This document shows positions 1 to 64,000 of a stretch of 64,000 nt of DNA, piece by piece. Each line of letters begins with the position of its first letter. Within the stretch, counting starts at the first letter, position 1. The notes beneath the pieces were generated by a model. That model worked only from the letters and a program-made list of their open reading frames with translations, was not told the origin of the DNA and ran no database searches. The stretch lies in the NCBI GenBank assembly GCA_001600635.1, contig BCKL01000016.1:300449-364448 (forward strand), in the 5' to 3' direction. The stretch is from Leucosporidium creatinivorum (lineage: Eukaryota; Basidiomycota; Microbotryomycetes; Leucosporidiales; Leucosporidiaceae). The translations under genes and the position numbers were made by a program.

Positions 1-232
1 AGTTCGGCGACGGTGGGGCGTCCAACGAGAGCTGAGCTGACTTTTTCGTCCTTCTACCATTTGACACACAAACAGCGAGCAAATCGCCGCTCTCACCCAG
101 CTTTGCGCCTCGCGAGATCAGGCGCTCGGAACAGCGGTCGGGTTGACGGTGCACGGCGCGCTGTCGTCGCTGGCGTTGGAGTTCCTTGCTGTACGTTCTA
201 TCGACTTAAGCCTGCACTCGAGTCCAAAAGCG

Positions 233-674
233 ATGATGCTGATCGCTCGCTCCCCTGCCTTCTTTTCCCCTACTCTCCGCACCTTCACCCCACGCTACTT
301 CACCGCCGAGCAGCACCTCGAATCCCTCGCCTCCACTTCACCCCGCTACACCGCCGCCATGCACGGTCCCATCACGACTGCATCACTCAAGGCGCTCTCC
401 TCGGTACGTCTCCTCATCTGTTTGCCCCCTCCTCCAGCCTCCCGCTGACCCTTGCCCTCCCTCCTCGTAGGCTGGCGGCCTCCAAATCACCTACCCCGAC
501 TTCCGCGTCTCCTTCCTCGAACACCTCCAATCTCAGGGAGCCGAAGGTGTGCAGATGTTCCTGTTTGCGAGTCTGAGTAAGCTGGCGAGGAGGAGCTCAG
601 CTGGAGGGAGTCAGAGCCAGAGTCAGAGCCAGGGAGGAGGGCGGGAGGGGAGCGTGATGAATGGGGCGCAGTGA
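233..674 (+). CDS. Small hypothetical protein with mitochondrial-like N-terminus
   Basis: Two exons, 233-403 and 471-674, join in phase 0 across a 67-base GTACGT...CGTAG intron and give a 124-residue protein. The first 25 residues are rich in Arg, Ser, Phe and Pro with no acidic residues before TAEQHLE, which is compatible with a mitochondrial presequence. After a second Met (residue 43) comes a short conserved-looking block, ITYPDFRVSFLEHLQSQG, then a Ser/Gln/Gly-rich tail with a QSQSQSQ run. I do not recognise the family. A shorter form could start at the second Met (359). The ATG at 233 was chosen because it is the first in frame and supplies the presequence-like stretch. The splice and open frame are seen; targeting is inference. 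Confidence 0.6.
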
Positions 675-837
675 GAGGGAAATGGAGAGTCTGTGATGCT
701 TGTTGTAAGGGATTAGTGTAGTATCGCGAGTGAGCGGTGAGGAGAAGCGCCGAGAAGGGCTGAGCGCCGAGCTCGGCTAACATGTCGCCTTGAGCTTCCT
801 CAGGCCTGAGCCAGCTGGGTTACGAGCAAGGGGCGCA

Positions 838-1045
838 GGTTGGAGGTCAAACCGCAGCAAGATGTTGCACCGAGGGTGTTCCTGTTGCTCAAGGGAGTGA
901 CGCAGGAAGAGAGTGAGGGATGGTGGAGGGCCGAGGAGGTCGATTGGGTCAAGGAGGTCGGCGTTGAGCAGGATAGGTTCGGCGATGAGAAGCTGTTCCG
1001 AGTGCTCGAGTGGGGTGGTATGGAGGCCATCGTGCTAGAGATGTC
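838..1045 (+). pseudogene. 3'-end remnant of a Ubl-KPVIYLYP family gene, joined to repeat A
   Basis: Translation gives about 65 residues that align directly with the C-terminus of the gene at 57584-59021. Both contain RVFLL-KGV, a Trp/Arg-rich stretch, then DWVKEVGVE and LFRVLEWGGME. No upstream part of that gene is present here. The remnant runs straight into sequence shared with repeat copy C, exactly as the intact gene does at 57.6 kb, so gene end and repeat appear to have been duplicated as one block. It differs from the 57.6 kb gene at many positions, so either the duplication is old or the source was another family member. Confidence 0.75.
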
Positions 1046-2225
1046 TCTTTTGAGTTGATGCCTGCATTACGAAGTCGATGTGCCGTCTCACGCCTCTTCG
1101 ACCGACAGAGCCTGACCTCGAAGAGCTCGGCGAAGAGGGCTGTATCGATCTCGCTGAAAGCTCACAGGGAGTCGCCAAGAGCTACTGATAACCTCAATGT
1201 TCTCCTTGTACACTCAGCAGCACTCATTCGCGAGATAGTCCTCGCGACCGACTTCATGGGCTTACCCTGTTTCGGCGACCGGTTTCTGCGGGCGACTCAC
1301 CGAAGTGAGCCGCCCAGCTGTGTTTGGTAGCCTTGGGGCTAGTGGTAGTAAGCTAAACAAGAAGCTAAGCAAGACCTGCACACTCAACCAAGCCTAACCT
1401 GAGCAGCTACAGATGCTGTCCAAGCTCGGCTCGGCGACTCCTCGGGCTCCACTCGATTCTCATCCCCCAGTCGGTCTGACGCCCTGGTCCNNNNNNNNNN
1501 NNNNNNNNNNNNNNNNNNNNNNNNNNNNNNNNNNNNNNNNNNNNNNNNNNNNNNNNNNNNNNNNNNNNNNNNNNNNNNNNNNNNNNNNNNNNNNNNNNNN
1601 NNNNNNNNNNNNNNNNNNNNNNNNNNNNNNNNNNNNNNNNNNNNNNNNNNNNNNNNNNNNNNNNNNNNNNNNNNNNNNNNACAGAGCGATTGGAGAAGCG
1701 AGACGAAGGGGCAGAGGCAAGGGGGGGAGAGGAGAGGGGAGGGAGAACATGAGAACGCTGTAGGAGAGCTGCACAAGCCTTGTCATGAGAGCTGGAGCGC
1801 TCCTCGAAGACTGAGCAGGATGTGGTAGGAGAGAAAGAGAGGAAACCGAGCTGCAGCTGAGCTACAGGCGAGCTCGTCTTGGCCTGACGCTCGGACCCCC
1901 CGTTTTAGCTCAGCCGCTCTCGAGGTGCAGCAAAGGTTTCTGCGGTGTGCTTGAGCAGTGAGGCAGCTTTATAGAGCTTATATCTACCTCCCCTGCTGAT
2001 TTGAAGCCAGTAGGAGCCCTGCGCCAGCAGCGAGAGCTTAAATTTGTCGCCGAGCAGGTACTCGCGCTCCAACTCCCCTCGCTCTCGCTCGCCAGGCTCT
2101 TTGACTTCTCGTAGCGACTGGAGCAGAGATATTGGAATCTCTAGGCGACGTCGTGCACGCGGTACAGCACAAGCGAGTGTGTGGGCAGTCGTTCGAGAGT
2201 GCATTTCGGCGAAGCCGAGCTGAGC
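1040..2225. repeat. Interspersed repeat, copy A (inverted relative to B and C)
   Basis: On the reverse complement this block matches 12750-13740 (copy B) and 56530-57590 (copy C). From about 1340 to 1908, outside the gap, it reads identical or almost identical to B. Its outer part (about 1040-1330) alternates between B-like and C-like stretches. I see no long coding frame, no terminal repeats and no transposase or polymerase motif, so the class is unknown. A 99-codon minus-strand frame at 1905-2204 has weakly protein-like composition, but the corresponding part of B and C is not kept open. Confidence 0.85.
1491..1680. other. Assembly gap (190 N) inside repeat A
   Basis: A run of N interrupts repeat A. 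The flanks match copy B at 13356 and 13128 on the other strand, so the missing sequence should correspond to about 13129-13355 (227 bases), a little longer than the gap drawn. Confidence 0.95.
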
Positions 2226-2434
2226 TCAGCTAACGGTTGTTTCTCTAGAGCAGCTGAGAAGCAGTCGCATCCTTGCATTACAGAGCGGATCACTTTGAAG
2301 CAGGCGTGAGTCTGTAGCAGAGCTCGACTCTCCCCGAGCAGCTGAGCTCACACTTCGCCGCTACCGAATCTTGCGAACGAATCTTTTCCAGACTACACGG
2401 CTACGACGAACTGTATACAAAAGGGAGCAGGTCT

Positions 2435-5400
2435 CTACCCAAGCAGACTGTTGATCGCCTTCGAGACGTTATACTGCGAAACCAGAAGGGTCAGCTCGGC
2501 GCTCAAATTGTCTAAGAACAGCGAGCACTCACATCGGCCTTCTCCAGCGCCTGAATACTCTGCTCCCTCGTGAACCCCATTCCGACCAGCTGCTTGACAT
2601 CTACCGAGTCATCCTCCTTGGCACCTTCAGCAACGGGCGCCCCCACAGCTGTAGGCGCTCCTCCACTCGCGCCGAACGAGTCGTCGAACGACTCCTGCCT
2701 CTGCGCTCCTGGTGCTGTACCCGAGACCGATGGGGCGGGAGCGGAGGACGAGTCAAAGTTGGCGAACGACTCATCAAAGCCCGAAGCGACTGGGCTCGCC
2801 GCTTCACCGACGGCATGGGGCTGCTCGTCAAAGTCGGCCTTGAACGAGTCGTCAAAGTCGAAAGAGTCGTCAAAGTCGGTGTTGGGGACGGTGGAGGTGG
2901 TCGAAGCTCCGAGACTCGACTGAGCTGGGACGATGGGAGCTGAAGGCCCAAGATCGGCGAAGGCAGAGTCAAAGTCGTCGGTCTCCGCGGGTGCTGCTGG
3001 GGCGCCGGTGGAAATCGAGGAGGAGGGAGCATCGCCGAAAGCGTCGTCGAATGCGGCAGATGACGAGGGGATGGAAGCGGGGATAGGCACACTCGACCGA
3101 GACGCGGGAGGAGGGGGCGCAGCCCGTCGGTGGGTAGGCAGGGAGGTTGAGGTGGTAGGAGCATCCGATACGGTGGCGAAGGAGGTGGTAGGGCTGGCGA
3201 GCGACTCAGGAGGAGCGAAGGCCATGGGCGAAGCGGGCTCGGCGCTGCTTCCTCCTGCGTTCGTGTTGGCATCCTCAAAGGTGTCGAGCTCCGAGCTCGG
3301 CGACGGTGCATGCTCTTCTCGAGAGAGGTCGGCCGGAACGGCGGTGATGGGCCCCTCGGGCTGGTGCTTGACGGGGGTAGGCTCCTCGATGGCTGCCGAC
3401 GAGGGCGTTACCTCGGGCTCCTCCACAGCCTCCAGAGCAGGGAACTTGGTAGCGCCGGCGGGGTCCTCTTCGTTGAGGCCCGAAGAAGAGGCGGCCGACT
3501 GGGATTGGACGTGAACGAACGACTCGCCGCTGTCCGAGGTCGAAGTAGCAGGAATTTGCTCGGGCTCCTGCTCGTGCTCCTGCTCGTGCTCCTGGTCGGG
3601 GTTCGACCTTGCCGATGCGGAAGCGTATCGCGATGGTCCAGCATCCTCGACCTCCTCCTCATCATCGCTCGAGTCTTGCCCCTCGGTCGACTGAATGGCG
3701 GGCGAGGCGAAGATGTTGGAGCCGGTGGCGCTGTCCTCCTCCTCGGTTGAGCTCTCGTGGGCGAGGAGAGGGGCGTTGAAGGCAGGCTCGTCGACTTGAA
3801 GGGGAGTTGCGCTAGCAGCGGGCGCCTCCGACGATTCGGTGAGTGTGGAAGGTGAGCGAGGAGCCGCCTGGAGGTCGGTGGTCGGCTGCTCGTCGATGGT
3901 GGGGACGGCGGCCGAGCTCGAGGGACCTCCAAAAGCGTCGTCGAAAGCGGCGTTGTGCTCGCTAGTGGGGGCGAAAGACGAGGTGGAGTGGGGAGCGGCG
4001 GTGGAGAAGTCGTCGCCGAAGCCTGAGTCGAAGGCCGAATCGAAGGCGGCGTTCGAGTTGGAAGGGGTGGAGGCGACGGGAAGACCGAACGGATCAGTCT
4101 CGGGTTGCTTGGTGTCGGTCGAGGTGGAAGGGAAGGCGTCCTGCTCCTTCTCCTCCTGCTTGATCTTGGGCTTCTCCTCGTCCTCCTCGTCATTGCCCTT
4201 CCACAGACTCGCGACTCCGGCACCAACGGCAGTGACGGCTGCCACTGCTCCAGCTCCGACTGCCACGGCGGCAGCAGCAGGAAGTCCGAGAGAGGTGCTG
4301 GGCGAGGGGACGTCGTTACCGGTGGGCTGAGGGGAGATCTGCTGCGAGAGCGAGCCCATACGTTCGAAAGGGTTGGTCGAGCGAATGGAGGAGGAAGGGG
4401 ATACGACGGCAGGCGATGTGGGAAGGGGAAGGGCGGCAGCAGCAGCGACGGCTGGCTGAATCGAGGGGGCCGAGTGCGAGAAGTCGAAAGGCGAGTCGTT
4501 CTCCTCCTCTTTGACGGCCCTCGACCCTGTAGCCTCCGCTTCGGCGACCTCCCTCTCGACGCTCCGCAACTCGCTCTCCGTCTTCTCCCTCTCCGTCTCG
4601 GCGGTCACCAACTGCTTCCTCGAGATGGCTCCCAATCCCTTCTGCTGCCTCGCCTCCTTCTTGAGCTTCTCGAGCATCGTCTTGAGGGTGGTCGTCTCGG
4701 CTCCGACCTCTGCCATCTTCCTCTTCATCTCCCTCACCTCCTCCTTGTCGCGAAGGAAGTTGCCCTCGATCTCGGTCCGCTCGACCCTGAGGCCACTCAG
4801 GTCCGACTCGGCAGTGATGAGCTCGGTCTTAGCCCTCGCGAGGACGGCCTTTTGCTCCTCGTTCTTCTTCCTCAGGTCGTCGACCATCGTACGCTCCGTC
4901 TCGTGCGCTGCGCGAGCCTGCGAGAGCGAGACTTGAAGCTCGCTGATTTGCTTGGTCGTCGACGAGAGCTGAGTCTCGAGTTCGGCGCGAGTGGTCGAGA
5001 GGTCGGTGACGGCCGAGGTGACCTGCTTGTGCTCGTTTTGGAGGTTGCCGAGCTGGACCGAATCGGCCGAGAGCTTGGCGCGCGAATCGGCGTCGTCGTT
5101 GTCGTCGAAGAAGTTGGCGCCGGAGGGACCGGTCGATTGCTGAGGTTGAGGGATGGGAGGAGCGACAGGAGAGGCGGAAAAGTTGTTGGCGAAGCCGGTG
5201 GTCTGAGGACTGAGAGTCTGCTGGCTGGCGCCCGTCGCCTGAGGGAACATGGTGCCCTGCAGCCCGTATTGCGGAGTAGCGAAGCCGGAGCCGCTGCCAG
5301 TCGCTTGAGGCGAGAGAGCGCGAGAGCCGGTAGGCTGAGGTGAGAGGGCGCGAGTGCCGGTCGTTTGAGGGGAGAGAGTGCGCTGGATGGTAGACCCAGT

Positions 5401-7256
5401 CGTTTGGGGGAAGATGGAAGACTGAGGAGGAGGGGCGGAGAAGGCAGGAGCGGAGGACGGGGTTGGATCGTCGTCCATGAGGTCGAGCAGATCGCGCTGA
5501 GGGCCCGAGGGTTGGGCTGTGGATTGAGTGGATCGATGAGAGGGTCAGCGGGGGGTTATCGCAAGCGAGGCCCTGTAAGGTTTACCCTGCAAGCTGCCCT
5601 GCCTCAAGCTGGGAGGGATCAAGCTCGCTCCGAGCGTCTGCGGCACCTCCTTGCCGCCCACCTTATCCCTGATGAGCTTAAGGGCGACGGCGAACTCGTC
5701 CTTGTTGAGCGCTCCAGTCTGACGAATATCGGCGAGGTCCCTACGAGCGAAAGAGGATCAGCTCTCGCGACGGGAGAGCGAGACCAACGAAGCGCTCACC
5801 AGACCCTCGCGAGCACCTCCATTCCCAAGCCACTCTGCATAAAGAAGCCTACAGCGGCCTCTCCCTCGATCGTACCCTTCCTCGCCGTGTCGATGCCATC
5901 AAAGTAGCCATCCGACTCGAGCTTCTCCTGCGCCGAGATGTCCCAAGGCTGCTGCTGCTGTTGCTGTTGCTGAGGAGCGAATTGCTGCTGAGGCGAGGCG
6001 TAGACGGGAGTAGGAGGAGCCATAGAGCTCTGCCTGAGCGGCCTCGTAGGTCCCTGTGCGGAAGAGGTAGCGAATCCCGAGCCGGCGGGAAGAGGAAGGG
6101 AGGTCGCCGAGGCGTAGAGGGCGGGGTTGAGGACGGCGGGGAGTTGAGGGAGAGCACCGTTCATGGTGTGCTGAATGAGGTGCATGCCGATGGTGAAATC
6201 GGCGACGTCGAGGGAGCCGCGCGAATGGGTGTCGGCGAGGTTCCTGCGAAGAGCGTCAGCCGGCGTACGAAGCTACAGGTTCGAGCGAATACGCACCAGA
6301 TCTGCCCGAGGGTCTCGAAAGGGAGCTTGGACTTGATGAAGATGTCCCTGGCCTTGTCGCCTGATGACGAGCACGTATGAGGGGGTCAGCATCTCGTTCG
6401 GGCAGCTGGAGAGTAGCGAGACTCACCATCCAACAATCCGGCGACAGGTCCAGAGTTGGTGAACAGCTTGGCATACCTCGCTTTCTCCTCGGCCGTGATG
6501 GACACGCCAGCAGAGCCTGAGCCGGTTCCCTGAGCTTGAAGCGGCGCGGGTTGAGCGGCGGGCGCGGGGGAGGAAGCGGTAGCAGAGGCAGCTGGGGCGG
6601 CTCCGTTACCGAGGTGCTCGGGAGTAGGGAAGCCTTGGAAGCGAGGGAAAGGACCAGCTGTAGTCGAGATGACGGGCGTCAGGTCAGCTCTCGCTCAAGC
6701 CGCGCAGTGAGCTCAAGCGACGACTCACGAGTTGCGATCCAGTCGCTCTTGACCTCGCCTTCACGACCCTGCGACTGAGCGTGTCCGATGAGCCTGAAGG
6801 CGACGGCGAAGCGTTCGGGAGTGAGGAAGCCGCTGTTCTCGGGGTCGGAGAGCTGCCAGATCTCGCCTAGCAGCGCAGGAGGGAGCGACGAGTGCTGGAA
6901 GAAGGGGACAGCTTTATCGCCGGCTGTAGAAGTACTACAGGTCAGCGAATTCCACACGAAAGCGCTCGAGAAGGGGACGAACTGAGCACCCCGAGCTGGT
7001 CAGTGTCGGCTGCGTGCGTGGTGAGCCGTGGGGGTCAGCGAGCGAGTCTGTAGGAGAGCAAGAGAGCAGCGAGTAGCGCACCTTTGTCGAACAAATGCCG
7101 AGCAGCTTCCTTCTCGTTCGGGCTTGGGTGGAAGGCGGTGACTGCTCGAGTCGAGTCGAGGTGGAGAGGGGAGGCGTCATCAGCTGTTGTGCTCGCTCTG
7201 TAGGCTTGTCGCTCTGTAGCAGACTCACGTGAGGGAGGAGTTGGCTCGCTGGCCAT
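2435..7256 (-). CDS. EDE1: EDE1/Eps15-like endocytic scaffold: three EH domains, coiled coil, UBA
   Basis: Early-arriving scaffold of clathrin-mediated endocytosis. Ten exons read in phase: 2435-2473, 2533-5516, 5586-5740, 5800-6243, 6297-6360, 6427-6657, 6729-6923, 6983-7009, 7082-7141 and 7229-7256, giving 1408 residues. Three EH domains lie in the first ~400 residues: EH1 with ADTDQLGVLTG and LGEIWQLSD, EH2 with LGQIWNLADTHSRG, EH3 with VWDLADIRQTG. A linker with a Gln run precedes EH3. Then come a Ser/Thr/Gln-rich stretch with repeated LxxQxTG, a coiled coil (about residues 530-720), a long acidic low-complexity region with many FDDAF/FDDSF motifs and one NPF, and a C-terminal UBA (LVGMGFTREQSIQALEKADYNVS). 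The UBA is completed only by the last 39-base exon. Length and order match yeast Ede1 (1381 residues). The start is the ATG of a 28-base first exon. Confidence 0.93.
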
Positions 7257-7665
7257 GTTGTACTGGAGTCTCTTGCTGAGGTGAAAGCGAGACAAATGAG
7301 GGGAGAAGCCAAGGGCTGGATGAGGGGCAGCCAAGCTCGGAAGCAGTGTGGGAGGAGAGAAGGTCGAAGAGAGATGGGTGAGGTGCAGGATCTGCTGTGA
7401 ATGCTTTCAGCTCCTGTTAGACAGAGAATGTAGCTACTGGCGAGAGCCGACAAGACGATCAAGGTGCGTGCAGCTCGGCCGAACCAGCTTCGCAGCAGCT
7501 CTCTCTGAGCTCGTGTACATCGCTCAGGCCGCCAATATACCACAAAAGAGCTTTCGAATATTCTATAGACACATCTAAGACCCGCTCATCCAGCTTGAGA
7601 GCCGTCTCGGCGCTCCTGCCACACCCTCCGTCGACTCCCCTTCGCTCCTCCTCCAATCCGAGACC
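7257..7665. promoter_or_regulatory. Intergenic: EDE1 5' region / ADE8 3' region
   Basis: About 410 bases between the EDE1 start and the ADE8 stop, both on the minus strand. It must hold the EDE1 promoter and the ADE8 3' end. The most AT-rich part is 7530-7580. No recognised motif was found. Confidence 0.4.
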
Positions 7666-8934
7666 TCACTTCCACCACTTCCCGCTTCCCAGCTCGCCCG
7701 TAACCTGCTCCACCGCATCTACAATCGCTCCATGCTCGACCTTGTGGATCCTCTCTTTCAAAGCTCCGATGCTCTCCCCTTCCTTCATCTCGATCTCCCT
7801 CCAGAGAACCGGCTCTCCTCGATCCAACTCAGGGATCACTCGGTGGATCATGATGCCCGTCTTGGTGATGCGAGGCCCGAAAGGTGATGGCTCGGACGTG
7901 GTGGCTGGAGCGGCGGGAGTGAGATCGGCGGTGGTCGAGGGGGAGGAGAGGGTGGTGGAGGCGAGAGAGTCGGCGAGGTCCCGAATGGGCTGAGCTGGGT
8001 CGGCGGCAGATGGTGTTGGTGTAGACTTGGCAGACTCGGGAACGCCCTCCTTGATGCCTTCCCCCTCGACTGGCAGCTTCCTCTGATTGAACGCCTCCCA
8101 GGCGTCCTCGATGACATGAGGGCCGACGAACGATCTAGGAAGGGCGGGGTGGAGGTTGATGATGGGGATGGGAGAGCCCTTGGCCGGTTCGGAGGGGTAA
8201 GGCGAAGCGCCGAGGGTGCGAAGAGTACCCTCGGCTTCGATTCCCTGGCTGCCTTCCTCCTCGGCCCAGTCGCGAACGAGCGTCTCGAGAGTGCCGGGGA
8301 GGAGGATGAGCATGAATCCAGCGAGTACGATGAGGTCGGGCTTGGTGTCCTTGACCCTCTTGGCCAGCTCAACCTGGTACAGCGGCTTGACCTTCGCGGC
8401 GAGCTCCTTCTTCTTGGCCGCCCATTCTCCCTGGACGTCCTCGCCAGCCTTGACCCTATCGCCGAACTCCTTGATCTCCTTCTCTGCGGTGGCGAAGAGC
8501 GCAGGGTGCAGCTTTTGGTAGTTGTTGGGCGAGAAGGAGGTAGCGGGGATGCGAGGGTCGTGGTTGGCAGCACGCGTGAGGCCGTAGGCGTCCTTCGAGT
8601 TGGAGATGACGGATACGATACTGCACTTTGTTAGCGTCGTAAGCAGAGCATCCATCAGGGCTTGTAGATTGGATCCTGCACCGCGAGCGAGGTCAGCAAA
8701 AGAGGACGCTGAGCTTGGAGTCGAGCGGGGCGAGCGTAGAGCTGCAAAGAGGTTCCAGCAGCAGCTTGAGCTTGCAATGAGAGTCTTGAAGCTTCTGCCT
8801 TGTAGCCCGCCCAACCCTGAGAGCCTGCACTCACCCGAGCCCGAAATCAGCACTGTGACTCGCCATTTCCTCGTCTCGAGTCCTGCCTGTGGGGCAGCAG
8901 CGATAGGCGAGGGTGTTGTGTCTGTTGAGGCCAT
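7666..8934 (-). CDS. ADE8: Phosphoribosylglycinamide formyltransferase (GAR transformylase)
   Basis: Third step of de novo purine synthesis: transfers a formyl group from 10-formyl-tetrahydrofolate to GAR in the cytosol. Two exons, 8835-8934 and 7666-8675, give 369 residues. The 159-base intron is a multiple of three and stays open, so an unspliced reading looks deceptively continuous. Family marks are VTVLISGSGSNLQALMDA at the N-terminus, LIVLAGFM, the catalytic-loop INLHPALP, and IHRVIPELDRGEPVL with the conserved Asp. The ending LGSGKWWK resembles the usual C-terminus. Yeast Ade8 is 214 residues; here about 150 extra residues lie in a Lys/Glu-rich insert before the AGFM strand and a Ser/Thr/Pro-rich insert after the active-site His. 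It is a stand-alone enzyme; no ADE5,7 fusion is visible. Confidence 0.93.
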   Translation of the reverse strand: MASTDTTPSPIAAAPQAGLETRKWRVTVLISGSGECRLSGLGGLQGRSFKTLIASSSCCWNLFAALRSPRSTPSSASSFADLARGAGSNLQALMDALLTTLTKCSIVSVISNSKDAYGLTRAANHDPRIPATSFSPNNYQKLHPALFATAEKEIKEFGDRVKAGEDVQGEWAAKKKELAAKVKPLYQVELAKRVKDTKPDLIVLAGFMLILLPGTLETLVRDWAEEEGSQGIEAEGTLRTLGASPYPSEPAKGSPIPIINLHPALPRSFVGPHVIEDAWEAFNQRKLPVEGEGIKEGVPESAKSTPTPSAADPAQPIRDLADSLASTTLSSPSTTADLTPAAPATTSEPSPFGPRITKTGIMIHRVIPELDRGEPVLWREIEMKEGESIGALKERIHKVEHGAIVDAVEQVTGELGSGKWWK

Positions 8935-9304
8935 CCTGCTAGCGAAACGAGCCGAGTCACGGTGTGGATGCGAGGAAAGTGGGCAGAGGGCAAGCTTGGA
9001 GTCGGCTCATCTCGAGGATTAGAGCTCAGCAAGAGAAGCTCCAAAGAGCTGCAAAAGGATGCGAGGAGCTTAACCGGTCCGTGTGCCTATTTAGACTCGC
9101 TTCAGCCGCCGAAGATGGCTTTCGTCGGCAGTTGAAATCGTCTAGCTCGGCGCCGAGCAGTCGTTCAAGATCTTGCTCCGCAACTCTCTTGTCTCTATCC
9201 CGATAGCACTCGCCGAAAGGCAGCAGAAAGTAAAACGTAGCTATTTATGGCACTGATGGAATCTCGAAAGCTGACAAGCGACGTCTCTTCGTCCCGCAGC
9301 GACC
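8935..9304. promoter_or_regulatory. Intergenic: ADE8 promoter and 3' end of the F-box gene
   Basis: About 370 bases between ADE8 and the upstream minus-strand gene. It holds the presumed ADE8 promoter. No clear TATA or known purine-regulon element was recognised. Confidence 0.4.
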
Positions 9305-12269
9305 TCAGTAGCTGTACTCGTCGCTGTAGTACATCTGCGGAATGAAGATGATCAGCGATATGTACTCTTCCGAAACGCGAGAGACGACCAACTTACGTCA
9401 AAGTCGGGCGACAAAGGACTAGCCTCGGCCGACTTCTCCTCAAGCTCGGGTTCGGGCTCGCCGACTCCCATCATCGTCAAGTTGGGCGGCTGGTCGCGAC
9501 CACCGCTGTAGTAGCCGGAGCCGCCATAGCGGAAGTGGGAGTCGTGCTGCTTGAAGGCGTGTTGGACCTGTTCAGAGAGCAGAGGGTCAGCTCGAGCTCG
9601 GCGCAGACGTCGACTCACTAGTCCTGCCCAGTTCAAATCGATCGTCTGCACGGGGGTCAAGGCGGCGGGAGGCTGTCCCCAAGGGGTGTAAGGCCTCGTC
9701 CCCTGGGCTTTGCAGCCCCTGCACTCCCACACCTCTCCGAGCTTTTCCAACTGAGCCTCCTCGAACTTGGCCTCGTCCAATCCTGCTTGCTCGATCGCTT
9801 TCCTAAGCGCCGTGATCCACTTGGTGCTTCCGAACGTCGAGTATCCGGACCCTCGGTGCACCGAGTGCTCGTGCAGGCGCATCTCGGCGTACGTGAACGA
9901 GGGGAGGCAGGTGCTGCCTGCGGTGCTGACCTCGCCGCAGCGCAATCGAGCGAGAGGGTGGGCGAAGAGAGGATCCATCTCCTCCTCGGTGATGGTGGAG
10001 GGAATATGGGCTTTAGTAGCGTTATTCCACTTGACTTCGGCCTTGCCGATGAGCTGCTCGAGGTTGGGGAAGGGGACCTTGGCGGCGAGGAGGGGACGAG
10101 CCATCTTGACGAAGTAGCGAGCCTTGTCCTCCTTCTTCCTCTTCTCAACATCGGCGAGAATGTCGTCCAGGCTAGCGAGCCACAGTCCTTCGTTGATGGT
10201 ATAGCCGTCGGGCTGCTCGGGCTTCCAGTGGTCCTGCACCGAGGGCAGCTCGACGAAGACTTGCAGAGGAGGGAATGTAGCCTTTTCGAGGCCGTCCGGA
10301 AGAGCTTCGAGCATCTGCTGGTAGAGAGGGGCGACGAGGAGGGAGCGTTGGCGTCGGCGGTCGGCGAGGTCGCTCTCGCGATGGCGGTTCGCGTTGCCGA
10401 CGACCTCGGCGATGACGGCGGTCGAGATCTTGTTCCAGACTATTGAAGGAGAAATGCGAGGTTGGTGAGTACGGCGCGAGCGAGAGGTCACGAGCGCGCG
10501 ACTCACTGGCGTCGGTCAAAGGACGGGGCTGGTCGACCAAGTTCGCAGTTCCCCAGAAGCTGCAGTCGCGAGCGTCGTGTCCCAGAGCGATGAGCTTCTG
10601 CTTGATGCTATGTGTGTTGGATGGAGGTCAGCTCGGCGTCGCGAGCGGAAGCGAGCGTTTCGGTCGATCTCACGCGTCGCGGCGCTGAGCTCGCAAGTCC
10701 TGGTTCGAGGTCCTCCTTTCGGCAGCCGACGATTTCTCCCACTTATAGATGGCGTTGCCGTCCTGTAGTAGCGGTAAAGGCAGCGAGCCAGGTCAGTTTC
10801 GCTCCCACTCTCGGGCGAAAGTTTGAGAGAGGACTTACGGCCGTAGCGTGAGTCACCATCTCCTTCCTCGCATCGATGAAAGCACGAAGCACAGCCGCGG
10901 GACTTTCTCCCTCCTCCTCGTCATCCTCGACGACCGCCTTCTGCTTTCCCTTGCCCTTAGCCTTGGCCTTCGAGACCGAGCCATCCTTCGCGGCCGCTTC
11001 GTCGACGGCGGCCTGGAGCTCGACGAGCTTGGCGTCGAGCTTGAGCGTATCTTGCTTGAAGAAGTAGTGACGTCCAGAGCGGTTCTGGCCCGTGAGCGAG
11101 ACTGTTTGGAAGCAGAAAGAAGTCAGCGGCCGAACGGCGCCAACGGGGAGGGGCCGACGTACTGAGGGTGAAAGGCATGCAGGCGAGGGTCTGATTATGT
11201 CCGAGACCGCGAAACTGGTTCTGCGCGATGAGGCTATGGTTCGAGTCGAGCGAGGAAGGGTCAGCTTTCGGCGTCGGTGGAATCGGGGCAGACCAAAGCC
11301 TACTTGGTCTTCTTGCACTTGCGGCACCAGCGGGCACGGATGAAGTAGTCGACAATAGAGGCGCGTCCTTTGCCGCAGACCTGTTTGAGGGAAGCAGAGT
11401 GAGCGAGCGCAATGCCGAGATCAAGGGCCTCGGAGCAGCATGCGACTGACCATGCAGTTGCGTTCAAAGACCAAGGAAGCGTACGCCGCCTCGCTCATGT
11501 CGTCGGCTTGTAGATCGGGGAGGAGGACGTTGCGGCGGGCGAGACTCCAGATGGACTTGGACGACTTGCTCATGAAGAGGGAGCGGAAGGTCTTTGAGAC
11601 GCGGCTCATCGAGAGAAGGGTGAGAGGGTCAAGATGTCCAGCAATCTGCGTGAGAGGGAGCGGCGAGGAACGTGGGTGGGAGGTAGCGAAGAGAAGCGTG
11701 GAGGTCAGTGAGCGGTCGCCGAGCAGTCGAGAGGGAGCCGAGACTCACCTCGCAAAGGACGTCGAGAGGCATCGCTTGAAAGTACTCGAGCTTCCCCGCC
11801 TTGCTTTTGCCCTTGCCCTTGGCCTTGATCTGCTTCGTGACAGTCGAGGTGGAGCCCGAACCGCGTCGCGCCTTCTTGCTTGCGGGAACGTCGAAGTCTG
11901 CGAGAGCGACTGAGCGACGGGTGGATGTGATGATCTCCAGTCTACTTACCCTCATCATCCGACTCGTCGTACACCTTGGTCACCTTACTGCCAGAGCGCT
12001 TGCTGTTGTTGCTGCTGACCTCGCTCTGCGCGTCGAGCTCGTCTTCGGCTGTATCGCACAGGTCAGCTTGAGCCCTTATACCATAGAAGTAGGCCCGCTG
12101 TAGGCTCACCCTCGCTGTACTCGTCGCTGTCGCCCTGCAGCGCCGCTTGCTGTTCCCCCGCGCTCGTTCCCTGCTGCTCGTCTTCCAGCTCGTCGTCGCT
12201 GAGCGTAACATCCTCGTCAGAAAGAGGCTCTTCGTAGCTGACAGTGTTGCTCTGGCTGCCACGCGCCAT
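9305..12269 (-). CDS. Large F-box protein with two Cys pairs
   Basis: Probable substrate adaptor of an SCF ubiquitin ligase. Many exons give about 780 residues. Residues 1-140 are acidic, then Lys/Ser-rich and look disordered. The F-box follows (AMPLDVLCE, IAGHLDPLTLLSMSRVSKTFRSL). Directly after it comes a Cys-rich piece with CMVCGKG and CRKCKKT, suggesting a small zinc site. The middle is charged with a KAKGKGKQK stretch. The C-terminal half is a long folded-looking region unlike LRR or WD40 repeats and contains another Cys pair, CRGCKAQ. The last exon is tiny (MYYSDEYSY). The start ATG at 12269 is preceded by a likely 5'-UTR intron ending at 12270. The substrate is unknown. Confidence 0.75.
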
Positions 12270-12749
12270 CCTGCCAGATCGTAAAAGTGTCGAGATGAGG
12301 GGGAGGGAGAGAGGCTTCTGAGAAGTTGGGCTCGAGAGTCAGGGGTCGCTCGACTGTAGGCAAGCAAAGATGAGCAATTGCAACATCTAGGCCGCTCTCG
12401 CTGCTGCTGCTTACCACCCTGCAGTCCTCCCATTGTCGTTCAACGTTCGGCCCTTGGGCGTGAAGAACGAACGGGGTGCGCTACAGCTTACTTTGCGGCG
12501 AGTCGGGCGGTGAGCTCTTCCGGAATAATGTTTTGAGCTCATGTACCCCCTGTGGGAGTAGTGAAGAGGCTAGAGACAGCAGAAGCCGTAGCCAACCCTT
12601 CGCCGAGCTGCTCCACCCGCCGACTTTCGACTCTTGTGTGTATTGTGTTAGCTACAAAGCAGCTGCCTGAGATTGGAAAACCTCTCGCGAGCTGCTGCGG
12701 GAAGCTGAGAGTCTTGCGATGGCGATTGAGAAGACTGGAAGAGCGTGTA
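12270..12749. promoter_or_regulatory. Upstream region of the F-box gene, up to repeat B
   Basis: About 480 bases. Minus-strand sequence just above the ATG at 12269 has a 5'-UTR intron pattern: a GTAAGC donor near 12414 and a CAG acceptor next to the ATG. An upstream ATG at 12433 would not splice into the same frame. The remainder looks non-coding. Confidence 0.45.
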
Positions 12750-13740
12750 GCTGCTCGGCGCCGATTTTCGAGCTCTCGCGGCGGGCGTAAGGCTCCTACC
12801 GGCTTCAAGTCGGCAAGGGAGGTAGCTACAAACTCTATGAGGCTGATTCGTTGCACCAGCGCATCCCGGAGCCCTCTGCTGCACCTCGAGAACGGCTGAG
12901 CTAAAATGGGGGGTCCGAGCGTCAGGCCAAGACGAGCTCGCCTGTAGCTCAGCTGCAGCTCGGTTTCCTCTCTTTCTCTCCTACCACATCCTGCTCAGTC
13001 TTCGAGGAGCGCTCCAGCTCTCATGACAAGGCTTGTGCAGCTCTCCTACAGCGTTCTCATGTTCTCCCTCCCCTCTCCTCTCCCCCCCTTGCCTCTGCCC
13101 CTTCGTCTCGCTTCTCCAATCGCTCTGTTAGCTTCCTAGCACTACTGATACCCCCACATCCCACCCTTCACCTGCCCTCCCTCGCCACACGCCTCCCTCT
13201 CAGTCAACCCGAGCACGAGCGCCTCCTTGTGAGGAGGACGACTGCTCTACTCACGGTCCTCGAGCTAGAACACGGTCAGTGTCGCGCGGCTATGTTTTCA
13301 GGCAGCCTCAGTGGGTAAGCCCGGCCTCTTCCCCCACCCCGCTAGCTCACATAGAGGACCAGGGCGTCAGACCGACTGGGGGATGAGAATCGAGTGGAGC
13401 CCGAGGAGTCGCCGAGCCGAGCTTGGACAGCATCTGTAGCTGCTCAGGTTAGGCTTGGTTGAGTGTGCAGGTCTTGCTTAGCTTCTTGTTTAGCTTACTA
13501 CCACGCCGCAAGGCTACCAAACACAACTGGGCGGCTCACTTCGGTGAGTCGCCCGCAGAAACCGGTCGCCGAAACAGAGTGAGCCCATGAAGTCGGTCGC
13601 GAGGTCTATCTAGCCAATGAAGGGCGCTGAGCGTACAAGGATAACACTGGAAACACCAGTAGCTCTTGGCGACTCCCTGTGAGCTTTCAGCGAGATCGAT
13701 ACAGCCCTCTTCGCCGAGCATCGCCAAGAAGCTCTCGAGG
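12750..13740. repeat. Interspersed repeat, copy B
   Basis: Full version of the repeat, in the same orientation as copy C and inverted relative to copy A. Blocks shared with both include the Ser/Ala-like stretch at 12880-12910, the C/T-rich tract at 13060-13110 and the segment 13370-13600. It also carries 13129-13355, the part hidden by the gap in A, which includes a short imperfect hairpin near 13222. Homology to C stops near 13720, short of the region where A and C continue into the remnant gene. No terminal repeats or coding frame were found; the class is unknown. Confidence 0.85.
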
Positions 13741-13837
13741 GCGCAGATGACCGAGAATAGTGTCCATGACTTAATATACAGACAAGTGTCCATGTCTAAC
13801 CTAACTAATTAACCAAATATATGACTCCCAAAGACCT

Positions 13838-16074
13838 CTATTCATTCTTGATCTTGAAGAACACCTTGCGAGTGAGGCCGTCCGAGCCAACCTCCTCCCT
13901 ACGCGACAGCTGGTACCCTCCGAGGCGGGGGAGGACCTGGATCTTGATGATGTACCACAGAAGGCCGAGTCCGATGATCCCGAAGCCGACTACCACGTGG
14001 AGATAGTAGGGAAGCGAGTCATAGGGACCACTCTCGCCTGCTGAAGGAGGAACGAGGGGTGCGGCGATGAGGAAGAGGTTGGCGAGGAAGTAGAAGATGG
14101 AGACGGGAAGGGTGGCCTTGATCGGCGAGCTCCAGCCGTACTGCTCCTTGCGAATGGTGACGATAATGAGACCGAGGGCGACGAGGGCGTTGAAGATGTT
14201 GAGCGGGTAGGAGATGAGGTTGAGGAGGAAGGAGTAGATGTCGCCGCCGGGAGGAGCGAGCATGATGATGAGGGAGACAGCCCATTGAAGAGCGAGTCCG
14301 GCGAAGGGAGCGTTGAAGGGCTTGTTGCTGGCGAAGAAACGGCTGAAGGGGAGAGCGCCCTCCCTGCCGAGCTCCTGGTTGATGCGACCCTGACCGAAGA
14401 GAACGGCAAGAACGTTGCCGATGGCGGAGAGGGCGATGATGACCGAGACGGCGCGTCCAGCGGTCTCGCCGAACATCTTGGTGAAGAAGACGGCGGCAAT
14501 GAGGCGATCGGAGTTCATGATCTCCTCCTTGGAGACGGCGGCAAAGAAGGCGATGTTGACGAGCATGTCTGTTGAAAGAGAGATTGTTAGCAAGAGCCGA
14601 GCACCGAGAGCTAAAGCGAGCAGGAAAGCGTACAGAGGATGGTAACGAGGATCATGGCGAGGGGAGCAGCAGTGCGGATCGTCTTGACAGGGTTGCGGAT
14701 CTCGGAGAGCGCATAAAAAGCGTTGGAGAAACCGACGAAGGCCCAAATGCTGTACAAGGAAGGAGAGATCAGCAAAAATTCGCCGCTGGCTAGCGCGGGA
14801 CGCGCTCGGTGGAAGCTGCGCCGACAGCGGGCCAGTCAAATGGACGTACACATTGTACAGACTGTTGACAAAGCTGTTGGCGTCGCTCTTGGATCCAGCA
14901 AAAGCGTTGACAAAGTTGGAGGGGTTCGGCGCTCCTCCCTTGACGTGACCTCCGAGGGCAACGAAGCCGGCAATGATGATGAAGAGGAGCACGCCAATCT
15001 TGAAGACTCCTAGGACGTTCTGGAGCCTGATGCCCCACTCTGCGACAAGGAAAAGGGTGTCAGAAAGGCTGCTCAGAAAGGCTGCTCCGAGCAGAAGGGC
15101 ATGCGCTGTGTCAAGAGGAGCGCGGAGACTCACTGGGGATGCAGCCGTGAACGAGGAGGGCGAAGGTGACGACGGCGACTCCGATAGCACGCTGGTTCCA
15201 ACGAGTGACCTCAGTGTTGGCAGCGTTAAGCAACATCTCTCCCGCGTAGACCGAGCTGAATGAAAAGCAGGTCAGCGTCTCGTTCCAGGCTCCAAAGACT
15301 GAGCGAGCGACTCACTTTCCCGAAGGCCATCCGAGGAGAGCGGCGTAGATCCCATACAGGCATGTGATGGCGTACAGCGGTTTGCGGTAGGCAAACTCGA
15401 GGTACACCTTCTCCCCTCCCGAGCGGGGAAGAGCGCTGGCCCATTCCTAGAGGGAAGAGAGTCAGCTCGGCGCCGAGAATAGGAGGATGGGCAACGTACG
15501 AGGTAGACGGCGAGTCCAGCAGCGGCGATGATAGCTCCGATGACCCACAGAATTAATGCGAGTCCGATGGACCCCGTGGACGTGACGATGGAAGCGGGCG
15601 TAGCGAAGATACCTGAGAAAGAAGGTCAGCCGAGCCCTCAATTGACGAGAGGAGAAGGCGGCGACTGGCAAGCCTCCATCCAGCTCGCGAGGCAGCCCTT
15701 AGCAGAACAAGATCCCTCGTCACTTACCAGTCCCGATCATACGGTTAGCGATTAACATCACCGCTGAGAAGGTTCCCAGTCTGCGATTTCCCTCGGGGAC
15801 CTTGTCGAAAGACTCTCCATCGTTGTCGCCTACAGGAAAGAAGAGAGAAGGTCAGCCCTCGCCGAGCAGTGGCGACGGGGCTTGCGCCGAGCTCGGCGCT
15901 CGCAAGACCGACGAGAGCGTGGCTCAGGATAGTCAGACGTAGATGTAACCTACCAGCATTGACATGTTGGATAACAGTGTCATCCACGACCTTTTTACTA
16001 GCGAATCCCTCGTTGACGTCAAAGTTCGAGTCGGCCTTCTTGATGCTGGGGTCGGAAGAGGGTGCAACACTCAT
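13838..16074 (-). CDS. MUP1-like high-affinity amino acid (methionine) permease
   Basis: Plasma-membrane APC-superfamily permease of the fungal Mup1 type, expected to import methionine and related neutral amino acids by proton symport. About ten exons give roughly 550 residues. A hydrophilic N-terminus is followed by NRRLGTFSAVMLIANRMIGTGIF, the APC TM1 signature with the Mup1-type IGTGIFATP. About 12 hydrophobic segments follow. Other landmarks are EWASALPRSGGEKVYLEF, the conserved YALSEIRNPVKT loop and GWPSGK. The C-terminus is short and charged. Mup1-type carriers are ubiquitinated near the N-terminus on methionine excess; several Lys are present in the first 35 residues. Substrate specificity is inferred. 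An orphan copy of one exon lies at 59.66-59.89 kb. Confidence 0.85.
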
Positions 16075-16950
16075 GGTGGGCTAGAGGTGCAAGCCGTAAA
16101 GGTGCGGAAGGAGCAGAGAGTACGAGAGAAAGAGGAGGAAGAGAGAGGCAAGAGTCGAGACGTCCAAGGAGCCGAGCTTCTCCCTTGAAATCTCTGCAGC
16201 CCCATTGCGTGCTTCCCATCTCACATTGCGACCTGGGGGCTGGCCCAGGGATGCGAAGAAATCGGTCTGGGTGAAGAGAGCGCGTGCATCCGGCGGATCG
16301 TAGGGGAAGAGCGAGGTTCACCGCGTGAGTCCAGAGCCTGGGGAGCTCTCAGCTGAGCTGGGCGAAGGGAAGTCGTCGAAAAGTCGTGATAAGGCGTCAG
16401 TGTGGAGCAAGGTTGTAGGTAGATCCGAGTGCCGAGCAGTCGGGTGCGGCGTAAAAAATGCTTCAGCCCAGCACAAGGTCGAGCGAATGCTACTCCTCCG
16501 AGCGCTCGGACCAGCACCGCCTCCCTCGTCAAAGTCTGCTCTTGCTCCCAATCTTGCTTATCATCTCTCGGCCCCAGTTTTTAGCAACTCTCCGTCAGCG
16601 ATTGCTGGTGAAGTCGAAGTGGACGAAGTGGGATCTCACAGCTCGAGACTTGTCGATCTGCTCTGTTCGCCTGCAATTCGAGCGCCGAAGGCTTTTTCTC
16701 GGCGCCTCCTCAAGCGCCGCATCGTGGTCTGCAGCTGTACAGAGGTATGAGCAATGCCAGCGCTTTTTGCATGTCACTACTCCGATTCAGCGGCTTGCCT
16801 CGCTCCACTCTCCTACGCCCCTCCCATCAGCTCACAAGGCCTCGCCGAGCGATCGACTAGGACGGGGAAAGACGACACGAGGTTGCAAAAGAGGCAAGAA
16901 CGAAGGCTGAAACAAACTACAGGGGGGTACTGATGATGCAAGAAGGTACA
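16075..16950. promoter_or_regulatory. Intergenic: permease promoter and ATG2 3' end
   Basis: About 880 bases, the longest non-repeat intergenic stretch on this side of the window. Several short open frames on both strands have no protein-like pattern. It should contain the permease promoter. No recognised sulfur-amino-acid element (for example CACGTG) was seen. Confidence 0.4.
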
Positions 16951-19900
16951 CTACTGCGAAGAAGATGGCTGCTTGTACTTGTCGGCGGTCTCGGCTTGAG
17001 CGTCTGGGTCGAGCGAGTTGCGAAGGCCGAAGAGGGCTTTGGAGACGGCCTCGGAGGCGCCAATCATGGGCTTGAGGACGGCGATGGGTACTGCTCGAAC
17101 GACAGCGCGAACGGGGCCCTGCGAGAGAGATCATCAGCGCGAGTTTGAGCGACGAGAAGCCGAAGCAGCTCACCTCGTTGCCCGAGCGCTCATACACCTC
17201 CATGGGCACCGCGAGGATCGTCTGCGCCGCTGAACGAAAGTTGTCGCCCAAGCTACGATACGCCGACTCCATGCCTTCGCGAAGGTCGCCCGGCTGCTCA
17301 GCGTAACGACTGATGAGCTCATGGCGCTCCTCCTCGGAGAGCATGGTGATCATCTGGCCGCCCTCGTTGGCCGAGGGGGTGGGTAGAGGCGCTTCCGAGG
17401 ATGAAGGGGCGGCGGGTCGAGCACCGAGCGCAGCTTCGGCTTGCTCGAGGATGACTTGAGTGCCGGTAGCGAGGCGAGCGCCGACGTTGAGGGCTTCGAG
17501 AGTCGTTTGCTTGGCAAAGGCCGACGCGCCTTTTTGCAGTCCACGCACAATACGACCATCCTTGCGATACTGCTCGATGGGCAGCAGCACGAGGTTGGCG
17601 ACTCCTGATCCGACGTTGACGACCGAGCGAACGGGCGCAATGCCAGAGATGACGTCGGCGAGTTGGTTGGCCTTGACGTCGGGCGTCCAGATATCTTGTA
17701 CGAGCTCCGAAAGACGGGTTGAGCCGGAGATCTGATGTGAGCGACGTTTCAAGGTCAGCGAGCCGAAGCAGCGAAGCGAGGGCGAAACGTACACCAGTGA
17801 CCACGAGATGGCGAAGGGTCATCTCGGATCCATCAAAGTGGAAGAAGTTCATGAACTCAGCCGTCTTGCCTTGGCGAAGAGCATGGTAGTCGACCCGCTT
17901 CGGCTTATAATCGAGCTTGATCTTGACGGGGAGGATCTCGACGCGTTCTGCGAAAAGAGGCGCGTCAGCTCTGTAGCTGAGACGCGGAACACAAACGTAC
18001 GGAAGAAGGGTTCCACGACGGGCGTGTTGGGCTCGGTACTGGGAGCAGCATCTCCAGCGGAGGGAAGCTTGAAGGCGCCGAACGCCTTGAGAAAGTCGAG
18101 GGCATCCTGGTCGATGTAGAGGCGCAGAGGGTTGATCTTGATCTGCGAAAGAGAAAAGATCAGCGCCGATAAGGAGAGTGCTAGAAGGAGAGACCCACCT
18201 TCATGACGACTTCCTCCTGTCCTGACGATGGCTTGTTCGTCGAGCGAACCTTGCTCGACTCGAAGCGGACCATGGGCGCGCCACTCGATCTCACTACACC
18301 CCCATCGCTCGGCCTCAGCTCCGTCAAGAACTTCTTCCAAGTCGAGGTGCGAATGTTGTCGACAATCTCGAACGAGTCGAGGTCGGCGCGGATCTTCGAG
18401 GCGATTTGACTCGTCGATGGGTGCGTGTCGAAGGCGGCGTGGACACCCGAGAGCTTGACCTCGATGGCGAAGGCTTTCGAGCGAGTCAGGCGCTTGCGAG
18501 CCTTACCGACGAGCGTAGCCTTGCGAGCGGAGGGCGGCTGGCTAGCCTGACCGGCGAGCGTCTGCCAGCTGCTGACGGTGCTTTCGGCGTCCGTCTGGCC
18601 ATCATCGAGCTCTTCGTTGATGGCGGCGAGTAGTTGTTGGCGAGGTAGCTCCGAGGCGCCAGGCGGGAGACCCAGCTGGACCGAGCCGAACATGAGCACC
18701 GAAGCGTCGTCGGCGCTGGCATCGGGCGCTTGACCGCTGGCGAGAAGCTGTCGGATCTTCTCGAGGCGGCGGCGGACGGCCTTCGCCTCTTCCTCGATCG
18801 CCTTGCGAGTAGCAAACCAGTCGTAGCCCTCGTGGATGTGGATGGTAACGTCGAGGTTGGTGAGGCGACAACGGACGACGCTGGCGGGAGTTCTGTAAAA
18901 TAAAGGGAGTCAGATCGCGGACGCTGCAGAAGACCTAAGGTGCAGGCTTACCCAGTGATTTGCCCGCTGTCCACTCGTGGTTCGGAGAGGAAGCCATCGA
19001 TGATCTGAAGGCCTCGAGGGTCGAGCATGCGAATCGTCTCGCCGTCGATGTCCGAGATGACCTGTCCTTGAGCGTCGGCCTGGGTACTCGAGCGACCAGG
19101 CGTCGGTGTGGTGGATCCTTGCTGCAGGGCGTCGGCGAGGTAGTCAAAGTTGCTGGGGACGTCGTCGTCGAGGATCTCGGGCATCTCGGGGAAGGAAGGC
19201 GCCGAGTGGAAGGCGGCGGGATCGACGCTCGCTGTAGTCGTCGATATTAGTGGGACTCGCTGACCAGAAGCTAAGAGAGCTCACCCAAGAGATCGGCCGA
19301 CTTCTCGCGCGTCGCAAGGCGCCTTAATGTCGACGGCGCAGAGGCAGAGCTGCGAGATGGGGGTAAACTTCGAGTACGACGAGGAAGAGCTGGACAGAGA
19401 CTGACGCTGGCCGCTTGAAGCATTCCGAGTCGAGCAAATCCGTTACGAGCGCGCCGACGCTAGCTGCCGTGTCAGCGCAGACGGCGAGCTGAAGCTTGGT
19501 GTCGTTGACGAGGAGCTGTAGGGAAGTCAGCGAGCGGCTCGCATAAGACATGGGAGGACTGAAAAGCTCACCTCAAAGTCGGGGTAGATGAGGCCGTTGC
19601 CTTGTCGAGCTTGGATCGACGACCGCTCGAGATCCAGCAGCTGCACGAATCCTCTCGACTTCCAGTACTCGCAACCGGTGCGGCTCGAGGTGTAGGGCTC
19701 GGTCAGATCTTCTTGACTATCCACGGCGAGTGCGCGGACGCCAGCGAGCTCGACTGTAGCCAGCGTTCGTGGCATGTCGGGCATGAGGTTCGTCGAAAGG
19801 CGCGCCTCGGCGAGCGAGATGACCAGGTGAGACGAGAGGGTGGGCGGGGTGAGATGGATGGATCCGTCGGCGATGCGAAGGCGAAGGCGAGTGAGTTCGT

Positions 19901-22900
19901 TGGGCACGACTGTCTCGAAGGCCTAGTGGAGGGAACAAAGTCAGCGGAGAACTCGGCCGAGGGAGGCATTGCTAACGCACTCCTGCGGGGGCTTTTGCGA
20001 AGGCAGAGAGCTCTTGCAGCCAAGCCAGGTCGGAGGTGAGGTAGTAGGTAAAGTTTGACAGGACGAGTTGGACCTTGGACTCCTGGAGGCCCGTTTCTTT
20101 CTCGACCGAGCTCGTGAAGGCGAGTTTGAGTAGGGGCGGGGTGGCGACGGTCTGGTATATCGGTCAGCTAGCGCAGAGTGAAAAGGTGATAAATGATGTA
20201 CGAGGTTGCGAGGCAGTGTCCTGGTCATGATGGAGACGACGGGCGACGAAGAGATGTCCTTCAGCTCGATGTCGCCGACGATGACCTCGGCGCGAAGGTC
20301 GTTCTGTGCAACGCAAGAGGTCAGAGAGGAGTCAGAAAGACAGTGAGGGCAAGTGAAAGCTACCTTGCTGTTGCGTAGAAGATCGACCGAGATCTCGAGG
20401 TCCGAAGCGAGCCCGTGAAGGTGACGGGGCGATGTAGGCTCGGCCTGCTTTTCTCTGGTGAGATAGAGGTCGACGACGACTGTGTAGAGAGAACCGTCAG
20501 TATGGCCCCTACCGAAAACAAGAGATCGCTTACCATCGGTGATGCCCACGGTAAAGGTAACAGCGCTCGCTCCATCGCCGCCGCTCTCCGAGCTGTCACT
20601 AGCCGTCCTCCTGAAGCTCTTGGCGCCGAAGTACCTGCTCCCGATCATCTTGGGGTTCTCCCTCCTCTCGCTATCTGACTCGTAGCCAACGTTGGCCGCG
20701 CTGGCGCCGCCGAAGGTGCGATCGCTCCACTGGGCGATGTCGTCGGCGAAGAGCTGCAGGCCGTCGAGAGTGGGCTTGTCGAGCGAGGAGCGAAGGAGAG
20801 GAATACGACAGTCGACAGAGGTGGTGGAAGTCGGCGGATGCAGCGAGTCGCGGGAGGAGGAGAGGTCGACGGCGGCGACTGTGCTCACGACGACCGTGGG
20901 AGGAGTTGAGTGGACCGTAAGGGCGTCCGAAGGGTCCAGGGGAAGTGCGGAGATGGCGAGGAAAGACGAAGCTTGGAGAGCTATGTATGAGAAGCGCCCA
21001 TCAGCGCCGCCTAGACCCCGACCGAGCATCAAACTCACCTTGCGCAGGAAGGAGGAAGAGCAAGGCTGTATCCCAGGTGGGTTTGATAGCATCCGTCGGT
21101 CCGTCATGGTCTTGTACGAGCTCCATCTTGATTCCGTGCACGTCGAGGATGGCGATTCCCGACCTAACCTTGCCCAGACCTTCGGCCCTCCTGCCTCGCG
21201 GCGGCGGACAGCGAATCTCGACCCTCAACATTTCGCACTGCAGCCGAAACGCCGACTGAGGCTCTAAACCTCGTATCGGTTCGAAGGCGAGGTCGTCGAG
21301 GACGCGGTGCGAAGAGAATGGCGTCGCGGGTCGAGGAGTGCGAGCGTGAGGAGTGGAAGGGGCGGCAGGAAAGCCCGGTGGCGCGTTGCGAGTTGACGGA
21401 AGAGCATCGGCGATAGATGTGACGTAGGGGAGGATACGCTCGACGAGTGTGAGGTCGAGGAAGACGTGGATAGGTAGCAGCTGGAGCGAGGCTGCGAAAC
21501 AGTCCAGGTCAGCTATTGTGCCACGATCTCGAGCCTTCGTAACTCACTGCGACCTTCATCTAGCGTAAGTGTGGCCGCGGCCGTTGATCTCGGTGCTTGT
21601 TGAGGCGGTTCGGCTCTCGCTCCCGAGCTTCCCCTCTGCTGCCTCGCCTTGACCTTGACCTTCCATCCTCGCCCTTCCGCCGCCCTATGCTCCAGCCAGT
21701 CGAAGGTCTCGAACGACGGAAAGCTGGTCTGACTTCCTTCCAGCTCGTACTGCTTGGAAAGATTGGCGTCCGAGATGATGATGGGGAGGGACCGGATCTC
21801 CCCACCGAGAGAGGTCGATTCGGTGAGCGAGAAGGAACGGAGGGGGAATGCGGTTTGCGGAGGCTCGTTGGGTACACGAACGACCCACGCGCCGAGGCCT
21901 TCGAGGCGCAGGCGGAGATGATCTTGGGGAAGGCTGAAGGTCTTAGGCTGGTTCCAGAAGGCGGCGAGCTCGGCGGCCGAGGGCGACGGCGAGGCCGCGT
22001 CGTAGACGAGTACGACGTTGATCGCCTTGAGGTTGATAGCGACAGTGATCGCTGAGGCGGTGGTGGAGCGCGAAGGGGCAGGCGGTAGTGGTGAAGGAGG
22101 AGCTGGGGGGGAGGAGCTCGAGAGGGCGGTGGCGAGGTGCAGCAGGGCGTGGACTTGTTGGGGGAGTAGGAGGAGGGAGATGGGACCAGAGACTGATGAA
22201 TGGATATTCAGCTCTGGTGGTCGACGACGAAGAGGCGGAGGAGGGCTCGAGTCGCTATTCGATGGCGGTGGTGGAGGGTCTGAAGTCGGTTTGGGCGTCG
22301 ACAGGACGACATCTATAGGCTCTGTTCCGCAGGAGAGTACGAGACGGAAGCCATCGTCGGCTTCGGCGCTTGAGCAGCTTCCCTCACTCCCTCGCCTCGG
22401 CGCCAGGTCGGGCTCGATCTCGACCTCGGGGTCGAGGAAGGGGGACTCGTCGTCCGAGCTGCTGCTGTCATGATTCGACCGAGCGCGCTCAGCAATCGAG
22501 CCCATGCCGCTCGCCATGGTCGCCCCCATTCCACCCCTCGCGCTGGCATAGAGCGAGTTGCCTCCACTAGTCGCCGAGGAGAACGAGGTCCGAAGATCCG
22601 CTATGGACTGCGACATCATCATGTCGTGGTCTGGCGAAATGTCGTCCTCTTCTTCCGAGCTGGTCGAATTGGCCGAGGTGACGGTGTCGGAGGAGGCGGA
22701 TGGCGAGCGACGAGGGGTGCTGGGAGGAGAAGCTGGGGTGCGAAGGAGGATATGAGGTGGAGCGATCTTGAGGGAACGAACGGTCGCCGTCTTGTCCTGA
22801 TCGACCTTGATGCCTCCGACGGTGTCTTGCCCGCCCTTCTCGTCGGCATAGACGATCTCGGCTATCCTTATCTCCACCTCGGTGCATCCGACGAAGCCGT

Positions 22901-23910
22901 CCTCCGACTCCTCGGTATCCATGACTAGTCGCAAGTCGATGCGACGGACCTTGACGGTCAATCGCGCGAGAATGCGCTCGATGAGGCCTGCGAGCATCGT
23001 GACCTCGGCGACCTCATCCTCGTCGCTGATCCGCCTTTCGAACGCTGGTCGAGGTCCCGCTCCGAAGGCTCCTGGTACGGGGAGGTCGCCGATGGAGGAC
23101 TCGCCAAGGTGGAGCGATTCTCGCAGCTCGGCATCTTCGAGTGAAGTGAGCTCCTCCTTGACGAACTCGGAGGCGACGGCGACCGAGATGAGGCTCTCCC
23201 CCATTGTCGAGTAGGTGTCGTCTGCGTCGCCCATGTTAGAGGTAGGTACGTATGATGAGGTCGAGGTGAACGTGGAGTTGGCGAGTGTCGAGGTGGAGTC
23301 GGAGAGAGAGGTGGGAGGAGCGACGCGAAGGACGAGTCGGATGTCATCGACCTCGACGGAGAGAGCTGAAGAGAGGGAGAGGGGCCATGAGACTTGAGCT
23401 GCGACTAGTCCGATGGTTCCAGAGTCGAACGAAAGGGGTAGGCCGTCGAGGAGGGGAGTGATCGCCTGTGCGAAGTTCGTTCGGCGTCAGCTCCAGCGCT
23501 CGGCGATGCTCCGAGACCCAGCAGGTGCGCTCGTTGGCCGTCCTGCACCCCATTGGATCTTAACAGGTGCAGCTGTGCTCCGTCTCTGCTTGCCTGAATG
23601 ACCTCTCGCCGTCATCGCCACCAGCCGAACGACTCACCTCATCAGAGAGCTCCAAGCCCTGCACGCTCACGCTCCCGCGCGCTAGATCGGCCTCTACAGC
23701 ATCCGCATCGAGTCCACCTTTGATGAAGCGCCCGACCGACTTGCGCAGGAGGAACGAGAGGAGCCGTCGCTGGATGTTCTGAGGGAGGGATGGGAATGGG
23801 AGCGAGGGCAGCGCCGGTAGGAATGAGGTGCTGTAGGGCAGTACATTGAGTGACGTGTAAGCGCTAAGCGAAGGAGTAAAGACCTACAGGAAGGCGAGAG
23901 ACGGGGTCAT
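16951..23910 (-). CDS. ATG2: Autophagy-related lipid-transfer protein ATG2
   Basis: Rod-shaped chorein-family bridge that moves lipids from the ER to the growing phagophore, acting with ATG9 and ATG18. Many exons give roughly 1950 residues. The N-terminus starts at an ATG at 23910 followed by an early GTAGGT intron and reads [22 protein letters not shown] then [19 protein letters not shown], the chorein signature. A long Ser-rich, poorly conserved middle has phospho-site-like acidic serine clusters (residues about 170-300). The C-terminal ATG2 domain contains [39 protein letters not shown] and [20 protein letters not shown], which are diagnostic. The protein ends with [10 protein letters not shown]. 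Head-to-head with the gene at 24336. Confidence 0.92.
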
Positions 23911-24335
23911 TGCTGAGCGTTGAACGAGAGCGGCGCGTCCCTCAGGCGTGAGGCATTCTCCGGGCTCGGCGGGCGCTCTGAAGGGCTGTAGATCCTGGTG
24001 TAGGTCACCAGAAGCTGTAATCGATCTGCTGCTGCTGTGACGAAGCCGAGACGAGGGATGTGGAAGAGCAAGACCGGCGCCGTCGCTGTCACGAGGGTCT
24101 GCCTCTCGCCAATCGCTGCTTGCACTAGCTTGAACTCCGCTACATCGCTAGTTCACCCTACTTTGCTACAAGATTGGTTATCGACAACTTGAGGTCTACT
24201 ATACTGCTACAGCTCTTCGCGTAGCCTCGTCTGAGGTGAGTTTCAAGTGGGGCCAGCTCTCGCTAAGGCTTCGCTGACAATCTCGCACTCAAACAGATCT
24301 CTCCGGAACCTCCCCTGAACGTTTGGAACCCCATC
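23911..24335. promoter_or_regulatory. Divergent promoter between ATG2 and the F-box-like gene
   Basis: About 425 bases between two oppositely oriented start codons. On the plus side a 5'-UTR intron is visible, about 24236-24296 (GAG|GTGAGT ... CTGACAATCTCGCACTCAAACAG). The central part, 24130-24220, is comparatively AT-rich with repeated CTAC/GCTAC words. Confidence 0.5.
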
Positions 24336-25322
24336 ATGCCCGCCATTATCCACTCCCTCCCCGCCGAGACCCTTTCGCTCATCTTCGAGCTCGTTCGGAC
24401 GACAACGAATGACTACTGGCAAGCACAAGCCACGCTGAGGTGCGCCAGCCTCGTCAGCCGCTCTTGGAGAATTGGAGCTCAACGTGAGCTCGCGTACGAG
24501 GTCCGAATCCACTCCCGGACCCGCCAAATCCTTCGCGAAGGCTATCCGCCGAGGCAGGTCATCGAGCATTCCGCCGAATCGTGGCTACAGAGTCTGGCAT
24601 GTTGCAGTAGAGGATGTCGGATTATGACGCTCCCCGCTCGACTAGTCGACGCGACAGTGGATGCAGTCATCGCCCAGTGCGAAGGTTTGGTCGAACTCTC
24701 GGTCGAGAGCTGGGTGAGCTGGGGGATGTTACGATCACCGGCACTGGCTGGTAAGTTTTGCTGCAGCCTCCTCGATTACCTCGCTGATCCCCTGTGGCTC
24801 TCAGACTTGAAGACTCTCCGTCTGGACGCCTCCTTGACCGACCCGAACGACGACGACAACTCGTTTCCCTTCCGTCTCGCACACCTCATCTGGGACAACG
24901 CTTCCGCTCTCACCGCTCGACTCACTCGCACTCTCTTCACCCACTCGGCCTCCTCGATCACAACCCTCACCCTCATCTTCGCCTTCCCTGGACTGCCTCT
25001 CGACGGCGTCGAGCACCTCCCTCTTCTCCTTCCCCACCTACGCCATCTCAAGCTCCACTTTTTCAAGATCTACAAAGATGAATACCGCCTCTTCTCCTCC
25101 TGTGCCAAGTTGGAGACGCTCAGCTGCACTCCAGCGCTCGGAAGCGACCTTCTCACCTCCCTTCGGCCGCTCTTGGATGCCCTTACCGTCAAGCTGCGAG
25201 AGCTGTCGCTGGGAGGAGCAGTAGGAACTGCCATAGCGAAGATGACGACAGCTCACCCTCTGTTGGAGCATCCCACCCTCTCGGAGCTGGAGGGGTTGAG
25301 CTGCGAGGGAGTTCGGCGTTAG
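24336..25322 (+). CDS. F-box-like / leucine-rich protein
   Basis: Two exons, 24336-24750 and 24805-25322, give 310 residues. The 54-base GTAAGT...CAG intron is in frame, so an unspliced reading also stays open; splicing yields PALADLKTLRLDASL. The N-terminus, SLPAETLSLIFELVR then ASLVSRSWRIGAQ, is an F-box-like helix pattern. The rest has irregular leucine-rich spacing (LKTLRLDAS, ITTLTLIFAF, LRHLKLHFF, LETLSC, LRELSLGG) typical of the many basidiomycete F-box/LRR proteins. Role in SCF ligase targeting is inferred; the substrate is unknown. Confidence 0.75.
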   Translation: MPAIIHSLPAETLSLIFELVRTTTNDYWQAQATLRCASLVSRSWRIGAQRELAYEVRIHSRTRQILREGYPPRQVIEHSAESWLQSLACCSRGCRIMTLPARLVDATVDAVIAQCEGLVELSVESWVSWGMLRSPALAGKFCCSLLDYLADPLWLSDLKTLRLDASLTDPNDDDNSFPFRLAHLIWDNASALTARLTRTLFTHSASSITTLTLIFAFPGLPLDGVEHLPLLLPHLRHLKLHFFKIYKDEYRLFSSCAKLETLSCTPALGSDLLTSLRPLLDALTVKLRELSLGGAVGTAIAKMTTAHPLLEHPTLSELEGLSCEGVRR

Positions 25323-25818
25323 ATCACTCGGCCGGCGGAGGGCGAGGCGGCAGAGAGAGAGGGACAATGAGGAGGCGGGGAGGTGCGCGTTGAAGATCTG
25401 CAACATACATAGCATGCACAGCTCATTCTCGCCTCGCTGCGGCGATCTCTGACGGACCTTCGCACGCTTGATGCGTTCGCCGAACCGCTCTCTTCTCCAG
25501 CTCGCCTTCGCTCGAAGCTGTTGAGACACAGATCAATCGTATCTATAACAACAAACGAAACAAGAATGATGCAGCCGCGTGGCCAGCCCTCCCCCGCGTC
25601 GGCACTGAAGCTTCACGCCTCCCCTTGCTAAAGCCCTGGTAGCCGAACACCAACATCGCCTCCCAACTGATCCATGATCACTTCCTTGGAGCAAAACTGT
25701 CGGAGACCGTGATCCGGCGAGGGAGGTGGTGTGGGAGGAGGGAGAAGCAGGAGATGGGTCAGCCGCGTCGATCGCCGAGCGAGAGCGTCGAGAAGAAAGG
25801 CTGAGCGTACAGCTCTTC
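25323..25818. other. Convergent intergenic region with a probable 3'-UTR intron
   Basis: About 500 bases between two converging genes. On the minus strand a GTACGC donor near 25810, a GCTGACCC branch-like site and a CCGACAG acceptor near 25699 suggest an intron in the 3' UTR of the ubiquitin-like gene. Nothing else was recognised. Confidence 0.35.
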
Positions 25819-26792
25819 TCAGCCCCTCATGATGATGTGCTGCTCCTTCAAGAAGCACAAATCCCTCGCGTTGGCCGTAGGATCCAACCTTCCTCCCTCG
25901 TGCTTGAGCTCGACCTCGTCAGCCTTGACCTTGAAGTGCGCCGCGACCGAGGTGTAGACCTGCGACATTGGGTCCGTCCACTTGATGGGGAACGAGAACG
26001 TCTTGGTCTCTTGATGAGGTCTGATGCGAAGGATGGTGATTCGGCATAAGTCGGCCGAGGCGAGCGAGGAGGGGAAGGGAGGTTGAGACGAGCCGGGCGC
26101 CGAGGAGGGGTGTGAAACGAGTGGAGTGGGCGGGGCGTGTTGTGGTTGTACCTTAGAGGCGGAAGCGGCTCTGGCTTTGGCGGCGTCCAAGACGCGCTGG
26201 TAACCGAGGACGAGGCTGGCGGAAAGCTTGGAGGTCTCGGTCGAGGGAGCACCGGCTTTGCGACGAGTTCAGCGGGTGCAGGGTGCTGGTGCGCCTTCTT
26301 CGGTGGTGGCAGATCCTCCTCGGCATCGATCTTGCGCTTGAGAATCGGGGGAAGGTGTACGAGGGCCGGTGAGATGGTAGCTGCCGGCCGAGCCTCTGGT
26401 AGCCTCGGCGGAGTGAGGTTTGGCTTGCCTACGTTGATGTAGATCGGACTTCCTTCCTGCTTGAGGAGCGGAGCGTTCCATGCGTCCTCGGCAATCTCAC
26501 AAAACCGGGGGCCGTGAAAGAAGGTGAAGAAGAGCTCGGCGTCGGCGAGGTCAGGGAAGAAGGCGCGAGCCTTGGCCAGCGCTTCATCGTAGGTAGGTGG
26601 TCGCATGGTGAGGACTGATCTGTCTCGGTACACCAGCAGGACCGAGAGGTCGCTGTAGGCAGAGGTGCGTCAGCGCGATCCAAGCTCTCTTCGCTCGTTC
26701 GAGCTCACGGTGGGGTGAAAGTCGGGCTGTGGGCTGTAGGCAAGTGGTGAGCTCAGGATTCGCTCGCCTGGATAGAAGAGCTCACTGGACAT
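25819..26792 (-). CDS. Short ubiquitin-like (SUMO-like) protein, paralogue of the 57.6 kb gene
   Basis: The ATG at 26792 opens a 7-base coding exon (ATGTCCA). After two short introns the N-terminal domain reads LSVLLVYRDRSVLTMRP, then TYDEALAKAR. This aligns with TIVLTYRSRSLVILRP and TYAEALSEAR in the gene at 57.6-59.0 kb, and the two stay alignable through EDAWNAPLL/EEAWSTPIL and NVGKP/AAGKP. A Pro/Lys-rich linker follows. The C-terminal ~75 residues are a ubiquitin/SUMO-like fold: ITILRIRPHQETKTFSFPI, SQVYTSVAAHF, VELKHEGGRLDPT, LKEQHIIM. It ends right there without a diglycine and lacks the KPVIYLYP-like C-terminal domain of its paralogue. Upstream exons in the 5' region look non-coding. 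Function unknown. Confidence 0.65.
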
Positions 26793-27368
26793 CTTGCGAT
26801 GCTGAGGAGGAGGAGCAAACAATCGACCAAGCGCGTCGAAGATCTGCACGCGTTTAACGCGAGGTGAGCTGGGTACAGGACTGGGCGACAGCAGAGAGCA
26901 CTCACAGCACCGAAGTACGAACTGGCCTGCTGCAGCGAGTCGAGTCGAGGCGTGAACTGAGTGAGGCGAAGGAGGAGGATAGTGTCGCTCGTCGCGCTGG
27001 CTTTCGATGCGGTCCGAAAGGGGTGAAAAAGGCGTACAGAAAGCTCTAGCAGCGCATGTGGGTATCGCGTGAAGCTCTCCCTGTCTTCTCTGGTCCCGTT
27101 GAGACTTCTCTTGCCCCTTATCATCGCCGAGCACCGAAAACGGCGGCTCGCAAGGTTCTGGACCTCTATCTCACCAGGAAGCATTGGAGTGGATGGAACA
27201 TAATGTCCATGAATACTTCCATGCCCGATACCACTGGCCATCCGCGCTGCGCACCTCCCTCCACGACCCATCGCCCGATGAGGCGCCTGATGAAGTAGAC
27301 AGCTCAGCTTCGCGAACTCGTCACGACACCGCAAAACTTCTAGACATTTAGTAATCAGCTATGTACCT
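26793..27368. promoter_or_regulatory. Upstream region and 5'-UTR introns of the short ubiquitin-like gene
   Basis: About 575 bases. Minus-strand splice sites near 26910 (GTGAGT) and 26848 (GTGCAG) suggest a spliced 5' leader. The leader exon ATCTTCGACGCGCTT resembles the one upstream of the 57.6 kb paralogue (GTCCTCGACGCGCTT near 59158), so the leader architecture is shared. The NRPS stop at 27369 lies at the far end. Confidence 0.45.
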
Positions 27369-30300
27369 CTAAGCCCTCCGCTCTACCAACCACCTCGCCT
27401 GTGCACGCATCGTCGGCAGCTTGGTGAGCGCCTGCACAGGGATCGCCAGCTCGGCTTTGGCGAGCCGTACCGAAAGCCGCATCATCGAGATCTGGGAAAG
27501 TACGAGCGAGGTCAGTGAAGCTCGGGGCGAAGCAGAAGAGGAAAGAAACGGACCGAATCTCCTCCTAGCGAAGCGAACGAATCCTCGGCGCCAAACTCGT
27601 CTGCGTCCAGGCGCAGGACTGACGCCCATACCTCGGCGAGACGCTTGACTACCTCGACGACCTCATTCTCTGACACCGCCGAGATGTCGACCGGCTTAAC
27701 TGTCGACATGCGAATCGGCTCCAACGCCTTCCCTCCTCCCTCAAGCTTGAGCTCGCCTAGCTTCGTGCACGGCGCTGTGGTGATGTAATCCATGACGCGA
27801 GCGATGGTTCCAAGGAGTCTCCTGACCTCCTCGCGCTCGATGATGCGATGGTCATAAAAGCATGAGAGTTCGAGCGCTTCGTCGTCGTCGGCCTCGGGGG
27901 TGATCTCGAGCGAGAGGGTGTAGCTTGTCGGCATGGTGATGCGCTCGGGAGGTTGCTGGATCGGCCAAGCGAGCTCCCGCTGCTCCTCTGGCTCCTCCTC
28001 CCGCTCGGCTAGGCTTTGATAGGTGACGAGGATGTCGAAGAGGTCGGAACGGCCGGGGAGGTCGCAAATCTTGGCGAGTTGGGCGAGGGTGACATGTTGG
28101 TGAGCACGAGCGCGACGATCCGCGGTAGTCTCCTCGCGAGTGAGGTCGAGAAGAGAGGTGGAGGAGTCGAGGAGAAGGCGGGAGGGGAGCACCGAAACGC
28201 AGGGGCCGATGATCTCGTCGGCGCTGTCGACGTCGACGTCGCGTCCAGAGCGTACGATACCGAGTGTTACGTCCTTGGAGGCGCCATGGTGTCCGAGGGC
28301 GACCGCAATGGCGATGCGAGACGCGATGGCGGGCGTGAGGCCGTTACGCTTCGAAAGGCCCACGAGGTCGCCGCTCCAGTGAAGGATCTCCGTCGTCGAG
28401 GTCGAGAGCTGCTCGCCGTTGAGGGGCGCTTGCGAGGGCCAGTGGAGAGGAGTGGCGCCGGTGAGGTACGACTTCCAGAACTCAGCGGTCGTAGACGAGG
28501 GTTGAGGCTCCGCGAGCCACCAGGCGACGACCGAGGAGAAGTTGGGACGAGGAGTAACGGCGAGCTGATGGCAGAGAGCGCGAAGGTCGGCCGAGAGAAG
28601 CTCGAGAGTCCATCCATCGCTGCGAGACGCGAGAAGGTCAGCGATTGTCGAGGGGAAATGAGACTCCAGGCTCACCTCATCGCGTGGTGCATGCTCCATC
28701 CGAGCTTGTGCTGCCCAGATGGGGTTGCAAAGATGGCGAATGAGAGAGCAAGCCGTCCCCACCGGAAGACGTGGGCCTTGCGATCCTCCTCGAGCCATGT
28801 CTGTGAGCGCAGCGAGAGTCAGTCAGCTAACGCGAGGTGAGGGGAAAGACAGCTGCACTCACATCCATGGCCTCCTCGAGCTTCTCATCCTCAACAGTGA
28901 CCCTCTTGACCTCCAACGCCTCTCTGACCTGCTCGCTCTCTACCCTGAGCACGACCTGCACCGTCTCGCTCGCGCTTTCGAGCACGGCGAAGCAGCTCCT
29001 CAGCACAGGATACCGCTCGACCATCATCTTGAGGGCTTGCTCGACGATGGGAATTGCGAGGGAGGAATCCAGGGCGTAGATGGCTTGGGCGTAGTAGTGG
29101 GTCGAGTCCTGCGAGGCGGCGAGGAGGGAGTCTTGCGAAGGGGCGGTGGGATAAATGTCGGTGATGGCAGGAGCCGGAATGGAGAACTGAGAGTCGAGCT
29201 CGGCGAAGATGTAGGGGAGATCGTCGGCGGGAATGAGGGAATAGGGCGTGTACGGTGGTGGAGGAGGTGCTGTCGAGTCGTCGCCTGATGTCACCGAGGT
29301 CGCTTTGAGCACCTGCGCGCACTCTGCCAACGTCGCTGTGTCGACGAGCTCCTTGAACGATACTCGGTATCCCTCTGCTCTGAGCTTGCCGACGACCTTG
29401 AGGAAGCCGATCGAATCGCCGCCGAGCCTGGTGAAGGCGTCCTCGTCGGCAATCTCGTCCTCCTCCAGCCTCAGAACCTTGGCCCACGCCCGGCGAGCCG
29501 CTGCGTGCCATTCGTCGTCCGTCCGTCGACTCGAAGGCTGATCGTTGGTAGCCTGCACCCGCGCTTGTGACCTCGCCTTGCGCCAGTCATGAGCCTCGGC
29601 GAGGAGGCGCAGGCTCTTGCGGTCGGTCTTGCCCATGCCCTGCGTCGGTATACGGTTGACGGGGAGCCAATATCGAGGGACCATGTAGGCGGGTAGCGAG
29701 GCGGCGAGATGCGACTTGGCCTTCTCGACGAGGGCGAGGAATTCGGGTGAAGCGGAGGAGGGAAGAACGACGAGGTCGCTGGAGGACGGCGGTGGCGAGA
29801 TGGAGGAGAGGAAGGCGTTCGAAATGTCGAGGAAAGCTACGAGGCTGGCTGGGATGTCTGGCGTCTCGAGCTTGTCCACGACGCCGCGGATGATGGCTTC
29901 GTGAGCGCGAGAGGTAAGGTGCTCCTCAATCTCGCCAATCTCGATGCTATGGCAGGAGGGCTGTTAGCTCTGCTCCTGTCGAGCGCAGAGGAAGATCTTA
30001 CCGAAGCCCGTTGATTTTGACCTGGCCATCCTTCCTGCCCAGGCACTCGATGCTGCCTTCGCCATCGCCGAGCCAGCGACCGAGGTCGCCTGTTCGGTAG
30101 ATGCGACCCATCTCGCCGCCGTCGACGAATACGCCCTCGTTGAGGTTCTTCTTGATGTAGCCTCGCGTGACTTGAGCGCCGCCGACGCAGATTTCGCCGA
30201 TGCAGCCCAACGGCACGGCGGCGAGGGAGCCTGGGGCGAGGATATGGATGCTAGTCGAGCCGGTGGGTCGGCCGATGGGCACGGAAGGAGGGGAGATGGC

Positions 30301-32043
30301 GGTGCCCTGGTTGGAAATGACTCCGACGGTGGTCTCGCTGTGTAGTCGAGTCGTCAGCCATACATAGCTCTTCCGCGCGCAAGCAACGCGAGCTCACGTC
30401 GGTCCATAGTCGATCACGACCTTGACGCCGCGCTCCATCCACGCATCCCTCACCCACTTCTCCACCTTCTCTCCGCCCGTGTTGATGACCTTGATCTTGA
30501 AGCCTGCTCGTTCCCATCCCTCGCGAACGGTCTCTCCCTCCCGAGGCCGAGCGTCGAGGTGCTCGAAGAGAAGGCTCGAGATGGTGGGAGTGAGGTCGAC
30601 GAGGGTGCAGCCGAGGCGGAGGATGGTGCCAGCGAGGTCGGACATGAGCGAGGAAGGGGTGGTCATGCAGAGTGTGGAGCCGTGCTAGTGGTCAAGAAGT
30701 CAGGCTCGATGTTTCGGAGCGGGAGGAAGCGAAACTCACGGCGAAGCAGTCCCAGATGTTCATCACTGAGACGTCGAATGAGTAGGAAGGGAACTGGAGA
30801 ACACGCTCGCCTCGTGCCCGACCGAAGACGTCGCGGTAGTTTCTGCATTGAGAGGGTCAGCTTGGTTCATTCGTCGACAGCTCAACGAGACAAACCTGAG
30901 GAAGGCGGCGACGTTCCGATGCTCTACGCAGATGCCCTTGGGTACACCCGTAGTTCCGCTTGTGTAGATGACATAGGCGGGATCCTCCTCCCGTAGCGTA
31001 GGCCACTCGACGGCTGGGACTGGCGACTGCTGCTCCATCGTCTCGGGACTGGCGAGCAACGAGCTGAGCTTCTCCTCGGCATCGACAACCTGTCCCAACA
31101 GCTTCCAGCTCTCCCACATCTCCCTCTCGCCATCCTTGCGCTGCACCGCGGCTACCTCGGCCAACATTCCCTGCTCAGCGAGCTCCTCCAAGATACCTCG
31201 CTTCCTGCCCTCGGGGAAGGACGGCTCGAGGTTGAGGTAGGCTCCGCCGGCGAGCAGCACTGCGAGCATGCTGATGATCATCTCGGGCGACTTTTCGATG
31301 CAGATGGGGACGACCTGGCCGAGCTTGATGGAGGGAAGGAGGTGGGCGGCGAGGCAGCGAGCGAGGTGGAGCAGCTGCGAGTACGAGAGGACGAGGTCGT
31401 CGAAGTGGAGCGCGGGGTCGGAGGGATAGAGGGATGCAGTATGAAGGAAGAAGGAGGGTAGGGTAGTGAGGGAGGAAGGGTAGGCCTCGGGCGAGGGCGG
31501 CGAGGTCGAGTAGGATGAGAGGACTCGGCGCTCGTCTCGGGGAACGAGCTCGAGGCTGGAGAGTGGGGTACAGGGAGGGATGTCGAGTAGCTGGGTAAAG
31601 ATGTGCTTGATGTGGGTGAGGAACCAGCGAGCCTCGAGGGGAGGAAGGAGCGCCGAGTCGACCGAAAGGGTGAGGGAGAGGGAAGATGGGCTCTCCGTGG
31701 CGACGAGGAGCAGCGGCGAGGTCTGCTGGGGGACAGAGCTACCTCCGTACGACAGTAGGAGGCGCGGCGATGCTCCAGGCTTCGCTGTGGCCTCCATCGA
31801 CTCGACGAAGCTGCCGGCGCTCATCGAGCGATCCACCTCGCCTTGAACCTCCTGCTCTCCCGTGGTGACGGCGTACACGTCCTCGCCAGCATGAGCTGCG
31901 AGATTGAGGGCGCATGCTGCTCGGAGGACGAGCTCTGTTGATCTCTCGCCCTTCTTGAAGTCGGCGGTTGTTGACGTAGACGCCGCTCGGGTCTGGTCGA
32001 AGCTGTAGGACGGTGGAAGACGTGGGTAGTCGGGGATGGCCAT
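27369..32043 (-). CDS. Single-module nonribosomal peptide synthetase (A-T-C-T)
   Basis: Roughly 1430 residues in several exons. Residues 1-200 resemble the tail of a condensation domain without its active site. The adenylation domain follows: YVIYTSGTTGVPKG (A3), FPSYSFDVSVMNIWD (A4), DYGPTETTVG (A5), YRTGDLGRW (A7), GRKDGQVKINGLRIEIGEIE (A8) and PTQGMGKTDRKSL (A10). Carrier 1 has LGGDSIGFLKV. A full condensation domain has DIYPTAPSQDSLL and the catalytic HHAMSDGW, the latter formed across an intron. Carrier 2 has LGGDSISMMRL, and the protein ends about 40 residues later. No thioesterase, reductase or terminal condensation domain is visible. The architecture fits a small peptide or a hydroxamate siderophore of the rhodotorulic-acid kind, but no ornithine hydroxylase or acyltransferase gene is in the window, so the product is inference. 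Confidence 0.85.
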
Positions 32044-32474
32044 CTCTGTATGTCGATGGAGCCTCAGAGTGATTCGTTAGAGACAAAGAGTGTCCTGGAG
32101 CTTACTGGCGTCCGAGCCGCGCCGAGGAGAGCCAAATCAGCCGCTAACAGCTCTTGGAGGCGAATGTTGAGCTGAGGGTGTGGTGCGAATTTGCTGTTGG
32201 TAATGACGTGAATAACTGAATGTGGGAACGAGCCGGCGAGAAGACAAAATAAGAGCGACACGAGCGCGAAGGCAAGGGGCTTGCCGAGCTGCTGCCTTCT
32301 TTGTCGCCCCCGGTAGCCATTTTAGGCTTCGACTGCACCCACAGACACTGGTGTAACCACTGCTGCTCTCTCTCGACCGCTCCGTCGCCTCCGTATCTCA
32401 GATTTCTCTGGTCCCTCGGAGCACCTCTTGGCCGCCGTCGCTGCTCGGCCGTCTCTTTTTCTTTTGTTTCTTGC
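32044..32474. promoter_or_regulatory. Divergent promoter between the NRPS and the GH26-like gene
   Basis: About 430 bases between opposite starts. A minus-strand GTAAGC donor near 32104 and the CATACAG acceptor at about 32047 suggest a 5'-UTR intron of the NRPS. If the NRPS makes a siderophore, GATA-type iron regulator sites would be expected; isolated GATAA/TTATC words are present nearby but are not convincing. Confidence 0.4.
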
Positions 32475-34888
32475 ATGTCGCCTCGTTCTCATTCACGATA
32501 CTCTAGGGGAAGCAGGCTCAAACCGGGCGGTGGTAGCTGTAGAAGGAGCAGCGTGGACGACTACAGTTCGGAGGAGGAAGCTCGGCGGCTCGGCAGCGAA
32601 GACGACTCCTTGTTCTCGGACACAGACTCGGTGAGCTTTTAGGGGGTTGGGAAGAAATGCGAGCTGATCACTTCGTGTCAACCAGGGCTCTGGAGATGCT
32701 GATGACCGGCCTCGTAAACGACTCGTCTCCTCCCGCCGAGCTTCCGCTCCTGCAGCTCCGGCACCGAACCAGCCCTCATCAAGTCATCAAAGTCTCATTC
32801 TATTCCTCGGTATCGCCTTCGTAATATGCCTGACCCTCCTCGGTGGCTTCGCCATCAACAAGTACCTCGACAGAGGCGGTTCGGCGCTGGAGGCCATCGG
32901 CATTGGAGGCAACGAAGAGACAGTGACGGTGACCGGTGCGACCTCTGGAGGCGCAGAACCAACTTTCACATCTACAGAGACCAGCTCTGGGTCCTCCTCC
33001 CCTTCCAAGACTTTGTCAACCCCGGATTCGAGCAAGACGGCAGCGACCAGCGCAAAGTCCGGCGGGCGTGGGACTTTCCCAGGGCTATCAAAGAACGGCA
33101 TAGGAATCGGTGAGCAGCTTGGTTCTCGCCGACTACCAGGATTTTCTCTAACAACGATCCAACTCTTTCGCAGGCATGCTTCCGGAGTGAGCTCCGAGCT
33201 TTTCACGGTTTCTGATGTTGTAGGCTGACTCCGCTCACTTTCTGCAGCTATCAAGATCAAACTCTGACGCAGATAAACGAGGGCTTGGGCTTCAAGTCGA
33301 GCTTCTACGGCTGGTGAGCTAGCGCTTCTCGGTCAAGACTGGGCTGCTCGGCGCTCAGACTCGATCTTTGCATGTAGGTACGCTCAGCTACCCGAGTCGG
33401 GCACTTGGGATGGTGGGCAGCTACTAGGGAGTGTGCTGAAAGATGTCAAAGCTAGCGTAAGTCATCTCTGCGCCTATGGAAGCTTTGCCCCGAAACTGAC
33501 CTACGGCTCGTCGCTTTTCACAGGGCGCCATCTTTCAGCCAGGTGAGCTGTCCAGTCCGCGAACGTCAGGTATCGAGCGCTACCGCTGACCACCGTCTCT
33601 TTCGAGTAGCTGTGATGCCTAACCGAAACAAGTCGGTCGCTTCTTAGCATTTCCACCGTCTCCGAAGTCGAGCTGACCTTTGTACAGCTGGAAGGGTCTG
33701 TCTCCCGGCGACAATTATCAAGCGAAAGCTATTGCAGAGGTCATGAAGAAGTTTACCGACGAGGGCGTCGAGGTCTGGCTGCGTTTCGCTCATGAGGGTG
33801 AGTGGGCGCGAAATGCTCGGCGATGGCAAACCGAGCTGACTCGCAGTCCTTTCGCAGTCAACTGGTGCGGAGCTGCAGTTTAAAGCAGGAGCTTGAGATT
33901 GAAGCTGACGTCGAGTGCTGCAGGTATCAATCCGACGGCACCTACTCTGGTGGAGTTGACGAGTTTAAGCAAGGCTGGGCGGCGGTCGCGGCCGCGGTGG
34001 CGGACAACAACCTTGTCAAGATGTTTGTGAGTCCCCTGAACCTCCCAAGAGGTGGATCTCGTTCTCACCAGTCGCCTCTTCAGTTCACCCCGAACATCGC
34101 GGCCTCACTCGACGACTACGTTCGCTATTTTCCAGACGACCTCTCCACCGTGCAGTACATCGGGTGAGCTACAGCGCTACTCAGCAAACCTTTGCTTCTC
34201 TGCTGATCTGCGGTGGCTCTCACAGGATCGGTGAGCTTCTTTGCTCGATCTCGGCCTGCTCGGCGATCGCCTGACCTCGCTTCACTCGCAGACTACTACC
34301 CCAAATCATCTTCGGAATCATTTGTAGACCACATTAAACCCTTTTACGACAAGTACTGCACCGACGGCAGCATCAAATTCGCCATGGGCGAGACTGGGTG
34401 AGCGCTCTTTTCCGCTTGAGCCGAGCTGGAGCTGTACTCCTCCTCGCTCCAGCCGGCGCTGCTGAGCATAGATAGAGCTGACCCTTTGAGTTTCAGAACC
34501 ATGTGGAAGGCGACCATCGAAGAGAAGCTGGCTTGGATGGAGCAGATGACGAGCGGAGAGACCGCCGAAGCGCTACCCAACTACGTCGGCACTGCCTGGT
34601 TCAACGTGCGTCCTTTGCCGAACTCAGACATTTCAAGACCGCGGCTGACAGACTGCGCATCATGTCACACATCACCCTTCTCTCCCTCGCCCTTGCCTTT
34701 CTCGGCGTTCCCTCGCCACCGTCTTCGCTTCTGCTCTACACAACTCTCACACTCCTCCTACGCACCAGTACGACAAGGAGCAAGCTTTCAAGCTTTGGAA
34801 GAAGGGTAGTGACAAGGACAACACCGTATCGAAGAAATGGTTCGCGACCGACACTTCGGCGGAGGGGGCGACGATGGGTAACGCTTGA
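32475..34888 (+). CDS. Membrane-anchored GH26-like glycoside hydrolase (probable mannan/glucan hydrolase)
   Basis: Type II membrane protein. Exon 1 is 32475-32630, exon 2 is 32686-33109, and about ten further small exons lead to the stop at 34886-34888. The cytosolic N-terminus is Ser/Arg-rich with acidic DSLFSDTDS. The single membrane segment is LILFLGIAFVICLTLLGG near residue 85, followed by a Ser/Thr-rich stalk. The catalytic part begins GIGMLPDYQDQTLTQINEGLGF and carries VWLRFAHE, which fits the GH26 acid/base Glu motif, then NW, IGIDYYP, and FAMGETG, which fits the nucleophile Glu. Conserved Trp residues at GTAWFN support a glycosidase barrel. The family call rests on these motifs. A role in cell-wall remodelling is inferred. 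Confidence 0.7.
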
Positions 34889-35200
34889 GGGAGCGAGGCG
34901 AGACATTAGTGTAGCTCTGTTATGGGCAGGTCAATCAATCTCAATCAATCAGACGAATAGACAGCAGTGGTCGAAAGGCGAGGAGGCTTTGCCTCTCGCG
35001 CTCCTGCTCTAGCAAACTTCGGCGTCCCTAGTTTCGCTCGCAGCTCTCCCCTGGAGCCGAAGTCCTCTTCAAATCAACGGAGTTCGATAGATAAGCAAGC
35101 AAAGAGAACACGCTAAGTAAAACACTACAAGGCTATCCACGCTTCGGATGGTAAATCGAATAAGTATACGGCTCCTCGTGTCTCGTTCCTCTACTCGAGC
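34889..35200. other. Convergent intergenic region
   Basis: About 310 bases between the stops of the GH26-like and KDM4-like genes. Nothing was recognised beyond moderately AT-rich sequence around 35090-35170 that could hold both polyadenylation regions. Confidence 0.4.
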
Positions 35201-41006
<5,806 letters not shown>

Positions 41007-41526
41007 CTCTGCTGTTGTGTAGGAGGTCAAGCCGAGAAATTCCACCTCGGCTCCGGCCCACCTTTTCGAAGTTTCGCGAAGTCAGAGCCGACTTCTCAGT
41101 CGTCGAATGTGGTACAGCTGCAGTTCGAAGGCTGCAGATGCCGTCTGAGATCTCTTCGGCTTCAAGTGCCCTGCTCTCGCTTCTCCTGCAGCTTCAAGTC
41201 CAAAACGGCCACCGCGGCTGGCAGAGTGCTCGGCGGGCGGGGAGGTTGAGCAATTAGTCAGGACGTAGTTTGGTGAGCTAGACGTATCTCGGCTTGTACG
41301 AAGTGTTATTGCTTTCAAGATCTCTCCGCCATATTCTGCCGGGGCCAGCATCTCCCCCGTCGAGCCAGCCCTCGCCGAGCGGTCAGTGAGCGCCGAGCGG
41401 AAGGCCAAGTCCGAGTTCTCCATGAGAGTGAGTGGAGAGACAAAATCATCTTGATCTCAAGTGTAGGTACATGCCAAGCATGGGAATCCGCTGCTTAACG
41501 GCAATCGCCGAACTCTTCGGCTTCCT
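41007..41526. promoter_or_regulatory. Intergenic: presumed KDM4-gene promoter
   Basis: About 520 bases between the KDM4-type gene start and the stop of the next minus-strand unit. Short frames only. No recognised motif. Confidence 0.35.
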
Positions 41527-42332
41527 TCATCGCCGAGCGCCTCGGCCAGCTCTTGTGCGCTCGTCGAAGAGCTTCTTAAGCTTGGGTAGGGCGGCTGTAG
41601 TAGTGTGTAAAAGCAGTCGATGGAGGGCAAGAAGGTCAGCTGCGGACATAGCGAGCTGAGCGAATAATCGGCGAACCTTTGAAGTCGGCGGGGTCCCAAG
41701 GTGCGGCTGACACCCGAGGTTAGAGCAAGGCTCACTCGAAGAGGAGGATTCAGTGACTACGCACCTTCGTATATGACCTCGTCATCATCGAACTCGGTGT
41801 ACACTCCTCGCTCGGCCCGCTCATAATCGCCGAGCAAGTGCTCCAGCAACTTCTGATCGGGCATGTCTCGACAAAGCCCGACGAGCATAAGGTCTCTCAT
41901 CAGGAATAGCGTGATGCTGTCGGCGTAAACCTCCTCGTACATGACCTCCCCCGTGGAAGACTTGACGACATCGGCCTTGGAGCCGGTAAGGTCGTCAATG
42001 GGACCCTCCCTGTGTACCGAGATGTAGAGTGTCATCTCGGAGCTTACCAAGCTGAACAAACTACAGCAACTCACGTCGCGGGGGGGCTGGGACGTCCTCG
42101 CTTGGTACAAGGCAGCTCGCAGCTCCTGCAGGGTACGCGCCTCTTGGCAGCGAGATAGATCAGTTTGCCGGTCGCCCGAATATCGGCTTGGCTGCTTGTG
42201 GGCTGCTTGGGGGCCCGGAGAACTGGGAGACGCTCGATCGGTGGAACGAGTCGCGAGGCTCGGCGACTTCCACTCGCTTTCTGCAGGTCCTTTATTGTGC
42301 TCTCCTCAAGTTCCGAGATGGCACAAAAGCAG
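41527..42332 (-). CDS. Hypothetical protein, 3' exons only (5' end missing or unrecognised)
   Basis: Four exons join in consistent phase: 42075-42332, 41765-42009, 41677-41706 and 41527-41594. They encode about 200 residues ending FDERTRAGRGARR. Protein-like features include an acidic-hydrophobic stretch (ADSITLFLMRDLMLVGLCRDMPDQ), YTEFDDDEVIYEAAPWDPADF and a basic end. No in-frame ATG precedes the first exon, which starts at a good acceptor (GATACAG) only 70 bases below the stop of the F-box/YccV gene. It may therefore be spliced to an upstream exon, be an alternative 3' end of that gene, or be a truncated relic. Its first intron (42010-42074) and flanking exon edge duplicate an eIF4A junction at 45.6 kb. 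Family not recognised. Confidence 0.45.
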
Positions 42333-42403
42333 CTGTATCGCAATCCTAGTTCTCTCCTCCCCTCCTACCAAAGGTCACCCTGCCTACACCCTCAGCTTGC
42401 CGC

Positions 42404-44620
42404 TCAATCGTCCGGGAAGAGCTTGGCGAGGTCGTCGGCGATGATGAAGCGAGGGCGATCTCCCGTCTCGTCGACCGCCTTGAACCACTTGCCGATGTCA
42501 CTCAGCTGAGTAGCTTCTCGCAGCTCTTCCTCGGTGAGCGTTTGAGGCTCGAGGTAGAGGTCGTTGCAGCCTTGGTGCATGCCCGTCTTGTCGACCTGAA
42601 GGATAGGACAAGGTCGGCTCGCGCACTTCCTCAATGAGAAGATAGGCGAAGCAAGCGAGCTCACAAAGTGGTACATGATGTTGCCGTCGGGGAGGTGCGC
42701 CTTGCTCGGATCCTTGGCCATTGCTGCGAAGGGGAAAGGGGATCAGCCGAGAAGAGGACGCCGAGGGGAGCTGTAGGGGTACCTTTTTCGAGGTTAGAGA
42801 ACTCCCAGCCATAGACAATGACCCAAGTAGGATCTCCGTCCGCCAGTCTTCCCTGCAAGACGTCGCCGACGCGGTAGCGAGGCGGCGCAGGGAAAGTGCT
42901 CCTTCCTGTAAGCTTCGGCGCCGTGGCATCTTTCACCTCAACCTTCCTGATCTCGGCGAGCTGCTTCTCGAGGACCCGAGGGGCGACATCGCTCTTCTTT
43001 ATGATCCCGCGAACGAGCTCGGCGTCCCAAGGGTAACGAATCTTGGGCATGGAGGCGGCGAAGCCGGGCAGCCAACCATCGTAGGTAAGCTGAGTTGGGC
43101 TCAAGATGCGACTCGAGCGAGGTATGAGCTTGTTGACGAGGCTCGAGGCGTAGCGGGCGGTAGCGGCGTCGTCGATGGAAAGGTCGTAGGTCGGATCGCC
43201 CATCTCTCCCATGGTGTCGTAGATGTCCATGGCGAGAGAGTGGATCTGTGGAAGTGATAGGTATCGGTCAGTGTACGCGTAGGATAACTCGGAAGGTAAG
43301 GCAGCAGCTCACGAGATCACAAGCCGGAGTCGGCCCAGCAAAGGTGTCGAAGCTGACGCCTTGTCGGAGGGGATGATCGCGAGGGACCTTCTGATAGATG
43401 CTTTGGAGGGTGTCGCTGCCGAGAATATCGAGCGGTACGAGGCTGAGGTACCTCCATGACCGCACGGGAATGCCCTCCTGCTCGTCCTTGACCTCGGCGA
43501 AGGCGACCAGGGTGCCGATCGGCGTCTGTACGGGCCTCGCGATGAAGCCCGTTCCACCATGTTGACGAATGGCGGCACAAAGTAGAGCAGCGAAGACCAT
43601 GGGATGGCCGCGGACGAAAGGGTCCTCCTCGTCGTTGGGGTCCGTGAAGCGAATCTCGGCGAGGAGCTCGTGAGCGAAGCACTGCAAGTACAGTATCGGT
43701 GAGATGCGGCGCTCACTTAGTGAGAACAGATACTCACCTGGAACGGCGCATAAGTCGTACGAATCCTCTCATCCTCCGGATCAAGGTAGAAGCCTTTCTG
43801 CAGGACTTCACGGCGCAAAGCGATGCCGAAGATCTCGGCTGCCGAACGATGCTGGAAGCTAGGTGAGCTGGATAGTTGCGCTGCGGATAAAACCGAGCTT
43901 TGGACCCTGTCGACGAGGCTAGGAAGCCCGAGGGCGATCTGCAAGAACTGGTCAGGCTCGGCTCTGGAGGTTGGGCGAAAGCGCTGCCGAGCTCACCTCG
44001 TCCCAGTCTTGACTATCATGGAAGGCGGAAAAGGCAAACACGCCCTCACAGAAAGCTTCGACGCCGTCCCATCCCTCGCCGATCCTCCTCCAGACGTCGA
44101 CAGCTTTCCTCCTCGAGATGGCTCCTCGGGCCTGCCTCGCCCAGTACTTGCGAGCGAGCCAGTCGTCGGGGTACATGTCTTCCGAGGTCGCGAAAGCGAG
44201 TTCATCGAGGAAAGGGAAAGCGTTCTGCTCTCCGAGCTCGACAATGGCGAGGACGTGAGGGATCTTGTTGGTCGGTTCGGTGAGGAGGGCGGCGAGGTGG
44301 CGGTCAATGATGCGCTTGATGTGAGGGCGGGCAAGGATGCTTTGGTAGATGGTGCAGCTCTGATTGGGGTGCTGAGGGAAAGCGAGCTCCATCTCCTCCT
44401 TGTCCTCTTCGTCCGAGACCTCAACGAAGGTCGGCACACGACCGAAAACCCAGCAGTGAGGGATGACTCGAGACCAGATGGAGTCAAGCTTGAAGGTAGC
44501 GCAGAAAGCGCGCGAGACGAGGGTGCAGGCGAGCAGTGTCGAGATGGCGTCGTCGTCAGCAGGCGGAAGCTGCTTGAGGATCTCTTCGACCAGCTCGGGC
44601 GGGATGGCGGGGACGGGCAT
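42404..44620 (-). CDS. F-box protein with C-terminal YccV-like domain (FBXO21 type)
   Basis: Probable SCF ubiquitin-ligase adaptor. About six exons give roughly 600 residues. N-terminal F-box: IPPELVEEILKQLPPADDDAISTLLACTLVSRAFC. The middle, a region of Leu/Ala-rich helices (LARPHIKRIIDRHLAALLTEP, KVDVWRR-like), includes the transglutaminase-core-like part found in FBXO21 relatives: HPMVFAALLCAAIRQHGGTGFIARPVQTPIG and SWRYLSLVPLDI. The C-terminus is YccV/HspQ-like: RYRVGDVLQGRLADGDPTWVIVYGWEF, LPDGNIMYHFV and LYLEPQTLTEEEL. The order F-box, middle, YccV matches FBXO21. The start is the ATG at 44620, just downstream of a probable 5'-UTR intron. Confidence 0.8.
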
Positions 44621-45242
44621 GACTGTGGACGAGTACAGATTCAGTACAGGGCTTCTGGCTGCTCTGCTACAGCTGGAGAGCTCACCGAAAGCGAGCGAGC
44701 AATATGCGGTGTTGTGGGAGAAGGACAAGGGAGGGTCGAGCGCTGAGGGTCAAAGCTGAGGACTCACTACTCTGTAGGAAGGTCAGCGAGAGCCTCAAGC
44801 GAACTCTAGCGGTTCGTTGAGTGAGCGTTGAACGAGTCTCGTAAGTCGAAACAACTCTGCAGGACGCTCAACCCCTTTTCGGCGCTCGCTCTCCTTCGCA
44901 TAGCCTCTCTCGGTGCGACTGGCTCTCTCGCACACAATGAGGGGGAAAACAAGTGTGTTGCCAATGCAGGCAGTTTTGGGAGAGAGGGTGGAGGTTGAGT
45001 CTTGTGAACATCAAGAGAATTGGCGGCTCGGACCAAGAAGTTGGAAAGCGCGCCAGGGGGAGGAAGGGATCGAGACGAGGGGGTGTCATTATAACAGAGA
45101 AGCGCAGGCGAGAGGACTGGGGGGATCTAGACTATCGGCGGCGGGCGAGGAGGGGGAGAGGGGAACAAAAAATTGAGGAGGGGAGTTTCGGCGCTTTGAC
45201 GGGGCCGGCCTGGCGGTTGAAAGGCTCCAGATGGTTGACCGC
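44621..45242. other. Intergenic: F-box gene 5' region and eIF4A 3' region
   Basis: About 620 bases between the F-box/YccV start and the eIF4A stop, both minus strand. Purine-rich tracts occur at 45050-45180. Only short unconvincing frames. Confidence 0.4.
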
Positions 45243-47418
45243 TTAAATGAGGCTGCGGAAAGGGTTTAGGTCAGTGTTTGCTTGAGAGCGGGGGGCCTCG
45301 AGAGCGTCCTGGGGACTTCAAAGACCGAGAAAAGCGGCTCGGCGAGTGCCGAACTCGCCATCTCGACGCCGTGAAGTCCCCAGGAGCTGTAGTAAGCTAC
45401 AAAAGTCGACGTACTCTGCGACGTTGAGGGGCACTTTGGGATAGAATTGATGGGTAAGCATTTGAGCCGAAAGCGGGCGACTTAGAGCCGAGAAACGCCG
45501 AGAACGGCGTCGTCGAGCTCGGGAAAAGCGGGATTCAGGACTCACTCTCGTCGATCTGGGTGTTGTAGAAGCGCTCAATCTGTTTGTGGAGATGTAGAGT
45601 GTCAGTTCGGAGCCCACTAAGCTGAACAGACTACAGCAACTCACGTCGCGGAGGGCGGGGACGTCCTCGGTCGAGACAAAGTTGATGGCGACTCCCTTGC
45701 GACCGAAACGTCCACCACGTCCGATGCGGTGAATGTAGTTCTCGCGCGAGGTGGGGAGATCGTAGTTGATGACGAGCGAGACCTGCTGGACGTCGATTCC
45801 ACGGGCGAGGAGATCGGTGGTGATGAGGACACGCGAGGATCCCGAGCGGAACTCCTTCATGATGACCTCACGCTGGCCCTGCTCCATATCTCCGTGCATG
45901 GCTGTGGAGTGAGGAGAGTCAGCACCGGCCGATTTCAGCAGAAGGAAACCGAGCGGAAGCAGCTCCGAGCCGAACAACCCCGAAGAAGAAAAGACGAACC
46001 GGAGACGGTGAACTCGCGGGACTGGAGCTTGTCGGTGAGCCAGTCGACCTTTCGGCGGGTGTTGCAGAAGATGACGGCCTGGGTGATGGTAACGGTCTCG
46101 TAAAGATCCGAGAGGGTGTCGAGCTTCCACTCCTCCTTCTCGACGGCGATGTAGAACTGCTTGATTCCCTCAAGGGTGAGCTCATCACGCTTGACGAGAA
46201 TGCGGATGGGGTCGCGCATGAACTTGGTGGTGACCTCGAGGACGTCGGCGGGCATGGTGGCCGAGAGGAGGACGACCTGGGTGGTGGGGGGGAGGAGCTG
46301 GAAGACGTCGTAGATCTGGTCCTTGAATCCACGGGAGAGCATCTCATCGGCCTCGTCGAGGCAGAAGATCTTGAGGTGGTCGGTCTTGAGGGCGCGGCGC
46401 TGGATCATGTCGAAGACACGTCCGGGGGTTCCGACGACGATGTGGACACCCTCCTGGAGCTTGGCCATGGCCTCGCGAACGGAGGTTCCTCCGACGGCGG
46501 AGAAGCACTCGATGTTCATGTAGTCTCCGAGGGCGACGACGACCTTCTGGATCTGCTGAGCGAGCTCGCGAGTGGGGGCGAGGACGAGAGCCTGGCACTG
46601 CTTGAGCGAGACGTCGATGGACTGGAGAATGGAGACGGAGAAGGTGGCGGTCTTTCCGGTTCCAGACTGAGCCTGAGCGATGACATCGTGTCCCTGTAGA
46701 GGTGCGAGAAGGGTCAGCGAATGCTCTACGGGGCTGTCTTGCGCCGAAGGAAGCGTACCGAAACGACGGGCATGATGGCGCGCTGCTGGATAGCCGAGGG
46801 GCGCTCGAATCCGTAGGCGTAGATTCCACGGAGGAGCTCGGGGCGGAGCGACATGTCGTCGAAGTTGCTGTAGGGGGGAGAAGGTCAGCTTCGCCATCGC
46901 CGAATTTGTCGCCGAAGTCCTCCGTAGGCGACGTACTCGACAACCTGGTCCCAGCTGCGATGGTAGAGTCAAGTCAGTTGAATTTTCTGAGCTCGAAGAG
47001 ACATATGCTGTACGTACTTGGACTCAATCACGGCCTCGTCAGGGTCCGAAACACCTCCAGCGGCGGCAGCGGGAGTGGCGGCGGCGGGAGCATCGGTGGC
47101 GGGGGTATCGGCGACCCTGATGATAGGAAAGAGTGCAAGAAGGCGTGGTTAGCCGCTGTGCTTCAAAAATGCGTTTCGGTTGGCCTCTTTGTTGACGATT
47201 CGCCCCCCAGCGCCTTTTGTGACCTCCCGGGCCTCGGTGCATGCGCTGGACACCGGCGAAGCGAGTGTAGTCTCTGCTCTGTGGTCCATTTGACCCCCGT
47301 TGCCTGCCGCGCGACCAAATGGCGAGAGATAACGCCGCACGACGAGAGCGAAGAGAATTTTGAGGTGGGCGGTCGGATCAGCGACTCACTTGGCGGTCTC
47401 GGGAGCGGTGGAAGCCAT
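45243..47418 (-). CDS. TIF1: Translation initiation factor eIF4A (DEAD-box RNA helicase)
   Basis: ATP-dependent RNA helicase of the eIF4F cap complex, cytosolic. About 410 residues. All motifs are present: Q motif [18 protein letters not shown], Ia PTRELA, Ib [45 protein letters not shown]. The first exon is 47389-47418 ([10 protein letters not shown]), followed by an Ala/Pro-rich variable N-terminus. The family-standard ending LNVADLI is recovered only by splicing at a GTACGT donor (exon edge 45425) to a 10-base last exon, 45243-45252. Without this splice the frame runs on for about 28 foreign residues. The last intron (45253-45424) contains a 13-base inverted repeat. Symbol by family; the yeast gene is duplicated as TIF1/TIF2. 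Confidence 0.95.
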
Positions 47419-48187
47419 GGTGGAAGTACGAGGCAAGAAGTCTTTAGACTGAGGTCTAAAGAGGAGGCGGAGAGAGGTGTTGAGGGAGCTGGGGGAATCC
47501 AAGAGGATGGCAGAAGAGAGGCCTTGGGACTTGCGTTTCGCTCTCGTCCAAGTCTGCGGAAAGGAGCCGGGGTCAGCCTCCTTCCGCTACATCTCGACTT
47601 GATTGTCTTCTGTAGCGGACCAGACGACTAGAAATACTTTTCGCTGTACTCTCGCCCTTCCACCCGCCAACTCGGTCCACCATCTCACTGCTCGCCCAAG
47701 TGCGGCTTCCGCCCCCAGCACTCGTCATCAGCTCGTTGAACAGCCTACAGCACTCTGAGGAGCAATGGCAGCTCGTTGCAATCACTTGAACCAACCTCGG
47801 AATTTCAGCGGACGAGAAGCGCGAGTTCGGCGCTGCCCCTCGGGCAGGGACCAAGGAGGAGCGTTGACGAGCTGCAGTAGCTTGTCTGTGAGAGCAATGG
47901 GGACCAGCACCAACTCATGGGATCATGGTAGCCCTGCTGCTGCTCATGTTGAGCTACCCAGCTGGGTACGAGCGAGTGAGCTGGCTCTCGGCGAAGGAGC
48001 TGCTTGCGAGCGACATCGCCGAGCTTCGTCGCTTGGGTCGAGCTGGCAAGAGGACTACCAGGAGGACGAAGCCACTTTTTGAGCTACATCTCAGCAGCTC
48101 ATCAGCCCGGAAGCCTACCCTCTTACATCAGCCCCAACGCGAGCTTCGCGGCGCCCTCGTCTCTTGGCTTCGTTCAGCACGACCAGC
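47419..48187. promoter_or_regulatory. Divergent promoter: eIF4A and zinc-ribbon gene
   Basis: About 770 bases between opposite starts. C/T-rich stretches just upstream of the eIF4A ATG (47440-47560 on the minus strand) and a relatively AT-rich patch at 47625-47650 fit a strong housekeeping promoter. No convincing coding frame. Confidence 0.4.
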
Positions 48188-48863
48188 ATGTTTCTGTGCA
48201 TCCCAATCGTCTACGGCTGTCCGGCCAAGTGAGCTACGCCCCATCTACACCTCATCTACGCCCCTCCTACCACCCTTCTGTATCGACTCGCGCATTCCCC
48301 CGCCAAGAGCTCGTCTGACGCTTCATCTCTCGCGCTCGCAGGCTCACACAGGAAGGGAGCGACACCATGGTCTGTCCTGTGAGTACTCTAAGACCCAGTC
48401 ATGCTCTTCCGAGCCATCTCGAGTCGCTCAGTCCCTAACAGAACTGACCTGCACTTCGTTCGCTCGCAGCGCTGCCACAACCCTCGAGTACAGCAGTTTA
48501 AGAAGAAGAGGCGCTTTGATCTGTAGGTGTCTAGAAGCTCCCTCGAGTGCTCCCGCTGACCCTCCCGCTCGCCTACAGCTGCTACGTTCCCCTCGTTCGT
48601 CTTTCGCGCTCGGCTCCCCAAGCTCTTTAGCTGACTTTCGCACCTCTCTGTAGATCCCACTCGGCTCCAAGATGATCTACCTCTGCCCCGTCTGCCGCTG
48701 GGAAGCCAAGGTCGGCGATGGACCCGAGTCGATGCGAGTCGGCGGCGGCGGAGGAGGGGTCGGAGGCAAGATCTCGCAGGGGAATGAGGGTGGAGTTGTG
48801 CCAAGTGGAAGAGGCTATGATGTGGGATATGCGGGAGCTGGCGCGAAGATGCAGGGTGCTTGA
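48188..48863 (+). CDS. Small zinc-ribbon protein with a 16-base microexon
   Basis: Five exons in consistent phase: 48188-48228, 48342-48378, 48470-48522, 48579-48594 and 48654-48863, giving 118 residues. The protein begins MFLCIPIVYGCPA, then CPRCHNPRVQQFKKKRRFDL, CYVPLIPLGSK and YLCPVCRWEAKVG. Two CxxC pairs flank the FDLCYVPLIPL core, matching the fungal zinc-ribbon family whose members read CPxCHN...FFSLCFIPIIPL...CxxC. The tail is Gly-rich and poorly conserved. The microexon supplies CYVPL. Skipping it brings a stop within a few codons, so it is needed for the family core and the frame. Function unknown. Confidence 0.8.
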
Positions 48864-49218
48864 TGGGGCTTAGTTGGGGGCTCGGAGATGGCGGGCAGGT
48901 GGAAATGGACGATAGGCTTGCTGTACTGTACAACATGACCTTCATAACTCGCCCTTGGTGATGAGGTGATGCAGTGACACTTTGCTGCGCCCAGACCCGC
49001 GTGCTGGAGGGACTCGAGCTGTCTCACGCACGACGAAGCCAGCGCCGAGCGATCAACGATCTGTCTGCTCGCTCAGACTGCTCATCGGCGGGGCTCTCTC
49101 GCATCACTGGTCAGGCTAGAGATAGCAGTATAAATTTTCATCTTCCTGCAAGCCACGCTCCCTCCGCAAAAGCCGCCCAGGACACGTCTCGCCTCGCCGG
49201 CGCGATCCTCCGAGGGGA
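48864..49218. other. Convergent intergenic region
   Basis: About 355 bases between the zinc-ribbon gene and the coiled-coil gene stops. Nothing recognised. Confidence 0.4.
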
Positions 49219-50535
49219 CTACGCCGAACGCTCAAAGAGCTGTACCAGCAGCTTGACTACAGCGAGAGGTCAAAGTCAGCTTCCGGTTATCAGCGTATCT
49301 ACCTCGCCCTCTTCAGCGTGATTCAAGACTCACCCTTCTCCTCCCTCGTCGCGACCGACTCTTCGCCGAGCTCTTCAATTGTCCCCTCCTTGCGCGCAAG
49401 CTCGGTATGCAGGTTCCGGATCGTTGTATTGGCGGATCGAAGTTCGCGTAACAGATCGTGCAGGATCAAAGTTTGGGACGAAGGAGGAGGGAGATTAGCG
49501 GTGGAGGGGAGGGAGGAGGAGGCGGAAGGAGCGTTTGAAGAGGTAGGGCGGGGTGTGATGGAGCGGTGATCTGAATGGACAAAGAGATTCGGTGGCTATC
49601 CGGAGACGGAGGGATCAGGCTGCCTGGGCAAAGCTCACCTCCTCCCGCTTCAGCCGTGTCGATCGATACTTCCCTCACCAACCCAGCAGCCCTCACTCCC
49701 CTCCCAGCAAACGGACTCTCCGGCGGCGACCTCACACCCAGCAACTCATCCACCCCCTCTTTATGCCTTCCCAGCCTCCCCAGATCCCTCCTCAACCCAT
49801 CATTCTCCGACTGCAGCTCGGCGTTCCTCTCCTCCGCTCTCGACAGCCGAGAAGCGAGCCATGCTTGCTCCTGCGAGTCGGTCTGGAGAAGCAGTAGCTC
49901 GGTTGAGGTTGAAGCGAGCTGGCTTTGTAGGGCGTGGTGGGCGTGACGGAGGGAGGAGAGCTTAGAGCCGAGTGACTGAGATTGACGAGGGGAGGGGTGC
50001 GCAGGCGACGCTTTCCAGACGCCGATATCGGGCTGATCGAAGACGGGATCTGAAGTTGAGATCTCGCCAAAGGAGCAGGTCGGTGAAATGGTTCCGACTT
50101 TGTTGGAGCGAGGAGAGAAGGAGGGCGAGGAAGGGTTGAGAGGGCTGCAGGGCGGAGGAGTCGGGTTAGCTGATGGGGAGTAGCTTCAACAGTTCAAGTT
50201 CACCTCTTTAAAGTGACACCTTCTCCGCCAACCTTCCTCTCAGGCATAGCTGCACCCCAACCGCCCCTTCCCTCCCAAAGCGCTCGCTCAACTCTCCGCT
50301 GCATCTCATCGACGCCAAACGCTGCACTCGAGCTCTTCGGCGAGTGATCTACCCTGCTGGTTTCCCTTGCACTCGACTGGGGCGGCATTGGGCGCGATCC
50401 TCCTGCTGCTGACTTGTTCTCCTCGACTTGAGCTGCTGACGGTGCCGGTGTGACGACGGCGGGAGGGAGTCGAGTGGGCGAGGAGGGTTCTGAGGGTGCA
50501 GTACTTGATCTTAGGCGCCAATTCGAGTTTTTCAT
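49219..50535 (-). CDS. Hypothetical coiled-coil protein
   Basis: Four exons reading from the ATG at 50535 give about 370 residues. The start is uncertain: the frame stays open upstream for about 110 more bases without an ATG, so an earlier exon may exist. The N-terminal half is Ser/Pro-rich and disordered. A heptad-like region follows (LGSKLSSLRHAHHALQSQLAS, ASRLSRAEERNAELQSENDGL), and a second coiled coil lies at the end (LILHDLLRELRSANTTIRNL, ELARKEGTIEELGEES). The last exon reads VKLLVQLFERSA. The layout suggests a structural or scaffold protein. The family is not recognised. Confidence 0.6.
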
Positions 50536-50837
50536 CGAGTGAGAGGAAGCGCGACGAGATGGAGTAGAAGGGAGAGAGGCGAGTTTGACTTCAAAGACGA
50601 GGTTAAGGCGGCGGAGCGGAGGACTCGACCCTGATGCAGAGGCAGCTGGGCAGGAGAGAACGGCACATACTGCGGCGAGTCGCTGCTCAAATCTTCCCGC
50701 GAGGCGTACTGTCCATCAGAGCGGCCTGCCTCTGTGTCGGTGCTCCTCTCCGAAGTCCTCGTCCCGCCCTGCGGGCAATCTGCAGCTTAACATCATCCCA
50801 TCTCATCAGCTATGATACAACAGACGAACTGACTTTT

Positions 50838-53800
50838 CTACTCCAACGCAGCCTCTTCCAGCTCCCTATTCCTCGCCCTCAAACGCTCCATCTCGGCCCT
50901 CATCTTCTCGACATCGTCCATCTTGAGCGTCGTCGGCTTGATCGCAGGGGAGGTGGGTGCCGTGTTGCGCTTGCTGTTAGCTTCAGCGTCTTCCTTGGCG
51001 CTGTGATACGGAAGAGGTCAGCGAGTTGAGCAGAGCGAAGCGAGCCGAGAGGACGTACCGAAGCTGCTCGCGCAAGGAGATGACCTCCGCCTCGCTCGCT
51101 TCCCGTAAGAGCTCGGAACGCTTCCACTCGCCAACGAGAGCGTCCATGTCGTTTCGGTGCTGGGTATACTTGGCGAGATCCTCGTCGCTGTTGGAAGGGA
51201 AGCGAGTCGGTGAGCGGAGGAATAGGGGACACGTTGAGAACAGAGCTTACCAGATGGCCAAGGTCTTGGTGAGGGCCTCGATTCTGCAGGACGAGTCAAA
51301 GATCAGCTAGATTTCAACAGAGGAAGCTGAAACATGACCCACCTCGCCTCGTACTGTCCAATCTTCTCGAGCTTGGCCGAGTCGAGCTGAACCTGGTTCT
51401 GGAGGTCGAAGAACCTGTGGACATCGATGACGGCGTTAGCTCGAGCATCGTCGAGTACTGCGACCACTTACTCTGCACCCTGCATTTCTAGCTCCTTCTT
51501 GGCCTTCTCTTCCTTTTCCTTGCTCCCTTCCAGCTCGGCTTTCAGCGCCTTGCCCTCCTGCTCCCACTTGAGCCTCGCCTCGCGCATCAATTTGAGCTTG
51601 TCTTTCAAGTCATCGATATGTGCGATCCAGTTGGCTTTGGTCACGCCCGACTCGGCGCGAAGTTGGTCGAGAGAGGATTTGGTCTGCTTGAGTTGCGCTC
51701 GGAGGGTGCGGATCGTGCGATACTGTAGACGAAGGTAAGTCAGCTCTGTTGACGAGGATGGAGGAGCATACTCGACTTACGAGACCCTGCCTCTCAGCTT
51801 CGGCGCCCGACTCGAGGACCTTCTCGCGATGGAGTGTGCCGACATGCGCGATGTGCAGCTGCTTTAGGTACGTCTGAAAGGCGACTTCTCCCTGCAGGAG
51901 GATGATCTCGGTCTCCAGCTTGGCGATCTGAGCGTTGGTGGGGACGTTGGTCGCCTTGGAGGTTGAGCGCGAGAGAGGGTCGGGGGAGAGGAGCGAGGAG
52001 TTGGCGAGGGGTGAGAGAGGGACGTTCATGATGGAAGACGCCCTCGAGCTGGCGCCTGAAGGCTGAGCGGAAGAGTCGGTGGAGGGTAGGTGACCGCTCC
52101 AGGAGAGGGATTCGTGGTCGGTCGAGCGGAAGCGGGACATGGATCGACCGGGCGACATTGACGAGCGAGGGCTGGCGGATTGGAGGGCCTGGAAGTTGGT
52201 GTAGAGGGTAGTAGCGGGCATGTGGGGGGTTGGTGACCGCGAGCGAGAGACCGAGGTCGAAGTAGCGCGAGGAACTGGGGTTTGTCGTCGACTCATCGTG
52301 GCGCCGTCGTCGTCCTCTGCGTCCGTCGCGCTCTGCACAGCTCGTTCGGCGAACACGCTCTTCAACTCTTGCGCCAGCGGACCCCTCTTCGACCGATGTC
52401 CTCGTCCTCGAGTCCTCGAGCGACCGAGGAAGCTCTCTGCGTCATGAAGGCCATTTGAATCCTCGCCATCCACCTTGCCGTCGCCGCGAAAGTCGTGCAG
52501 ATCGTCGGGATGCTCCTGGACTGCGTTGCGGTCGCACTCAGCCATCACATCGGCCGTCTCTAGGCGACGCCAGCGGTTCGTGTCGGTCAGTTCGGTCGCG
52601 AGGTCGCCGGTGAGAAGAGAGGGGTGCAGAGTGTGTTGTCGGATGAGCGGCTGTGGATGTACGAATCAACGTATGCTCATTTTGTGCAGAAGGAGGGCAG
52701 AAACTGACCTTGCTTCTGTCCCGAATGATCGCCGAGTCGAGTCCTAGCACGCCGTCGCCGCGAGGTCCTTTCCACTCCTTGCTCTTGAGGTAGCTTCCCG
52801 CATCCTTGAGGAAGGCGGCAAAGTTGCAGGGGTAGATGCCGTAGAGAATGGTGAAGAGTGCCATCGGATCGGGCGGCGGGGCGTCGTATGCCTCCTCGTT
52901 GGTGGGAAGATCTGCAGGAAGGGAAGAATCAGCGAGCGATACTTCGATCCTAAACGCTAGCGAGGACTCGCCCTCAAAACCTGCATCCTCGAGCTCGCCC
53001 GGCATCTCCCAGCTGACTGCTCGCCCGAACACGGCCATGATGCCGAAGAGGTGGTCGCCGATGATGACAGGAAGAGCGACGAGGAACATGGTCAACGACT
53101 TGATTCCGAGAGTGACGGCGGCGGGCGAGGGTGACGTGAGGCAGAAGCTGATGAGGTTGGAGAGGAGAGGGGTTTGGAGGACGTGGTAGGCCTTGCCCGA
53201 GTGTCGACAGAGGAAGTGGAGAAGAAGGGAGAGAAAGGCGACGCGAGAAGGGGCGGTAGGGGTGATGTAGGGTGCGCTTCTGTCGAAGTAGGCCTGAGGG
53301 AGGAGAGGATCAGTTTCGCTTCGACGATGGGGAAGACTCGGCGGGCATACCTTTGGTTGCTTGTCGGCCCACGCCATGAAGCACTCGGCTACATTCCTCA
53401 ATCCATACCACTCGTCTCCCCCTCGAAGCGTAGCGAGCGAGCGAGTCTCATACTCGGCGCGGATGACGGATGTGAAGGGCGAGACGAAATCCTGGTCCCG
53501 CTCCAGGTCGGCGATGGTAGGGCACATACCCCAGACGACCGTCCTTGTGGCCGCCGCCAGCGCCAGTCTCGAGACCGTAAGCGGGCGCAGCTCCTCGCCC
53601 GAGAGGGCTGCCGCCGCCTCCTTCCCCTTCTTGGCGGGCTTCCTTCCCCTCGACTTGTCCTTGCTGTCGTCCGTTGTCTCCTTTGGGGTTCCTAGGATGG
53701 TCCTCCGGAGCAATGTATCCCACCATACCTTGCCTATGTCGCCCCGCGTAACGAGAGCGGAGTCGTCGTCGTCCTTGACATCCGCGCTAACCTTCTCGAG

Positions 53801-54265
53801 CAGCACGAGGAAAGCCGAGACTCGTCCAATGACATGCGGATCGCCTTCCGTCCCCGGTGTAGGCTCTGCAATCGTCCAGATCTCGAGAAGCCCGTCCCGC
53901 CAGCGCGTTCGTTCTCGCTCCCGCTCGGAGAGGGCAGAGCCAGAGGTTGATTCGGGGAAGGAGGAAGCGAAGGAGGCGAGATGAGTGTCGAGTAAAGCGT
54001 TCACGTCTGGTGGTAGAGTGAGGGAGGGGAAGGCAGGCGCGGCGGAGGAGCTGGTCGGTTTGGGCTCAGCGGCGGAGGCGAAGAGCTGGTGCAGCTGCCG
54101 CAGCGTTTCCTTGCTGGACCTTTGTGAGATCAAATGGGTCAGCTCGGTGCTGCTGGAAGTTTGCTCGAGAGCTACAGAAGCTGCCCGAGCTCTCTTCCGA
54201 AGCGAGCGCGCTATCTCCAAGTGGGCTGGGACGGCTGAAAGCCCAGGGAGGAGGCTGACTTACAT
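50838..54265 (-). CDS. TSC1: TSC1 (hamartin) homologue
   Basis: Subunit of the TSC complex that stabilises TSC2, the GTPase-activating protein for Rheb, and so restrains TORC1. About ten exons, roughly 950 residues. The N-terminal hamartin domain is helical (SSKETLRQLHQLFASAAEP, then long HEAT-like helices such as FLSLLLHFLCRHSGKAYHVLQ). The signature follows: MALFTILYGIYPCNFAAFLKDAGSYLK, PLIRQHTLHPSLLTG, and TNRWRRLETADVMAEC, which match the hamartin core. After a Ser-rich linker a long coiled coil (LETEIILLQGEVAFQTYLKQLHIAHVGTLHREKV to the C-terminus, ending RARNRELEEAALE) fits the TSC2-binding region. The only start that fits is an ATG split by a 144-base intron (AT at 54265-54264, G at 54119). 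Confidence 0.85.
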
Positions 54266-54546
54266 GGCGAGCGGGTCGAGTACAGCCTCTGAAGCACGAG
54301 TCGACGAGTTTGAGCCTAGTAGCGACGTGGAAGAGGGCAAGTCCGAATGGGCGACGTCGATTCGAAACTCGCTGAGCACTCTTGCCCTCCTGCACCTCAC
54401 TCATTTCTAGCTTCGACTCGCTTGGACGACTCGCTTTGCTACAGCTCATTTGTGACTGCTCGCTGCTACAAGGTAAGTCCCTGCAGCTCTCTCTGCCCGC
54501 TCGCCGTGCTCAGACCGCTCACCGCCTTCAAACGAACAGCTCGACA
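54266..54546. promoter_or_regulatory. Divergent promoter: TSC1 and F-box gene
   Basis: About 280 bases between opposite start codons. The word GCTACA recurs (54438, 54472) on the F-box side. A plus-strand GTAAGT donor at 54475 suggests a 5'-UTR intron in the F-box gene. Confidence 0.45.
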
Positions 54547-56159
54547 ATGGAAGCTACACTCGCCTTGCTCTCGCTACAGGATGAAGCTGCTACAACACTC
54601 ACCTCCCTTCCGCCCGAGCTGCTCCTCGACATCGCCTCCCACCTCCCGCTTGGCCCACTCGCTCGCTTCTCCCTCGTCTCGCGCTTCGTCAGGGATGCGG
54701 TGCAGCCTCAGCTGTACAAGACGGTCCAGCTGTGGTCCCTCTTCAACGACAAGTCCTCGCAGGAGAAGCTCAAGGTCGTTAGGAGCGTGTTGTCGAGCTT
54801 GGCGGCCGACCCCGAGCGCTGCAGCCTAATGCGCGAGCTCGATCTTCGCGAGTGGCACTGGATGGGATCTGAGGAGGTGGATAATCTTGAGCTTGTGATT
54901 CGCCAGGCTCGCGGACTCAAGATGCTGCAGCTGGTGCGTTGCCAGCGATCTGCAGTCTTGCCCGACGATGCCGAGACCAGCGCTGACCTGCCTCTTGCGC
55001 CGCAGCTCAACGCCGGAGAGGTAGAGGCAAAGCACCACTATGTGCCGTTCTTTCCGAGAGCATGGAGGGCGGTGCTCTCCCTGCCCAGCCTCGAGGCCTT
55101 GTGCTGCTACGCTGGGCCTGTCGTTCCCCTCGAGCTTCATCGTCAACCGTCGCTCCGCCGCCTTATACTAGGCGACTATGACGTCTACCCGCATGAAGAT
55201 GGCACACTTCCTCGCCTCACCGAGCTGACTTTGGACACCGTGCATGGGTTCACGACCGCCTGGTTCCGACCCGAGCTGCTGGGCTCGCTCGAAACGCTCG
55301 TGCTCTCGTGGCTGGACGAGGAAGCTACGGACACCGTGACTCGCATCTTCGAAGTGAGCTTTCCTTCCTCATTCTCTGATGCCGCGCTGACTTCGCCGTC
55401 GTAGGCTTGGGAAGGCAAGTCGGCGCTTCGAAACCTCACCGTCGACCTGTACTTGAGCGAGCCGCCACTCAGCGCTCTGGCTCTGGTCTCACTCCTTCAA
55501 GCTGCGCTTAAGCTCAACTCTCTGTCGACCCTCGAGATTCATTCGACTCCGTGGCATTCTCAAACCCCGTCCGAGGCGTTCGATGCGCTCGAGCAGACTC
55601 TCCCTCTCGGCACGACGCTCGAGCATCTTGTGCTGGCTATGGCGCGCAGCCGACCTACTATGTTCCAACCGAAAGACCTCGTGAGCGTGCCACAGCCTCA
55701 GGGGACGTGGTCTGTAGCTAACCTCGAGACTCGCCTCCACGCAGGCTCGGCTCGGTCGTCTGCTCGAGAAGCTCCCCCGTCTCGTCACCTTCAAAACGTC
55801 AGCTGTTCTCGAGCAGTTTCGCTTCTCAGACCATCACTAACCTCTTTGCCTCTTGCAGCGACCTTGCTACCGCCTACTTCGACTTGGCCAGCATACCCCA
55901 GCTCATCTCGCGCATGCGCTCCATCGGCGCCCCCGTGCTCACCCAACAGATCGAGAGGCTTCCTCTTCCCGAGGAAGCGAGGATACTCTTTGGAGGACAC
56001 GCATCACTGAAGGAGGTCGTGATTCGTGGGGATGAGGTCGTTGAGGATCATCCGACAGACCCCCTCGTCGTTTTCGAGCGAGGCGCTTCGGGAGAGATTA
56101 TGCGGGTCTGTACCGCCGAGTCGTGGCGGGGGAAAGTTGTGAGGACTTTTTCCGACTAG
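54547..56159 (+). CDS. F-box / leucine-rich protein
   Basis: Four exons in phase: 54547-55353, 55405-55680, 55745-55797 and 55859-56159, giving 478 residues. The F-box lies at residues about 20-60: LTSLPPELLLDIASHLPLGPLARFSLVSRFVRDAV then QLYKTVQLW. The rest has irregular leucine-rich repeats (MRELDLREWHW, LKMLQLVRCQ, LPSLEALCCY, LRRLILGDYDVYP, LTELTLDT, LETLVLSWLD, LRNLTVDLYL, LSTLEIHS, LEHLVLAM). This is the standard design of expanded basidiomycete F-box families. The substrate is unknown. The start is the first ATG after the probable leader intron. Confidence 0.8.
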
Positions 56160-56529
56160 CCGAAAGCCTTCGCTTCGAGCTTAGCTGCTGAAACCCGACA
56201 CGCCGTCTCTTGATTGTGCTCGGCAGAGGCGAGTTCGGCGAAACAAGTCGGCGAGTTCGTGAGGGGCCTTTGCCAGCTTACTTTTCAGAGTGTGGCACAC
56301 AGGACATACTTGAGGGTGGATTTCGAGCTGCCAAGCTACAGCTACCAAGAACCTTGGCGTAGGCGCCTCTAGCTAGGTCACCCTCCGTCGAGGAGCTCGA
56401 TTGGCCGGGCTATGGCTTCTCGGTGCTCTGTGTCGACCGCAAACCATCTAAGAAAGGGACCAGGGCCTCCTTCGAGCCCCCGCGTGAAGTCGACAGCCTT
56501 ACGAACGTAAGCGAGCGCAGCTTGAGAAC
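56160..56529. other. Intergenic before repeat C
   Basis: About 370 bases downstream of the F-box gene. No coding frame or known motif. Similarity to repeats A and B becomes visible from about 56530. Confidence 0.4.
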
Positions 56530-57590
56530 GAGCAGCTGTTCGGCGACGGTCTCGGGGCTGTCTCCACTTGCGCAAGGCTCCTACTGGCTTCAAAATCTTA
56601 GGGAAGGTAGATGTACAGTACCGAAAGCTACCTCTATGCTCCAGAAGACCGCAGAACCTCCTGCTGCACCTCGAGAGCGGCTTGAGCTAAAACGGGGGTC
56701 CGAGCGTCAAGCCAAGACGAGCTCGCCTGTAGCTCAGCTGCAGCTCCGTTTCGCCTCCTACCAAATCTTGCTCAGCCTCCGAAGAGCGCTGTAGCTCTCA
56801 TGACAAGGCCTGGGCTGCCCTCCCACAGCGTTCTAATGTTCTCCCCCTCCCCCTCCCCTCTCCCCCTTTGCTTCTACCCCTTCGTCTCGCTGCTACTGTC
56901 CCTCTGCTAGCTTCCTGGCACTACTGATACCCCCACACACCACCCTACACCTGCTCTCCCTCGCCACACGCCTCCCTCTCAGTCAACCCGAGCACGAGCG
57001 CCTCCTTGTGAGGAGGACGACTGCTCTACCCACGGTCCTCGAGCTAGAACACGGTCAGTGTCGCGCGGCTATGTTTTCAGGCAGCCTCAGTGGGTAAGCC
57101 CGGCCTCTTCCCCCACCCCGCTAGCTCACATAGAGGACCAAGGGCGTCAGACCGACTGGGGGATGAGAATCGAGTGGAGCCCGAGGAGTCGATGAACCGA
57201 GCTTGGACAGCATCTGTAGCTGCTCAGGCTTGGCTTGGTTGAGTATGCAGGTCTTGCTTAGCTTCTTGTTTAGCTTACTACCACGCCGCGAGGCTCTCAA
57301 ACAACTGGGCGGCTCACTTCGGTGAGTCGCCCGCAGAAACCGGTCGCCGAAACAGGGTGAGCCCATGAAGTCGGTCGCGAGGACTATCTCGCGAATGAAG
57401 GGTGCTGAGCGTCCGAGCAGGCTATTGAGATCATCAGAAGCTTTCGGTGACTCGCTGTGAGCTTTCAGCGAGCTCGATACAGCCCTCTTCGCCGAGCTCT
57501 TCGAGGTCAGGCTCTCTCGGTCGAAGAGGCATGAGACGGCACATCGACTTCGTAATGCAGGCATCAACCCAAAAGACACATCTCTAGCAG
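56530..57590. repeat. Interspersed repeat, copy C
   Basis: Same orientation as copy B, inverted relative to A. It shares the complete central segment with B, including 56930-57125, which corresponds to the gap in A, and shares 57400-57590 with A only. The right end overlaps the stop codon of the ubiquitin-like gene at 57584. It shows more differences from A and B than A and B show from each other. No coding frame, terminal repeats or target-site duplication could be identified. Confidence 0.85.
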
Positions 57591-59021
57591 CCGACGACCT
57601 CCATGCCACCCCACTCCAGCACCCGGAACAGCTCCTCGTCGCGAACCTTGCCCTCCTCAACGCCGACCTCCTTGACCCAGTCGACATCCTCCACCTTCCT
57701 CCACCTCTCACTCTCCACTGCGTCAACTCCCTTNAACAAGAGGAACACCCTCGTGACGACATCCGGCCTCGGCTCGACCTCCAAGCTCGCCGCCTGCTCG
57801 TAAGCCGCCTGCGCGAGGAAGCGGAAAGCGATCTGTTGGCCTCGCTCGTGAATGCGGACGAAAGAGGGGAGCCAGTAGGTGATGAAGTCGTTTCGGGCGG
57901 AAGTGTGGAGGGAGAGGGCGGTGAGGGCTTTGTCGAGGTGGGAAAGGAATGAGGTGAAGGGGAGGAGCGCGGCGTTGGAGCGGTCGAGCGAAGGGCGGCC
58001 GGGGTTGAAGATGTTGAGAGAGCGGGTGGAAGGCGACTCGGAAGGAAGTAGAGGCGGTGAGGGAGGAAGGGAAGGAGCGTGGGCCTCCCAGAACAGGTAG
58101 GAGAGGGAGAGGGAAGAAGCCTTGTCGACGAGGGTGCCATCGGGCGAGGCGGCGACGGTCCAAGAGGTCGTCGAGCTTCCATCCTTGCCGCGAGTGATGT
58201 CCGAGAGAGGGTAAAGTGCCGAGAAGGTCCACTCGGGGACGAGGGTGAGGTCGACTTGGACCGAAGCGAGCGCCGAGGGGGGGAAGAGGTAGACGACGGG
58301 CTTGCCTCCAACCTGTATTGAACGAAAGTCGATGATTTCCTCTCCTTTAATACCCACAATTTCGGGGGTATCGTCGGGCCACAGAGCCTCGCCCTCCCAA
58401 ATCAGCTTGAAGTGGGACTCGCGAATCCCCCGCTGCCGAGCAACCGCTGTGTAGATCTTGCTGAAAGGTGTAGTGATCTTGACCTTCACCAGATTGTCCT
58501 CCTCGCCCGCGGCGCTACGGATCACCAAACTGCAGTACTCAATTGTTGCCGGGAGGGGGCCGACGGCGGGCCCATCGTGAGCCAGCTGGGCCGTCGATGA
58601 GGATGAGGGGTTCGAGTATCTCGCGCACTTGCTCGGTGCTGATTCGGCGGCGTTGTCCTCCCTCAGATGCTTCTGAGCCGAGCTTGATGGTGCAGGGCCT
58701 CTCGGCGCCGTCCTCAGGAATGGCTTGCCCGCCGCGACCCGAAAGGCTTTGCCATTCTCCCAGAGTATGGGCGTGGACCAGGCTTCCTCAGAAACGTCGC
58801 AAGCCTCGGTAGAGCCGACTGTGGTGCGCAGAAGGAACTCGGCGTCCGAGGCGAGCGAGAAGACGATCCGAGCTTCGGAGAGAGCTTCAGCGTAGGTTCG
58901 AGGGCGTAGGATGACCAGGGAGCGGGAGCGGTACGTCAAGACGATTGTTTGGCTGAAGGGAAGCGAAGCTGGTGAGCGTTTGACCTCTCCACCATTGTGC
59001 TAGAGCTCACCTTGTCGCCAT
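57584..59021 (-). CDS. Ubiquitin-like protein fused to a KPVIYLYP-type domain
   Basis: Two coding exons, 59011-59021 and 57584-58952, give 459 residues; the intron splits codon 4. Three parts are visible. Residues 1-85: TIVLTYRSRSLVILRP and TYAEALSEAR, shared with the gene at 25.8 kb. Residues about 135-205: SUMO/ubiquitin-like (LVKVKITTPFSKIYTAVA, FKLIWEGEALWPDD, IKGEEIIDFRS). Residues about 207-459: GGKPVVYLFPPSA, LVPEWTFSALYPL, TSWTVAASPDGTLVD, LSYLFWEA, RNDFITYWLPSF, EPRPDVVTRVFLL. The last part matches, from memory, a bacterial family marked by KPVIYLYP, WNVTAYPDGTL, YLFWEG, FIVYWLP and RVFMV. One ambiguous base (57734) falls in the LL-KGV stretch. Function unknown; a signal or adaptor role is speculation. 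Confidence 0.75.
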
Positions 59022-59661
59022 CTTGAGAGCGTCCTGTGCGAAAGAGGCGTCAGCTGGGTTCGAGCACCTCATGGGGAGCAGCAGGCTCACTTTTCCGAGA
59101 GCAGCAGTTGACCTAATAGAGCACAGCAGAGCGAGCGAAGAGGGAAGATGAAGCGCGTCGAGGACCTGCAGCGCGTTCGAAAGAGCGTCAGTAGGTGCAG
59201 AGGGGCTGAGGCGATAATCTGCAGCACTCACAAGGCTTTCAAGTACTTGCGCTGTTGTAGCCGAGTTGAAGAGCAAGACGAGATAGGCGAAAGGGAGAAA
59301 GAGCTGGCGGGCTCTTGTCGAGGCTGGCTGGTTGAGAAAAGGGGTGAGGCTAGGTTCGAGTGGCTGTGAAAAGGGATATGATCTGCTCGCTTCGATGGCT
59401 CAATCGTTGGAACGCCTTACTACTCATCCACACTCGCTTTGCCAGCGTCAACTCCTCGCCGAGCACTCCGAATCCACGACCCTGCGCCAGAGGTCGAACG
59501 AGGGACATCGAGAAGAGCTCAGGAGAGCCATCAATCACTCAAACTCCCCATCGGCTGTCACCTACACCACAAGTGCCGAGCACCGCAAAGCCAGACTCGA
59601 GCCGACATCGCCGAGACTTCGATGGCCCGCTGGTTCCAGCGAGGGACTCCCACATCACCTC
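59022..59661. promoter_or_regulatory. Upstream region of the Ubl-KPVIYLYP gene
   Basis: About 640 bases. Minus-strand splice sites at about 59092 (GTGAGC) and 59035 (CACAG), and at about 59246 (GTGAGT) and 59169 (CTGCAG), outline leader exons like those of the 25.8 kb paralogue, without an in-frame ATG. The rest shows only short frames. Confidence 0.4.
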
Positions 59662-59890
59662 ATTAGACCGAACTTGTTGAGAAGCAGGTCAGCGTTTCGT
59701 TCCAACCTCGAATGACTGAGCGAGCGACTCACTTTCCCGTGTGCCGTCGAGACAGGCCGAGTAGATCGCACAGATGAAGCTGATGGCGTACAGCGGCTTG
59801 CGATAGGCGAAATCGAGGTACACCTTGTCACCTTCCGAGCGAGGAAGAGCGCTTGCCCATTCCTGAAGAGCAGAGAGTCAGCTCGGCGTT
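59662..59890 (-). pseudogene. Orphan exon of a MUP1-like permease
   Basis: About 230 bases match the permease gene at roughly 15255-15475: one exon plus part of both flanking introns. On the minus strand the exon reads EWASALPRSEGDKVYLDFAYRKPLYAI, against EWASALPRSGGEKVYLEF in the intact gene, then diverges in the following membrane segment. No other permease exon lies nearby. Because intron sequence is included, this is a copied genomic piece rather than a processed transcript. Confidence 0.85.
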
Positions 59891-60373
59891 CCCGAATCGG
59901 CGTAGGCAGTTCAAAGCCGTTCCGTTTGTGGAGTCTGCTCTTCCTGCCCATCATCGCTGTAGCTGACCGGTCGCCGCTGTACCGTGATATCACCGGAGCC
60001 CGAAGACCCATTGTGCCCCAAAGAGGGGTCGCCGAAGAGGGAGTCCGTTCTTCGGACCGCTGAACAGAGCGACGGCTCCAAAAGAGCTCTGCGGAAGAAA
60101 GTTGACTGACTGAAGACAGAGCAGCGATCTCTCTTTGACTTCGACCACTATTCTGCTACCCGTAATGGCCAACATCAGCATCCTCACTCGAGACGTCTCG
60201 GCGATGGCACTTACCTCATCCTCGCTCGTCTCCCCTTCGACGTCGTCCTCCTCCATCACTTCCACACCATCACACACTCCTATCGGCTCCATCGACTCGA
60301 GTAGGTCCTCTCGGAAGCGCCGACTCCCCTACACAGCTGACTCCCGAGCTCCCGCTCCGACTCCTTCCCGTAG
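59891..60373. other. Unassigned stretch between permease relic and small gene
   Basis: About 480 bases. Several overlapping frames are open on both strands (60135-60300 on plus, 60005-60290 on minus), but none has recognised motifs. A GTAGGT donor at 60301 and CGTAG acceptor at 60373 suggest splicing into the next unit on the plus strand, though phases do not agree from the obvious ATG at 60163. Confidence 0.3.
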
Positions 60374-60813
60374 CCGCCTTCCTGCCATCGCCTCTGCATC
60401 CTCCAGCAGACCTCGTCGCTGCAGAAATGGTCGATTTTGTACTACGACAACTCGCCGAAGAGACTTGAGTATGCCGTAAGTCCGCCCTCCGCCGTCCGAG
60501 CTGGCGAACGCCGAGCTGTGTGGTTAGAGCCCGACCTGCCGCCGGCGGAGAGTGCGCGCTCATCTCCTGCTTGCTCGCCGATTAGAGCACTTCATGGGAA
60601 TACCGAATGATGGGACGAGTCGACAAGTCGAAGGCAAAGCATGTACAGACGCGAGGACCGACCGAAGCGCCGAGCTGGAGGGGGCGGCGAGCGCGGGCCG
60701 AGTTGATGCAAAACGAGGCGAGACGCGCTTGTGCAGCTCGAAACGATGGACAAGTCCTTTTGGGTTGCAAGGAGCTTCACCAGCGTTACGACGAATTGAA
60801 GCGAAAGGCCTAG
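60374..60813 (+). CDS. Possible small gene, 3' exons, overlapping the PMT4 stop
   Basis: Two exons, 60374-60475 and 60586-60813, join in phase 0 and give protein-like text: LQKWSILYYDNSPKRLEYA then SWEYRMMGRVDKSKAKHV, a basic stretch with RRARAELMQNEARRA, and a charged end CKELHQRYDELKRKA. The start is not found. Its stop (60811-60813) overlaps the PMT4 stop (60810-60812) on the other strand. Family not recognised. The alternative is that the open frame is a chance reading on the PMT4 3' side. Confidence 0.35.
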
Positions 60814-63800
60814 TCGTAGATGTTCCAGCTCTGCCAGGGAGAAAACAGTCAGCGGGAGAGCGGCAGCCAAGACGAAGGACAGCTCACCTTCCTCCACTTG
60901 TGATGTTTAAGATCCTTTGCCGGACCTGCGAGCGACGGAGGGAAAGAAGGAGCACAGCAAGGGGGGGAAAAGTCAGCTTCGGCACCGACTCGACCGAGGT
61001 AGCTCGGCTACTCAGAAACGAGCCTCTCACCTTCGATACCCCAAGCGCACTCCCTGAACCAGAGGAACGTCCCAACCACGGCGCCAGCAACGAGGGTGAA
61101 GACGATCCACTTGGTCCGTTGAGTCCATCGCCGAGACTTGAAGACGAAGTGGTCGAGGAGGAAGCCGACCATGATGACGGAGAACCACAGTGTTGGTAGC
61201 TATAGAGAAGACGAGATACGAGGTGAGCAGAAGCCTTGAAGGAGCGGCTTCATGAGAAGCGGGCGTGGAACGATCCAGCCGAGCACGAGCGGGGCGATCC
61301 AGCCGAGCACGAGCAGTGAGCGAGAAGGTAGAGACGACGCGAACGTACGTAGTGGTGAAGGTAGGTAACGCGACCCTGTAAGTCGAGATTCAAGTCAGTG
61401 ACAATACGAGGGAGCGTCGCCGCAAGCTGCAGGCTATAACGAACCATGATGAGGAAGGGGACTGCGAAGGCGAGGCGAGGTCAGCGTCGACGTCTGGGAG
61501 GCGGGACGAGATATGCAGCGTACTGTAGTGGAACGCCCATCCGCCGAAAGCGATCTTGGAAACGTAGAGGAACTGATTCCACTCTCCTGCGAGTCGGGAG
61601 AGGGCGAAGGGAGGTCAGCGCCGAACTAGCGAAGAACTTCGAGACACTCGACCCGTCGCGCAGGCGAGAGCTGAACTCACCGGGAGCGAAATCGTTGATC
61701 TTCCTCTGGAACCGCCCGAGATGCCACATGATGGTCCCGACCCAAACGGCCAAGCTCGCGCTCGCCATCCACCAAGTCACCGCGTTACCGAGGAGGTAGT
61801 ATTTAATCCCGTTGTCCTGCCATCCGTTCATGCGCATACCGTTCCAAAGGAAAGGCCACTCGAAGGGACCCGAGGCGATCGTGTCCTCCTTGTCGGCGTC
61901 GGGGACGAGGGCGTTGTTCGAGGTCATCATGGCGACGTTGAGGTGCCAGAAATCGCGGAAGAACGGGGAGCGGTAGAGCTTCTGGTCGCCGGCGGGGACT
62001 GCGAGGGAGAGCGAAGGGATCAGCTCTGCTCTGCTCGGCGAACTCGGCTCGACGTCGTTTCAGCGAAACTCACGGCGATCGTTCCAGTGCGACTCGATGT
62101 TCCAGTAGGTGTGCTCGTCCTTCGGGTTGTTGCTCTTGTCGCAGGATACCTCGACCTGCTTGAAGCCCCACTGGGGGAGGATGGCGTTCGAAGCGACGAG
62201 GTAGCATCCCGAGTTCTGATGTCTGAACCTCAGCCTCGTCGAAAGCGAGTGGATGCGCTCGAACTTGTGCCGACTGCCTCGTAGGAAGTCGTCGACGACC
62301 TCGACGACCCAGTAATCGTTGGAATCGCCGACCGTGGCGTTGCCGTAAGCCGAGACTTCGTGGTTGAGCTTGGAGACAGGAGCGACGACGGCGTGGGAGT
62401 GAAGGTTACGGCCGGTGGAAGCGTGGACGAGGCGCATCGTGTCACCGTGCTTGAGGTGGACGATGTCGCCGTTCGGGTCGATGGGGTCGGCCTCCCAGGT
62501 AGGCGTGACGATCCACTCGTTGTTCTCGTCCTTGTAGTGGTAGCAGGTGACTTGCTGCTGCTGAGATCCGACGGGGTAGGTCTGGACGTGCGAGTGAAGG
62601 AGTCCTCCTCCGTAGCCCATGTTTTTGAGCGTGAGCCTCGAGCCGAAGGCGGGTTCTGCGAGAGGGTTCGAGGTCAGCTTGACGATATAGAGGCAGAACG
62701 ATTCGTGTCCACTTACCCAGCGGGTTACGAGCAAAGTCGTTGCCCTCGAGATGAGCCTGGAAGAGCGAGCTCATCTGCGAGTCTCCTCCTCCCGAGCGGT
62801 TGAGGATGAGGAAGTGGATCTTGAAGCACAGCGCGTAGGTACAGAAGGGGATGACCATGAGGCAGAGGATGCGAGCGACCCAGTGGCGTATGTAGGTGCG
62901 CTGCAGATGAGGTGAAGTCAGCCTCGGCGGGTGAAAGTAGGCGCAAAGGCTGATAGCTCACCAGAGGCATCTTGAGGTCACCGAACTTGTTCCAGAGATC
63001 CTCGGCGGTGTAGATACCGACGAGCGCGGTGACGAAGAGGCCGACCCACTTGACGCTGGGGAGGGGAGAAGCGGGTTAGCCGAGCTCGACATCTCGAGGC
63101 GCGGAGAGAGGAAGCTCACCTAGCGACACATCCAATCGAAATGCCGGTCAGCGCCAAGAAGATCCACCACTCTTCCTCAAATGGCCTGTACGTAGCGCCG
63201 AGATTAGCTCAGCCGTCGACAATGAACCGAAAACGGAGGACTCACCTGCGCTGCTGGTTGTTGAAGCAGGCGAGGAAGTATACGGTGGTGAAGGTGAAGA
63301 AAAGGAGCATGGAGTCGAGGAGGACGAAGCGGCTAATGACGAGCCAGGCGAGGTCTGCGAGGGAAAGAATGAGCTCGGCGCTCCCATTTCTCCCCTCTAC
63401 CTCGCAATCGCGACTCACCGCAAAGGGTCATCAACGTGACGATGTGCTGGGACCACTTGGAGAACCTTAGCTCAACCGCTGTACCCCAAGCGAGCGGGAC
63501 CATGGCGATTCCGGGCAGAGCGAGGAGGACCCTCATCGCGCGGTAGGGGACGTGCTCGGGGTAGACGGCGCCCGAGGGGTAGTCGAAGGATCCATTGAAG
63601 CCCGTGAGAGCTCCTGCGAGGCCGACGAGCATCTTGCCGAGTGGTGGATGGACCTGGGAACGCCAAGGGGTCAGCGGAGCTTGCGAGCGAGACTGTTGAG
63701 CCCACGCACATCGAAGAAGAAGGTGCGGTTGAGGTAGAAGGCTCCGAACTTGCCGAAGTGGGCCTGTGTGATGCTGCGTTAGCGACAGCGAGCGTCTGAA

Positions 63801-64000
63801 GTACAGCAGCGAGAACGCACCTCGTCCCAGACGACCGAATTGTTAGCGCCAATGCGGTAGAGACGAGTGAAGAGGGAGAGGAAGGTGTAGACGATGAGAG
63901 GGATATGCGGTCGGACGTCTTGTGCTACTTCGCGAGCTACGGCGGTCTGTAGAAGAAGCGGGGTGAGCTCAGGACTGCCCGCGACGTGTTGACGCGGCGG
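60810..64000 (-). CDS. PMT4: PMT4-type protein O-mannosyltransferase (partial, 5' end outside window)
   Basis: ER multispanning enzyme that transfers mannose from dolichyl-phosphate-mannose to Ser/Thr of membrane and secreted proteins. The visible part starts in the exon at about 63945: [30 protein letters not shown] (catalytic Asp-Glu of the PMT family) and FFFDVHPPLGKMLVGL. Several membrane segments follow, then the lumenal MIR region: LTLKNMGYGGGLLHSH, VHASTGRNLHSHAV and LRFRHQNSGCYLVAS. The C-terminal membrane part includes PFEWPFLWNGMRMNGW and YLHHYLPTLWFSVIM. The end KDLKHHKWRKSWNIYD comes from two short last exons (stop 60810-60812). The HFGKFG motif and the WNIYD end favour PMT4/POMT1 over PMT1/PMT2. 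At least a dozen introns. Confidence 0.92.

Follow-up and report, generated by a model that had tools for sequence, protein, structure and literature searches.

A predicted protein of Leucosporidium creatinivorum joins a SUMO-like domain through Gly-Gly to a KPV domain of bacterial kinship

What role a bacterial-type domain may have behind a ubiquitin-like head is the question raised by a gene of the yeast Leucosporidium creatinivorum. It lies in a window of 64,000 nucleotides, the whole stretch of DNA that was analyzed (C16:300449-364448), within a genome of 27.7 Mb in 63 contigs with a G+C content of approximately 60%. The initial annotation placed the gene correctly, and its strand is minus. 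Exon 1 comprises 11 bases (59020-59010, with the ATG at 59020) and is followed by a GT-AG intron of 57 bases (59009-58953) and by exon 2 (58952-57584), which ends with a TAG at 57584. The predicted protein of about 459 residues is composed of an N-terminal domain, a linker, a SUMO-like domain, a Gly-Gly pair, and a KPV domain that forms its C-terminal end, and confidence in this domain make-up is very high. The landmarks read at first inspection (KPVVYLF, LYP, WTVAASPDGTL, YLFWEA, FITYWLP, and RVFLL) are all found in the protein. The sequence starts with MATSQTIVL and presents no hydrophobic N terminus by eye, and NCBIfam and PHROGs searches of the protein retrieved no match. An N at base 57734 leaves one codon as TTN (Phe or Leu). 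Within the genome, the KPV domain is found only on contig C16, as copy A in the window, copy B at 400 kb, copy C at 228 kb, and relics. The features of the window are as follows.

57584-59020, minus strand: whole gene, copy A, from ATG to TAG in two exons, with the ATG and the 5' splice site kept in copy B
58715-58951, minus strand: N-terminal domain, also present in ORF 25848-26669 and in copy B
58541-58714, minus strand: linker, with a Lys/Arg-bearing stretch and a weak nuclear-signal-like motif read by eye
58304-58528, minus strand: SUMO-like domain, with the Gly-Gly at 58304-58309 (PF11976; SUMO chains of the PDB)
57587-58303, minus strand: KPV domain (tblastn to a Ruminococcus albus plasmid; fungal-only profile)
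56525-57417, minus strand: repeat A, a dispersed repeat directly 3' of the KPV gene
26403-26648, minus strand: the N-terminal domain a second time, here within a different gene, ORF 25848-26669 (tblastn; alignment A6)
768-1039, plus strand: 5'-truncated KPV relic (62% over 68 residues by tblastn; blastn), fused to a flank-repeat copy

A resemblance of the KPV domain to the bacterial KPVIYLYP family had been proposed, as a point open to refutation, and the similarity is significant. Pfam retrieved no match for the last 240 residues, and when 72,556 plasmid records were searched with them by tblastn, the one strong match was to a plasmid of R. albus (E value of 4e-11, 99% coverage, 27% identity) that encodes a BspA-type surface protein (WP_013483720.1); two Cupriavidus plasmid rows at an E value of 9 were dropped as chance. 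A less circular test used a profile made from the three fungal copies only, run against 4,248 ORFs of 88 loci (78 kept from the contig scan described below, 8 from genome searches, the plasmid, and a phage record). This profile matched 86 of the 88 loci, every match having an E value of at most 1e-3 and the best one 2.1e-15, with two weak loci (L132 and L148) unmatched, and it retrieved zero reversed-ORF decoys at E values up to 10. The homology is secure because the fungal-only profile finds these loci and none of the reversed ORFs, and common descent of the KPV domain and the bacterial family is regarded as close to certain. Identity to the domain of the window is 33 to 38% over aligned columns for Ruminococcus-type rows and 26% for the phage row. 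The landmarks KP..YL(Y/F), PDG, LF(W), F(I/V).(Y/F)W, PD, and EWGG occur in order (alignments A3 and A4).

When genome contigs were scanned with a mixed alignment headed by the R. albus domain, 290 stretches encoding relatives came to light. Seventy-eight loci were kept out of the best 80 for the R. albus-led query, a choice that biases their taxonomic make-up, and 74 of them are titled Ruminococcus and 4 Oscillospiraceae bacterium. Of the 78 kept loci, 76 were readable for a survey of ORF ends (all except L096 and L112); the ORF ends at most 12 residues after WGG in 75 of these 76, and crude hydropathy shows a hydrophobic N-terminal stretch in 62 of the 67 bacterial ORFs uncut by a contig edge. 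The bacterial domain thus appears to be a C-terminal module of mostly exported proteins. Pfam searches of 10 chosen bacterial proteins (9 from the kept loci, and L128) found dockerin in seven (six above the cut-off), SH3_3 in six (all below the cut-off), GH9 in two, and GH11, a leucine-rich repeat of BspA type, and nothing in one each; across the 11 bacterial proteins scanned, no Pfam model corresponded to the KPVIYLYP module itself. In Ruminococcus, the domain recurs at the C-terminal end of surface proteins and of enzymes that bear dockerins (L055, L058, and L086, among others). Some of the proteins also contain dockerins and glycoside hydrolases, which suggests that the KPV domain may be a binding or anchoring module. 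Dockerin proteins are reported to hold conserved modules of unknown kind, and the available portion of that report contains no description of the KPV module (PMC4081043). The distribution of the family is scattered: relatives occur in 4 of 398 genomes from the phylum of G001 and in 3 of 46 from the class of G158, each of these two genomes being included in its count. Two scans of viral contigs (44 and 12 candidate stretches) yielded no relatives. One phage record matched with an E value of 0.08 for the fungal query and 4e-25 for the R. albus query, and one plasmid record gave a significant match.

The domain preceding KPV had been read as SUMO/ubiquitin-like, and profile searches agree with that reading. 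Residues 143 to 209 of the exon-2 protein match PF11976 (Rad60-SLD) with an E value of 4.8e-8 and 33.2 bits against a cut-off of 23.8, and two further ubiquitin-like Pfam families match at the same place below their cut-offs. The best PDB sequence is the SUMO-2 chain 4bkg (E value of 4.6e-9), and below it come SUMO and Smt3 chains, many of them present as tags on other proteins. The ubiquitin-like assignment is one made from sequence profiles. In the PDB sequence alignment, the tail runs without gaps through the Gly-Gly of SUMO, with KPVVYLF coming next, so that the SUMO-like domain ends where a SUMO precursor would be cut. Gly-Gly precedes KPV in all three full-length fungal domains (copies A, B, and C) versus none of 86 non-fungal domains, five of which have a single Gly just before KP; the pair therefore came with the ubiquitin-like side or with the fusion. 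This Gly-Gly, absent from the initial annotation, is judged the most informative feature. The residue that follows it, at position P1', is Lys and not Pro; Ulp1 tolerates most P1' residues, Pro excepted. A C48 peptidase match is found elsewhere in the genome (C39, E value of 2.3e-9), covering 46 of 217 positions and thus partial. The tail reads QVGG in copy A versus RAGG in copy B, and the SUMO-like domain has diverged between these copies (39% identity, dN/dS of about 0.67).

The Rad60-SLD profile has 19 matches in the genome, several of which read as ubiquitin or as diverged single ubiquitin-like units. Ubiquitin-like matches in odd contexts occur at C6:237615-238760 and C1:726879 and on C11, C13, C23, and C25, with several on C11 and C23, and these suggest ubiquitin-derived duplicates.

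The reading favored here, tentatively, is that the gene encodes a SUMO-type precursor that is cut after Gly-Gly to release the KPV domain. The protein is presumed to be intracellular, in keeping with its first residues, and its SUMO-like domain would be the head of a SUMO-type precursor, built into the protein. Cleavage after Gly-Gly by a Ulp1-type (C48) protease of the yeast itself, much as in ubiquitin-ribosomal protein precursors, would leave a free KPV domain that starts with lysine. This module, which may combine a beta sandwich with a helical part, would bind a ligand; the cut and the lysine that it exposes would govern the release of the module or its short life. The position of the Gly-Gly exactly as in SUMO, its presence in three of three fungal versus 0 of 86 non-fungal domains, the Lys at P1', and the partial C48 match argue for the cut. 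The 239 stop-free codons compared between copies A and C, with a dN/dS of 0.28, also favor this reading. The RAGG tail of copy B, the TAG in the same copy, the Gly-Gly of copy C with no recognized ubiquitin-like domain, the divergence of the SUMO-like domain, and the single Gly before KP in five of the 86 non-fungal domains argue against it. As copy C keeps the Gly-Gly with no recognized ubiquitin-like domain, the pair may persist as the edge of a duplicated block. Two extensions of the precursor reading are graded lower. That a SUMO protease frees a foreign module, akin to C-terminal parts of rumen cellulosome-type enzymes, as an intracellular protein starting with lysine, SUMO processing acting as a delivery switch, is doubtful, and an effect of the cut through a lysine degron is improbable.

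An uncut adaptor is nearly as likely as the cut precursor. The SUMO-like domain would then be a permanent docking module through which KPV reaches partners that bind SUMO, perhaps in the nucleus. According to the available part of PMC1949818, adaptor roles in multidomain proteins are known or predicted for several ubiquitin-like families. The difference of the tail between copies (QVGG versus RAGG) is consistent with such a role, as are the clusters of Lys/Arg read by eye after the N-terminal domain in copy A, in copy B, and in the gene at 26 kb. A fixed adaptor, however, would have no need of a terminal Gly-Gly placed exactly at the SUMO cut position.

The linker is only 27% identical in amino acids between copies A and B. 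The N-terminal domain before it is common to the gene at 25.8 kb, as first noted: ORF 25848-26669 matches with an E value of 3e-16 and 38% identity over 78 residues in tblastn, and the tblastn matches of this domain overall range from 38 to 46% identity and from 3e-16 to 6e-18, a C3 row at an E value of 0.34 having been dropped as chance. That ORF carries a proline-rich tail, and no SUMO-like or KPV domain was matched in it. The N-terminal domain has no Pfam match, and its alignment retrieved nothing below an E value of 0.98 among PDB profiles. The order of its likely strands raised the idea of a second ubiquitin-like domain, which was rejected (hhalign probability of 0.6%, E value of 0.096); its global score with the SUMO-like domain was equaled in 513 of 2,000 shuffles and gives no support for kinship. 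Neighbors on the contig include a permease and a DEAD-box helicase. ATG2, a hamartin-like protein, and an F-box protein are also encoded there, and such genes, like the intron, are consistent with a fungal genome. Close to the KPV gene is an F-box ORF (54382-55404), and close to the gene at 26 kb is a weak F-box-like ORF that scores below the cut-off (24336-25322); the similarity between the two is not significant (E value of 0.05).

Copy B, 42 kb from copy A, keeps the gene plan, the ATG, and the GTGAG 5' splice site, and it has a TAG inside its SUMO-like domain. Amino acid identity between the two copies is 46% in the N-terminal domain, 39% in the SUMO-like domain, and 97% in the KPV domain, and 549 consecutive bases, the same N among them, are identical in both. 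Gene conversion and a collapsed assembly are equally likely explanations of this identity. In the stretches retrieved, isolated Ns are found at window position 57734, at L036 4643, and in L037, L038, and L141, all of them loci with the repeat or the KPV domain, and 8 other repeat loci have none; they may reflect repeats that collapsed during assembly. In copy C, homology starts at the Gly-Gly, upstream of which no SUMO-like domain is recognized, and the copy is 78% identical to copy A. The KPV domains of copies A and C differ with a dN of 0.12 and a dS of 0.44, and the resulting ratio of 0.28 is suggestive of selection at the protein level. That copy C is free of stops is moderate evidence only, because neutral simulations are also free of stops in 16% of runs with 60 changes and in 4% of runs with 122.

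Relics lie on C16 at 301 kb (window 828-1031) and at 209 kb, with a short tail at 244 kb found by blastn only; rows on C23 and C29 at an E value of about 1 were dropped as chance from the search for the KPV domain. The relic at 828-1031, on the plus strand, corresponds to the 3'-terminal part of the KPV domain, and the region 768-1039 is 86% identical by blastn to 57135-57848. It lies beside a copy of the flank repeat, which bears out the early remark that relics of the family occur by repeat A. Repeat A measures about 0.9 kb, and its larger matches share 74 to 91% identity with the window copy. At 16 places (nine on C16, four on C1, two on C14, and one on C63), the match extends over several hundred bases, and there are traces on C22. 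They are clustered in parts of a few contigs, such as C1:1.61-1.76 Mb and C14:643-703 kb, and the window holds copies at 56525-57417, 12740-13719, and 1125-2146. A KPV gene, relic, or tail is joined to the repeat at five of the nine places on C16 and at none of the other 11 places, and KPV was therefore carried locally and not genome-wide by the repeat. Rfam gave no match in the window. The idea of a cassette slot specific to KPV genes was abandoned, as ORF 13838-15190, between similar flanks, is an amino acid permease.

These copies bear on an explanation that is rather unlikely, namely, that the family is decaying locally, its members having arisen incidentally through segmental duplication around repeat A and having no function today. 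The TAG in copy B, copy C with no recognized ubiquitin-like domain, the relics at 301 and 209 kb and, in DNA only, at 244 kb, the spread of repeat A over C16, C1, C14, and C63, and the exact 549-base run with the same N in copies A and B are all in keeping with decay. Against it stand copy A, which is open throughout with its landmarks conserved, the dN/dS of 0.28 between copies A and C, and the preservation of the bacterial landmarks despite a very long branch. The "undescribed system" for which the initial annotation named this gene as a candidate is too strong a term: the analysis finds a single intact gene, a copy interrupted by a stop, another in which no ubiquitin-like domain is recognized, and relics, all on one contig.

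The fold of the KPV domain is not claimed. A single-sequence model of the full-length protein, without alignment, has a pLDDT of 33. A model of the KPV domain with 28 bacterial rows reaches 50, with blocks of 57 to 82 in the first 80 residues, and presents beta strands followed by helices; its best PDB structure match has an E value of 0.73. The KPV alignment found nothing below an E value of 0.98 among PDB profiles. In a tree of 11 rows, the fungal stem spans 2.33 changes per site and five of eight inner forks are open, leaving the fungal branch unplaced. Many basidiomycetes have unnamed proteins with similar KPV domains, so that in fungi the domain as such may not be rare. That the yeast recently acquired its KPV domain from a Ruminococcus-like bacterium would fit the other holders in the collections searched, which are bacteria and one phage record (with Ruminococcus in 74 of the 78 loci kept from the best 80 of the R. 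albus-led query), but it is very improbable given the identity of only 33 to 38% over aligned columns, the stem of 2.33 changes per site, and the similar domains in many basidiomycetes.

The fusion is real and unusual, and its parts can be set beside known systems. The bacterial KPVIYLYP domain, as in WP_013483720.1, has the same order of landmarks, is homologous over the whole domain, and likewise has WGG near the C terminus. It comprises about 180 residues and follows leucine-rich repeat, dockerin, SH3_3-like, GH9, or GH11 parts, whereas the fungal domain, longer at about 239 residues, contains an insert and is preceded by a SUMO-like domain. The SUMO-like domains of Rad60, Esc2, and NIP45 belong to the same Pfam family and are fixed in a larger protein. 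In L013 on C9, a Rad60-SLD match of the same genome that we take to be Rad60/Esc2/NIP45, the SUMO-like domain ends the reading frame, unlike in the KPV gene, where Gly-Gly and another module follow. Precursors of SUMO and Smt3 have the same SUMO-type domain with Gly-Gly at the matching place. Their extension after Gly-Gly is usually a few residues, and the fungal gene differs from them by an extension of about 239 residues and by the extra N-terminal domain. A narrow literature search, in which few subscription journals were covered, found neither KPVIYLYP or KPVIYLY in any paper text nor a SUMO-type head joined via Gly-Gly to a module of exported bacterial proteins. Natural ubiquitin fusions are already known, and the part regarded here as new is the joining of KPV to a SUMO-like domain with Gly-Gly. 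The fusion lets one ask whether SUMO proteases also mature carried proteins, and the work yields a profile for a common Ruminococcus module with which some cellulosome-type enzymes end. Precursor genes of this kind have their known model in the ubiquitin-ribosomal fusions L40 and S27a, which, like FUBI-eS30, place a ubiquitin-like head on a different functional protein, with ubiquitin precursors being cleaved at Gly-Gly, as described in the available part of PMC11354881; here, in contrast, the head is of SUMO type and the carried module is of bacterial type.
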